A stretch of 46,563 bases of DNA from a bacterium (GTDB lineage: Bacteria > Armatimonadota > Zipacnadia > Zipacnadales > UBA11051): the NCBI GenBank assembly GCA_030604405.1, contig JAUVVY010000034.1, forward strand, positions 1 to 46,563, read 5' to 3'. Position 1 is the stretch's first letter; the number at the start of each line of letters is the position of its first letter. A program made the translations under genes and the position numbers. The notes beneath the pieces were generated by a model. The model was not told the origin of the DNA. It made no database searches and saw only the letters and a list, made by a program, of their open reading frames with translations. Shown here piece after piece: positions 1 to 46,563 of the stretch.

Positions 1-128
1 GGAATGGCTCATGTCACTGCTGGATGCGGCATTGCGTTTTCAACGTGGTCTGTGAACCGCCGTGGTACGGAACCGTATGCCCGGTGGTGTGAGAGGCCGG
101 GGGCGCAAGCCCCCCAGCCTACTCGATT
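1..128 (+). mobile_element. 3' end of a group II intron (domains V and VI)
   Basis: The stretch around 53-95 has the form of a bacterial group IIC-like domain V: it begins GAACCGCCG, has a distal hairpin TACG-GAAC-CGTA, and closes with CGGTGGTGTGAGAGG. It is followed by a domain VI-like hairpin (GGGGG, loop, CCCCC, about 99-116) and a terminal CCTACTCGAT, typical of intron 3' ends. Just upstream, frame 2 reads a short C-terminal tail ending in TGA at 53-55 (EWLMSLLDAALRFQRGL), which could be the end of the intron-encoded reverse transcriptase. The rest of the intron lies outside the window. The 3' splice boundary near 126-128 is estimated from the motif. Confidence 0.7.
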
Positions 129-178
129 ATAGACAGCCGGCCATACCTCCAACTATACGGAACCACATGCTGACAAGT

Positions 179-222
179 GGCAGGTTATGAGCCGACGTGG
201 GCGGAATATATCCCACAGCCAC
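179..222 (+). repeat. Orphan copy of the heparinase-gene leader repeat
   Basis: It shares GGCAGGTTAT and GGCGGAATATATCCCACAG with the stretch at 400-443, upstream of the first heparinase-like gene, and more weakly with 3546-3588, upstream of the second. This copy has no gene directly after it: a palindromic element begins seven bases later. GTGGG and CCCAC flank the AT-rich centre, so it may be an operator or part of a promoter. Confidence 0.55.
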
Positions 223-228
223 CTCAAA

Positions 229-361
229 GACGCGTAGCGCGGCCTGAGCTTTCGGTTGTTTCGAAAGCTCAGGTGAGAACGGAAAAGGCCAGGCTTTTTC
301 CGTTCTCAGCTTCCCGTTCGACAGGCTCACGGCCCTGAGCAACGTCGAAGGGCAGCCCGCG
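229..361. repeat. Modular nested-hairpin repeat, copy A
   Basis: The element opens GACGCGTAGC. It has a 12-bp perfect stem (243-254 with 262-273), then GTGAGAA, then a second 12-bp stem (275-286 with 296-307), then CAGCTTCC. The same order is seen at 18802-18879 (reverse strand) and 45344-45420, but with different stem sequences that still pair. A further palindrome built on TTCGAC/GTCGAA fills 316-352. No gene lies in 129-483. Confidence 0.7.
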
Positions 362-399
362 AATATCGTTAGTGTCGAACTACTGCCAAACACATGTAG

Positions 400-443
400 G
401 GCAGGTTATCGGCCGCTGCCGGCGGAATATATCCCACAGCCAC
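400..443 (+). repeat. Leader repeat upstream of first heparinase-like gene
   Basis: This is a near-identical copy of 179-222. It ends 40 bases before the ATG at 484, so it lies where a promoter or operator would be expected. A diverged copy sits at a similar distance from the second paralogue, which suggests that the leader was duplicated along with the gene. Confidence 0.55.
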
Positions 444-483
444 CAGCACAACGCAGTCCGGTATCTTGAGGAGGGCGCAAAAG

Positions 484-3400
484 ATGTCCGAGAGACTCGT
501 TGTCAGCTTGCTCATGAGTATGCTTGTACTCTCTGTCGCGTCAGGTGCACACGCCAAGAAGTGCAGCAGATTCGTGACCGCAGAAATGCGGGCCAATGTG
601 CTGGCGAACGTCGAGAAGTTCGAGTGGGCCGCAGGTACTCAGACAAGCGCCATATCAGGTGCCAAAGCGTGGGTAGAACTCAGCGACGACGAGCTGTGGG
701 AGATGATTACCTCTCAGGAACTGCCCCGTGCCGACATCACCAACAAGGGCGTCCTCTACGAGGGCAAGAAACCCGGCTGCCCCAACTGCGGCGACGAGGC
801 GCTGAAACATGGCATGCGCTGGTGGAAGTACGACCCGATAAATGCGCCGTGGCAGGCGAAATGTCCCAACTGCGGCGAGGTCTATCCCAAGAACGATTTC
901 TTGGCTTTCTACAAGACTGCCCTTGACGAACATGGCATGTTCCGGCGCGAGCTTGGCGACCGCTCCCTGCTTTTCAACGCCGAGCACCCCGACCCCAACG
1001 ACCCGTTGCACAAGGTCTATGTGGATGACGGGTACGGCATGGTGGACGAGCAGGGCAATACGCATCACATCATCGCGGCTTACTGCCAGTGGTCGCACTG
1101 GCGCCGAATCTATGGGGGGTTGGACGGTCTGGCGCGGGCTTATACACTCACAGGTGATAAGCAATACGCTCACAAGACGGCGGTGCTCCTGGATCGGATC
1201 GCTGACGTTTATCCGGAGATGGATTACAAACCGCTGCATGACCTGGGCTTTCAGCACAGCCAGGGCGGCACCGGCCAGGGCCGCATCGAAGGTTGCATCT
1301 GGGAGACCCGTGTGGGGCAGAGGTTTGCGCGTGCCTATGACCTGATATACGACGGCATCCAGGACGATGATGAGTTGGTGCGATTCTGCTCAGAGAAGGC
1401 TAGGGAATACAAACTAGGCGACAAGAGCAGCGCCGCAAGCATCTGCACGCACATCGAAGACGATCTGCTTGTCGAGATACTGGAATCGTGCAAGGACGGC
1501 CACATCAGGGGCAACACGGGCATGACGCACAGTTGCCTGGCCACTACTGCAATAGCTCTGGACCGGGACCAGGTAACTGTGGAATGGCTCGACTGGCTAT
1601 TCGATCCTGACTACCCGGGTGAGTACAACAGGCACAAAGACCCCATCCCCTGGGTGCTGGTCGAGGGCCTGGACCGTGACGGAATGGGCGGCGAGTGTGG
1701 TGGTTACGGGCTGATCTGGACCAGCAGTTTTATAGCACTGGCCGAGATCCTGGCGGCGTACCCGGAATATACGAACCACGACATGGTCGCCGAATTCCCG
1801 AAGCTCAAACAGACTTTCTTCATCGAGCCGCGGCTGAATTGCCTTGACGCTGTGATGCCAAGTATCGGCGACAGCGGGGCGACCGGCACATGGGGACGCA
1901 GAGGCCGGGCCTCCACCTACATGCGCGGCTATAAGCTCTACAAGGACCCGAAGCTGGCGAACCTGGCATGGCGAGAGTCATCCGAACATGGCTCGTCGCT
2001 GCGACTCCCAGGCGACATCTTTGCGGAGGATCCCGATGCGCTGATTGATGAAACCAAGCAGATTGCTCAGGCGGAGCCATTCAAGCTCAAGTGCGACTAC
2101 CTGGGGCGCTACGGGCAGGCTTATATGCAGACCGAGAGTGCAGTTGACGGCCGCGCCTTGTGGATACATTACGGCTACCGCAAAGGCCACTCACACGCCG
2201 ATTGTCTCAATATTGGCCTGTTCGCAAACAATATCGCTATGATGCCGGAATTGGGCTACCCGGAGTACACGGGAAGCTGGCCCAAACGAGGCGCGTGGAC
2301 CTCGAACACCATCAGCCACAACACGCTGCTGGTGAACGATACCAGATCGGGCTACAGCCCTGGCGGCAAGCTCAACTTCTTCGTCGTGCAGCCGCCACTG
2401 CGGGCTATGGATGTCAGCTCAAAGACAGCCTACCAAGACCTGCAGACCTACCGGCGGACCGTTGCCCTGGTGGATATTGCGCAGGCGGACAGCTACGTTT
2501 TCGACGTATTCCGCGCCCGCGGTGGCAACAACCACCGGCTTTCCTACCACGGAGCGGCTGAAACCGCAACGATCGAAGGGATATCGCTGGTCAAGCAGAC
2601 CACAGGCACCTTCGCCGGGCCGGATGTGGAGTTCGCCATGCTTGAAGGCGAGCAGGCCGGCTTCTACAAGAAGAGTGGCTTCACACATCTCTATGATGTG
2701 GAGCGGTCTGCCGACCCCGTGGACAGTTACTTCACCGTTGACTGGAAATGCGAGGACCTGCGCGGCCGCATCAAGGCAGGTAAAGAGCCGCACCTGCGCC
2801 TGCATTCTCTGAGTACCTCCGACGAGGTGGCCCTGGCCAGTGGCGATCCGCCGCAGAACAAAGGCGGCAACCCCCGCCGGCTGCGTTACCTGCTCCAGAG
2901 CCGCCTGGGTGAGAATATGGAAAGCCAGTTCGTCACCGTGCTGGAGCCGTATGACACGACCCCGTTGATTAAGCAGGTTCGGAAGCTAGAGGTCGAGCAC
3001 GATGCGGATCCCAATTCGGTTGCAGCGGTGGCGGTTGAGCTATTAGACGGGACAACCGACATACTGATAAGCTGCGAGGAGCCGACGCAGGTCAAGGTCG
3101 AGGGCGGGATTGAATTCGATGGCCAGTTTGGCATGATTCGCCTGGTGGACGGCGAGGTAAAGCTGATGCGCATGAGCAACGCAGTGCTGCTGAGGGTTGA
3201 CGAGGTCACGCTGACGGCCGATCGGGCCGCATACGAAGGCAAGGTCACCAGGATTGACGCCGCCGACGCGCAGAATAACCTGGTGTTTCTCGATCCACCG
3301 TTGCCCCAGGACGTTGAGATGGTCGGCCACACCATCCACTTCAAGAACGATCTGCCTCTGGACACCAGCTATAGAATCAAGGCCGTAACTGAGCAGGGCA

Positions 3401-3528
3401 TTTCCACCGGCGACATTACGATCATCCAGGGCTTCAAGGATGCCTCCGACTTTGCGGCAGGCTACAAGTACCTGGTCAACGTCGGCGACGAATATGCGGT
3501 GCCGTGCTCCGTGGGGCTGGACCGGTGA
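484..3528 (+). CDS. Secreted heparinase II/III-like polysaccharide lyase (paralogue 1)
   Basis: The protein is 1014 aa and probably an exported lyase acting on an acidic polysaccharide. The ATG at 484 is preferred over a TTG at 466 because AGGAGG lies nine bases before it and the paralogue starts at the same residue. A signal peptide (about 1-24) ends AHAKK. A zinc-ribbon-like pair of CPNC motifs sits near residues 98 and 126. An alpha/alpha-toroid-like middle follows. The heparinase II/III beta-sandwich carries GHSHAD near 568 and NTISHNTLLVND near 609. The family normally acts by beta-elimination; the substrate here is unknown. A close paralogue follows 95 bases downstream. The C-terminal part (after about 750) has no assigned role. 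Confidence 0.8.
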   Translation: MSERLVVSLLMSMLVLSVASGAHAKKCSRFVTAEMRANVLANVEKFEWAAGTQTSAISGAKAWVELSDDELWEMITSQELPRADITNKGVLYEGKKPGCPNCGDEALKHGMRWWKYDPINAPWQAKCPNCGEVYPKNDFLAFYKTALDEHGMFRRELGDRSLLFNAEHPDPNDPLHKVYVDDGYGMVDEQGNTHHIIAAYCQWSHWRRIYGGLDGLARAYTLTGDKQYAHKTAVLLDRIADVYPEMDYKPLHDLGFQHSQGGTGQGRIEGCIWETRVGQRFARAYDLIYDGIQDDDELVRFCSEKAREYKLGDKSSAASICTHIEDDLLVEILESCKDGHIRGNTGMTHSCLATTAIALDRDQVTVEWLDWLFDPDYPGEYNRHKDPIPWVLVEGLDRDGMGGECGGYGLIWTSSFIALAEILAAYPEYTNHDMVAEFPKLKQTFFIEPRLNCLDAVMPSIGDSGATGTWGRRGRASTYMRGYKLYKDPKLANLAWRESSEHGSSLRLPGDIFAEDPDALIDETKQIAQAEPFKLKCDYLGRYGQAYMQTESAVDGRALWIHYGYRKGHSHADCLNIGLFANNIAMMPELGYPEYTGSWPKRGAWTSNTISHNTLLVNDTRSGYSPGGKLNFFVVQPPLRAMDVSSKTAYQDLQTYRRTVALVDIAQADSYVFDVFRARGGNNHRLSYHGAAETATIEGISLVKQTTGTFAGPDVEFAMLEGEQAGFYKKSGFTHLYDVERSADPVDSYFTVDWKCEDLRGRIKAGKEPHLRLHSLSTSDEVALASGDPPQNKGGNPRRLRYLLQSRLGENMESQFVTVLEPYDTTPLIKQVRKLEVEHDADPNSVAAVAVELLDGTTDILISCEEPTQVKVEGGIEFDGQFGMIRLVDGEVKLMRMSNAVLLRVDEVTLTADRAAYEGKVTRIDAADAQNNLVFLDPPLPQDVEMVGHTIHFKNDLPLDTSYRIKAVTEQGISTGDITIIQGFKDASDFAAGYKYLVNVGDEYAVPCSVGLDR

Positions 3529-3545
3529 GGCTGCGGCCGATCACC

Positions 3546-3588
3546 GGCAGGTTGTGGCCAGAGGCGGGCGAAATACATAGTTGGCAGC
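3546..3588 (+). repeat. Leader repeat upstream of second heparinase-like gene
   Basis: This is a diverged copy of the element at 400-443: it keeps GGCAGGTT, GGCC and a GGCG-AAATACAT block. It lies about 35 bases before the ATG at 3624. Confidence 0.4.
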
Positions 3589-3623
3589 GAAGTGACATCT
3601 GACTGACCCTTGGAGGGATCACG

Positions 3624-6600
3624 ATGGCTGAGAGACTTATGGTTGGTTTGCTGATGAGCGTGCTCGTACTCTCTGCAGGCTCAGAGGCACATGCCAAACA
3701 GTGCAGCAGAATCATAACCGCAGAAATGCGGGCCAATGTGCTCGCGAACGTCGAGCAGTTCGACTGGGCGGCCAACGAACAGAACAGCGCCATATCCGGA
3801 GCCGCGTCATATCTGGAAATAACGGATGACGAGCTCTGGGAGATGATACCCTCCCAGTGGCTGCCGCGCGATATCCACACCAACAAGGAGGCCGGCTGCC
3901 CGAACTGCGGTAACGATATCTTTCCGTACGGCAATTACCCGTGGAAGGCCGGCGGCGAGTGGAAGCTGAAGTGCCCCAACTGCGGCGAGGTCTATCCGAA
4001 GAACGATTTTTCGGCCTTCTACAAGAGCGCGCTGGATGAACACGGCTTTTTCCAGCGGGAACTGGGCGACCAATCGCTGCTGTTCAATGCCGACCACCCC
4101 GACCCTAACGACGAATTGCACAAAGTCTATGTGGATGACGGCTACGGCATGTTTGACGAAAAAGGCGTCAAGCACCGCCCTATCGCCTACTACAACTCGT
4201 GGATACACTGGGCCAAGATAAGGCGAATCCTGGGTAGCTTCGCGCGGGCCTATACGCTTACATCGGACCCCAAATATGCGCACAAAGCCGCCGTGATGCT
4301 CGACCGCATCGCCGATGTCTATCCCGACATGGACTTCAAGCCGCTGTCCGACATGGGCTTTGAGCACTCACACGGAGGCTCAGGCACAGGGCGCATCCTG
4401 GGACGCATCTGGGAGGCGGGCATGGCGCAGTCAATGGCTCAGGCCTACGACCACATCTGGGACGGGATCCAGGACGATCCGGAGCTTGTCCGTTTCTGCT
4501 CGGACAAGGCCGCGGAGTTCAACCTGGGCGACAAGAGCAGCATCGAGGCGATCTGCAAACACATCGAGGACGACCTGGTATCGGAAATCCTCGCCTCCTG
4601 TACCGACGGGCGCATCGGCCCCAATCTCGGCGGTATGCAGATAACAGTGTTGCTGACGGCGGTGGCGCTCGACCGCCCCGAGGAGACCCTGGAGTGGCTC
4701 GATTTTCTGTTCGATCCGGGCTTCCCCGGTGGGCCGAATACCTGGGAGAAGCCGGTGAACTGGATACTGGTGGAGGGCATTGACCGCGACGGCATGGGTG
4801 GCGAGTGCGGCGGTTACGGTCTCGGCTGGACCCGCCGGGCGGTCACTCTCCCCGATCTATTCGCCATATACCCGGACTATCATGGGCATGACCTGGTGGC
4901 CGAGTTTCCCAAGCTGAAGCAATGCTTCTACATCGAGCCGCGCCTGATGTGTCTCGACGCCGCCATGCCCAACATCGGCGACAGCGGAGCGGCGGGAACG
5001 TGGGGCCGCATCGGTAATGCCCGGACCTTTGCTCTCGGCTACCGGCTCTTCAAGGACCCGCACATGGCCGCCCTGGCCTGGCGCTACGCCGGCGAGAACG
5101 CTGCGCGCCTGCGGACCGCCAACGACATCTTCAGGGAGGACCCGCTGGCACTGGCCAATGAGATCGCAAGCGTTGCCAAAGCAGAGCCGTTTAAGCTCAA
5201 GTGCGATCACCTCGGCCGCTACGGACAGGCTTACATGCAGACCGAGCAGCCCGAGGATGGCCGCGCCTTGTGGATACACTACGGCTACGCTAAAGGCCAC
5301 TCCCACGCCGATAACCTCAATATCGGCCTTTACGCAAAAAACCTGGACATGCTTCCCGACCTCGGATACCCCGAGTACACCGGCGGATGGCCGAAACGAG
5401 GCGCATGGACCTCGAACACCATCAGCCATAACACGCTGCTGGTCAATGACCACAGGGCGAACTCCAGTGCCGGCGGCAAGATCAACCTGTTTGCGGTGCA
5501 GCCGCCGCTGCGTGTGATGGATGTGGAATCGAAAAACGCCTACAGCGGCCTGGAAACGTACAGGCGGACGGTGGCGCTTGTGGACATCTCAGAGACTGAC
5601 AGCTACGTTTTCGATGTGTTCCGCGCCCGCGGCGGCAATAACCACCGTCTCTCATATCACGGTCCCGCTGAGACGGCCACAGTCTCTGGCATCGAACTGG
5701 TCAAGCAGGCAACCGGCACCTTTGCCAGTCCGGATGTAGAGTTCGCCACACTCGACGGCGAGCAGGCCGACTTCTACAAGAGGAGCGGCTTCACGTATCT
5801 GTACGATGTGGAGCGGACCCAGCAGCCGGTCAGCGATTATTACACCGTTGACTGGAAAGGCGAGGACCTGCGCGGCCGCATCAAGGCAGGCAAAGAGCCG
5901 CATCTGCGCCTGCATGCACTCACGCCCTGTGATGAAGTCGCCCTGTGCAGCGGCGATCCGCCGCAAAACAAGCGTGGCAGCCCGCGCCGGCTGCGTTACC
6001 TGCTCCAGAGCCGTCTGGGTGAGGATCTGGAGAGCCAATTCGTTACCGTGCTGGAGCCGTATGACACGACGCCGTTGCTCCGCCAGGTGCGACTGTTGCA
6101 GGTTGAGCATGACGCCGACCCCAATTCGGTCGCCGCCGTAGCTGTGGAATTATTGGACGGGACAACCGACATCCTGATAAGCTGTGAGCAGCGGACACAG
6201 GTCAAGCTCGAGGGCGGTATCGAGTTTGATGGCCAATTCGGCATGATTCGCGTGGTGGACGGCGAGGTCAAGCTCATGCGCATGAGCAACGCGACGTTGC
6301 TGAGCTGCGGTGATGTCGAGCTAGTCGCGGAGCAGGCCGCCTATGAGGGCACCGTCACGGCAATTGACGCCTCGGATGCGCAGAGCAACCTGGTATCCCT
6401 TGACCCGCCGTTGCCGCAGGATGCCAGCCTCGTCGGCCAGACAATCCATTTCAAGAATGACATACCGATAGACACCACCTACGATATAGAGGCCGTCACA
6501 GCCGAGGGGATTTCGACCGGAGACATTACCGTAATCTGGGGCTTCAAGGACCTTGCAGATCCCGGTGCCGGGTACAAGTACCTCGTCAATGTCGGCGACG

Positions 6601-6638
6601 AATACGTCGTACCGTGCAGTGTGGGGCTGGACCGCTGA
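3624..6638 (+). CDS. Secreted heparinase II/III-like polysaccharide lyase (paralogue 2)
   Basis: The protein is 1004 aa and collinear with the gene just upstream, with long identical blocks, especially in the C-terminal half. It has a signal peptide ending near AHAKQ, two CPNC zinc-ribbon motifs, GHSHAD near residue 558 and the NTISHNTLLVND block. The start is supported by GGAGG at 3612-3616. The pair is a tandem duplication. Divergence is concentrated in the N-terminal toroid, for example the stretch between the two CPNC motifs, which may tune the substrate cleft. The next gene, a PP2C phosphatase, begins 52 bases later on the same strand. Confidence 0.8.
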   Translation: MAERLMVGLLMSVLVLSAGSEAHAKQCSRIITAEMRANVLANVEQFDWAANEQNSAISGAASYLEITDDELWEMIPSQWLPRDIHTNKEAGCPNCGNDIFPYGNYPWKAGGEWKLKCPNCGEVYPKNDFSAFYKSALDEHGFFQRELGDQSLLFNADHPDPNDELHKVYVDDGYGMFDEKGVKHRPIAYYNSWIHWAKIRRILGSFARAYTLTSDPKYAHKAAVMLDRIADVYPDMDFKPLSDMGFEHSHGGSGTGRILGRIWEAGMAQSMAQAYDHIWDGIQDDPELVRFCSDKAAEFNLGDKSSIEAICKHIEDDLVSEILASCTDGRIGPNLGGMQITVLLTAVALDRPEETLEWLDFLFDPGFPGGPNTWEKPVNWILVEGIDRDGMGGECGGYGLGWTRRAVTLPDLFAIYPDYHGHDLVAEFPKLKQCFYIEPRLMCLDAAMPNIGDSGAAGTWGRIGNARTFALGYRLFKDPHMAALAWRYAGENAARLRTANDIFREDPLALANEIASVAKAEPFKLKCDHLGRYGQAYMQTEQPEDGRALWIHYGYAKGHSHADNLNIGLYAKNLDMLPDLGYPEYTGGWPKRGAWTSNTISHNTLLVNDHRANSSAGGKINLFAVQPPLRVMDVESKNAYSGLETYRRTVALVDISETDSYVFDVFRARGGNNHRLSYHGPAETATVSGIELVKQATGTFASPDVEFATLDGEQADFYKRSGFTYLYDVERTQQPVSDYYTVDWKGEDLRGRIKAGKEPHLRLHALTPCDEVALCSGDPPQNKRGSPRRLRYLLQSRLGEDLESQFVTVLEPYDTTPLLRQVRLLQVEHDADPNSVAAVAVELLDGTTDILISCEQRTQVKLEGGIEFDGQFGMIRVVDGEVKLMRMSNATLLSCGDVELVAEQAAYEGTVTAIDASDAQSNLVSLDPPLPQDASLVGQTIHFKNDIPIDTTYDIEAVTAEGISTGDITVIWGFKDLADPGAGYKYLVNVGDEYVVPCSVGLDR

Positions 6639-6690
6639 GGCTGGTTGTGCCCAAAGCGAAATAGCCGCAGTCAAATCAGGTGAAACAGAA

Positions 6691-8181
6691 ATGTCAGGCA
6701 CAGATGACAAGCTAGCGGTTGCCAGCAGCACGGCGACCGGTCCCAGGCGCACGAACCAGGATGAAGCCGTCGCGGTGCGGCTGCAAGCCCACGAGAACCT
6801 GTGGGGGTTCCAGGCTCTGGCGGCAGTGGCGGATGGCATGGGTGGACACGCGGCCGGAGATGTCGCCAGCCGCATTGCGATAGAGACAGTCACCGAGGTG
6901 CTTAGCCTCCGCACCGCCGAAGGCTCGCCCCTGGTGGAAGAGCTGGGGGGCATAGAGCCGGCGGAGGCGATGGCCCGAGCAGTGCGACTGGCCAACCTGC
7001 GCATCTACCACCAGGCGCAGGCCGAAGCCTCGCAGCACGACATGGGCACCACCCTTACACTGGTCGGCTTGACCGGGGATACCGCGTTTGTGGCACATAT
7101 CGGCGACAGCCGCGGCTATCTGATAAATGAATCCGGCATTCATCAGATAACCCAGGACCACTCGTGGGTCGCCAGGCAGGTGCGCGAGGAGCGGATGACC
7201 GAGGAACAGGCCGCGCGTTCGCCGATGCGCAACCAGGTAACTCGCACGCTGGGCTACGAGGATAATGTGGACCCCGACATGCTCGCAATCCCACTGGAGC
7301 CCGGCTGCATCTATCTGGTGTGCTCCGATGGCCTGACCGAGGTCATAAGCCCCGACGAGATAGAAGAGACGCTCAGGACCAGCGGCACGCTGCAGGAAGG
7401 CTGCGAGGCACTGGTAGAGAAAGCCGTCGAGCTTGGCACGCCGGATAACGTGACGGTGGCCTGCGTGGAGTTCGGTCACCTGGAGCGTGGCAAAGCCGCC
7501 GCAGCTCCGCCGCCGCACCAGGAGATAACCGAGGAGCTGTATCCCGCTGCAATAACCCGAGCGCGTGGGGGCAGTGAGTTCGACGTGCAGCGAATGAAAC
7601 CGCTGTTGGGAGCAGCGACAGTCGCATTGGTGATCGTTGCGGCTCTGCTATTGCGCTCCTGCCTGCTGGCCCCCGCACAGCAGGTAGCGGAGGGTGAGCA
7701 GATCGAGCCACAGCCCGCCTCCGCTGTTGAGCTGCCGCCCATTGAAGAAGGCCTCGCGATCAAGGTGCTGGTGCTGGACGGCAACCTGGTGGCCGCCGCC
7801 AACCGCCACGTGCAGATTACCATCCACGCGCAGGAAGACCTGAGGCAGGAGCCCCGGACCACCTTCGGCCCGACCGGGGACTATACGCGGGCGCTGAGCG
7901 TGGAAGAGGTCGGCAAGTGGGCCGGCGAGAGCTGCACGCTGAAACTGTCGGTCAAGGGGGATTACGTGCATGTCCGCACCGTCCCCGAGGACCTGGACAT
8001 CTACGTGGATAAGAAGATCGTGAAGAACAGAAGGATCAAAGCCAGCTCACTGACCGGCGAGCCGGCCCGCATCGGCTTTTATTTCCCCGCCAACGACAAG
8101 TCCGGCTACACGGTCGCGCTGACGCAAATAGACGCCGCCAACCTCCCCGTCATTGACGAGACCAGTAGTTCCCACGAATAG
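6691..8181 (+). CDS. Membrane-anchored PP2C-type serine/threonine phosphatase
   Basis: The protein is 496 aa. Residues 1 to about 265 form a bacterial PP2C (Stp1-like) domain: TNQDE near 21-25, VADGMGGHAAGD near 46, GDSRGYL near 137, CSDGLTEV near 211 and DNVTV near 252, so all metal-binding aspartates are present. A single hydrophobic segment (about 311-325, VALVIVAALLL) is followed by about 170 residues that should lie outside the cytoplasm. That part resembles no domain I can name. ATG 6691 is chosen because the PP2C fold begins right after it; a longer open frame reaches back into the preceding gene. No partner kinase is in the window. It may share transcription with the lyase genes. Confidence 0.85.
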   Translation: MSGTDDKLAVASSTATGPRRTNQDEAVAVRLQAHENLWGFQALAAVADGMGGHAAGDVASRIAIETVTEVLSLRTAEGSPLVEELGGIEPAEAMARAVRLANLRIYHQAQAEASQHDMGTTLTLVGLTGDTAFVAHIGDSRGYLINESGIHQITQDHSWVARQVREERMTEEQAARSPMRNQVTRTLGYEDNVDPDMLAIPLEPGCIYLVCSDGLTEVISPDEIEETLRTSGTLQEGCEALVEKAVELGTPDNVTVACVEFGHLERGKAAAAPPPHQEITEELYPAAITRARGGSEFDVQRMKPLLGAATVALVIVAALLLRSCLLAPAQQVAEGEQIEPQPASAVELPPIEEGLAIKVLVLDGNLVAAANRHVQITIHAQEDLRQEPRTTFGPTGDYTRALSVEEVGKWAGESCTLKLSVKGDYVHVRTVPEDLDIYVDKKIVKNRRIKASSLTGEPARIGFYFPANDKSGYTVALTQIDAANLPVIDETSSSHE

Positions 8182-8238
8182 CCGCTTGCCCACAATTCGG
8201 CTGACCCTGGGGCGTCCGCTCAACAGCCTGGCAGGGGG

Positions 8239-9762
8239 CTACAACGCAGTGCTGCACGCATTGGGCAATTCTTGCAGGGCATTGGTGGAGTGCAGCGCCG
8301 CCTCGGGGGTGCAGACTTCGAGCAGGCAGGGGATATGAAGCTGCTTGTAGGCCAGCCAGGCGGCTAAGCCGTACCACCGCGTCCAGGAGAAAAGCTCGTC
8401 AATCGGCTCATGGGTCGTGCGTGTTTGCGGGTCGCCGGCGTGGAGGTGCAGGGCCAGCAGGTTATCTCCAAGCGCGGCCATCCATTCGACTATCTGCGCC
8501 TCTGCCACGCTCGCCTTGGCGTGGCCGATGTCGAAACAGAAGCCCGGGTTAAGGCCACGCTCGCGCAGTGGCTCGGCGAGACTCGTCAAGTGCGAGGGCA
8601 ATCCGCCGAAGGTCGTGCGCCGCTGCTTGGATGAGTTGTTCTCCAGCGCCACCGGCATCCCCGATTCTTCCATGCGCCCGACCATCTCCACGTACTTTGC
8701 GATGATTCTCTGTACTGCCGGCCTGTTGATGTTGAGGCGACCGTAGTGGTCGCAGATGACATCGGCCGGCAGCTTGGTGGGATGCAGGATGAGCAGCGCG
8801 GCGTCCTGTTGGCGGCAGAAGTCAGTCGCCGCCGACATATCGGCCTCGTTGCGCAGGCGGCCGATTTCGTCGAAGTCGGGCCCCGGCAGATGGCCGATTA
8901 TCTGCAGGCCGTGGCTGCGGGCGATCTCTGCCTCCACAGCGAGGCGGCGAAAGCTGTCGCACCCGCCGATGCGCAACTGGTAGGATCTGAAGCCGCCACT
9001 GGCGCAGAGCTGTTCAAGCCGCTGCGGCGGCCCCCAGTCATCAGCGGGGGCCAGGCCGAGCTGGTCAATAAGATGCTCCTGCACCTGCGCGGCGGGAATG
9101 GTGACCGGCACGAAGTCGGTTTGCAGATGCTTGCCATCCAACTGCACCATCGTGAAGCCCGGCAATGATGCGAGGGCCTTGTCTGGGTCAATGGTCTGCA
9201 GCAGGTGCTCGGTCAGCGGCCCGTACTGGGTGGTGGTGGGCCGGTGGGCGTGTGCGGTGATGAAATGTTTCACGTGAAACATTTCACAGAGACTGACGAA
9301 CGTCTGGCGGGTTCTGTCTGAGACATACTCCAGATAATGGTGGCTGAATATCAGGGTGTTGTCATGTGGGGCGGTGTCCTGCAGCACCCGGCGCAGCCAG
9401 CACATCTGCGCGGGCATAATACTGAAATCGTGCAGGCCCAGCACAATGAGCCGGTAGCTTGAACGCTCGACGGTGTAATATGGCCGCCCGAAGTAGGAAC
9501 GGTAGCGCTGCGTGGAGTTCTGGCTGATTTCCTTGTTGCCCAGCATCGGAAACCACGGCAGGGGGCTTTGGGCCAGGATCTTGGAGAAGTTCTCATAGCA
9601 CAGCCGGCGACCATCTTCGACCAGGTCGCCGGCCATGATTATGAAGGCCGCCCCGGCAGCTTCCGCCTTTGCCAGGGCCATCTGCAGGTGCTGGTCCTGG
9701 ATGCCGGGGATACGGTATATGTGCGAGTCGGCAATGACGGCGAACTTCGGTAGGCTACCCAT
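8239..9762 (-). CDS. Metallophosphoesterase / xylose-isomerase-like TIM-barrel fusion
   Basis: The protein is 507 aa with two enzymatic halves. Residues 1 to about 215 are calcineurin-like: ADSH, AGDL, GNKE, SHH and AHAH mark the metal sites, but the usual His of GNH(E/D) is Lys. Residues about 235-505 are an AP-endonuclease-2/xylose-isomerase-like barrel with ALENN, FDIGHA, LHLHAG and LLEV carrying the expected metal ligands. The start at 9762 avoids overlap with the upstream aminotransferase (stop at 9782); an open frame continues to 9834. It is the last gene of a minus-strand run. The substrate is unknown; a joint role in sugar-phosphate or phosphodiester breakdown is inference. A parS site lies inside the gene. 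Confidence 0.75.
   Translation of the reverse strand: MGSLPKFAVIADSHIYRIPGIQDQHLQMALAKAEAAGAAFIIMAGDLVEDGRRLCYENFSKILAQSPLPWFPMLGNKEISQNSTQRYRSYFGRPYYTVERSSYRLIVLGLHDFSIMPAQMCWLRRVLQDTAPHDNTLIFSHHYLEYVSDRTRQTFVSLCEMFHVKHFITAHAHRPTTTQYGPLTEHLLQTIDPDKALASLPGFTMVQLDGKHLQTDFVPVTIPAAQVQEHLIDQLGLAPADDWGPPQRLEQLCASGGFRSYQLRIGGCDSFRRLAVEAEIARSHGLQIIGHLPGPDFDEIGRLRNEADMSAATDFCRQQDAALLILHPTKLPADVICDHYGRLNINRPAVQRIIAKYVEMVGRMEESGMPVALENNSSKQRRTTFGGLPSHLTSLAEPLRERGLNPGFCFDIGHAKASVAEAQIVEWMAALGDNLLALHLHAGDPQTRTTHEPIDELFSWTRWYGLAAWLAYKQLHIPCLLEVCTPEAALHSTNALQELPNACSTAL
9266..9281. other. parS: parS chromosome partition site
   Basis: TGTTTCACGTGAAACA matches the near-universal bacterial parS palindrome bound by ParB. 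It is the core of a perfect 26-bp inverted repeat (9261-9286). It lies inside the phosphoesterase domain, where it encodes MFHVKHF. This site type normally clusters near the replication origin. No parA or parB is in the window. Confidence 0.85.
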
Positions 9763-9781
9763 TAGGTTCGGGGATTCCGCC

Positions 9782-11104
9782 CTATGCAAAGCTGCGGAAG
9801 CTTTCCTCCACCTCGCCGCCGAGCAGCCTGTCATCTACATCGCCAGCCTCAACGGCTTCGGCGATAATCGGCAGGGTCTCAGCCACGACGGCGATGGTCT
9901 GCTCGATGGCTTCGTCGTCGTGGGAGTAGGTGATGAACAGCAGCCCGCCACGGCGGATAAGCACTCCACGTCTAGCCGTCTCCTGCAAGAACAGCGTCCA
10001 GACCTTTCCGGCCAGGTCGGCGTCGTCATATTCAAACTTCATGCTGTGCATCACCGAGGGGCCGTAGCACCTAAACGGCACTCGGTTGGCCCTGGCGGCG
10101 GCTTCAAAGCCCTCGCGCAGCTTGTCGCCCTGGTTCCACATGTGGTCCTGAACTGGCTCATTCTTGTAGATGTCGAGACACACGGAGGCGGCGGCCAGTG
10201 ACAAGGCCTCACCGCCGTAAGTAATGCTAATAATGAGGTCCTTGGCACATTCCATGACTTCTCTCTTGCCGCAAACCACGCCCAGCGGCATCCCGTTGGC
10301 GACACCCTTGGCAAATACCGCCAGGTCGGGCGTGACGCCATAGTACTGCTGCCCGCCGCCTGGGGCCATGCGGAAGCCGGAGACGATCTCGTCAAACATC
10401 AGCAAGGCCTCGTGCTCGTCGGCCAGTTTACGGATGCCCTCAACTACCTCCTTGGGCGCGGCGGTGCCGCCGGCAACGTCCAGAGCGATCATCGCGACGT
10501 TGCCCCGGTGCTTTTTGAGCAGGTCCTCCAGAGCATTCAGGTCATCGCGCGGAAAGCCTTCGATGCTGGCCTCGAAGGCCTCGGGCACGCCAGGATTGCC
10601 CGCCTGCGCGGCCCAGATGTCTGACCAGCCACGGTAGCCGCTGTTGAGGATGACCTCCTTGCCGGTGTAGCCGCGGGCGATGCGGGCCGCTGCCGAGGTG
10701 CCTTCGGCGCCGCCCTTCATATACCGCACCATTTCCGCACAGGGGACCATATTACAGATCTTTTCGGCAACCTCGACCTCCAGCGGGCTGAGCAGGCCGG
10801 CGATAATACCCTTGCCAAGCTGGGCTTGAATCGCCTCATCCATCGGCTCGTAGCAATAGCCGAGCGTAATCGGCCCCAGCGCCAGGACGTAATCAATGTA
10901 GGTGTTGCCGTCAATGTCGGTGACGCGGCAGCCCTCGGCGCTATCGAAGTATATCGGCCACACGCCCGGCGCGTAGGCGGTAGCGCGCTTGCTGTTGGTC
11001 TGCGAGCCGCCCGGTACCAGCTCGCAGGCCCGCTTGTAGAGTTCTACCGATCTATCCACATTCAGTTTGTCGGACAAAATGGCTGCCTCCAGTTTCGTGC
11101 TCAT
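9782..11104 (-). CDS. Class III PLP aminotransferase, glutamate-1-semialdehyde aminomutase-like
   Basis: The protein is 440 aa, full length for the family. It belongs to fold-type I PLP enzymes: DEIVSGFR carries the cofactor-binding Asp and FAKGVANGMPLG the Schiff-base Lys (K266). The N-terminal LVPGGSQTNSKR and the block DIDGNTYIDYVLALGPITLGY resemble HemL and its relatives acting on sugars or amino acids. Because many homologues are not HemL and no other tetrapyrrole gene adjoins it, I do not assign hemL. No clear ribosome-binding site precedes ATG 11104. It lies 19 bases after thiL and 19 bases before the fusion gene, which suggests one transcript. Confidence 0.75.
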   Translation of the reverse strand: MSTKLEAAILSDKLNVDRSVELYKRACELVPGGSQTNSKRATAYAPGVWPIYFDSAEGCRVTDIDGNTYIDYVLALGPITLGYCYEPMDEAIQAQLGKGIIAGLLSPLEVEVAEKICNMVPCAEMVRYMKGGAEGTSAAARIARGYTGKEVILNSGYRGWSDIWAAQAGNPGVPEAFEASIEGFPRDDLNALEDLLKKHRGNVAMIALDVAGGTAAPKEVVEGIRKLADEHEALLMFDEIVSGFRMAPGGGQQYYGVTPDLAVFAKGVANGMPLGVVCGKREVMECAKDLIISITYGGEALSLAAASVCLDIYKNEPVQDHMWNQGDKLREGFEAAARANRVPFRCYGPSVMHSMKFEYDDADLAGKVWTLFLQETARRGVLIRRGGLLFITYSHDDEAIEQTIAVVAETLPIIAEAVEAGDVDDRLLGGEVEESFRSFA

Positions 11105-11123
11105 CGCACGATGTCACAGTATC

Positions 11124-12131
11124 TTACGCGCCGCGGAAATGATTCCACCCGGCAGTGACAAGGTGTATCTCGTGGCCGTGGTCATCCAAAAGGTGCGCGT
11201 CCGAGCCGGCGGCTACTTCGCCAATGTCGGTCAGATGCACCGACGCCTGCCTCAGCGTGGCCTGTAGATCAGGGACATCGGCGGGCGCGGCGGTCAGCAG
11301 CAGTTCGAAGTCTTCGCCCCCGGCCGCCGCCCACGAAAGCGGGTCGGCACCAAGCAGGCCGGCACACTCGAGCAGTTGCCTGGAGACGGGGACGTCGGAC
11401 GCCCACAAGCGCATTGCCACATCGGAGGCGGCGGCGACATGGCCGGCGTCCTGCAGCAGGCCGTCGCTGATGTCAATAGCAGCGTGGACCTTGCCCAGCG
11501 GAGCAAGTGCCGCGGCCGCCTCGAGGCGCGGTACAGGCGCGGTCAGGCTCTGCATAAGCTGCGGGAATTCATCGCGGCGGCCGGACTGGTGTGAGGAAAA
11601 CAGAGCAATTGCCGCGGCGGCATCGCCCAGGGCACCGGTTACCAGGATGCGGTCGCCGACCTGTGCATTTTCTCGCAGCCACAGGTTGTCCCGCTCTGCC
11701 CGGCCGACTACGATTACATCAATCAGCAGCGGGCCGTCAGCAGCAACAATATCACCACCCGCCAGGGAAATACCGAAGCTGCCGGCTACGGCTTGCACCC
11801 CACCGACAAGCTCCTCGGCCTCTTCGACGCTCCACGTCGGGGGCAGACATAAGGTGCATAAGATTGCGTCGGCGGCCCCGCCCATTGCGGCGATGTCGCT
11901 CAGTGCGGCGGCTGCGGCACGAAAGCCGATTTGACGTGGAGACATCCACTGGCGCTGAAAATGCCGGCCCTGGGCCATCGCATCGCTAGTCAGGAGTATG
12001 ACTGAGGCGGGGTCGGAAGCGATGACGGCGGCGTCATCCCCAATGCCCTTGATAAGCGGCGGGGTCTCCGCGCCGATAATCTGCCTTATCCGCTCGATAA
12101 GGCCGAATTCGCCGATTTCCGACAAGTCCAT
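11124..12131 (-). CDS. thiL: Thiamine-monophosphate kinase
   Basis: The protein is 335 aa, the usual ThiL length. It phosphorylates thiamine monophosphate to thiamine diphosphate with ATP in the cytoplasm. Family marks are EFGLIERI at the start, GIGDDAAVI, the TSDAMAQGRHF metal/phosphate loop, AAALSDIAAMGG, and a C-terminal ISDGLLQDAGH with AAGGEDFELL. The start codon lies two bases after the stop of the small membrane protein gene, so the two are probably co-transcribed. No thiamine synthesis gene is near, and no thiamine-sensing leader was seen. Confidence 0.93.
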   Translation of the reverse strand: MDLSEIGEFGLIERIRQIIGAETPPLIKGIGDDAAVIASDPASVILLTSDAMAQGRHFQRQWMSPRQIGFRAAAAALSDIAAMGGAADAILCTLCLPPTWSVEEAEELVGGVQAVAGSFGISLAGGDIVAADGPLLIDVIVVGRAERDNLWLRENAQVGDRILVTGALGDAAAAIALFSSHQSGRRDEFPQLMQSLTAPVPRLEAAAALAPLGKVHAAIDISDGLLQDAGHVAAASDVAMRLWASDVPVSRQLLECAGLLGADPLSWAAAGGEDFELLLTAAPADVPDLQATLRQASVHLTDIGEVAAGSDAHLLDDHGHEIHLVTAGWNHFRGA

Positions 12132-12133
12132 GG

Positions 12134-12358
12134 CTACTGCCCATCAGCCTGGGACGCGGCTTGCTCTCTTAGCTTTTCCAGCGCGGCGCCGATTTCGCCA
12201 ATCAGACGCTCGGATTTTGCAATCAGGCCTCGCGCCTTCTGGCCCGGCTGATTCTGCCACAGCATTACTGCGACGGTGGCAGCGATCCCAGCAGCGACCA
12301 AGCCGGCTCCCAGCACGATCCAAGGATTCAGTGTACGCCGTTCATTCTCCTCTGTCAT
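12134..12358 (-). CDS. Small single-span membrane protein
   Basis: The protein is 74 aa. After a charged N-terminus (MTEENERRTLNP) comes one transmembrane helix (about residues 12-33, WIVLGAGLVAAGIAATVAVML), then a charged, probably helical tail. The layout resembles YtxH-like proteins, but the match is by shape only. The start at 12358 is preferred; the longer frame to 12475 has no support and crosses a terminator-like hairpin. It precedes thiL by two bases. Confidence 0.55.
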   Translation of the reverse strand: MTEENERRTLNPWIVLGAGLVAAGIAATVAVMLWQNQPGQKARGLIAKSERLIGEIGAALEKLREQAASQADGQ

Positions 12359-12462
12359 GGTACTCACGCCCTTGATATGGCAAGGAATAATTGCGCAACA
12401 GGCACATTTTGAACGCTTAGGAGGTATATATGGCCGATAAGACAGGCTACTAACACACAAAT

Positions 12463-12484
12463 GCCCGGAACACAATGTCCGGGC
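12463..12484 (-). terminator. Hairpin terminator after the response regulator gene
   Basis: GCCCGGA (12463-12469) pairs perfectly with TCCGGGC (12478-12484). Reading the minus strand, ATTTGTGTGTT follows, so the T tract is weak. It lies 35 bases past the regulator's stop and would separate it from the thiL operon. Confidence 0.5.
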
Positions 12485-12518
12485 GTTTGATTGCAGCTAT
12501 GTGAGTGGGAATGTGGTC

Positions 12519-12938
12519 TCAGACATCCCAGACTTTCGAGCCCTCGTCGTCACTCGGAGGTGGCTCGTCCATGCTCTGGAAGATACGTTCTACAAAGACC
12601 AGCAGCTCCTTGGGGTTGAAGGGCTTGGTCAGATACGAGCTGACACCCGACTGCCAACCCTTGAAGATGTCGGCGTCCTGGGCCTTGGCAGTAAGCATGA
12701 TGACGGGGATGTCTTTGTATTTCGGATCGGCCTGGAGCTTCTTGAGCACCTCAAAACCGTCCATGCGGGGCATCATGACGTCGAGAACGATCATGTCCGG
12801 TATGTTCTCCTCGATCTTTTCAAGCGCTTCCACACCGTCGTAAGCGCTTACGACCTCATAGCCCGCCCGCGTCAGGTTCACTTCAACCAGACGCACGATG
12901 TGACGCTCGTCATCAACTACCAGAATTATCTTTGCCAT
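12519..12938 (-). CDS. Stand-alone CheY-like response regulator
   Basis: The protein is 139 aa: a single receiver domain plus a short acidic tail (SMDEPPPSDDEGSK) with no output domain. The acidic pocket D9/D10, phosphoacceptor D53 (IVLDVMMP), T83 and K105 (YLTKPF) are all present. The usual GADD/GADG before the KPF loop reads GVSS. ATG 12938 begins the conserved AKIILVVDDE; a longer frame starts at 12962. It has its own strong promoter and a hairpin downstream. No sensor kinase is in the window, so the partner is unknown. Confidence 0.88.
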   Translation of the reverse strand: MAKIILVVDDERHIVRLVEVNLTRAGYEVVSAYDGVEALEKIEENIPDMIVLDVMMPRMDGFEVLKKLQADPKYKDIPVIMLTAKAQDADIFKGWQSGVSSYLTKPFNPKELLVFVERIFQSMDEPPPSDDEGSKVWDV

Positions 12939-13024
12939 GTTGGGAGCGGCCCTCCATTGCAACCAACAGCCAATAGTACAACTAACGCTTGCTCGCCGTC
13001 AGGCGTGCACAGTAACGCACCGGC

Positions 13025-13053
13025 AGTATAGCAAACGCTTTTTCGGTTGTCAA
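13025..13053 (-). promoter_or_regulatory. Sigma70-type promoter for the response regulator
   Basis: On the minus strand TTGACA (13053-13048) is followed by 17 bases and TATACT (13030-13025). Transcription should begin near 13018, giving an 80-base leader before ATG 12938. The -35 is embedded in a small palindrome GGTTGTCAACC. Confidence 0.7.
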
Positions 13054-13148
13054 CCGACAAAAGCGGCTATGAGCGTACCAGGTGACAAACAACAAGATTC
13101 GCCGCACTTGGCGATGATACCTGCTTATTGACACTAATTCTTTAGACC

Positions 13149-14675
13149 CTATGTGAGTTTCGCTACAGAATCGAACTCGTCTGCCAGTGCCACGTAAAGC
13201 CGACGATACAGGCCGTGATAGTCTTCATAGACCTTCACGGCTTCGGGATCAGGCGCCAGAGTGTCAACCACCGATATGGCAGCGTCAGTGGCCGCCTGTA
13301 CTGTGGGGTAGATTCCGGCGCCTACGGCGGCCAGTAAGGCCACTCCGTAGGCCGCGCTCTCATCTACGTTGATGGTAGATATGTCATGACGCAGCGTGTC
13401 AGCCTGAATCTGCCGCCACAGCTTGCTGCGGGCGCCGCCGCCGGAGGCGCGCACCTCAGTGAACTCGACGCCCAGCCCCTTGATCAAGTCAAGACAATCG
13501 CGCAGACCGAAAGCCACGCCCTCCAACACCGCCCGGATCAGGTCCGGCTTCGAGTGGGTCAGGTTCAATCCGAAAAACACGCCACGGGCATCAGGATCGG
13601 GATATGGGCAGCGCTCCCCGGTCAGGTATGGCAAGAATAGCAGCCCGTTGCAGCCGACCGGGGCAGTCTCGGCCTGGGCGGTCATCAGTTCGTAGGGGTC
13701 AACGCCCATGTCGGCGGCCAGCGCCACTTCTGCGGCGCAGAGACTGTCGCGGAGCCAGCGTAGCGACCCGCCTGCCGAAAGCATCGCACCCATGACGTGC
13801 CACTTGCCCGGCACCGCGTGGCAGAAGGTGTGGGTGCGCAGTTGCTCGTCCATTATCGGCTCGTCCAGATAGGCGAAGACCACTCCGGAAGTGCCGACGG
13901 TGACAGACACCGAGCCGGGGGCTACGATGCCATTGCCGACAGCGCCGGCGGCCTGATCACCGCCTCCGCCGACTACTGGAGTACCCTTCGCCAAACCGGT
14001 GGGGCCGGCAGCTTCGGCACTTATCCGGCCCGTGACCTCCGGCGATTCATACACCTTCGGCAGCAGCGACGCGTCCAGCTCCAAGCCGTCGAGCATCACC
14101 TGCGACCAGCGTCGCCGGGGCACATTAAGCAGCGAGGTCCCGGAGGCGTCGGAGACTTCGGTAGCGAACTCGCCGGTCAGCATGAAGCGGATATAGTCCT
14201 TGGGGAGCAGGAGCTTCGCCACTTTCGCATAGCTGTCCGGTTCGTTGTCGCGCAGCCAGATGATCTTGGGCGCCTGAAAGCCGGTCAGCACCGGGTTGCA
14301 GGTCTCGGCGACGACCGCTTCCGCCCCGATCTTTTCGGTAATCCACTCGCACTGATCGGCAGTGCGCTGATCGCACCACAGTATGGCGGGGCGGATGACC
14401 TGATTGTCCGCGTCGAGGAACACCGAGCCGTGCATCTGGCCGGACAGGCCGACACCGGCAATATCCCTGGGTGAGACACGGGCTTCCTGCACCGCATTGG
14501 CGATGGCGGTGTGAGAGGCCTCGCACCACTGCTCGGGATGCTGTTCAGCCCAGCCCGGCCGCGGAGTCAGCAGCGGATAGGTCACGATGCTGTCAGCGAC
14601 GACCGTGCCCTCCTGGTCAATAAGCAGCGCCTTGGCCCCGCTGGTGCCGACATCGAGTCCGAGTAGGTATTTCAT
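13149..14675 (-). CDS. xylB: Xylulokinase (FGGY family carbohydrate kinase)
   Basis: The protein is 508 aa, typical for XylB. It phosphorylates D-xylulose, or a related ketose, with ATP. Seen: N-terminal LLGLDVGTSGAKALLID phosphate loop, WAEQHPEQW, GVGLSGQMHGSV, ILWCDQRT, a GGGGDQAAGAVG block with the catalytic Asp, and LPYLTGERCPYPDPDARG. GVGLSGQMHG and WCDQRT are xylulokinase-like rather than glycerokinase-like. No xylose isomerase of classical type adjoins it; the TIM-barrel isomerases at 15455 and 17699 are candidates for partner steps. It is the most downstream gene of the minus-strand carbohydrate set. Confidence 0.9.
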   Translation of the reverse strand: MKYLLGLDVGTSGAKALLIDQEGTVVADSIVTYPLLTPRPGWAEQHPEQWCEASHTAIANAVQEARVSPRDIAGVGLSGQMHGSVFLDADNQVIRPAILWCDQRTADQCEWITEKIGAEAVVAETCNPVLTGFQAPKIIWLRDNEPDSYAKVAKLLLPKDYIRFMLTGEFATEVSDASGTSLLNVPRRRWSQVMLDGLELDASLLPKVYESPEVTGRISAEAAGPTGLAKGTPVVGGGGDQAAGAVGNGIVAPGSVSVTVGTSGVVFAYLDEPIMDEQLRTHTFCHAVPGKWHVMGAMLSAGGSLRWLRDSLCAAEVALAADMGVDPYELMTAQAETAPVGCNGLLFLPYLTGERCPYPDPDARGVFFGLNLTHSKPDLIRAVLEGVAFGLRDCLDLIKGLGVEFTEVRASGGGARSKLWRQIQADTLRHDISTINVDESAAYGVALLAAVGAGIYPTVQAATDAAISVVDTLAPDPEAVKVYEDYHGLYRRLYVALADEFDSVAKLT

Positions 14676-14807
14676 GGCTCGTCACCGCCGATCTCTTCAC
14701 CTTCCGCGTAGCTCGGGCTTTCACTGTAGTTGTGCAGATTCATGATGCTACTAGAAGAAGCGCCCAGACCTTTTTCAGGCAATTTCATTGCCAATTCGGT
14801 GGCCATT

Positions 14808-14967
14808 GGAGGGGCCGTGTCGAACGGCGGACGTTGTTTGTCCGACGTGAGCCCGGCCCGCGCAGGGCGCTATCCTGGTGCGCTCTGGACACTGAAACGG
14901 CCAGCAACAACGGCTGGGCCAGACTTGGCCACTTCGCTGCACGAAGTGGCCTGCGGCAGGCCCCTCC
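14808..14967. repeat. 160-bp structured repeat, copy 1
   Basis: The ends GGAGGGGCC (14808-14816) and GGCCCCTCC (14959-14967) pair perfectly. Inside are a GTCCGACG-type hairpin near 14825-14847 and CCACTTCG-CTGCA-CGAAGTGG at 14929-14949. A second copy lies at 46364-46523. The rest of 14676-15070 holds no gene I can support. It contains a TCGGGCTTTCACTGTAGTT block (also at 34813) and a short AGCCCGACCTACGCG piece. Confidence 0.75.
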
Positions 14968-15070
14968 ATTACGACTAACGGCTGCGGACAATCACCTCAA
15001 AACAAAAATTGCTCAAAATCTGCATAAGTACAGTAGAAAGCCCGACCTACGCGTCGGTGAATGATGCAGC

Positions 15071-15442
15071 TTACGCCTCGGTGATGGTTACGGTTTCGCC
15101 GCTTCTGACGGCCTTAAACACCGTCGGGTCGCCTTCGATCTTGCCGAGTACATTGACCGGGCTGGCCGGGCGGATTTCATCCCCCTGGCTCATCGGCGTG
15201 GGCCCGAAGAAGATGCAAAAGGCCGTGCCCGGCGGCCAGTAGCCCAGGTCCCCCATTTCGACAGTCGCCTGCGGGTCCTCCGGCTCGATGTTGATGCCGA
15301 TAGAGAAGTAGATTTCGTCGCCCCAGGTCTGGGCGGACGCCTCAATCGGCAGCGCCTCCTGGATCGCCTTGGCGGTCTCGCTGTCATTCAGAGTAGCCTC
15401 AACTGAAACATCGCCAGCAGAAATCCTTATCTTGCCAGCCAT
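15071..15442 (-). CDS. Cyclophilin-like (TM1367 family) protein
   Basis: The protein is 123 aa. Its pattern fits the small cyclophilin-like beta-barrel family typified by Thermotoga TM1367: SAQTWGDEIYFSIG, then MGDLGYWPPGTAFCIFFGP, then a run containing GDEIRPASPVNVLGKI. The biochemical function of the family is not established, and proline isomerase activity should not be assumed. The second ATG (15442) is preferred: AAGGAGG lies seven bases before it but overlaps too closely with the ATG at 15448. The gene follows the TIM-barrel gene at 15455 by 12 bases, so it is probably in the same operon. Confidence 0.7.
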   Translation of the reverse strand: MAGKIRISAGDVSVEATLNDSETAKAIQEALPIEASAQTWGDEIYFSIGINIEPEDPQATVEMGDLGYWPPGTAFCIFFGPTPMSQGDEIRPASPVNVLGKIEGDPTVFKAVRSGETVTITEA

Positions 15443-15454
15443 CTTCATTCCTCC

Positions 15455-16282
15455 TTAGCAGAACTGCTGCAGGTACCGCAGGCCCTTGATGAAGCCCTCT
15501 TCGCGACCGAAGGCCCGGTCCTCGTGCTCGATACTCAACACGCCGTCGTAGCCGTTATCGCGCAGCCGCGCCGCATACTCGCCCCAGTCAATCACCCCGT
15601 AGCCCGGAATCACATAGCGCCAGTGCTCGTGGTCCTGGTTGCCCCGGTAGCGCAGCACGTGCTCGCGGATCTCGGCGTCCTTGGCGTGGGTGTGGAAGAT
15701 GCGGTCGGCGAACTTCTCCACCGCGTAGAGATAGTCAATGCCCATCCAGACTAAGTGGCTGGGATCGTAGTTGAGCCCGAAATTCTGGGCCGGGCAGGTC
15801 TCGAAAATCAGGTCCCAGTGGCCGAGGTGCTGGATGTTGGTGGCGAACCAATTCTCCATTGCCACGTTGATGCCATGACCGGCGGCATCGCGGCATAGTT
15901 CATTGAAGAACGGCGAAGCGTCTTCCTGAATGACTTCCTCGCGGCTTTTTCCGTCCGGCGGCAGACCCGCGATGCAGCACAGAGTATCAACCTCCATCGC
16001 CGCGCACGCCTCCAATGCGAGCTTGAGCGCGTCACGGTTGGCCTGACGCTCCTGCGGGTCGGCGTGGGTAATATCCACGTAGCAGGCCAGGCTGGATATT
16101 TCCAGGCCCGCCTCGGACACCATGCCGGTCACCTTCGCGGCGTCGTAGTCATTGACGTCCAGATGCGCGCAGCCGGGCCGGCAAGCGAGCTCCAGTGACG
16201 CAAAGCCGGCTTCGGAGGCGAATTTCACCACTGTCTTCAGGTCATCTTTACCAAACGGCGCAGTGAGTATTCCCACATGCAT
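15455..16282 (-). CDS. Sugar phosphate isomerase/epimerase family TIM barrel
   Basis: The protein is 275 aa, a single xylose-isomerase-like barrel. Metal and substrate positions appear as VAMENWF, NYDPSHLVW, FHTHAKDAE and LSIEHED, the usual Glu-Asp-His-Glu set. Members of this family isomerise or epimerise sugars, inosose or hydroxypyruvate; the substrate cannot be read from sequence. GAGGAAG precedes the ATG by eight bases. It lies between a cyclophilin-like gene and glycerate kinase, which suggests a route ending in glycerate. Confidence 0.8.
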   Translation of the reverse strand: MHVGILTAPFGKDDLKTVVKFASEAGFASLELACRPGCAHLDVNDYDAAKVTGMVSEAGLEISSLACYVDITHADPQERQANRDALKLALEACAAMEVDTLCCIAGLPPDGKSREEVIQEDASPFFNELCRDAAGHGINVAMENWFATNIQHLGHWDLIFETCPAQNFGLNYDPSHLVWMGIDYLYAVEKFADRIFHTHAKDAEIREHVLRYRGNQDHEHWRYVIPGYGVIDWGEYAARLRDNGYDGVLSIEHEDRAFGREEGFIKGLRYLQQFC

Positions 16283-16311
16283 GAGTCTTCTTCCTCTCTT
16301 TATTTGCGTAG

Positions 16312-16330
16312 GTCAGGCTTACAGCCCGAC
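16312..16330. repeat. Short GTCAGGCT/AGCCCGAC hairpin repeat
   Basis: GTCAGGCTTACAGCCCGAC, preceded by TGCGTAG. It is the minimal form of the modular repeat family, also at 17656, 22034 and 26248. It lies in the 149-base gap between glycerate kinase and the isomerase gene. Confidence 0.6.
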
Positions 16331-16431
16331 GCCGTCAGGGATTGGTGTCAGAACAAGAGCCACATCCCGATCGCGGTCACATTTCCTGCTATCTCTAGTT
16401 CGCCGGCCAGGGCAAAAGCCCTCCTGGCAGT

Positions 16432-17577
16432 TCACCAGCGCAGGCAAAAGCAGCGCACGGCCTCTTCCGCGGCCAGGGCCAGCAGCTTGCGGGCCATCTG
16501 CGGCTCCATCGCTTCCTGCAGCGTCATGGCGGTGTTGCAGATCGAGAAAAGCGGCCCGAAGCCCTCCTTATGGAGCCGGTTGGCGTCCAGATCCACACCG
16601 CCCGCGATAACGATATTGGGGCAGCCGATTTGCTCAGCGACGCGGACAGCCCCGCTCGGAGCTTTTCCGAAGGCAGTCTGATAGTCAATAGCGCCCTCTC
16701 CCGTAACAATCAGGTCGGCCGCCTCGGCCTTGCCGAGCAGATCAATCGCCTCCAGGACTATGTCCACACCCGGTTCGAGCCTTGCGCCGCAGAATGCGAC
16801 CAGGCCCGCTCCCAGGCCGCCGGCGGCTCCAGCGCCCGGAATCTCGGCCACAGCCGTCTTCAGATCGCGCTCTACCACCTTGCTGAAGTTGCGCAACGCG
16901 GCGTCGAGTTGCTCGACCATCTTCGCGTCGGCGCCCTTTTGCGGCCCATAGACATACGCCGCGCCCTGCTCGCCATAAAGCGGATTGTCCACATCGCAGG
17001 CCACGCGGAAGGTGGTATCAGCGATGCGGGGATCGAGCCCGGACAGGTCAATACTCGCCAACTGGGCCAGCCCTCCGCCACTGCAGCCGCACACCAGTTC
17101 GTTGCCGTCGCCAGCCAGCAGCTTTGCGCCGAGCGCCTGGGCCATACCCGCGCCGGCGTCTGTGGTTGCGCTGCCGCCGATGCCGACGATGATAGTGCGG
17201 CAGCCATGGTCCAGCGCGGTCTCAATCAGCTCGCCGGTGCCATAGGTGGTGGTCTTTGAGGGGTCGCGGCGATCTTGAGGCACCAGCGGCAGGCCGGAGG
17301 CGGCGGCCATCTCGATGACTGCCGTTACCCGGTCGCCTAGAATGCCAAACCGGGCGTCAACCGGTTCGCCCAGTGGCCCGCTCACGCTTTCGGTGACGGC
17401 ATGCCCGCCGGTGGCGTCCACCAGCGACTGCACGGTGCCCTCGCCGCCGTCGGCCATCGGCACTGAGACGATTTCGGCATCGGGTAGAAAACGGCGGATG
17501 CCCTCGGCCATCGCAGTGCAGACTTCGGCGGCGGTCAGAGAGCCTTTGAACGAGTCGGGAGCCAGCACGATCTTCAT
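16432..17577 (-). CDS. glxK: Glycerate 2-kinase (GlxK/GarK type)
   Basis: The protein is 381 aa, the standard length. It phosphorylates D-glycerate, giving 2-phosphoglycerate in the GarK/GlxK class, the last step of several sugar-acid pathways. Characteristic stretches are KIVLAPDSFKGSLTA at the start, VPMADGGEGTVQSLV, and GIGGSATTDAGAGMAQALGA. The tail GEGAIDYQTAFGKAPSGAV is also family-typical. AGAGGT lies before the ATG. It sits with xylulokinase and two TIM-barrel isomerases on the same strand, consistent with catabolism feeding glycolysis. Confidence 0.9.
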   Translation of the reverse strand: MKIVLAPDSFKGSLTAAEVCTAMAEGIRRFLPDAEIVSVPMADGGEGTVQSLVDATGGHAVTESVSGPLGEPVDARFGILGDRVTAVIEMAAASGLPLVPQDRRDPSKTTTYGTGELIETALDHGCRTIIVGIGGSATTDAGAGMAQALGAKLLAGDGNELVCGCSGGGLAQLASIDLSGLDPRIADTTFRVACDVDNPLYGEQGAAYVYGPQKGADAKMVEQLDAALRNFSKVVERDLKTAVAEIPGAGAAGGLGAGLVAFCGARLEPGVDIVLEAIDLLGKAEAADLIVTGEGAIDYQTAFGKAPSGAVRVAEQIGCPNIVIAGGVDLDANRLHKEGFGPLFSICNTAMTLQEAMEPQMARKLLALAAEEAVRCFCLRW

Positions 17578-17605
17578 TGCAACCTCTTGTCTGCTCTGAT
17601 GTTGA

Positions 17606-17635
17606 GAACAGGGCGGCCTCCGAGCCGCCCTGTTC
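17606..17635. other. Perfect 12-bp intergenic hairpin
   Basis: GAACAGGGCGGC pairs with GCCGCCCTGTTC around a six-base loop. It lies between the TIM-barrel gene (stop at 17699) and glycerate kinase (start 17577). No T run follows on either strand, so it may be an mRNA processing/stability element or a weak terminator. Confidence 0.5.
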
Positions 17636-17655
17636 GAGTCTGTTTGCCCCAGGGA

Positions 17656-17674
17656 GTCAGGCTGGAAGCCCGAC
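17656..17674. repeat. Short GTCAGGCT/AGCCCGAC hairpin repeat
   Basis: GTCAGGCTGGAAGCCCGAC followed by CTGCGCG, a minimal member of the modular repeat family. Confidence 0.55.
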
Positions 17675-17698
17675 CTGCGCGACGATCAGTCAATCGAG

Positions 17699-18616
17699 TT
17701 ACACCTCTGCCCATGCGCGCTGGAAGGTGCGCTTGGTGTGGGCCAGGATCAGCTCGGAAGTGTCGCCGTCATAGGGCTTGACCTCGAAGGTCAGCACCGG
17801 CTTATCTGTCGGCACATCATTCTGGAAGTAGCCGGTATAGACGAGGGTCTGCAGGAACTCAACCAGCTCAAGCACACCGTTGTCGCTGCCCGGGTACCCG
17901 AAGCGCGGATGCAAGTCCCCGTAGAGATCGAGCGATTCATCGGCGCTGACACAGTTGCCGGCGTGCATGTGGATCAGGTACGGGGCGAGAGTGGACAGGA
18001 TGTCGGCCACACTGCCAGGCAACATCGGCAGGTGGGACAGGTCGGCGGTGATGCCGAAGTTGTCAAGCTGTTCCCTGACGCGCTCGGCAAGCTGTGCGGT
18101 CAGGTCCGCCGGGCCGATCAGACACTTCTTGTCAGTGGTGTCATCGAACTGCTCCACTGACAGGTAGATGCAGTAGTCGTCGGCCGTTTCCTGTGCATAC
18201 CTGCAAATCTCCACGCAGGAAGCGACCATCAAATCCATTTGCGCTGCAGTGTCGTCTTTGCTCTCAGGCATTGGCCCACTGAGACATGCCACGATGCGGG
18301 CATCCATCATGTAGCCGGCGTCAATGGCGCCTTTGACGGATTCGATCGCAGCCCTGCGGCCCTCCTCGTCGGGATCGTTGAGGGAGAGCTTGTTGCCGAG
18401 CAGGCCGGGCTGAGCGCCGATCCCGATGCTCATGCCGGCCTGGTCGCAGATTGATTTGATCTCCTCCATCACCGGGGGGTCATAGGGCTTGATTTCAACG
18501 ACATCGAAGAAGTCGTCCTCCCCCAGGTAGCGGATCTGCTCTACAGGGTCGCCTTCGGGAAAGGCCATAAAGTGGACAATACCCACATCCATAAGTTGTC
18601 GCCATGACTCGGTCAT
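17699..18616 (-). CDS. Xylose-isomerase-like TIM-barrel protein
   Basis: The protein is 305 aa and resembles sugar phosphate isomerase/epimerases. Residues likely at the metal site are in VEIKPYDPP, YLSVEQFDD, GITADLSHLP, YLIHMHAGNC and LTFEVKP, again an E-D-H-E pattern. It is more diverged from the barrel at 15455 than expected for a recent duplicate. GGAGGA lies eight bases before the ATG, directly after a hairpin at 18631-18647. It is the first gene of the minus-strand catabolic run. The substrate is unknown. Confidence 0.75.
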   Translation of the reverse strand: MTESWRQLMDVGIVHFMAFPEGDPVEQIRYLGEDDFFDVVEIKPYDPPVMEEIKSICDQAGMSIGIGAQPGLLGNKLSLNDPDEEGRRAAIESVKGAIDAGYMMDARIVACLSGPMPESKDDTAAQMDLMVASCVEICRYAQETADDYCIYLSVEQFDDTTDKKCLIGPADLTAQLAERVREQLDNFGITADLSHLPMLPGSVADILSTLAPYLIHMHAGNCVSADESLDLYGDLHPRFGYPGSDNGVLELVEFLQTLVYTGYFQNDVPTDKPVLTFEVKPYDGDTSELILAHTKRTFQRAWAEV

Positions 18617-18630
18617 AACATTTTCCTCCC

Positions 18631-18647
18631 GCGGACGCTACGTCCGC
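18631..18647 (-). promoter_or_regulatory. Leader hairpin abutting a ribosome-binding site
   Basis: GCGGACG-CTA-CGTCCGC, a perfect 7-bp stem, ends one or two bases before the GGAGGA that serves the TIM-barrel gene at 18616. Such placement could modulate ribosome access. It may equally be one more palindromic repeat. Confidence 0.4.
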
Positions 18648-18801
18648 ATAGAATGCGTGGCTAGCATGGATCTCATGTTGTACTTCTCCGTGCCGGCGAT
18701 TAGTCCTCCAACAACTGTCCGCTTTTTTGGAGCCGTGTGAAACAGTTGCCTGGGGGGTGCGGGTTCAGATTCTTGGTAAATGGAAAGATGTACGCCACTG
18801 A

Positions 18802-18879
18802 CTCGGGCTGGAAGCTGAGAATGCTAACGCATTCTCACCTGACCTGCGCCTGGCGCAGGTCAGGCCGAGCTACGCGTCT
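18802..18879. repeat. Modular nested-hairpin repeat, copy C (reverse)
   Basis: CTCGG/CCGAG outer ends enclose GAGAATGC-TAAC-GCATTCTC (18817-18836) and a 13-bp stem around a single base (18838-18850 with 18852-18864). The flanks GGCTGGAAGCTGAG and GCTACGCGTC match copies A and B on the opposite strand. It occupies part of the gap 18617-19045, which holds no supported gene. Confidence 0.7.
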
Positions 18880-18948
18880 GGTGGAGGAGGTGGAGGACGA
18901 GTACCGAGTTTGCCGACAGTCTAAACTCGCCCCCCTGAGGGAGGCAAA

Positions 18949-18977
18949 TTGACTTGCCTGCGGTGCTGTGATACGAT
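18949..18977 (+). promoter_or_regulatory. Sigma70-type promoter for the malic enzyme gene
   Basis: TTGACT (18949-18954), 17 bases, TACGAT (18972-18977). The predicted transcript begins near 18984, which excludes the GTG at 18968 as the start codon. Confidence 0.5.
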
Positions 18978-19045
18978 TTCCCAGTGAAGATGACTGGGTG
19001 TCCGACGCGGCCAAAATGCCTATCGTTGGCGGGAGAAACAGCACA

Positions 19046-20722
19046 GTGGACGACGAATTCGTTCCCGTAAAACAGCGGGGAGTAGAGCTGCTGCGCAACC
19101 CGGCGCTGAACAAGGGCACGGCCTTCACGCCCTGGGAGCGGACCGCTTTCGGTTTGACAGGGCTGCTGCCGCCCGCGGTCTCCAACCTCGAAGACCAGAT
19201 GCAGCGGGTAATTGAGAACTTCCGGGCCGAGGCTACCCCGCTGGACAAATACATCTACCTGCGCCTGCTGCAGGACCGCAACGAGACGCTTTTCCACGCG
19301 GCACTGATGCGTTACCTCCCTGAGATGACGCCCATCGTCTATACCCCGACTGTGGCCGAGGCAGTGCGGAAATTCAGCCGCATCTTGCGCAGATCCCGCG
19401 GTCTGTACATCACCCCTGAGAATATTGACCGCGCTGACGAGATGCTCAGCTCCGCACCGGCGGGCGAAGTGGCCATAATCGTGTGTACCGACAATGAAGG
19501 CATTCTGGGCATCGGCGACCAGGGCGTAGGCGGCATCGGAATCCCCATCGGCAAGCTGGCACTATATGTGGCCGCTGGCGGATTTCATCCCACAAGCTGC
19601 CTGCCGATATCGCTGGATGTGGGCACCGATAATGAGGAGCTACTGGCCGACCCGCTGTACATTGGGCTGCGCAAGCGCCGGCTTGGAGATGAGCAATACG
19701 CGGAGTTTATTGAGGTTTTTGTCGGCGCGGTGCGACGGCAGTGCCCGCAGGCGGTGTTGCAGTGGGAGGACCTGAGCCGGCAGCGTGCTTTCGAGAGCCT
19801 CGAGCGCTACAGGAATCTGCTGCCCTCCTTCAACGATGATATCCAGGGCACCGCGGCGGTGGTGCATGCCGCACTGCTCGGAGCCCTGAAGATCGCGGGG
19901 CGCAGCCTCAGCGATGAAACTATATGTATCGTCGGGGCCGGCGCGGCAGGCGTGGGAGTGGCCAGCGGCCTGATCGCCGCCCTGCAAGCCGAAGGGCTGT
20001 CACCCGAGCAGGCCAGGGCCCAGCTTTACACCTTCGACTCCAGGGGACTGATAGTCAGCGATCGCCCCGACCTTCCGCAATACAAGCAGCGCATTGCGGT
20101 GGCACCAGAGCTGGTGCGCGGGTGGGACCCGACACCCGAGCAGACGACGCTGCTGGAAATCGTCAATCACCTGCGGCCGGGAATACTCATCGGCCTGTCC
20201 GGCAAGCCGGGAGCCTTCGGCCGCGACGCCGTCCACGCGATGGCCTCTTACTGCGAGTGGCCGATAGTCTTTCCACTCAGCAATCCCTCGGACAATGTGG
20301 AGGCGCATCCCCACGATGTGGCGAAGTGGTCAGAGGGTCGTGCGATCGTCGCCACCGGCAGCCCGTTTGAGCCGCTGCAATACGGCGGGCGCAGTATCGA
20401 GTTTTCGCAGGTCAACAACGTGTATGTTTTTCCCGGCATCGGGGCCGGCGCTTATCTGAGCGGCGCCCGGCGCATCACTGACGCCATGCTCACAGCAGCG
20501 GCGCAGGCGGCCCACCACGCCGTCAGCGACCAAGAGCTTGCCGCAGGGCATGTTCTGCCGACACTGGCCCGGTTACGAGCGGTCGCAGCACAGGTGGCTG
20601 CGGCCGTGATGCGCGCCGCAGCAGCAGAAGGCGTCGCCACCAAGCCGTTGCCTGATGACGTCGCGGGCTATATCGCCGACTGGCAGTACCGCCCCTGCTA
20701 CCGGCCTTACAGGCCCGTATGA
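19046..20722 (+). CDS. maeA: NAD-dependent malic enzyme
   Basis: The protein is 558 aa from this start. It oxidatively decarboxylates malate to pyruvate and closely follows E. coli MaeA/SfcA. Seen: NKGTAF and LLPP near the start, MTPIVYTPTVAEA with the catalytic Tyr, ILGIGDQGVGGIGIPIGK, SFNDDIQGTAAV, the GAGAAGVGVASG nucleotide fold, VFPLSNPSDNVEA and the C-terminal YRPYRPV. GTG 19046 has GGGAG ten bases upstream. ATG 19016 has no such site, and GTG 18968 overlaps the promoter. The next gene starts 53 bases later. Confidence 0.93.
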   Translation: MDDEFVPVKQRGVELLRNPALNKGTAFTPWERTAFGLTGLLPPAVSNLEDQMQRVIENFRAEATPLDKYIYLRLLQDRNETLFHAALMRYLPEMTPIVYTPTVAEAVRKFSRILRRSRGLYITPENIDRADEMLSSAPAGEVAIIVCTDNEGILGIGDQGVGGIGIPIGKLALYVAAGGFHPTSCLPISLDVGTDNEELLADPLYIGLRKRRLGDEQYAEFIEVFVGAVRRQCPQAVLQWEDLSRQRAFESLERYRNLLPSFNDDIQGTAAVVHAALLGALKIAGRSLSDETICIVGAGAAGVGVASGLIAALQAEGLSPEQARAQLYTFDSRGLIVSDRPDLPQYKQRIAVAPELVRGWDPTPEQTTLLEIVNHLRPGILIGLSGKPGAFGRDAVHAMASYCEWPIVFPLSNPSDNVEAHPHDVAKWSEGRAIVATGSPFEPLQYGGRSIEFSQVNNVYVFPGIGAGAYLSGARRITDAMLTAAAQAAHHAVSDQELAAGHVLPTLARLRAVAAQVAAAVMRAAAAEGVATKPLPDDVAGYIADWQYRPCYRPYRPV

Positions 20723-20775
20723 CAGCGCAGGATTCCGCATTCTGTTACCAGTATTCCACACAGGAGGTCATGATG

Positions 20776-21861
20776 ATGAACTCGAAGCAGAGGTTTCTTG
20801 CCGCACTGGACTGTCAGCAGCCCGACCGGGTGCCGGTCTGGGAGATGTACATGAACGGATCCTCGATTATCAAGGTTGCTCAGCTCCTGAGCGCTGACGT
20901 CGGCGACGTCTCCGACAGGCAGGACCTCTACGGCCAGGAGGGCGAGGTCGTCATTGACATGTACTGCGAGATAGTCGAGCAGTTGGACCTCGACGGCACC
21001 TGCTTCGGAATCGCCCAGGGCCTGGTACCGGAAAGCGACAATACCGCCAGGGACAAGTTCGGCACCTTGCAGCAACTCAGCGACCTCGGCGAGCCGTATC
21101 CCCTCGAAGGGCCGCTCAACGAAGAGGCCGACCTCAAAGGCTACGACATGGCCGCCCGGCTCGAAGAGGATGACTTTATCCAGATCAAGCAGGTTATCGA
21201 GAAGGTCGGCCCGGACAAGGCGCACGTCGTCCAAATAGCCGATCCGTACAAGATTAGCTGGCGGCTGCGTGGCGGGATGCAGGAGTTGATGATAGATTAC
21301 GCAACCGCGCCGGCCCTCGTTCACGGCATCAAGCGGATTGCCACCGATTACTGCCTGGCGGCTGTGGAGATGTCGGCTAAGATCGGCGCCGACGCCATGG
21401 TCATGCCCGGCGATGTGGCCGGTGAAGAAAGTCTGATAATGTCGCCCGAGCACTACCGCGAATACGTCAAGCCCTATCAGGCCGAGATCGTCGAGCATGC
21501 CCACAAACGGGGGATGCCGATAGTCAAGCACTCCGACGGCAACATGTGGCCGATCCTGGATGACCTGATCGAGGTCGGCTTTGACGGCTTTCACCCGGTA
21601 CAGCCGCAGTGCATGGATATCGGGGAGACAAAGCAGTACCTGGCTGGCAAATGCTGCGTCCTGGGCAATATTGACTGCCGCGAGCTGTTGGTATTCGGTA
21701 CCGAGGAGGAAGTCGAGCAAACCGTCAAGGAGACGATCGAGGTGGCGGCACCCGGCGGCGGCTACATTCTGGTGTCTTCCAACTCGATTCATCCATCGGT
21801 TAAACCGGAGAATTTCATCGCCATGGTCAAAGCCGCGCACAAGTACGGCGCCTATGAGTGA
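20776..21861 (+). CDS. Uroporphyrinogen decarboxylase-family protein
   Basis: The protein is 361 aa with the URO-D fold: MNSKQRFLAALDCQQPDRVPVWEM at the start, then VMPGDVAGEESLIMSPEHYREYV and VLGNIDCRELL. True HemE and corrinoid methyltransferases share this fold. Here the HxCG metal motif reads HSDG, so a methyltransferase zinc site looks incomplete. It is unlikely to be HemE because conserved N-terminal Arg residues are not seen. Three consecutive ATGs follow AGGAGG (20762-20767); the third (20776) has the best spacing. Confidence 0.75.
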   Translation: MNSKQRFLAALDCQQPDRVPVWEMYMNGSSIIKVAQLLSADVGDVSDRQDLYGQEGEVVIDMYCEIVEQLDLDGTCFGIAQGLVPESDNTARDKFGTLQQLSDLGEPYPLEGPLNEEADLKGYDMAARLEEDDFIQIKQVIEKVGPDKAHVVQIADPYKISWRLRGGMQELMIDYATAPALVHGIKRIATDYCLAAVEMSAKIGADAMVMPGDVAGEESLIMSPEHYREYVKPYQAEIVEHAHKRGMPIVKHSDGNMWPILDDLIEVGFDGFHPVQPQCMDIGETKQYLAGKCCVLGNIDCRELLVFGTEEEVEQTVKETIEVAAPGGGYILVSSNSIHPSVKPENFIAMVKAAHKYGAYE

Positions 21862-21911
21862 GCTATGGGATAATGTCGCGTGGGCTACCCACTCCGAAGG
21901 ACTGGGTTTGG

Positions 21912-21988
21912 CCTAACCCCCTAGCCCTCACCCACGCCTTCGGCGCGGGTACCCGCTGGTAGGGAAGGGGGAATCAAAGGGGGTTAGG
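21912..21988. repeat. Long imperfect palindrome
   Basis: CCTAACCCCCT (21912-21922) pairs perfectly with AGGGGGTTAGG (21978-21988). Inside, CCCT/AGGG and GCC-TTC-GGC continue the fold. A related ACCCAC...GGGTACCC block is at 46202-46223. It lies in the 214-base gap between the URO-D and FAH-family genes. Confidence 0.6.
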
Positions 21989-22033
21989 TGAGCAGTTACT
22001 CTATCCCGTCGGGCACCCGCGCCGAATGCGTGG

Positions 22034-22052
22034 GTCAGGCTTCCAGCCCGAC
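22034..22052. repeat. Short GTCAGGCT/AGCCCGAC hairpin repeat
   Basis: GTCAGGCTTCCAGCCCGAC preceded by ATGCGTGG, just upstream of the ribosome-binding site of the FAH-family gene. Confidence 0.6.
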
Positions 22053-22075
22053 ACCGAAAAGAGGAGACACTCTCT

Positions 22076-23038
22076 ATGAGTCTGAAACTGGTCAGCTTCC
22101 TCACGGATAGTAAAGAAGATGACATCAGAACAGGAGCGCTCGTCGGCGATATGATTGTTGATCTAAGCGCCCTGGCTGTCGAGGAAGAGGGCCGCCTGCC
22201 CGCGCACTGCGACCCGAATGTGGTCAGGTTGCTGGGCTGTGACAGGGCGCTGGACTGGGCCGCAGAAGTCGTTGACAACACCGACGGTATTGCGGCTGAT
22301 GCCAAATACGCCCGCGAGGAGGTCAAGCTGCTTTCGCCGGTTCCCAACCCGGGAAAGATCCTGTGCCTGGCCACCAACTACCAGTCGCATCTTGATGAAA
22401 GTGCAATGAGGCGGATGTCCGGCAGCAAGCCCGAGCTAGAAAGCCCGCGCGTGTTCATGAAGCCCTCGGGCAATACCATCTGCGGTGACGGCGACCCGAT
22501 ATGGATCACGCGGCAGAGCAAGTTCTGCGACTACGAGGGCGAGTTGGCGGTCATCATCGGGAGGCGCTGCCGCTACGTCAAGGCCGAGGACGCAATGGAC
22601 TATGTCGGGGGCGTGAGCTGCTGCAACGATGTATCGGAGCGCAAATTGCGCGTGTGGGAGCGCTCTGAGGACAAAGACTGGGACAAGTTCTTTGACTGGC
22701 TCAATGGCAAGTGGTTCGACAACGCCTTCCCGATGGGGCCGTGCGTGGTGCCGACCAAATTCGTAAGCGACCCGCACGGCCTCAACCTGCAGACCCGCGT
22801 CAACGGCGTCATCAAGCAGGAGACCTCGACCGGCCTGATGATATTCGACATCGGCCAGGTCATCGAGTTCATATCAGAGATGATGACTCTGGAGCCGGGA
22901 GATATCATCGCGACCGGCACTCCGGCTGGCGTTGGCAGCACTGACGGCACAAACCTCAAGCCGGGTGACGTGGTCGAGGTGGAGATATCGGAAATCGGCA
23001 CACTGACCAACCCCGTGCAGACCGAGCCGGAGTCGTAG
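22076..23038 (+). CDS. Fumarylacetoacetate hydrolase-family protein
   Basis: The protein is 320 aa. The FAH C-terminal fold is clear: VFMKPSGNTICGDG, the metal-binding CDYEGELAVIIG, GVSCCNDVSER, FDNAFPMGPCVV, ETSTGLMIFDIGQVIEFIS and a run from LEPGDIIATGTPAGVG. The family cleaves carbon-carbon bonds or decarboxylates keto-acids such as 2-keto-3-deoxy sugar acids and 2-hydroxyhepta-2,4-diene dioates. With sugar-acid genes nearby, a 2-keto-3-deoxy acid role is plausible but unproven. GAGGAGA precedes the ATG. A strong hairpin follows at 23083-23110. Confidence 0.85.
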   Translation: MSLKLVSFLTDSKEDDIRTGALVGDMIVDLSALAVEEEGRLPAHCDPNVVRLLGCDRALDWAAEVVDNTDGIAADAKYAREEVKLLSPVPNPGKILCLATNYQSHLDESAMRRMSGSKPELESPRVFMKPSGNTICGDGDPIWITRQSKFCDYEGELAVIIGRRCRYVKAEDAMDYVGGVSCCNDVSERKLRVWERSEDKDWDKFFDWLNGKWFDNAFPMGPCVVPTKFVSDPHGLNLQTRVNGVIKQETSTGLMIFDIGQVIEFISEMMTLEPGDIIATGTPAGVGSTDGTNLKPGDVVEVEISEIGTLTNPVQTEPES

Positions 23039-23082
23039 CCAAGCTGCAGAGTGGCCCAAGCGCCGTGCAGCAGACACGCAAA

Positions 23083-23110
23083 AGCGGCACGACTCAAGAG
23101 TCGTGCCGCT
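23083..23110 (-). terminator. Strong hairpin between the converging FAH-family gene and rpsT
   Basis: AGCGGCACGACTC pairs with GAGTCGTGCCGCT over 13 bp around AA. Reading the minus strand, TTTT follows, fitting an rpsT terminator. It may also act on the converging plus-strand transcript, though no T run follows on that side. Confidence 0.7.
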
Positions 23111-23142
23111 CACGTTTGCTGATGCTATCCCAGCCGGTTCCG

Positions 23143-23409
23143 CTAGCTGCTCTGTACCCCGGCCATGCCGGCTAGCCGCGCCTTACGCCGCGCAGCGGTG
23201 TTCTGCTTGATTATCCCATCCTTGACAGCCTTGTCTATGCACTTCTGAGCATGACCAAAGGCCGCGCCAGTCTGTTCGGCGTCGCCCTCTTCGACCGCCT
23301 TCTCGAACGCCTTGATGGCTTCTCTCATCGCGCGCTTGCGTGCGAGGTTGCGGACTCTACGCCTCTGTGACTGGCGCAGGTTCTTCTTCCTTGATGCTGT
23401 TTGCGGCAT
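23143..23409 (-). CDS. rpsT: 30S ribosomal protein S20
   Basis: The protein is 88 aa, basic, with the S20 pattern: MPQTASRKKNLRQSQRRRVRN at the start, the long helix MREAIKAFEKAVEEGD, then AQKCIDKAVKDGIIKQNTAARRKARL. S20 binds 16S rRNA in the small subunit. Upstream on the minus strand is a 25-bp inverted repeat (23435-23519), so the rpsT leader must cross it if the promoter is the TATACT near 23546. Confidence 0.95.
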   Translation of the reverse strand: MPQTASRKKNLRQSQRRRVRNLARKRAMREAIKAFEKAVEEGDAEQTGAAFGHAQKCIDKAVKDGIIKQNTAARRKARLAGMAGVQSS

Positions 23410-23434
23410 AGTTTATTGCGCACTCCTTTTTCCC

Positions 23435-23519
23435 AAATTGGGGACAGTCGCCTATTTCTGCAGAGGAGCGGGAGTGGGACTTAGACAAATAGCAAGAAAT
23501 AGGTGACTGTCCCCAATTT
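23435..23519. repeat. Inverted repeat of the GGGGACAGTCACC type, copy 1
   Basis: The 25-base arms 23435-23459 and 23495-23519 pair with one G:T difference; the core is GGGGACAGTCGCCTATTT. The loop is 35 bases. The same arm sequence ends carA at 33808-33889. It lies between rpsT and murJ. Confidence 0.8.
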
Positions 23520-23600
23520 CTCCGCCCCTTGTATTGATGGACTGCAGAGTATAACATATAGGAGCTTCCAAGAGCAAGCTTTCCACAGAGAGCGGGAACG

Positions 23601-25250
23601 ATTCTGAGCGACGAGCCGACCAAACCCGAAGGCCGCAAGCAGCCCGTAGGCCAGTCGCTGGCTTCAGCCGCGGTGCTGATGGTATTCGCCACATTGGGAG
23701 CGCGTGTTGCCGGCTTGGTGCGGGTGATGGTGCTGGCGCGCTTCGGGACCACCGGCGAGATCAACGCCTACTACCAGGCGTTTGTAATCCCCGATCTGGT
23801 CTATTTTCTGATTGCAGGCGGCGCGCTGCGCACCGGCTTTGTACCTATTTTCACCGAGTACATAACCAAGGGCAAGTGGGGCCAGGCCTGGAAGACGTTC
23901 AGTTCGCTGTTGTGGATACTGCTGATTTTTGGCGGGCTGATCGTCGCCGCCGGCATCCTCGCCGCACCAATGTTGGCCGTCTTGATCGCACCCGGATGGG
24001 TCGGCGGCGAGCCCGAGCTGCTTGAGCTTTGCGGCCGTCTGATGCGCATCATCTTTCCCGCCCAGCTCTGCTTCGTTGTCGGCGGGCTGCTGATGGGCAC
24101 GCTCAACGCCCACAAGCACTTCTTCTGGCCGGCGATGGGCCCAATCGTATATGACTTCTTCATCATCGGCGGTGCAGTGCTCGCCATCGCAATGCCCGAC
24201 ACCTTCGGCCTCCCAACCATCGCCTACGCCGTGGTACTGGGCGCGCTGGCGGGCAATGTGCTGTTGCAGATACGGCCGCTGGCGGCTCACGGCGCCCGTC
24301 TGCAGAGGGTCTTAGACCTGCACGACGAGGGCGTCAAGCGCGTCATCAAGCTGGCGTTGCCGGTCATCTTCGGTCTGGCGGTCGCGGAGATAAACTATAT
24401 CATCATCCGCACCTTCTCGACCATCGTGGCCCCCGACCAGGGCCCGGCGGTGATGGAATTCGCCAACCGCCTGTGGAAGCTGCCGGCAGGGATATTCGGA
24501 GCGGCCATTGCCATCGCGCTTTTCCCGATGCTGGCCGAGCATTATGCCAAAGATGATGAAGACAAATACCGGCGCGACTTCTCTTTCGGAATGCGCAACA
24601 CGATGTTTCTCACCGTGCCGGCAGCCATAGTCATGGGCCTCATGCCGGCGGCGATCGTCCGTCTGCTGATGCAGTACGGCGATTTCGGCGCACAAAGCAC
24701 CGCAGCCGTCGCCGAAGTAATGATGTGGTTCGCCCCGGGCATCGTCGCCCTCTCGGGGCTGTACATCGTGGCACGGGCCTTCTATGCCAGGCATGACACG
24801 AAAACTCCGCTGCTGGTCGGCGTCATCTCAGTGGCGACTTGCATTGTCCTGTCCTTCACACTGATGGAGCCGATGGCTTTATCGGGCCTGGCGCTGGCGA
24901 TGACCGTGAGCAACTTCGTCAATGCCGGTGCGCTGATGGCGATACTCAAGCGCCGCGTCGGACAGTTAGACGGGGCCAGCATGGTGAATTCGCAAATCCG
25001 CTGCCTGCCTGCGAATCTGTTTCTGGTGGCGATTTGCTACTGGGGACCCGCGTATGCCGAGAGTCTGCTCGGCGCAGAGGGCGTACTGAGCCGCGCTGTA
25101 GCAGTGTTCGGGCCGCTTATCATTGGCGGTGCCGGGTTTTTCGCTCTGACCGCCGCCTTCAAGGTGCGCGAGCTCTCATCGGCGTTCAGCATGGTCGCCC
25201 GCCGCTTCGGCGGCAGCAAAGCAGCACCTCAACATAACGAAGTCACCTGA
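23601..25250 (+). CDS. murJ: Lipid II flippase MurJ (MviN family)
   Basis: The protein is about 549 aa and spans the membrane many times, carrying lipid II across the cytoplasmic membrane for peptidoglycan synthesis. The N-terminal region QSLASAAVLMVFATLGARVA resembles E. coli MurJ, followed by INAYYQAFVIPDL and an extended set of hydrophobic helices. The start is uncertain. The first standard in-frame start is GTG 23673, which would cut into helix 1. Homology continues back to about 23640, and the frame is open to 23562 with no ATG, GTG or TTG. ATT 23601 or CTG 23604 are candidates. Confidence 0.85.
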   Translation: MLSDEPTKPEGRKQPVGQSLASAAVLMVFATLGARVAGLVRVMVLARFGTTGEINAYYQAFVIPDLVYFLIAGGALRTGFVPIFTEYITKGKWGQAWKTFSSLLWILLIFGGLIVAAGILAAPMLAVLIAPGWVGGEPELLELCGRLMRIIFPAQLCFVVGGLLMGTLNAHKHFFWPAMGPIVYDFFIIGGAVLAIAMPDTFGLPTIAYAVVLGALAGNVLLQIRPLAAHGARLQRVLDLHDEGVKRVIKLALPVIFGLAVAEINYIIIRTFSTIVAPDQGPAVMEFANRLWKLPAGIFGAAIAIALFPMLAEHYAKDDEDKYRRDFSFGMRNTMFLTVPAAIVMGLMPAAIVRLLMQYGDFGAQSTAAVAEVMMWFAPGIVALSGLYIVARAFYARHDTKTPLLVGVISVATCIVLSFTLMEPMALSGLALAMTVSNFVNAGALMAILKRRVGQLDGASMVNSQIRCLPANLFLVAICYWGPAYAESLLGAEGVLSRAVAVFGPLIIGGAGFFALTAAFKVRELSSAFSMVARRFGGSKAAPQHNEVT

Positions 25251-25297
25251 AGTGATGCCTCAATCCCTGGCCGCAGTAGCGAGTATTCCGCAAACGT

Positions 25298-25305
25298 GGT
25301 ATAAT
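25298..25305 (+). promoter_or_regulatory. Extended -10 promoter for the YfbU-family gene
   Basis: GTGGTATAAT: TGn plus TATAAT (25300-25305). No good -35 is seen. It lies about 95 bases before ATG 25399. Confidence 0.45.
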
Positions 25306-25398
25306 TCCCGTGACCGAGGCCACCCTAAACGACTTCTGCCAGACGTGCAGTGTTTTTTTCCACTTACTTACCGAAAAAGCAAACAACGGAGGAATGAC

Positions 25399-25941
25399 AT
25401 GGTACTCACCCGCGCTGAACGATGGATATTGTCAAAGCAATATGAGATTCTACAACACCTTGATCCGGATAATGCGGAGGATTACGGGTACGCCCGCACA
25501 GTCATAGAGAATGGCTATGAACTCCATTACGATCAATTGTGCGGCATCAAAGAATCCCCCGAAACCATGTCAGAGGCCGAGTGCAACAAGGTGCATGACA
25601 TCGCGGACATGTTCTCTGCCCTGAAGCGAGGCTATGAGCAACTGGATGATGATGCGAACACGGAGATTACGGAAGACGATGTCGCTTTCATGGGCTTCGC
25701 TGATTACCGCGAGATCAAGTACATGGAGTATGCCCGTTACTATTACGCTGTCGCCGGGCGTGGCTTCCCAGGGCTTGATCATAGTGACGACTTCGGCGAT
25801 TGCGAGACGTACACGAATCTCGACATATACGAGCGCATGCTAGCAGCGTGGCACAAGAGCGACGACCCCCGGAATCCCACTGGGGAAGACCTGAGGCGCA
25901 TCGTGGCGGCGAGGGAGGCGACCGAAGAGCCCTGCCCTTAA
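25399..25941 (+). CDS. YfbU family protein
   Basis: The protein is 180 aa and resembles E. coli YfbU along most of its length: LTRAERWILSKQYEIL, LDPDNAEDYGYARTVIENGY, MFSALKRGYEQL, AFMGFADYREIKYM, and YERMLAAWHKSDDP near the end. The molecular function of the family is not known to me. ATG 25399 has GGAGGA five bases before it and aligns with the E. coli start; a longer open frame (25252) has no support. The internal segment DHSDDFGDCETYTNLD is more acidic than its E. coli counterpart. Confidence 0.85.
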   Translation: MVLTRAERWILSKQYEILQHLDPDNAEDYGYARTVIENGYELHYDQLCGIKESPETMSEAECNKVHDIADMFSALKRGYEQLDDDANTEITEDDVAFMGFADYREIKYMEYARYYYAVAGRGFPGLDHSDDFGDCETYTNLDIYERMLAAWHKSDDPRNPTGEDLRRIVAAREATEEPCP

Positions 25942-25943
25942 GG

Positions 25944-25971
25944 TTGACATTGCCATGCCGATGGGTATAAT
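25944..25971 (+). promoter_or_regulatory. Consensus sigma70 promoter for a small RNA
   Basis: TTGACA (25944-25949), 16 bases, TATAAT (25966-25971): both hexamers are perfect. It lies two bases after the YfbU-family stop. The predicted start near 25978 is where a stem (GTGCT) begins. Confidence 0.8.
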
Positions 25972-25977
25972 AGTAGT

Positions 25978-26065
25978 GTGCTCAGCGTGGTGGGGAAACC
26001 CACTCAAGCACAACAGAGTGCCTGTGCACAGCCAGGTAGCCCGTGTTACACGGGCTACCTTTTTT
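25978..26065 (+). ncRNA. Candidate small RNA, about 88 nt, unassigned family
   Basis: A consensus promoter ends at 25971 and an intrinsic terminator at 26034-26065. In between are a stem GTGCT/AGCAC enclosing GTGGG-GAAA-CCCAC, a GTGC-CTGT-GCAC hairpin, and the terminator stem. No open reading frame of note fits. It does not show the conserved sequences of the SRP RNA, tmRNA, RNase P or common riboswitches that I can recall. It could be a trans-acting RNA or a leader attenuator for the gene remnant or lepA downstream. Confidence 0.6.
26034..26065 (+). terminator. Intrinsic terminator of the small RNA
   Basis: AGGTAGCCCGTG-TTA-CACGGGCTACCT, a 12-bp perfect stem, followed by TTTTT, six Ts in a row with the last stem base. 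Confidence 0.9.
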
Positions 26066-26093
26066 GATGCTTCCCGGATTGGGGGATAGCCAC

Positions 26094-26150
26094 ATGAGCG
26101 TCTGCGTCCTATATGTTGATGAAGCTGGCAATCCCCAGAAACGATCATGC
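26094..26150 (+). pseudogene. Remnant of a DUF3800-like gene start
   Basis: ATG 26094, with GGGGGA upstream, begins [14 protein letters not shown], which resembles the N-terminus of DUF3800 proteins (YIDESGNP with the first catalytic Asp). The similarity stops within about 16 residues. What follows is low-information coding that runs into a promoter and a palindromic repeat. It is probably the front end of a deleted gene. Confidence 0.35.
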
Positions 26151-26184
26151 GATTGCCTCCGCGTACCGACGAGGCCCCGAACGT

Positions 26185-26192
26185 GCTATAAT
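26185..26192 (+). promoter_or_regulatory. Extended -10 promoter for lepA
   Basis: TGCTATAAT at 26184-26192 (TGn plus TATAAT 26187-26192), about 110 bases before the lepA ATG. The -35 is poor. Confidence 0.4.
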
Positions 26193-26247
26193 GAGCAAGC
26201 GACGGGCCGCGAAGCTCCGGCCGCAGTTGCCTGCATCTTCCGCGTGG

Positions 26248-26266
26248 GTCGGGCTGCCAGCCCGAC
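26248..26266. repeat. Short GTCGGGCT/AGCCCGAC hairpin repeat
   Basis: GTCGGGCTGCCAGCCCGAC preceded by CGCGTGG, in the leader of lepA. Confidence 0.6.
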
Positions 26267-26304
26267 ACCGCGGGCCAAACGAAGGAAACGCGATCCATCA
26301 CATC

Positions 26305-28113
26305 ATGCTCAGAGAAGTCGCGCAGCAAAACATCCGAACATTTTCGATAGTCGCCCACATTGACCACGGTAAGTCAACGTTGGCCGACCGTATCCTGGAG
26401 CACTGCCACACCATCGGCGAGCGTGAGATGCGCGACCAGGTGCTCGATGACATGGACCTGGAGCGCGAGCGCGGCATCACCATCAAGGCCAGTGCTGTGC
26501 GGCTCGAGTACCAGGCCGACGACGGCCAGACGTATGTGCTCAACCTGATTGACACTCCCGGCCACGTTGATTTCAACTACGAGGTCAGCCGCGCGCTGAA
26601 GTCCTGCGACGGCGCGCTGCTGCTGGTGGATGTCTCTCAGGGCGTGGAAGCGCAGACCGTGGCCAACATGTACCTGGCCGTGGAGGCCGGCCTGGCGATC
26701 ATCCCGGTCATCAACAAGATCGATCTGGCACGCTTCGACGTGGAGCCGGTCCTGGAAGAGCTGGAAAGCACTTTTAGCTTCGACCCCGCGGAGGCCCTGC
26801 TGACCAGCGGCAAGAGCGGCCAGGGCGTCCACGAGCTGCTTGAGGGCATAGTCAAGCACATCCCGGCTCCGGCCGGCGAAGCGGATGGCCCCCTGCAGGC
26901 GCTTATCTTCGATTCCAAGTTCGACCCCCACCGAGGCGCGCTTGCCTATGTGCGGATATTCAATGGCACTATCAAGGCCGGCGACCGCATCATGACGATG
27001 TCCGATGGCAGCAACTTCGACGTGGACGAGGTCGGCGTCTTCGCCCCCGACATGCAGCCCAAGGATACGCTTTCGGTTGGCGAGGTCGGCTACGTTATCG
27101 CCGGCATGAAGCAGACCAAGGACTGCCGCGTCGGCGATACCATCACCGCGGCCGACACGCCGGCACAAGAGCCGCTGCCCGGCTACCGCGAGCCGCAGGC
27201 GATGGTGTTTTGCGGCCTGTATCCTAGCGAGAATGCCGACTATGGCGTGGTCAAGGACGCGCTGGATAAGTACAGCCTCAACGACGCCGCCTTCCGCTAC
27301 GAGCCGGAGACCTCGGCGGCGCTGGGCTTTGGGTTTCGCTGCGGATTTCTGGGCCTGCTGCACATGGAGATCGTGCAGGAGCGGCTGGAGCGCGAGTACG
27401 ATCTTGACCTGGTGGCGACCGCACCCAGTGTTGTCTATCGCGTGCTGACCAGCGATGGTGAGGTCCGGGAGATTGAGAACCCGGCGCTGTTGCCAACTCC
27501 GGACAAGCTCGAGGCCATCGAGGAGCCGGTAGTCAAGGCGAAGATCATGACCCCTCACAAGTATGTCGGCGCGTGCATGAAGCTGTCCGAAGACCGGCGC
27601 GGCGTTTTCGACAAGATGGAGTATCTGCACGGCGACCGCGTTGAGTTGCACTATATGCTGCCGCTTGCAGAGATCATCGTTGATTACTTCGACCGGCTCA
27701 AGTCGGCCACACGCGGCTATGCAACTCTGGACTACGAGTTCGCCGGCTTCCAGGAAGATAACCTGGTCAAGGTGGACATCCTCATCAACGGCGACTCGGT
27801 GGACGCGCTGGCGATTATCGTCCATCGCACCTTCGCCGAGCAGCGCGGTCGCAGCATCTGTCGCAAGCTGAAGAAAACGATTCCTCGACAGATGTTTGAG
27901 GTGCGCATACAAGCCGCCATCGGCGGCCGTGTCATCGCCGCCACTCGCAATGCGCCGCTGCGCAAGGACGTGCTGGAAAAATGCTACGGCGGCGATGTCA
28001 CCCGTAAGCGCAAGCTACTGGAGCGGCAAAAAGAAGGCAAGAAGCGCATGAAGCAGGTCGGGGTGGTCGAGGTCCCGCAGGAGGCCTTCATGTCAATTCT
28101 GGAGCTTGACTGA
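26305..28113 (+). CDS. lepA: Elongation factor 4 (LepA)
   Basis: The protein is 602 aa, standard for LepA, a ribosome-associated GTPase. G1 AHIDHGKST (17-25), switch region [11 protein letters not shown]3 [13 protein letters not shown]4 NKIDL and G5 SGKSGQG are all intact. The C-terminal part shows [14 protein letters not shown] and the basic LepA tail ([20 protein letters not shown]). ATG 26305 gives [18 protein letters not shown]; the only purine-rich site (GAAGGAAA) is rather far upstream. The hemW start follows after about ten bases. Confidence 0.96.
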
Positions 28114-28123
28114 GGGGTCTGCC

Positions 28124-29320
28124 GTGCAGCTTGGGCTTTACGTCCATTGTCCCTTCTGCATAAGCAAGTGCAACTACTGCGATTTCAATTCGCAGCCGGC
28201 GCCCACTGAACTGCGCGAGCGATACTTGGGCGCGCTCATAGAACAGATACAGCGCCGCGTGTCATCCTCATTTGCCGCTTGCGTGGCTCAGGCTTCCCGC
28301 AGGGCTGAGCCTGTCGAAGCCAGCCCGACTCCGGATGCGCCTCACGTCACCACCGTCTTCTGCGGTGGCGGTACGCCGACCATCTACACCGCACAGCAGC
28401 TTGCTCTCGTACTCAATGCCGTTCGTGCCAGTGGCAAGCTCGATCCCGGTGCAGAGGTAACCTGCGAGGCCAATCCCGACACCGTTGACGCGGATAAACT
28501 GGACGCGCTGCGGGCGGCTGGCTTCAACCGCATCAGCCTTGGGATGCAGTCACTGGTGGATGCAGAGTTGCAGATTTTGGGCCGCAGCCACGACAGCGAT
28601 ACGGCGCTTGCTGCAGCAGCCGCTGCCCGCGATATCTTTGATAACCTCTCTGTGGACATTATCTACGGAATTCCGGGCCAGACCGCAGACTCCTGGGTCG
28701 CCACCTTAGCCGGCATCATTGCGCTGCAGCCTGATCACATATCCGCTTATGGGCTGATGATCGAGGAGGGCACGCCGCTTTTTGAGATGGTCGCAGCCGG
28801 GCGACTGCAGCCGCACGATGACGACACCTATGCGGACCTTTACGAGCAGGCCCAGGGCACGCTGGCGGGTGCCGGCTACGAGCAGTACGAGATATCGAAC
28901 TTCGCCCGGCCGGGCCGTCGCTGCCGGCACAATCTCATCTACTGGCGCAACCAGCAGTATCTCGGGTGTGGCGCCGGGGCAGCCAGCTATCTAAACGGCA
29001 CACGCAGCGTCAACATCGCTGATCCGCAAGAGTACTGTGATGCGCTGGCGGCGGGCGAAGATATCATTGCCTCGGATGAAACGTTGGACAAACCGCACTG
29101 GGCGGCCGAGACGATCATGCTCGGACTGCGTACCATAGAGGGCGTGGATCTCAGGCAGATTTCACAAGACTGCGGCATGGAGCTTGAGACAAGTCATGCC
29201 GACACGATAGCGGTACTTGTTGCTGAGGGGATTGCTACCTACGACCGCGGCGTCTTGCGTCTGACGCCGGAAAAGGGCTTTCTGCTGCACAGCGAGGTCG
29301 CCCGCAGATTCTTTCTGTAG
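28124..29320 (+). CDS. hemW: HemW-like radical SAM protein (heme chaperone)
   Basis: The protein is about 398 aa. The radical-SAM cluster motif is CISKCNYCDF after YVHCPFC. Further marks are FCGGGTPTIYT, NRISLGMQSL, VDIIYGIPGQT and ISAYGLMIEEGTPLF, then a HemW C-terminal winged part ending LTPEKGFLLHSEVARRFF. GTG 28124 is chosen because GAGGGG precedes it; TTG 28106 would overlap lepA. Residues about 52-69 come from a palindromic repeat (28278-28331) inserted in frame. True coproporphyrinogen oxidase activity is not implied for the HemW clade. Confidence 0.9.
   Translation: MQLGLYVHCPFCISKCNYCDFNSQPAPTELRERYLGALIEQIQRRVSSSFAACVAQASRRAEPVEASPTPDAPHVTTVFCGGGTPTIYTAQQLALVLNAVRASGKLDPGAEVTCEANPDTVDADKLDALRAAGFNRISLGMQSLVDAELQILGRSHDSDTALAAAAAARDIFDNLSVDIIYGIPGQTADSWVATLAGIIALQPDHISAYGLMIEEGTPLFEMVAAGRLQPHDDDTYADLYEQAQGTLAGAGYEQYEISNFARPGRRCRHNLIYWRNQQYLGCGAGAASYLNGTRSVNIADPQEYCDALAAGEDIIASDETLDKPHWAAETIMLGLRTIEGVDLRQISQDCGMELETSHADTIAVLVAEGIATYDRGVLRLTPEKGFLLHSEVARRFFL
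28278..28331. repeat. Palindromic repeat inside hemW
   Basis: GCGTGGCTCAGGCTTCC and AGCCCGAC mark a member of the modular family with an extra hairpin (GGCTTC ... GAAGCC) and a GAGCCTGTCGAAG core. It is read in frame as CVAQASRRAEPVEASPT, between the helix after CNYCDF and the GGGTP motif, probably in a surface loop. Confidence 0.75.
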
Positions 29321-29335
29321 CACCACAGTTTGCTC

Positions 29336-29788
29336 ATGACAGACAAGCAACCGCCAGAACAATCGAGGCTCTTTCAGCCCAACTACAAGGCTTACATATT
29401 TGTGGTCTTATTCACTGGCGTCACTGCCGGCATTTACTGGGTTGGAATGCGGGCCATCAACAACATGGGCAATGCCACCGTGCTGGGCGGGGTGCGCTCG
29501 ACGTACTTGGTCATAGAGCTAATCATCTGTGGTCTGGCCTGGTTCTACGTGATTGAGCACCTGTTGCGCCACTACGAAGCGGACGAACTGGGCCTGACCG
29601 TTTACCGGATACTGCTGCCGACGCTGCGCTATCCGTGGGGGCAGATTGTGCACATTCACACTTACGGTTATGGCGACGGGTTCCGTCTTACCATCGCCGG
29701 CAGGGGCCATATCACTGTGATGCTGCAGTGCCTCGCGCGCGGCCACGAACTGGCCGGCTACATTCAGAGAATGGCCGGGAAAAGGTGA
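29336..29788 (+). CDS. Small membrane protein with two transmembrane helices
   Basis: The protein is 150 aa. Hydrophobic segments lie at about 20-40 (AYIFVVLFTGVTAGIYWVGM) and 58-80 (STYLVIELIICGLAWFYVIE). The remaining part (YEADELGLTVYRILLPTLR, WGQIVHI, FRLTI) resembles a bacterial PH-like beta domain: short strands after a membrane anchor. That assignment is weak. It follows hemW by 15 bases. I see no specific function. Confidence 0.5.
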   Translation: MTDKQPPEQSRLFQPNYKAYIFVVLFTGVTAGIYWVGMRAINNMGNATVLGGVRSTYLVIELIICGLAWFYVIEHLLRHYEADELGLTVYRILLPTLRYPWGQIVHIHTYGYGDGFRLTIAGRGHITVMLQCLARGHELAGYIQRMAGKR

Positions 29789-29838
29789 CGCCGAAGCCAA
29801 AAATAGCGAGATAGCAGTATAACACGGGTGGCAATTGT

Positions 29839-29846
29839 GGTATAAT
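29839..29846 (+). promoter_or_regulatory. Extended -10 promoter for the PKD protein gene
   Basis: TGTGGTATAAT with TATAAT at 29841-29846; no clear -35. It lies about 130 bases before ATG 29975. Confidence 0.4.
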
Positions 29847-29974
29847 AACAAGTAGAGCCGCATCAGGCGGAATAATTCCGGACCTGAGAAGAACAATTCC
29901 GCCGTTACGGACGTCAAAATAACACAACAACCTGATGTGCAGCTTATCTCATGACAGGCAAAGAGGGTGAAAGC

Positions 29975-31114
29975 ATGACACGCTTTTCCCAGTTGTTTAT
30001 CCGAGCCGCGTTGGCGCTGGCAATCCTGGCCATGGTGGCCGTTTGCCAGGCAGACCGTGAACTTGTTTTCTTTAGCGGCAATCTGGACAAGGTTGACGCT
30101 GCCTCGTGGGGAACCGGCACGGCGCAGCTCACCGAGGAGGAGACATACCTCGAGCGCGAAGTCCTGGAGGTAGAGACGAAGGGCTTCTACGAGGGCGCTC
30201 GGCTGCAACTGAAGACCCCTGCGGCGATGTCAGCATACCTGACCGACCCGGAGAAAAGTTTCCTGGTGATCATAGTCAAGGTACACCAGGAGGAAGTAAA
30301 GGCGCCGGAGGGGCGAACGGGGCCTGAGGGATGGGGGCCCGGGATGGGCCCCGCCGAGGGGATGCCGGGGCCAATGCCCCACGAGGCAATGCCACCAGAG
30401 CCCGGAGTGCCGCCACCCGGAGGGCTGCCACCCGGAGGGCTGCGAGACCCGCTAGCGGGACCGCCGCCAGGACATCTGGACATGCCGCCAGATCCGGGCA
30501 TGCACCCGCCGATGCCCGGAGAAATGCCCCCAGGTATGCCAGGCGAGATGCCAGGTATGGGTATGCCAGGCGAGATGCCCGGCCAGGCCGTCCAGGAGGC
30601 TCCGCCGCCTATGGTCACCAAACTCAGGGCACTGTTGGTCACTGACACGGGCCAGCTCGATTCCGGAGCCATTGACATACTCCACGCCGAAGGTGCCCTC
30701 GAAGACTGGTACACCATGGTCATTCCGCTGGCCCACTTTGCCGGCGAGGGCAAGGACCCGGAAGCCAAGCTCCAGGACATTGCCTTGTTCGGCGATGCCG
30801 ATGAGAAGTTCTGGGTGGCCACAGTGAAGCTCGTAGCCGAGGATGCCCCGCTCGTAGCCGACGCCGGACAGCAGCGGATAGTCAAGGTTGACACGCCGGC
30901 GCAATTCGAGGCCAAGCAGCAGCCGGGCTCCGCTCGCGTCCAGTATTGCTGGGACTTCGACGACTGGGATGGCATCGCCGAGGATACTCTCGGACAGCAA
31001 GTAACCTGGACATTCCCAGAGCCGGGCTTCTATGTAGTGACGCTTACTGTAACCGATCGCACCGGCCGTCGCCTGCCGCAGACCGCCCGTGTGGACGTGA
31101 AGGTAGAGGAATAG
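29975..31114 (+). CDS. Secreted Pro/Gly/Met-rich protein with C-terminal PKD domain
   Basis: The protein is 379 aa. A signal peptide occupies about 1-27 (LALAILAMVAVCQA). Residues 28-115 form an unassigned beta-rich domain. Residues about 116-205 are a low-complexity tract of PPG, PGM, PGEMPG and PPGGL units, a flexible, collagen-like linker. A second unassigned domain follows, then a PKD-like domain at the C-terminus (VQYCWDFDDWDGI, PGFYVVTLTVTD). The start at ATG 29975 has GAGGGTG just upstream. It is probably a cell-surface or matrix protein. An intrinsic terminator follows directly. Confidence 0.65.
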   Translation: MTRFSQLFIRAALALAILAMVAVCQADRELVFFSGNLDKVDAASWGTGTAQLTEEETYLEREVLEVETKGFYEGARLQLKTPAAMSAYLTDPEKSFLVIIVKVHQEEVKAPEGRTGPEGWGPGMGPAEGMPGPMPHEAMPPEPGVPPPGGLPPGGLRDPLAGPPPGHLDMPPDPGMHPPMPGEMPPGMPGEMPGMGMPGEMPGQAVQEAPPPMVTKLRALLVTDTGQLDSGAIDILHAEGALEDWYTMVIPLAHFAGEGKDPEAKLQDIALFGDADEKFWVATVKLVAEDAPLVADAGQQRIVKVDTPAQFEAKQQPGSARVQYCWDFDDWDGIAEDTLGQQVTWTFPEPGFYVVTLTVTDRTGRRLPQTARVDVKVEE

Positions 31115-31138
31115 CCTTGCGAATATCCGAACATCACC

Positions 31139-31172
31139 AGGACCCTCCGGCCGCTCAGTGAGGGTCCTTTTT
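31139..31172 (+). terminator. Intrinsic terminator after the PKD protein gene
   Basis: AGGACCCTC pairs with GAGGGTCCT around a 12-base loop and is followed by TTTT. It ends just before pyrC, so pyrC either has its own start or depends on read-through. Confidence 0.85.
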
Positions 31173-31189
31173 GTGTGAGAGGGTGTCGC

Positions 31190-32491
31190 GTGTCGGCTGA
31201 GGAATTCACACTCAGAGGCGGAGTTGTCATCAACCCGGCAGCCGGATTTGCTGCCGAGGCGGACGTGGTAGTGGCCCAGGGCGCTGTGCAAGAGATCGCC
31301 CTAGCGGGGAAGTGCGACACGGCGGGGGAGATCATTGATGTTGCCGGCAAGCTTGTTGCGCCGGGGCTGGTTGACATTCACGTCCATCTGCGCGAGCCGG
31401 GACAGATGCACAAAGAGACCATCGCCACCGGCACGCGCGCGGCCGTTGCCGGCGGCTTCACGTCGGTCTGCTGCATGTCCAACACCACGCCTCCGATAGA
31501 CACACCCGACCGCGTGCGGGAGCTTGTGGACAGCATCAAGCAGACGGCGGCCTGCAAGGTCTATCCACTCGGGGCGGCGACGAAGGGCCATGGACAGGAC
31601 GAGCTTACCGACTTTGCCGGCATGTTGGAGGCCGGATGTGTGGCGATTACCGATGACGCCTTTCCGCTGCAAAGCCGTCAACTGAAGCAGCAAGCTTTGC
31701 TGCAAGCCGCTGAGGTGGGCTGCGTATTCATCGCGCACCCGGAGGACAAGTCAATAAGCGGAGACGGTCTCCTCAATGAAGGCAACCTCAGCGCGAAGCT
31801 GGGGCTGCCGGGGATGCCGAGGCGCGCGACTGCTGAAGCGGTCGCGGAATGGGTTGGACTGCATGATTGTGGGGCTTACCTGCACCTGGCTCACATCGCG
31901 ACTAAAGACGAAGTCGAGCTGGTGACCGAGGCGTTGCCGGCCTGGGCAGGGCGGTTGAGTATGGAGACAGCGCCCCATTATTTGTCCGTGACCGAAGACG
32001 CCATCTTGAAATTCGGCGCCAATATCAAGGTCAATCCCCCTCTGCGCACCGCCGATGACAATGCCGCCATAACCGCGGCAGTAGGCAATGACACCATCGC
32101 AATAATCGCGACCGACCACGCCCCACATGCGTCGGATGAGAAGGCCTTGGGCCTCGAAGAGGCGCCGTTCGGTCTGGTCGGTCTGGAGACATCGCTGGCG
32201 GCGACGGCGACAATACTGAAGCCCGAGACGCCGGCCGACTGGCTGTGGCTGCTTGACAAGTTCACCGCCGCCCCGGCCCAGTTGCTGGGCTTGCGAGCAG
32301 GCAGGCTGGTCGCTGGCGAGCCGGCCGACATTGTCATTATTGATCCGCAGGCACAGTGGACTGTGCGCCCCGAGCGGTTCAAGTCCAAAGGCCGAGCGAC
32401 CCCGTTTGCTGGACAGACGCTGCGGAGTCAGGTATGGGCCACGGTGGTTGACGGCAGATTTGTGTTGCAAGCGGGCGAGCTGCTGGTCTAA
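31190..32491 (+). CDS. pyrC: Dihydroorotase (type I)
   Basis: The protein is 433 aa. It closes carbamoyl-aspartate to dihydroorotate in pyrimidine synthesis. Seen: GLVDIHVHLREPGQ with the metal-binding histidines, AAVAGGFTSVCCMSNTTPP, CVAITDDAFPLQ, METAPHYLSVT, NIKVNPPLRT and ATDHAPHASDEK. The C-terminal strands read VVDGRFVLQAGELL. GTG 31190 has AGAGGG six bases before it; GTG 31175 would start within the terminator's tail. carA follows 133 bases later, giving a pyrimidine pair. Confidence 0.93.
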   Translation: MSAEEFTLRGGVVINPAAGFAAEADVVVAQGAVQEIALAGKCDTAGEIIDVAGKLVAPGLVDIHVHLREPGQMHKETIATGTRAAVAGGFTSVCCMSNTTPPIDTPDRVRELVDSIKQTAACKVYPLGAATKGHGQDELTDFAGMLEAGCVAITDDAFPLQSRQLKQQALLQAAEVGCVFIAHPEDKSISGDGLLNEGNLSAKLGLPGMPRRATAEAVAEWVGLHDCGAYLHLAHIATKDEVELVTEALPAWAGRLSMETAPHYLSVTEDAILKFGANIKVNPPLRTADDNAAITAAVGNDTIAIIATDHAPHASDEKALGLEEAPFGLVGLETSLAATATILKPETPADWLWLLDKFTAAPAQLLGLRAGRLVAGEPADIVIIDPQAQWTVRPERFKSKGRATPFAGQTLRSQVWATVVDGRFVLQAGELLV

Positions 32492-32503
32492 AGCTTTGCG
32501 TCC

Positions 32504-32530
32504 GGGGACACTGTATTTCACGGTGTCCCC
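32504..32530. repeat. GGGGACAC hairpin between pyrC and carA
   Basis: GGGGACAC pairs with GTGTCCCC around TGTATTTCACG. There is no T run. It resembles the GGGGACAGT arms of the repeats at 23435 and 33808. Confidence 0.5.
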
Positions 32531-32624
32531 GCAGCCAAACCAGTCCACTGACAAAGGATTATCTCCGCCCCCCGGAGAAAACTGGCAACGATCATAGAAA
32601 TGCTCGAATGAGGGTAGGATCCAG

Positions 32625-33872
32625 ATGAAAAAGGCGATACTGGCTCTGGAAGACGGCACCGTATTTGAGGGCTATTCATTCGGTGCTGAGGGAACGACCA
32701 CCGGCGAGGCGGTTTTCAACACCGGCATGACCGGCTACCAGGAGGTCCTGACCGATCCGTCATACCGCGGCCAGATCGTGACCATGACCTACACCCAGAT
32801 GGGCAACTACGGCATCAACCCCGAGGATATGGAGTCGTGGCGGCCGTGGGTGGAGGGCTTTGTGGTGCGGGAGAACTCGCTGCTACCGAGCAACTGGCGC
32901 GCTACCATGAGCCTCGAGGAGTACCTGAGCGACAATAACATCGCCGGTATCGAGGGTATTGACACCCGTATGCTGACCAAGCACCTGCGCACCTACGGGG
33001 CGCAGAACGGCATCATCACGACGGACATGACGGACCCGCAAGCAGCTGTACAAGCCGCCAGGGATGCTCCATCAATGGAGGGTTCTGACTACGTCATGGA
33101 CGTCACCTGCGCGGCGCCTCGACGCTGGATTGGCGAGGGCTATGACGAGACCACACCGGTGCCGGATCGGCAGTTGCAGCTTGATGTTGCCGGCGAACCC
33201 AGCCGCCAGCCGCAGGCGGTCTCATTCGATGGCCAGCCCTACCAACCCCGCCGCCACTACCGCGTCGTGGTCATAGACTGCGGCGTGAAGCAGAACATCC
33301 TCCGCCACCTCTACAGCCGGGGTTGCGAGGTCATTACGGTGCCGGCCGACGCCACAGCCGAGCAGGTGCTGAGTTGGAATCCTGACGGCGTGGTGTTTTC
33401 GAATGGGCCGGGCGATCCCGAAGCGCTCGACTATGTGATACGGACCGCGCAGGGAGTGCTCGGCAAAGTGCCCGTGTTCGGCATCTGCCTGGGCCACCAG
33501 ATATTGGGCTGGGCGCTGGGTGGCACAACCTTCAAGCTTAAGTTCGGTCACCGCGGCTGCAATCACCCCGTCAAGAACCTCAGCACCGGGCAGGTGGAGA
33601 TAACTACGCAGAACCACGGCTTCTGCGTTGACCTCGACAGCCTCCCCGACACTGATGTCGAGGTCACTCACATCAATCTCAACGACGACACGCTTGAGGG
33701 CATGCGGCACAAGCAGTTACCGATGTTTTCCGTCCAGTACCACCCCGAGGCCGGCCCTGGCCCGCACGACTCAGACTATCTGTTCAACGACTTCATCGCC
33801 CTGATGGAAATTGGGGACAGTCACCTATTTGAGAAGAATAGCAGTGCGACTCAGAGAAGCGGCAATAAATAG
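32625..33872 (+). CDS. carA: Carbamoyl-phosphate synthase small subunit
   Basis: The protein is 415 aa; relatives are near 380. It supplies ammonia from glutamine to CarB. Seen: LALEDGTVFEGYSFGA, FNTGMTGYQEVLTDPSY, the class I amidotransferase domain with FGICLGHQ (C288), and VQYHPEAGPGPHDS. The natural end should be near FIALME. Residues about 395-415 are encoded by an inverted repeat (33808-33889) whose right arm provides the TAG. A start ATG follows a purine-rich stretch (GAGGGTAGGA). carB is not adjacent; the next gene is an RNase H-like protein. Confidence 0.92.
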   Translation: MKKAILALEDGTVFEGYSFGAEGTTTGEAVFNTGMTGYQEVLTDPSYRGQIVTMTYTQMGNYGINPEDMESWRPWVEGFVVRENSLLPSNWRATMSLEEYLSDNNIAGIEGIDTRMLTKHLRTYGAQNGIITTDMTDPQAAVQAARDAPSMEGSDYVMDVTCAAPRRWIGEGYDETTPVPDRQLQLDVAGEPSRQPQAVSFDGQPYQPRRHYRVVVIDCGVKQNILRHLYSRGCEVITVPADATAEQVLSWNPDGVVFSNGPGDPEALDYVIRTAQGVLGKVPVFGICLGHQILGWALGGTTFKLKFGHRGCNHPVKNLSTGQVEITTQNHGFCVDLDSLPDTDVEVTHINLNDDTLEGMRHKQLPMFSVQYHPEAGPGPHDSDYLFNDFIALMEIGDSHLFEKNSSATQRSGNK

Positions 33873-33889
33873 GTGACTGTCCCCAGTCT
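33808..33889. repeat. Inverted repeat of the GGGGACAGTCACC type, copy 2, ending carA
   Basis: Left arm AAATTGGGGACAGTCACC (from 33808) and right arm GGTGACTGTCCCCAGT pair over about 21 bp around a 36-base loop. The left arm, the loop and part of the right arm are translated as the tail of CarA; the stop codon is at 33870-33872 in the right arm. Confidence 0.8.
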
Positions 33890-33913
33890 CCAACTCGAAG
33901 GGGATAAAGTTAG

Positions 33914-33943
33914 GGGCCCGAGGTTGTTGACAACCCCGGGCCC
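33914..33943. other. Strong intergenic hairpin
   Basis: GGGCCCG pairs with CGGGCCC, then one A:C mismatch, then GGTTGT with ACAACC. No T run follows. It lies 42 bases after carA and may be a 3'-end or transcription-pausing structure. Confidence 0.55.
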
Positions 33944-33951
33944 GCACCTGG

Positions 33952-34006
33952 GTGGGAGAAGCGAAGTCTTGCGAGCCATAAAGGCTAACGCAAAGACTAC
34001 GCCCAC
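33952..34006 (+). ncRNA. Candidate structured RNA element
   Basis: Nested complementary blocks in order: GTGGG with CCCAC, GCG with CGC, AGTCTT with AAGACT, GCG with CGC, and AGCC with GGCT around ATAAA, separated by small bulges (AGAA, A, AA). This is a long interrupted helix typical of a folded RNA rather than a simple palindrome. It contains ACGCAAAG, seen in some riboswitches, but the rest of no family I know is present. It may be the 3' untranslated end of carA. The remainder of 34007-34149 shows no feature. Confidence 0.35.
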
Positions 34007-34149
34007 AGATACTGCAAGTCATGTGCCAACACCGTGACCGCGGCAAAATACCTTCCGGCAACGCCAGACTCCGAGCCGGCCGGCCCTGAATTACTCCTGC
34101 CGCTGTTTAGCTTTGGGCCTATTACTTTATACAACTCTATACAAAATGG

Positions 34150-34178
34150 TTTACTTGGGACATGATTTGCGGTATAAT
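34150..34178 (+). promoter_or_regulatory. Promoter for the RNase H-like gene
   Basis: TTTACT (34150-34155), 17 bases, TATAAT (34173-34178), with GCGG before the -10. It lies about 70 bases before the ATG. Confidence 0.55.
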
Positions 34179-34247
34179 AAGAATAGTCGCAGATGAGACG
34201 TAGCGTTCCTTGTCAAGCTGGTAAGTAATGTACCTGGGAGGTGCGAA

Positions 34248-34715
34248 ATGACCGATCAGCGTGCTGGAATTCCTACTCACGCCCTGGTCAGCGCCGTGGA
34301 AGCCGCCGACTGTGGCCGAACCGGCATCGCCGTCATTTTGCGCGATCAGCAACGGGACACTGTTTACTCTACCAGCTACAGCAAACAAGACACCCCGGTC
34401 GAAGCAGCAGCGTATGAAGCAATTTCCGAGGCACTGCTCACCGCACGTGAGTCGGGATCGCATGCAATGACGGTTTACTGCGATGTGGCGTCGGTAGTCT
34501 CACAACTGAATAAGGAAGAGGAAGTCCCTGCAGAATTGCTGTCCAAGAACCTGCAGGTGCGGGCCCTGTTCAACAGGTTCCGTTACGCCAAGGTCAAACT
34601 GGCGCAGTCAGGGGACTACTTCATCGCCCACAAACTGGCGGCGGGCGCGGCGCAGGGCTGCACCGGGCAAGTCCCGGCTCAGCCGACGCTCCGGCTGCCG
34701 CTGAACACCACGTAA
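34248..34715 (+). CDS. RNase H-like fold protein, probably inactive
   Basis: The protein is 155 aa. Its order of strands and helices follows RNase HI/RVT_3: GRTGIAVILRDQQ, then EAAAYEAISEALLTA (Glu conserved), then AMTVYCDVASVVSQLN (Asp conserved). The first catalytic Asp (DG motif) and the last (here His in IAHKLAAGAA) are not seen, so nuclease activity is doubtful. GGAGGT precedes the ATG. The last 12 or so residues (AQPTLRLPLNTT) come from a repeat that continues past the stop codon. Confidence 0.6.
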   Translation: MTDQRAGIPTHALVSAVEAADCGRTGIAVILRDQQRDTVYSTSYSKQDTPVEAAAYEAISEALLTARESGSHAMTVYCDVASVVSQLNKEEEVPAELLSKNLQVRALFNRFRYAKVKLAQSGDYFIAHKLAAGAAQGCTGQVPAQPTLRLPLNTT

Positions 34716-34814
34716 GCCCCAACGGGTTGGGCAGATGTGTTAGGTACAACTGCCTCAGACAGCTAACCGTCTGAGGCAGTTTGCAGCCTTGATGAATCAT
34801 CATTGGGTAACTCG
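34679..34814 (+). repeat. 136-bp direct repeat, copy 1
   Basis: It is highly similar to 37285-37419, in the same orientation. It holds CCCAAC-GG-GTTGGG and a 13-bp stem around AGCTAACC (34748-34781). The other copy has the loop GGTTGGCT, nearly the reverse complement. The first part is translated as the end of the RNase H-like protein. The stem may serve as a terminator but lacks a long T run. Confidence 0.8.
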
Positions 34815-34873
34815 GGCTTTCACTGTAGTTACGCAAAGCACGCGACCGTAAGCTTAAAAACAAGGCGGTTGCA

Positions 34874-37246
34874 ATGTTTCGTAGTGGAGTCAGAAGTGTG
34901 TCGTTGGTTGTCGCACTGCTATTGGCGCTGGGCTCTCTGAGTCAGGCCGAGCCGGTCACCATCACCGGCAAGGTGCTCGGCCCTGACGACCGGCCGGTGG
35001 CAGACGCTCAGGTGCTGCTGCAGTACAACGAGGCCGACTCGAAGATGCTGACTGAAAGAGCTGTGACCGGCGGGGATGGGGCCTTCTCGTTTGCACGTGA
35101 TCTAATACATTTGGGCAGGTCCGTGACCCTGGCGGCGCGCAAGCCGGGTCTGGCCCTCGATTGGAGGGCCATCACGCTCGATAAGCAGACGACCCTCACT
35201 CTCGGTCTGGCTGCCGATCCGGTTACGCTAATCGGCACTGTTAAGGATCCCCAGGGCAACCCTGTCGCCGGGGCTGAGGCATATATACACTCCCTGCGGC
35301 GAGGCGAGCAGCGACCGGGGCCTTTCTCCGATGTGCGCGGCATCTTTAGAACGTACTTTCGTCCCCAGGACAAGAGCTTCCTGGGCGCAACGAGTGACGA
35401 CGCAGGCCGGTTCGAGATCTCGGGGTTGCCGCCAGACGCACACGTCAGTCTGACAGTGCTTGCCGGGGGGCGAGAGCGTTGGTCCACAGGGTGGGAATCG
35501 CTGCCCGCCACCACGCAGGGCCTCGAAGTCGTCCTGCGGGCTGAAGCCACAATCTCCGGGCATATCACTTGCGAGGGCGAGCCAGTCGCTGGCAGAACGG
35601 TGTTCTGTACAACCAGGTTAATCATGGTGAGAACAGTTGAGTCATTGCGTGCAAACGTGGGATTGTGGGCAGCCAAAACGGTTTCTTCTGAGGACGGCAC
35701 GTACAAACTGGCGCAGCTCAGTCCCGGGACACATTACCTTCGGGTCGATCCGCCCGAGGGGCTGACCGGACCGACGATTGGTCCGATTACTCTCGAGCCG
35801 GGCGAGACCGTTGCAGACGTGGATGTGGCACTTACTCCAGGCGGTCTGGTTACCGGCACGATTACGCAGGCCGATACCGGTCAGCCGCTGGCTGGGATTG
35901 GCGTGAGTGTGCAAAGGCCGGACAGGTCTTGTCACCCCCAGACGGATGATGACGGCATTTGGGTCGCCCGTCTCCTGCCAGGCCAGTATGAAGTCTCGTG
36001 CAGCATTGGTCATGACAGCGTCGCAGTTCCGGTAGTTGAGCCGCAGCAACGTACAGTGAAGGTGGCAGAAGGGAAAACGATCGCCGGTGTGGACTTTGTG
36101 GTGTATCCGCTAAGCATACAGGGGCAAGTTCTTCTGCCCGACGGAGACCCCGCGGCCGGTGTGGACGTGGGCGCTATCGGGGTTCGCTATTACGACGATT
36201 CGAGCCGCGGCCCTTCCATGGATTACAAAGACCTATTCCGAGCCAAAACTGATGAGCAGGGACACTTTGAACTGAAATTCAAGGAAAGACGTGGTTTCTG
36301 GATATCCATTTTGGCCTGCCATTTCGAGCTGGGACTGGCAGGGATGGTCGCGTTCGAGGAAGACGTGCTGCCTGATGGGCCGGTGGAGATTCGTTTGACC
36401 CAGGGCGGATACCTGCTCGGCGACGTGGTTGACACACACGGCCATCCGGTGCCGAACATGCAGGTGTTGATCAACGTCTGGCATGGCCGGAGACACCAGG
36501 GCACTTACAGCTTCCCAAGTGACCAGCACGGCCGCCTGATGATCGGACCGCTGCCGCCGCAGGTTAGGTTAAGCGTTTCGCCCGTCGGTCAAGCCCGGCG
36601 CTTTGCCACAGATAGCGCGTGGGACGACGTGGGGTCGTTCACACTCGTCGCCGGTGAGCGATACAAGCTGCCGCCGTTGGTTCTGAAGCTGCAAGGGCGC
36701 AGCCTGAAGGGCTGGGTAGGTGATGAGCAGCAGCGCTCAGTCAAAGGTGCCTTGGTCTTCGTCTCCAGAACCGAGGAACCGGTGCACGCGGATGATCAGG
36801 GCCTCTTTGAGTTGACCGGCTTGCCCTCCCACGGCCTGCTGTGGATTGTGGCCGTTCATCCTACCGAGCCGCTTTTCTCCGTCCAGAGGATTGACCCGGA
36901 TTGGGGCTTCGAGCCGGGACTGATTCTTCTGCCCCTCGGCGAGATCGTCGGTCAAGTTGTTGACGAGCAGGGAGATCCGGTGCGCGCGGCCAAGGTGATG
37001 ATTTATTTTTCCCACGGCTGGGACATAAGCTCTTCCAAACTGCTAACGCGGTCGCCTTTTCGACAGGGGATCTGGGCGACCGAGACCGACGAGCAAGGCA
37101 AGTGGCGTATTGAAGGTTTGATCGGGGGCGTTGATTACCAGGTTAACGTGAGGGCGGCGGGCCACGAAGATTACCGGCATCCTGCCGCGGTCACCGCCAC
37201 AGGCGGCGAGACGGTGGACATGGGTGAGATCGTGCTGCGAAAGTGA
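34874..37246 (+). CDS. Secreted protein of repeated CarboxypepD_reg/Ig-like domains
   Basis: The protein is 790 aa. A signal peptide ends near residue 26 (LALGSLSQA). The rest is a chain of beta-sandwich units of the carboxypeptidase regulatory type. Each has a G-x-V-x-D/G-P-x-G-x-P-V-A-x-A pattern, for example GKVLGPDDRPVADAQVLLQ, GTVKDPQGNPVAGAEAYI and GQVVDEQGDPVRAAKVMI, and later FELTGLP-like turns. No catalytic domain is visible. It is likely an envelope or extracellular structural protein. The gene is flanked by 136-bp direct repeats. Confidence 0.75.
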   Translation: MFRSGVRSVSLVVALLLALGSLSQAEPVTITGKVLGPDDRPVADAQVLLQYNEADSKMLTERAVTGGDGAFSFARDLIHLGRSVTLAARKPGLALDWRAITLDKQTTLTLGLAADPVTLIGTVKDPQGNPVAGAEAYIHSLRRGEQRPGPFSDVRGIFRTYFRPQDKSFLGATSDDAGRFEISGLPPDAHVSLTVLAGGRERWSTGWESLPATTQGLEVVLRAEATISGHITCEGEPVAGRTVFCTTRLIMVRTVESLRANVGLWAAKTVSSEDGTYKLAQLSPGTHYLRVDPPEGLTGPTIGPITLEPGETVADVDVALTPGGLVTGTITQADTGQPLAGIGVSVQRPDRSCHPQTDDDGIWVARLLPGQYEVSCSIGHDSVAVPVVEPQQRTVKVAEGKTIAGVDFVVYPLSIQGQVLLPDGDPAAGVDVGAIGVRYYDDSSRGPSMDYKDLFRAKTDEQGHFELKFKERRGFWISILACHFELGLAGMVAFEEDVLPDGPVEIRLTQGGYLLGDVVDTHGHPVPNMQVLINVWHGRRHQGTYSFPSDQHGRLMIGPLPPQVRLSVSPVGQARRFATDSAWDDVGSFTLVAGERYKLPPLVLKLQGRSLKGWVGDEQQRSVKGALVFVSRTEEPVHADDQGLFELTGLPSHGLLWIVAVHPTEPLFSVQRIDPDWGFEPGLILLPLGEIVGQVVDEQGDPVRAAKVMIYFSHGWDISSSKLLTRSPFRQGIWATETDEQGKWRIEGLIGGVDYQVNVRAAGHEDYRHPAAVTATGGETVDMGEIVLRK

Positions 37247-37284
37247 AGCCGGCGAGAAGCTATGCCGCGAGCAAAGGCCGCGTT

Positions 37285-37419
37285 TCAGCCGACGTTCCGG
37301 CTGCCGCTGAACCCACATAAGCCGCAACGGGTTGGGTAGATGTGTAAGGCCGAACTGCCTCAGACGGTTGGCTGTCTGAGGCAGTTTGTAGCCTTGATGA
37401 ATCATCATTGGGTGACTCG
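37285..37419 (+). repeat. 136-bp direct repeat, copy 2
   Basis: It begins 39 bases after the CarboxypepD_reg gene. The 13-bp stem 37353-37365/37374-37386 has the same sequence as in copy 1, while the loop is inverted. The rest of the gap 37247-37581 holds only a promoter. Confidence 0.8.
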
Positions 37420-37451
37420 CTTCGCGGGCCGTTATCTCCTCCAGCCTACAG

Positions 37452-37480
37452 TTGAAAGTCCTGTGCCGATTGGTTATACT
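37452..37480 (+). promoter_or_regulatory. Sigma70-type promoter for the HEPN module
   Basis: TTGAAA (37452-37457), 17 bases, TATACT (37475-37480), with TGG before the -10. The predicted start is near 37487. Confidence 0.65.
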
Positions 37481-37581
37481 GCTGTCTGCCGAACACTACA
37501 GTTGCTTCAAGCCAGGCGTCGAGTTGGCCAAAGAGGAATATGGCCGAAGACCAATGCTTCAGGGCAGAGAGGAGTAGAGAC

Positions 37582-37917
37582 ATGCCTACTGAAGAAGAGG
37601 AGGAAGCAGCCACTCTTGCAGCGCCGCTTACGCAGTTGCGCCGCTCACTCGTTGAAAACTTCTTTGTTCCGCAAGTCGCTTCAATCCCCGGCGTAAGCTG
37701 TGTCTATTCGACAGATGAGGGCCACGTATTGTATGTCACAACGCTTGTGCGCGAGTTTTGGGGCAAAGAGTTCAATGCGGTCAATGAAGCTATCTATGAT
37801 TTCCGAGGAAGATTTGGCGAGGCCTCCGTGGAATTCGAGATTGTTCCCGAAGGTATAGCAGCCCTGCCTACTGAAAATACTGACGACGTTGACATTCTCT
37901 ATCAGTGTGATGCCTAG
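37582..37917 (+). CDS. Small protein paired with a HEPN protein, possible antitoxin
   Basis: The protein is 111 aa. After an acidic N-terminus (MPTEEEEEAA) comes an alpha/beta segment: IPGVSCVYSTDEGHVLYVTT, AIYDFRGRFGEASVEFEIV. This layout matches small proteins often encoded before HEPN genes, perhaps a worn nucleotidyltransferase fold. The GSxAxG/DxD motif of active MNT enzymes is absent. ATG 37582 has AGAGGAG seven bases before it; ATG 37540 has poorer spacing. It lies 21 bases before the HEPN gene, under its own promoter. Confidence 0.55.
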   Translation: MPTEEEEEAATLAAPLTQLRRSLVENFFVPQVASIPGVSCVYSTDEGHVLYVTTLVREFWGKEFNAVNEAIYDFRGRFGEASVEFEIVPEGIAALPTENTDDVDILYQCDA

Positions 37918-37938
37918 TAAGACCTTTAGAGATCAGTC

Positions 37939-38310
37939 ATGAGTTCATTCCGAATTGCTCAAGCAAGGCGAAATCACGAAGCATATAAGTTGCTTGAGGC
38001 CCAGAGCTATACTGACTGGGCTATCACTACACTTTTCTACTGTGCAATGCAGCTCGTCAACCATTGGCTGTTTCAAAGAGATGGCAAGGTGCCCAAGTCA
38101 CATTCGAGGCGCGAAACGGCACTCAAGAAGGCAAGAGTCCCTCAGGACGTACTTGACGCGTATGCCCGCCTATACCACCTATCTCGTATAGCACGATATG
38201 AGGACTGGCAACGCCAATTTGGTGCGAGCGATGTGTTAATCGCCTATACACAAGAGTACGCAGCAGTTTGCACCTTTTTTCGAGCTCCGCAGGACATTCG
38301 CCCGTCTTGA
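37939..38310 (+). CDS. HEPN-domain protein, possible toxin of a two-gene module
   Basis: The protein is 123 aa, all-helical by pattern: FRIAQARRNHEAYKLLEAQ, YTDWAITTLFYCAMQLVNHWL, KVPKSHSRRETALKK, VLDAYARLYHLSRIARYEDW. The conserved centre (DWA-T-LFY-A, then SHSRR, then YHLSRIARY) is typical of HEPN proteins that neighbour nucleotidyltransferase-like partners. Many such proteins are RNases. A canonical Rx4-6H motif is not certain here, so activity is open. It has only a weak ribosome-binding site and probably depends on the gene upstream. Confidence 0.6.
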   Translation: MSSFRIAQARRNHEAYKLLEAQSYTDWAITTLFYCAMQLVNHWLFQRDGKVPKSHSRRETALKKARVPQDVLDAYARLYHLSRIARYEDWQRQFGASDVLIAYTQEYAAVCTFFRAPQDIRPS

Positions 38311-38358
38311 GAGCCCTCAGCAAAGGCCCTGTTCCAGCCGAGGCGCAGGTCGCAGGGC

Positions 38359-39426
38359 TCAGAACCGCCAGGCCAGGGCCGCGTCGTACATCGCCATTGC
38401 ATTCTCAGGAGAAGTGTCGGGCTGGAAGGCGTGAGCGGGGCAGACAATGTAGCCGCCATCAGCGCCAAACACAGAGATGATGCGCTCAACCTCGCGGCGC
38501 ACCTGCGCCGGCGTGCCGTATGGCAGCAACTCTTGCTCGTCTATGCCGCCGTGGAATGAAAGCCGCCCGCCGAATTGCCTCTTCAGTTCCTCAGCCGACA
38601 TCCCCTCCGCCTTCGGCTGGATCGGGTCGAGGATGTCCAGCCCCATCTCGATAAGGTCATCTATCACCGGCACAATGCTCCCACAGGAATGGTACATGGT
38701 TATCAGGCCCATTTCCTTGAATGCAGTGATAAGCTGCGCCTGGTTGTGCTTGATGTACTTGCGCCACAAGTCGGGCGCCATCATCATCGCCCGCTGCGTG
38801 CCGAGATCGCCCCCGCTATAGACCATGTCAATGGCCCCGTCCGCGCCCTCCAGCGCTCGCATGGACCGGGCCTTGTAGAACTTCGCGGCGTGATAAGAGA
38901 TCGCTTCGGCGATGTCCGGCGTCTCCACTAGGTCCATCAGGAAGCGGTCCAGGCCGCGCATGTACCACGGCGTTTCGAAGGCGCCGCCGACAAAGAACAA
39001 GATGCAGTAGCGCTGCTCGCGGTTGATATGGGCGATCTCATCCTTCAGATGCGAGAAATCGAACCAGTCCGGGTCGGGCCACGAATACTCCTCTACTTCC
39101 TTGACCGTCGTGACGTGGCCGAGCGGGTGGTGGGCTAGTTCGTTGTAGGTGGCGAACCTGTTCTTCATCGGCTTCCAGACAATTCCCAGAAAGTCCCGGC
39201 CCTCCGCGTTGACGCCGGCAGCACCACTCAACTCCGGCGGCCCTATATACTTGCCTGCCACGCGCCGTATGTCGCAGCCGATGCGCTCCAGCACGGTTTC
39301 ATCATCGTCGGTGCCCAGGTGCTCTTTGAGCATCTGGTCGAATTCCGGCGTGGCATAGTAGTCAATGCCAGGGCGGTCCACCGGCTGGCGTTGCGCGATT
39401 CTGATTATGCGTTCATAAGACTCCAC
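38359..39426 (-). CDS. URO-D superfamily protein, methyltransferase-like
   Basis: The protein is 355 aa with GTG start and GGGAG upstream. URO-D-fold features: ERIIRIAQRQPVDRPGIDYY, LFFVGGAFETPWYMRGLDRFL, then YHSCGSIVPVIDDLIEMGLD, LSFHGGIDEQELLPYGT and YIVCPAHAFQPDTSPEN. HSCG and the later Cys match the zinc site of corrinoid-type methyltransferases (MtaA-like), unlike the relative at 20776. No corrinoid protein gene is near. It may instead belong to the large group of URO-D proteins found beside carbohydrate genes, whose function is unclear. Confidence 0.75.
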   Translation of the reverse strand: MESYERIIRIAQRQPVDRPGIDYYATPEFDQMLKEHLGTDDDETVLERIGCDIRRVAGKYIGPPELSGAAGVNAEGRDFLGIVWKPMKNRFATYNELAHHPLGHVTTVKEVEEYSWPDPDWFDFSHLKDEIAHINREQRYCILFFVGGAFETPWYMRGLDRFLMDLVETPDIAEAISYHAAKFYKARSMRALEGADGAIDMVYSGGDLGTQRAMMMAPDLWRKYIKHNQAQLITAFKEMGLITMYHSCGSIVPVIDDLIEMGLDILDPIQPKAEGMSAEELKRQFGGRLSFHGGIDEQELLPYGTPAQVRREVERIISVFGADGGYIVCPAHAFQPDTSPENAMAMYDAALAWRF

Positions 39427-39603
39427 AGGGCATTCTCCCTCTTGACCGGCGCTGCAGTCTCCGGCCCATCAGTGGCTGCCTCGCCACCCAGCTTCGTACT
39501 GACTGTAAGTTTCTCTGCTCGATACGTCAGTTCCTGCGCGCAGGTGAGATGACTGCCGGCGAGAAGTAGTAAAGCACAGAAGCTACGCCGATTTGGGAGT
39601 GTG

Positions 39604-40740
39604 ATGGGATTGTCTGCAGACCAGCGCAAGGTGCCGTGTCCGAATTGCGGCGCCCCAGTATATCTAACTGACGACGTGTGCCTCAGTTGCGGGGTGCGGC
39701 TCGATGAGGGCAAATTGGCCGAAAACGTCCCGGCGCAACAGGCCCCGGCTCCGGCAGCTACTGACGTGCAGGGGACAGCAGCCCCGACGGCACAAGCTGC
39801 GGGCGGCGGGCAGGCGGTGGCGTATCAGACACTGCCCGGCGCCAGGCCCTGGCACCCGGCAGACCTGGGTGCCGACGGCGGCTTCTTCCCATCACTTGCT
39901 CGCGCCTGGGCCTTCTTCAAGGAAAGCCTGGCGATGGGCTACCGCGACAGCGATGTGCTGGTGCCGTCCGTACTGGCGTTGTTCGCGAACCTGCTGCTGG
40001 TCGGCGTCCTGGCCCTCATCCTGCACCTGACCGGCCAACTGCAACCGCTGCTGGAAGAAGAGGCCGAGCCCAGCGTGGCCCTTTATTCGCTACTCGTCGC
40101 CTTCACCTTACTGGGCTACATTGTAAGCTACTTCCTCACCAGCATGACGGTCAACATGGTCGATGCTTACCTGCGCGGACAGGATGCCGAGTTGAAAGTT
40201 GCGTTTGCCGACGCGCTGAAGAACCTGGGCGCGATATTGTGGATCGCGGTTATCGCCACGCTCATCAACATGCTGACCAGCGCAATGCGGGGCAAGGACA
40301 GGCGGCGAACTGCCGGAGACCTGGCGGCAGATGCAATAGACAAGACCTGGCAGGTGGCGTCACTGCTGCTGCTGCCGATCATAATCATCGAGGACCTCCC
40401 ATTCGGCGAAGCTTCGAAGCGCGCCTTGAAGCTACATTCCCAGAGCATCATCCAGGTGGTGATCGCCGAGGTGGGCCTGACGGTCCTGCAGAAGATTCTG
40501 GGCGCAGTGCTGCTGCTGTTTGCGGTGGTGCCGGCGGTGCTGGCGTATTACCTGGCGTTTCCGCTGTTCTACGTGGGGTTGGGCTGGGCGATACTGGTCT
40601 TGGTGGTGACCATGTCGCTGTTGATGTATGTGCGGACGGCGTTCTACACGTGTTTGTACCTGTGGGCTGCAGCGGTCGAGGCGGCCGGCGAGGATGTCCC
40701 GGCGCCCGCGCCACTGCAGAAGGCATTGTCCGGCGCGTAG
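39604..40740 (+). CDS. Zinc-ribbon membrane protein
   Basis: The protein is 378 aa. A zinc ribbon (C12, C15, C26, C29; CPNCG and CLSCG) is followed by a Pro/Ala/Gln-rich linker (about 45-80). About six hydrophobic segments follow, among them VLALFANLLLVGVLALIL, SLLVAFTLLGYIVSYFL, and two near the C-terminus (LLLFAVVPAVLAYYLAF, AILVLVVTMSLLMYV). The middle has a charged loop (MRGKDRRRTAGD). The membrane part resembles the DUF6159-type family. GTG 39601 is an alternative start. It converges on the next gene with three bases between the stops. Confidence 0.6.
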   Translation: MGLSADQRKVPCPNCGAPVYLTDDVCLSCGVRLDEGKLAENVPAQQAPAPAATDVQGTAAPTAQAAGGGQAVAYQTLPGARPWHPADLGADGGFFPSLARAWAFFKESLAMGYRDSDVLVPSVLALFANLLLVGVLALILHLTGQLQPLLEEEAEPSVALYSLLVAFTLLGYIVSYFLTSMTVNMVDAYLRGQDAELKVAFADALKNLGAILWIAVIATLINMLTSAMRGKDRRRTAGDLAADAIDKTWQVASLLLLPIIIIEDLPFGEASKRALKLHSQSIIQVVIAEVGLTVLQKILGAVLLLFAVVPAVLAYYLAFPLFYVGLGWAILVLVVTMSLLMYVRTAFYTCLYLWAAAVEAAGEDVPAPAPLQKALSGA

Positions 40741-40743
40741 AGG

Positions 40744-42816
40744 TCAGTCCGCTGCCTGCGACGGTAGCATGTAGGTTGTGGGCGTGCGGGTTATGCCCAT
40801 TGCGAGCAGAGGCAGGAACTGCTCGACGAAACGCGGGCAGTAGTTGAATACCACCCACCCAGATGCGCCCTCCTCGCGTGCCACCTCGATCTGCTGCAGC
40901 AGTTGATACGGGTCGGCGAATGTGCAATTGTCAGCATTGACGCCGATGCCCACATAGATCGGCACCTGACCTGCGACCCATCCGTTCTGGCGACGCACAT
41001 AACTGCGGAACGTGTCCTCGTCGTCGGTATAGTCCATCGGGCACACAAAATCCACCCAGCCCTGGTCCACCCAAGTCTTCCAGTCCTGCCCGAAGGTATC
41101 GCGGTGTGATTCCCAGTTGAGGAACACTGCCGCTGAGATCTGGGCCTGTGGGTCCGCATCTCGCACGGTCTCGCTGATTTCGGCCACCAGCGTGTTGATC
41201 TGGCGGCGGCGGAATTGCAGGTACTGCTGCTTGTAGCGGCCGCTGTAAGCGTCGGCGGGCCAGTCTGCCACCTTCACGCCGACATAATCCTCAAACGCCG
41301 TGCGGCATAGGTCGCAGAAACAGACGTCCTTGTAGGGGTAGCGGAGATAGTCGAGCTGGAGGCCGGTGATGTCATAGCCTGTGATTATCTCGCGGGCCAG
41401 CTCGATCTGGAGCCTGCGGTTGTCCGGGTGCGTGGGACACAGCCAGGTGCCGGTATGGCCCCGGTTTGTCACCACCAGGCGTTGCTGTGCTTGCAGGCGC
41501 CTCTTGGTCTCGCCTGAGGCCCACAGAGTCGCGAGATTCAACATGCGGGGGTGGCAAGTCAGACCGTACTTCTTGCAGGCGGCAGCCGCCTCGGCGAGCC
41601 AGTCGCCGTGGTCGCTGACTGAGGAGTGGTGCGGGAGCAGGCGGCTGTTATAGAAGGCTATGCCGCCGCTGCAGACGTAGGGAAAAACGGCGTTGAAGTT
41701 TGCCTGCTTCAGCGTGGCAGCGGCGTGATCCCAGGAGGGTTTGGCGTAGTTGTGCATCCAGATGCCGCGCATTTCGCCCTCGACACTGGCGAAGCTCTCC
41801 CACAGGGCGTGGCTGGCGAGTTTGTCAGCCTCCTGCGCCGCCGCCAGTGCCTCTTCAAATTGGCTGCGGGCCTTGAGGTCACCAGCGTGGCTCAGCAGCG
41901 ACATTGCCTCACCGATGTCGGCCAGTGCGGGGCGGATGTCGTGGCCGGCGGCGGCTTTGCGCTGCGCGGCCCCGGCTAACTCGGCCAGGCTGTCATAGGG
42001 CCCGTACGGCCCCAGATGAAGGGCCGAGGACGGAATTGACTGCTCCCAGACACGCGGCGCGAAAATGCCGATGAGGGCACGGAGCAATTGGGCCGTCTCG
42101 GGGTAATGGTCAGTAGTAAGCCCGCAGGTTATGAAGGCTCCGTTGTGGCTGATGATGACAGCGGGCGCGGCCAGCGTGCTGTGCTTCTCCCAGTAGGCGA
42201 TAATCTGGCCGGCTGGCAGCGGCTCACAGGCCATCACGTGCCTGGCCGGCTGGCGAACACGCTGGGGCATTCCCAGCGCCGATGTGTCGGAGACCACGAT
42301 GTCAGCGCCTGTGATGCCGAGGTCTTCAGCGGTGCGCGGCCCGCGCGGGTCAACGCCCAGGGCGTAAAGCAGATCGTTGCGGGCCAGCAGGCACGCGATG
42401 ATCCTGCCGCCTCTATAGATGAAATCGAGCAGATGGCCGAGTTCGACCTCGCCGACGGCGCGGTTGTAGGGCAGTACCAAGACCTCGACATCCGGCACGC
42501 CGCTGCTTTCAATCTCGGCATCAGAAGTCAATAGATATGGTATTCGCACAGCTTCGAGGGCTTTGGTGACTCCGTGGAGGTGCTTTTCGGCCAGGGATAC
42601 CATTGCCTCGCCGCCAGCACCGAGGTGGTCACCTTTGACTACGGCGACCAGCGGGCGAGAGACAGCGGCTGGAGCGGAGGAGCCTTCCATGCAAAAGCAC
42701 ATACCAATAGCGACCAGCACACACACGCACAACGCTATGATTGCGAAAAGACGGTTGCCCATAGGCTTATGGATGAGTGTGAGCGGCGGTTGGCCTGCAG
42801 CGCCACCGGCGGTCAT
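40744..42816 (-). CDS. Glycoside-hydrolase-like GHL10 protein, membrane-anchored
   Basis: The protein is 690 aa. A membrane anchor or signal (about 20-42, FAIIALCVCVLVAIGMCF) is followed by a segment resembling a glutamine-amidotransferase-like fold (VEVLVLPYNRAV, YRGGRIIACLL). The GHL10 barrel (formerly DUF187) starts at MRGIWMHNYAKPSWD and runs through LQLDYLRYP, VCPMDYTDDEDTF and VPIYVGIGV. Family members act on glycans; the substrate is unknown. Its start overlaps the stop of the DUF4127 gene as ATGA, so the two are translationally coupled. A start at 42762 is possible but has no ribosome-binding site. Confidence 0.75.
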   Translation of the reverse strand: MTAGGAAGQPPLTLIHKPMGNRLFAIIALCVCVLVAIGMCFCMEGSSAPAAVSRPLVAVVKGDHLGAGGEAMVSLAEKHLHGVTKALEAVRIPYLLTSDAEIESSGVPDVEVLVLPYNRAVGEVELGHLLDFIYRGGRIIACLLARNDLLYALGVDPRGPRTAEDLGITGADIVVSDTSALGMPQRVRQPARHVMACEPLPAGQIIAYWEKHSTLAAPAVIISHNGAFITCGLTTDHYPETAQLLRALIGIFAPRVWEQSIPSSALHLGPYGPYDSLAELAGAAQRKAAAGHDIRPALADIGEAMSLLSHAGDLKARSQFEEALAAAQEADKLASHALWESFASVEGEMRGIWMHNYAKPSWDHAAATLKQANFNAVFPYVCSGGIAFYNSRLLPHHSSVSDHGDWLAEAAAACKKYGLTCHPRMLNLATLWASGETKRRLQAQQRLVVTNRGHTGTWLCPTHPDNRRLQIELAREIITGYDITGLQLDYLRYPYKDVCFCDLCRTAFEDYVGVKVADWPADAYSGRYKQQYLQFRRRQINTLVAEISETVRDADPQAQISAAVFLNWESHRDTFGQDWKTWVDQGWVDFVCPMDYTDDEDTFRSYVRRQNGWVAGQVPIYVGIGVNADNCTFADPYQLLQQIEVAREEGASGWVVFNYCPRFVEQFLPLLAMGITRTPTTYMLPSQAAD

Positions 42817-44492
42817 TCCTCGGCGACCAGTTCGATACCGAATTTGAGGTTAAGGTCAACTTCAAACAAGCGCCCCCAGGGCAGTGTGACGCGGGTCTCT
42901 TCGAGTTCTGCCAGGGCCAGGCTGGTGACGTTCTCGCGAGGGCCGATCCGCACCGATTCCTTGCCCAGGAAATGTGTCGCCCACAGGTCAGCCACAGCGT
43001 GGACGAGCAGGTCGCTGACCATATTCTGGACACGTAGCTTGCTGTCTGCGAGGTCGAATACAGAGGCCCGCAGCATGTTGACCACATGCTCGGTGACCTG
43101 TGGCCGGATGCGTGTTTGATAGAGCCAGTCATCGGCGAGATGGCAAAAGAGCAGATTCATATGAGCTTTTTCAGAGTCAATCAGCGTATCGAGCAACTGC
43201 AAATAGCGCATCGGCGACAAATCAACCAGCAGATTGGCCAGGTCGAAGGCGCCCTTGTCCTGCAGTGCGGTAAGACGGAGGCTGCTGTGGGCCAAAGCTG
43301 AGCCGACCGAGTTAGCCGCCGTGTTCCATGCCGCAAAGCTCAGGATGCGATGCAGAGGCAACTCGCGAGCCAGCATCGCCTCGATAAAGCACTCTTCAGC
43401 GCCGTTGGGGAAAGCGACATCACAAATCGCTACCCGGCGGTCACCCAGGCTGACGGCGATGGATTCAATAAAACTTTCCGCCTGCTTCTTGCGAGCCGCA
43501 GCGGCGTCGGCCTCCTGGTAGTCGCCACGCTGTCGAGGCGCAGGCGGATTGATAGCCAGGACGAAATCGGCGGTGGCGGGATTGTCGGAAAGCTCGACGC
43601 CGACCGTCTGCATCTGGCCGTGAAGAGTCTCGGCGAAGGGACGGTCTTCAAAGGTGGCGATGTTCCCGGCGTCCTGCGGATTTGAGTACATCACGTAGGC
43701 GGTGGGGACCTTCTCCATGTGCTGGTGGATGAAGCGTGCCAGCAGCGTCTGGCCGAGTTCGTCGGCGCCCGGGTGAATCAATACGCGCTGGCTGAGGCCG
43801 TGGCGCTCGATCAGCCGGCGCAAGTTGGCCTGCTCCTGCACGTGCGGGCCATACTGTGCGGCATCTTCCTGGGCCAGCACCAGGAAATCAAGGTTGCCCT
43901 TGGCGGTCTCCTCAACGGCGCGGAGATTGACCTGATGATTGCGCTCGCGGCATGCGTTGTACTTACCCAGCAGGGAGATGGGGATTTGCTTTTCGAGTTC
44001 AGTCAGGCGCTGCCGATCACTTTCTTCGCCGAGCGCCTCCAGGCGCCCCTCGGTCTCCGAATACTCGCGCAGCAGTTGCCAGTTGGCCGCCGCCTCGTCG
44101 GAGCTGGCAGTGATGGATAGGCGCATGATGGCGTTGTGGGCATAGATCGGGCTCTCCGGCAACGTCTGGCGGAGGCCGGCCAACGCATCGAGGCGCTCGA
44201 GGGCCAACTGGGTGCGGACATGGGGGGAGCGCGAGGCTACCAGCCCACCGTACGCAAGCATATCGAGCGAAAGAACCGCGCAGTCAATGCTGCCTCCGGC
44301 CGCCTCACGCAACAGCCAGTCAAGGATCTCCTCAACGCCGCCTGGTGTCGTGTAATGCCCCAGCAACTCCACTGGTGGTATGAGCAGTTCGTAGTCCACC
44401 ATGCGCGCCAGCATCTGCACATGCTCGACATTGCAGGGCCGGTTATCAAGCGGCAGATACATGATCCGGTGCACGCGATGTCTTATGCTCAC
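42813..44492 (-). CDS. DUF4127 family protein
   Basis: The protein is 559 aa. It begins with the family's diagnostic MYLPLDNRPCNVEHV block and continues with ELLGHYTTPG, CAVLSLDMLAYGGLVASR, FLVLAQEDAAQYGPH, RVLIHPGADELGQTLLARF and AFAAWNTAANSVGSALAHS (FAAWNTA segment conserved). The biochemical role of DUF4127 is unknown to me; the Asp/His/Glu-rich motifs suggest a hydrolase. The start is GTG 44492, with GGGAGG six bases upstream. Its stop overlaps the ATG of the GHL10 gene, so the products probably work on the same substrate. Confidence 0.85.
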   Translation of the reverse strand: MSIRHRVHRIMYLPLDNRPCNVEHVQMLARMVDYELLIPPVELLGHYTTPGGVEEILDWLLREAAGGSIDCAVLSLDMLAYGGLVASRSPHVRTQLALERLDALAGLRQTLPESPIYAHNAIMRLSITASSDEAAANWQLLREYSETEGRLEALGEESDRQRLTELEKQIPISLLGKYNACRERNHQVNLRAVEETAKGNLDFLVLAQEDAAQYGPHVQEQANLRRLIERHGLSQRVLIHPGADELGQTLLARFIHQHMEKVPTAYVMYSNPQDAGNIATFEDRPFAETLHGQMQTVGVELSDNPATADFVLAINPPAPRQRGDYQEADAAAARKKQAESFIESIAVSLGDRRVAICDVAFPNGAEECFIEAMLARELPLHRILSFAAWNTAANSVGSALAHSSLRLTALQDKGAFDLANLLVDLSPMRYLQLLDTLIDSEKAHMNLLFCHLADDWLYQTRIRPQVTEHVVNMLRASVFDLADSKLRVQNMVSDLLVHAVADLWATHFLGKESVRIGPRENVTSLALAELEETRVTLPWGRLFEVDLNLKFGIELVAEE

Positions 44493-44531
44493 GGTCGTCC
44501 TCCCTAGTTGACTTGCCGCCAGTCAGACGCT

Positions 44532-45260
44532 TCAGGCTAAAGCCTCCAGCGCCTCACGGAATTGCCTTGTGGCCTGTGCTATGCTGGCAGGCTCTTTGCC
44601 GGTTACGATTGCGCCAATAAGAATGCCACGAACGCCGACTTTATGCAAGCTAGCAACTTCTTCAGGCAATATCGCACGCTGGCTGGGAACGATGATCGGC
44701 CGGGGGCCCAGCACGTCAGCCAGGTACGCATAGGTCTTCAGGTCGGCCACGCACAACGGCTCGCCGTAGGCCTCGTGAGGCAGCACCGAGGCCTCGATCA
44801 TGCGCACCTGTGGGACCAGCGCCAGGCCTTCAGGTGTGCCGTGCGGCGGCAGGTCCCGGTAGCCGACCGCCGCCATTATGTGCAGGCCGGTTTGCGTATC
44901 GAGCATCCAGGCAGGCATGTCGGACAGGTAAGCGTCCACGAAATCAATGCCGGCGTCAGCCATCGCCTGCATGTCAACGGGCGAGCAGATGTTCTCGGCA
45001 GTGCCCGGGACGATGCCTACCGGGACGCCAAGCGAGATAATCTGCTCGATAGCGGCCGCCTCCTGATCCCAGGAGCCGAAGGCGGCTTCGGCGGCGGCAT
45101 GATGCAGGTTGATGTGCACCTTCACCCCCTCAGCGCCGGCATCAACAGCGGCCTTGCCCAGGTCCGGGTCGTTTTGAGGCAGGCTGACCAGGAGAACGGG
45201 TCGGCTCACGGCAGCGATGATGTCAACGAGACGATTGGTTGTGGCGTCTAGTGCGGGCAT
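44532..45260 (-). CDS. Uncharacterised TIM-barrel protein
   Basis: The protein is 242 aa. Alternating strands and helices give a barrel: PVLLVSLPQNDPDLGKAAV, AGAEGVKVHINLHHAA, GVPVGIVPGTAEN, AGIDFVDAYL, GPRPIIVPSQRAILPEEV, and a C-terminal GVRGILIGAIVTGKEP resembling a phosphate-binding loop as in HisA/TrpC-like barrels. I do not recognise a named family. It lies 39 bases before the DUF4127 gene on the same strand, so it likely leads that operon. Confidence 0.6.
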   Translation of the reverse strand: MPALDATTNRLVDIIAAVSRPVLLVSLPQNDPDLGKAAVDAGAEGVKVHINLHHAAAEAAFGSWDQEAAAIEQIISLGVPVGIVPGTAENICSPVDMQAMADAGIDFVDAYLSDMPAWMLDTQTGLHIMAAVGYRDLPPHGTPEGLALVPQVRMIEASVLPHEAYGEPLCVADLKTYAYLADVLGPRPIIVPSQRAILPEEVASLHKVGVRGILIGAIVTGKEPASIAQATRQFREALEALA

Positions 45261-45343
45261 TGGATATTCTCCACCTGGCCTGTACTCGCAATTGCGGAAA
45301 CGCTGCGGTCAACGGCCCGCGGCACTAGCCCGAATCATCCCCC

Positions 45344-45420
45344 GACGCGTAGCTCGGCCTGCCCTGAGCTTGTCGAAGGGCAGGTGAGAACGCATGGCGT
45401 TCTCAGCTTCCAGCCCGAGG
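45344..45420. repeat. Modular nested-hairpin repeat, copy B
   Basis: GACGCGTAGCTCGG, then CCTGCCCT (45358-45365) pairing with AGGGCAGG (45377-45384) around GAGCTTGTCGA, then GAGAACGC-ATG-GCGTTCTC (45386-45404), then AGCTTCCAGCCCGAG. Outer CTCGG pairs with CCGAG. Confidence 0.75.
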
Positions 45421-45451
45421 TCTTTTACAATCGCTTAACCAATAATCCGGG

Positions 45452-46051
45452 TTAGTCGGAGGGCGCGGGCAGCACGAGTCCAAGGCCTTCGCCGGCGGCC
45501 AATGCGTATTGCCAGAAATTCTGGTGAGCGGCTATGATAACCGCCCGCTGCGCCCATATCAGGCCCGAAGCGGTCTCGAAATGCTGCAGAAATTGCCCTC
45601 CGTCCATCAACTCGACGCGCAGAGCCGGCACGAGCGCCCGGCACCTGGCTACAATGCTGTCAGCCGCCTGGGTCTCCAAGCTCTTCAGCACCGCGATGAG
45701 CCGGTTTTCCTCCGGAAGCACTGCGATACACTCGAATGCATCCCACCGCTGAGACAGGTAGGGCCGGAGGCCGGCGGTCAGCTCAGCAGCCAGGCCGGTT
45801 GCCTGTTTTTGCTGCTCGTGGCAGAGCATGCCGAGCCACAAGGCCGTCGCGGGCGAGTTGACAAACGTGCACAGGCTTTCGCGGCCGAATCTGAAGGTTC
45901 CGAGTACTGCGAGCTTCTCGAGCTGCCTGATGTGGTAATAGATCGGCTGGTAGGATAGCTCAACGCCTCTGCAGACCGCACTGATGCTGAGCTTGCGGCC
46001 GTAGTTCGCGCGCATGTACCGCAGTATTTGCACAGCCGAAGTATGACGCAC
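45452..46051 (-). CDS. Winged-helix (ArsR-like) transcriptional regulator
   Basis: The protein is about 199 aa from GTG 46051 (start uncertain). The N-terminal part is a winged helix: AVQILRYMRANYGRKLSIS, GVELSYQPIYYHIRQLEKLAVL with the recognition helix, and TFRFGRESL as the wing. The C-terminal 120 residues (FECIAVLPEENRLIAVLKSL, SGLIWAQRAVIIAA) form an unassigned domain, possibly for ligand or dimer contact. The frame is open to 46276, but that extension runs through a block of palindromic repeats and is probably not translated. It may control the DUF4127 operon downstream. Confidence 0.55.
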   Translation of the reverse strand: MRHTSAVQILRYMRANYGRKLSISAVCRGVELSYQPIYYHIRQLEKLAVLGTFRFGRESLCTFVNSPATALWLGMLCHEQQKQATGLAAELTAGLRPYLSQRWDAFECIAVLPEENRLIAVLKSLETQAADSIVARCRALVPALRVELMDGGQFLQHFETASGLIWAQRAVIIAAHQNFWQYALAAGEGLGLVLPAPSD

Positions 46052-46363
46052 TGGCGGCCTCGGAATACGTGTCGGGCTGGAACAGTAGTTATGCAGATTT
46101 TTCGTTTGTGGTTCACGTATCTCTGATTGTTGCCGCTGGTACTGTGATGGGCCTTGGGCCGGATAGGGAACCCGGATTTTGCTTCCGCAAAATCCGCCCT
46201 GACCCACTCCTGCGGAGTGGGTACCCCGCCCCTCCGGACGACTCAACGACAACGGCGTCGGGCTGCCCTTCGACAAGCTCAGGGCCTACGGGATGCCCGA
46301 CCTACGCGCCAATGAATTGAGACGTTGCCTTTCGGCCTGTCCGCCATAGCTTTAGCGAAGGCG
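46052..46363. repeat. Array of structured intergenic repeats
   Basis: No gene is supported here. In order: a GTCGGGCTGGAACAGTAGTT block (46070s, compare 14722 and 34813); CGGATTTTGC-TTCC-GCAAAATCCG (46173-46196); ACCCACTCC-TGC-GGAGTGGGT (46202-46222); and GTCGGGCTGCCCTTCGACAA...CCCGACCTACGCG (46257-46309), another modular repeat. Confidence 0.65.
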
Positions 46364-46523
46364 GGAGGGGCCGCGTCGAACGTCGGACGTTGTTTGTCCG
46401 ACGTGAGCCCGGCCCGCGCAGAGCGCTATTCTGGCCTGCTCTGCACACCGCAACGGCCAACGACAACGGCAGGGCCAGGCTTGCAAGCTTCGCATTGCGA
46501 AGCTTGCTGCGACAGGCCCCTCC
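46364..46523. repeat. 160-bp structured repeat, copy 2
   Basis: GGAGGGGCC (46364-46372) pairs with GGCCCCTCC (46515-46523). Inside are CGTCGGAC-GTTGTTT-GTCCGACG (46381-46403) and GCAAGCTTCGC-ATT-GCGAAGCTTGC (46483-46507). The latter replaces the different stem CCACTTCG/CGAAGTGG of copy 1 at the same place. Flanking CATTACG and CTAACGGCTGC are shared too. Confidence 0.75.
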
Positions 46524-46563
46524 ATTACGGCTAACGGCTGCAGGGCACCAGCCCGGAACCAGA

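Follow-up and report, generated by a model that had tools for sequence, protein, structure and literature searches.

A REP-like repeat of a seafloor bacterium whose single strand folds as a cloverleaf

REPs are common, and the way in which they spread is poorly understood (PMC8266576). The published REPs of the GTAG class, with their RAYT/TnpA-REP enzymes (PMC2817692, PMC3733652, PMC8266576), are single hairpins of 20-40 bp, some of them with structured loops. REPINs (PMC3116915) are short hairpin-forming repeats with compensatory changes, each composed of two inverted REPs and a spacer, and a clover configuration has been proposed for them too. REP-targeting insertion sequences have also been described, among them ISPsy8, which enters at the symmetry axis of the REP hairpin and makes a 3-bp repeat (PMC1525189), and the double-hairpin elements of mitochondrial genomes have been discussed (PMC2800124, PMC4478555).

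The REP-like short repeat reported here (the module) lies in a window of 46,563 nucleotides, the whole stretch of DNA analysed, and is dispersed in its source genome (G000; 4.37 Mb, 96 contigs), where copies were read in stretches around matches. It is like the GTAG-class REPs in its GTRG head and GC-rich palindrome, its intergenic position and high copy number, and the discrimination of one strand; its genome has a RAYT too, flanked by REPs of the same class but not of the exact module core. It differs from them in three added hairpins, two within the stem and one within the loop, which give a four-way junction; the module is an unusually elaborate relative of the known REP repeats. The short forms are single simple hairpins of 20-40 nt, as in the GTAG class, whereas the long module is not. 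Unlike a REPIN, the module is one REP frame with inserts of other sequence, and no second inverted GTRG-headed REP was seen in the copies read. The insertion at palindrome axes known from ISPsy8 has a counterpart here in a 162-bp non-autonomous, module-bearing element, which makes duplications of about 8 bp and enters module stem tips. The family is a REP-derived structured repeat, neither a simple REP nor a REPIN as defined. The mitochondrial double-hairpin elements, small mobile units of adjacent hairpins, may resemble the module as well; they belong to other genomes, and we know of no GTRG/REP frame or RAYT associated with them. The literature searched contained no previous account of REPs in Armatimonadota.

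Anatomy of the module and its distribution

The earlier note on this DNA had recorded three long copies with a common frame, and these are present at 229-361 (+, copy A), 18802-18878 (-, copy B) and 45344-45420 (+, copy C). The frame reads CGCGTRGC[T/G]CGG, stem 1 (CCTG...CAGG), stem 2 (TGAGAA...TTCTCA), GCTTCC and AGCCCG. Its outer part is a REP, with a GTRG head followed by the palindrome GTRG-[C/G]TCGGGCT-TCC-AGCCCGA[G/C]. Stems 1 and 2, between CTCGG and GCTTCC, lie in the 5' arm of the REP stem and not in its terminal loop, and the GTRG single strand therefore folds to a four-way junction. The hairpins had been taken for inserts in the loop of a smaller hairpin; this does not apply to stems 1 and 2 and is correct for an optional third hairpin, often located in the terminal loop between GCTTCC and AGCCCG. 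The long module measures about 71-130 nt with four helices, the cloverleaf itself roughly 75 nt, and the tips of stem 2 can contain nested palindromes (L011, L055, L073). All three window copies fold as a four-way cloverleaf with DNA parameters; copy C does not reach it with RNA parameters. In nearly every copy of G000, G001, G002, G025 and G033 the head is GTAG or GTGG, and in L296 and the most distant relatives (L351-L354) it is GGAG or other. In the most distant relatives the arms are fully different, and the junction words and the stem 1 loop are kept.

Copy A has the head GACGCGTAGC and the outer stem CGCGG/CCGCG. Its stem 1 (CCTGAGCTTTCGG..CGAAAGCTCAGG) spans 243-273, its stem 2 (TGAGAACGGAAAA..TTTTTCCGTTCTCA) 274-308, and its third insertion (CGTTCGACAGG..GTCGAAGGGC) occupies 315-353 in the terminal loop between GCTTCC and AGCCCGC, all on the forward strand. 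A 45-bp direct repeat lies on either side of it on the same strand (179-223 and 400-444, 87% identical). Copy B, with the outer stem CTCGG/CCGAG, has its stem 1 at 18838-18864 and its stem 2 at 18816-18837 on the reverse strand, and is carried by a type IV TIR element at 18755-18934 (L007:1391-1570) with ends of about GGGTGCGAGTTTAGATTGTCGGCA. In copy C, stem 1 (45358-45384, +) has an inner part, CCCTGAGCTTGTCGAAGGG, which is a dispersed palindrome also found at 46263-46285; stem 2 follows at 45385-45405 (+), and the copy is carried by a forward-strand type I element at 45325-45455, the end points being approximate, with ends CTAGCCCGAATMATTC... and ...AATAATCCGGGTTAG. The four short members noticed earlier are likewise present, as short REPs at 16306-16334 (+, GTAGGTCAGGCTTACAGCCCGAC) and 17653-17680 (-), both without hairpin insert, and at 22028-22056 (+, GTGGGTCAGGCTTCCAGCCCGAC) and 26242-26270 (+, GTGGGTCGGGCTGCCAGCCCGAC). 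The uninterrupted REP GTRGCTCGGGCTTCCAGCCCGAG has 11 exact occurrences in the source genome.

Other repeats of the window include the inverted repeat AAATTGGGGACAGTC..AAATAGGTGACTGTCCCCAATTT, in two copies 10 kb apart (23435-23519 and 33805-33892), to which GGGACAGTCCC palindromes that recur elsewhere in the genome are related. Another repeat, about 180-370 bp long and with ends like those of a REP (GCGTAGCTCGGGCT ... AGCCCGACCTACGCG), lies at 14694-15065 and 46364-46541; part of it is found again at 46364 and at about ten sites in the congener G001. A 107-bp repeat in two copies (87%; 34708-34814 and 37313-37419) contains a long palindrome, AACTGCCTCAGAC..GTCTGAGGCAGTT. The tandem large ORFs at 466-3528 (1020 aa) and 3624-6638 (1004 aa) are apparently paralogous, with parts 71-84% identical in DNA.

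The 12-mer TTCTCAGCTTCC has 81 exact copies in the source genome vs 1 for the reversed control. A covariance model of the kind proposed in the earlier note, built from 32 copies, recovered 77-78 module copies in the source genome, in line with the dozens that the note had named as support. It found at least 104 copies in one congener, 62-66 in another and none in two other congeners, while two genomes of another family hold 22-24 and 11-14, the lower figures being those at E 1e-6. Matches at E 1e-6 occur in 10 of the 46 genomes of the class, with three congeners at 62 or more each and few matches beyond the congeners and the other-family pair. No match was obtained in the 15 genomes that belong to the phylum but not to the class. 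Named matches place the family in Candidatus Zipacnadia, Armatimonadota, a class described in PMC10290634. The module is mostly intergenic (at most 17 of 160 copies lie within an ORF of at least 100 aa), and tandem arrays with a unit of about 73 nt also occur. No match was obtained among the viral contigs searched, and no Rfam family matched at gathering score within the window. Exact-pattern matches in two MAGs, one of Cloacimonadota and one of Rhodobacter (L090, L124), do not have the frame and were set aside as chance. Three genomes (G026, G034, G036) have few matches, very like the copies of the source genome. The contig G026:C207 (L350), binned in a different family, has the same type V insertion and flank as G000:C16 (L035), a likeness that may reflect misbinning or recent transfer; the few such rows in alignment A2, three of them from G026, were given no weight in the argument.

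A REP-associated tyrosine transposase, suggested earlier as something to look for, is present: the single Y1 transposase hit in the source genome is a RAYT at G000:C2:14144 (L016; NF047646.1, E 2e-31). The gene is flanked by GTGGGTCGGGCTTTCCAGCCCGAC and an array of GTAGGGCGCGGGCTTGTACCGCGCC, which are REPs of the same class and not the exact module core. GTGGGTCGGGCTTTCCAGCCCGAC represents the REP class of the short members of the window and differs from the module core by one exchanged stem pair and a loop longer by one base. The short-member class of core, GTAGGTCGG..CCCGA, occurs in many copies of the congener G002 and in nearly all or most copies of G025 and G033, the two genomes of another family. 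The putative link between RAYT and module is one of REP class. No RAYT gene was seen beside a module copy, and Y1_Tnp hits occur in 46 of 61 genomes, module-free ones included, so that RAYT presence does not track the module among relatives. No recurrent ORF or gene was found next to module copies, and therefore no autonomous partner was identified.

Pairing and strand asymmetry

The compensatory stem changes proposed in the earlier note are borne out by both alignments. Among the copies of the source genome (n=32), 98.1% of cells are paired, 9 pairs are changed on both sides, and the covariation score exceeds all 500 shuffles. In the 89 copies from other genomes, 97.4% of cells are paired and 25 of 28 pairs are changed on both sides (450 cells; equalled by no shuffle out of 500); stem differences unmatched on the other arm, which would have spoken against the idea, are thus clearly not the pattern. 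Since the alignment was fitted to the model and the copies are related, these covariation numbers lean upwards. When the partner is slid by one column in the 89-copy alignment, pairing falls to about 40%. Compensatory change is also seen within one stem type, as in AGCTTTG/CAAAGCT, AGCGTGG/CCACGCT, AGTGTGG/CCACACT and AGCTTGG/CCAAGCT. The arm sequences turn over almost completely while pairing is kept, and the modularity of the hairpins, noticed before, holds.

Non-Watson-Crick stem pairs on the GTRG strand comprise 160 G-T vs 29 A-C over three sets (46:12, 57:7 and 57:10); the p-value of this bias is not literal because the copies are related, and the direction is the same in each set. In the inner stems alone the ratio is 28 to 2 (symmetric count, wobble ignored when setting stem limits), and the corresponding transitions, counted in an element arm that flanks the module, stand at 45:35 (14 sequences). 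The half-compensated pairs are strongly one-sided, and therefore selection sees one folded strand. As judged from these pairs, the GTRG strand is the one whose folding matters, and it is also the strand recognised by TnpA-REP enzymes in characterised systems (PMC8266576). RNA of the GTRG strand would give the same G-T bias. At least 90% of the consensus pairs are reached by 139 of 248 copies with DNA parameters and by 80 of 248 with RNA parameters, a comparison of predicted folds that leans to DNA and was not used as deciding, because both parameter sets fold the opposite strand almost as well.

Orthologous loci and carriage by TIR elements

Where the window and the congener G001 match best, their DNA is about 90-94% identical. 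Copy A is missing from its G001 site (L214), which has a single 45-bp repeat and no module; recombination between the 45-bp repeats, rather than an insertion in the source genome, could account for this absence. The ortholog of copy B has unchanged arms and one different loop base within the hairpins, and the module of copy C is identical in its ortholog (L163). Stems differ at other loci. At the locus L018/L101, the flanks are 90-93% identical and the hairpins differ at stems 1 and 2, stem 1 having the two forms ACCTGCGC..GCGCAGGT and CCCTGAGC..GAAGGG on the same CCTG/CAGG base. Further stem differences between orthologs were found at L073/L160 and L082/L152. The same loop insert as in copy A is present or absent at the orthologous loci L001/L117 and also at L082/L152. 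L057 was rejected as a clean single insertion; its G001 site has a short REP instead of the long form, but the upstream sequence differs too.

About half of the copies in the source genome have the type I left end TAGCCCGAATAATTCAC, others have ends of type III, IV or V, and about a third have no recognised TIR end, these figures being approximate owing to loose matching. Types IV and V have clear target duplications of about 8 bp. At one G001 site a module-bearing type IV element is absent and GTCGGGTGCAGCCATGCTC is uninterrupted, GCAGCCA being duplicated in the source genome; one more insertion of the source genome is missing in G001. The TIRs and target duplications by which a MITE is recognised were seen in the host elements. 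Type IV elements without the module also exist; two of 171 bp, at L120:155-325 and L371:1163-1333, have the target duplications CAATCCAA and CTCCCCGA and other internal palindromes. Type V elements (155-162 bp, TIR GTATCTGTTTAGCGT, duplications of about 8 bp) carry the module, and five of six sites of the 162-bp element are at palindrome tips with an arm score of at least 7, vs 1.8% of random positions. At three of these sites (L136, L144, L153) the tip belongs to stem 1 or stem 2 of another module copy. None of five type IV sites is at a palindrome tip. Some copies, at least, travelled as passengers of TIR elements, and so the module was not seen to move on its own. Going beyond the earlier note, these data place the module inside several different TIR elements, with one of its strands specifically under selection and with stem types that differ between orthologs.

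Explanations for the kept pairing

The earlier note had left the choice between a non-autonomous element and a structured RNA, and the former is favoured here. In the explanation to which we incline, with some reserve, the family would be a REP-derived non-autonomous repeat whose folded GTRG strand is recognised. It would gain hairpins at tips and reshuffle them among copies, besides being carried by MITEs. Its core is a GTRG-headed REP palindrome into which two further hairpins were built. The folded GTRG strand would be bound, most likely as single-stranded DNA, by an HUH enzyme of the RAYT/TnpA-REP type, perhaps the one RAYT of the genome, and recognition of the fold would keep the arms paired. 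New hairpins would enter at hairpin tips, a step seen directly for the module-bearing 162-bp TIR element with its duplications of about 8 bp, and conversion among many copies may reshuffle whole hairpins between fixed flanks. Mobility is favoured by the presence of at least 62 copies in three congeners vs none in two others. Against this explanation, the arms are unchanged in several orthologous pairs, which constraint on mobility alone does not predict, and RNA-level selection yields an equal wobble bias.

A transcribed module with a functional cloverleaf RNA (a 3' end stabiliser, a terminator or the RNA of a mobile element), paired on the transcribed strand, would agree with the covariation and G-U tolerance on one strand, and with the partial conservation across families of the loop at stem 1 (about TGTCGTTTG) and of GTGA and TCAGCTTCC as junction words. 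It is nevertheless rather unlikely, as the module has no orientation bias relative to flanking genes (43 same, 37 opposite) and no Rfam match within the window, no T-run follows the structure in those copies that were read, and the near 80 dispersed copies are patchy in congeners; the DNA-only cloverleaf of copy C also counts against it. Pairing could also be maintained mutationally, without selection, if template switching between hairpin arms at replication copies arm onto arm. The near-perfect arms of free sequence, and the orthologs that keep paired arms while their flanks differ by about 7%, fit this mechanism, which by itself leaves the one-strand excess of G-T over A-C, the conserved junction words and the GTRG head unexplained and is held to be improbable. 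The occurrence of the module inside type I, III, IV and V elements, types IV and V with clear target duplications, suits a module that is no more than an inner part of several MITE families, each spread by DDE transposases of its own, with pairing derived from hairpin insertion and ectopic conversion. However, the covariation among stems of one type with a similar loop is compensatory point change and not just wholesale replacement, and the recurrence of one and the same module in unrelated TIR families, as well as in copies without recognised TIR, suggests that it has a history of its own; this is the least probable of the alternatives, and very unlikely.

An extension of the favoured REP-derived repeat, put forward as a tentative possibility, is a self-building element. 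A module-bearing 162-bp transposon would prefer hairpin tips, those of its own family included, hairpins would be swapped between fixed junction words, and a folded single-stranded DNA cloverleaf would evolve under an HUH enzyme that reads shape over sequence. As pairing is kept on one identifiable strand despite the turnover of the arms, selection on folded single-stranded DNA is directly testable here, and orthologs with different arms, together with a tip-seeking transposon, provide a natural experiment on the assembly of complex foldable repeats.
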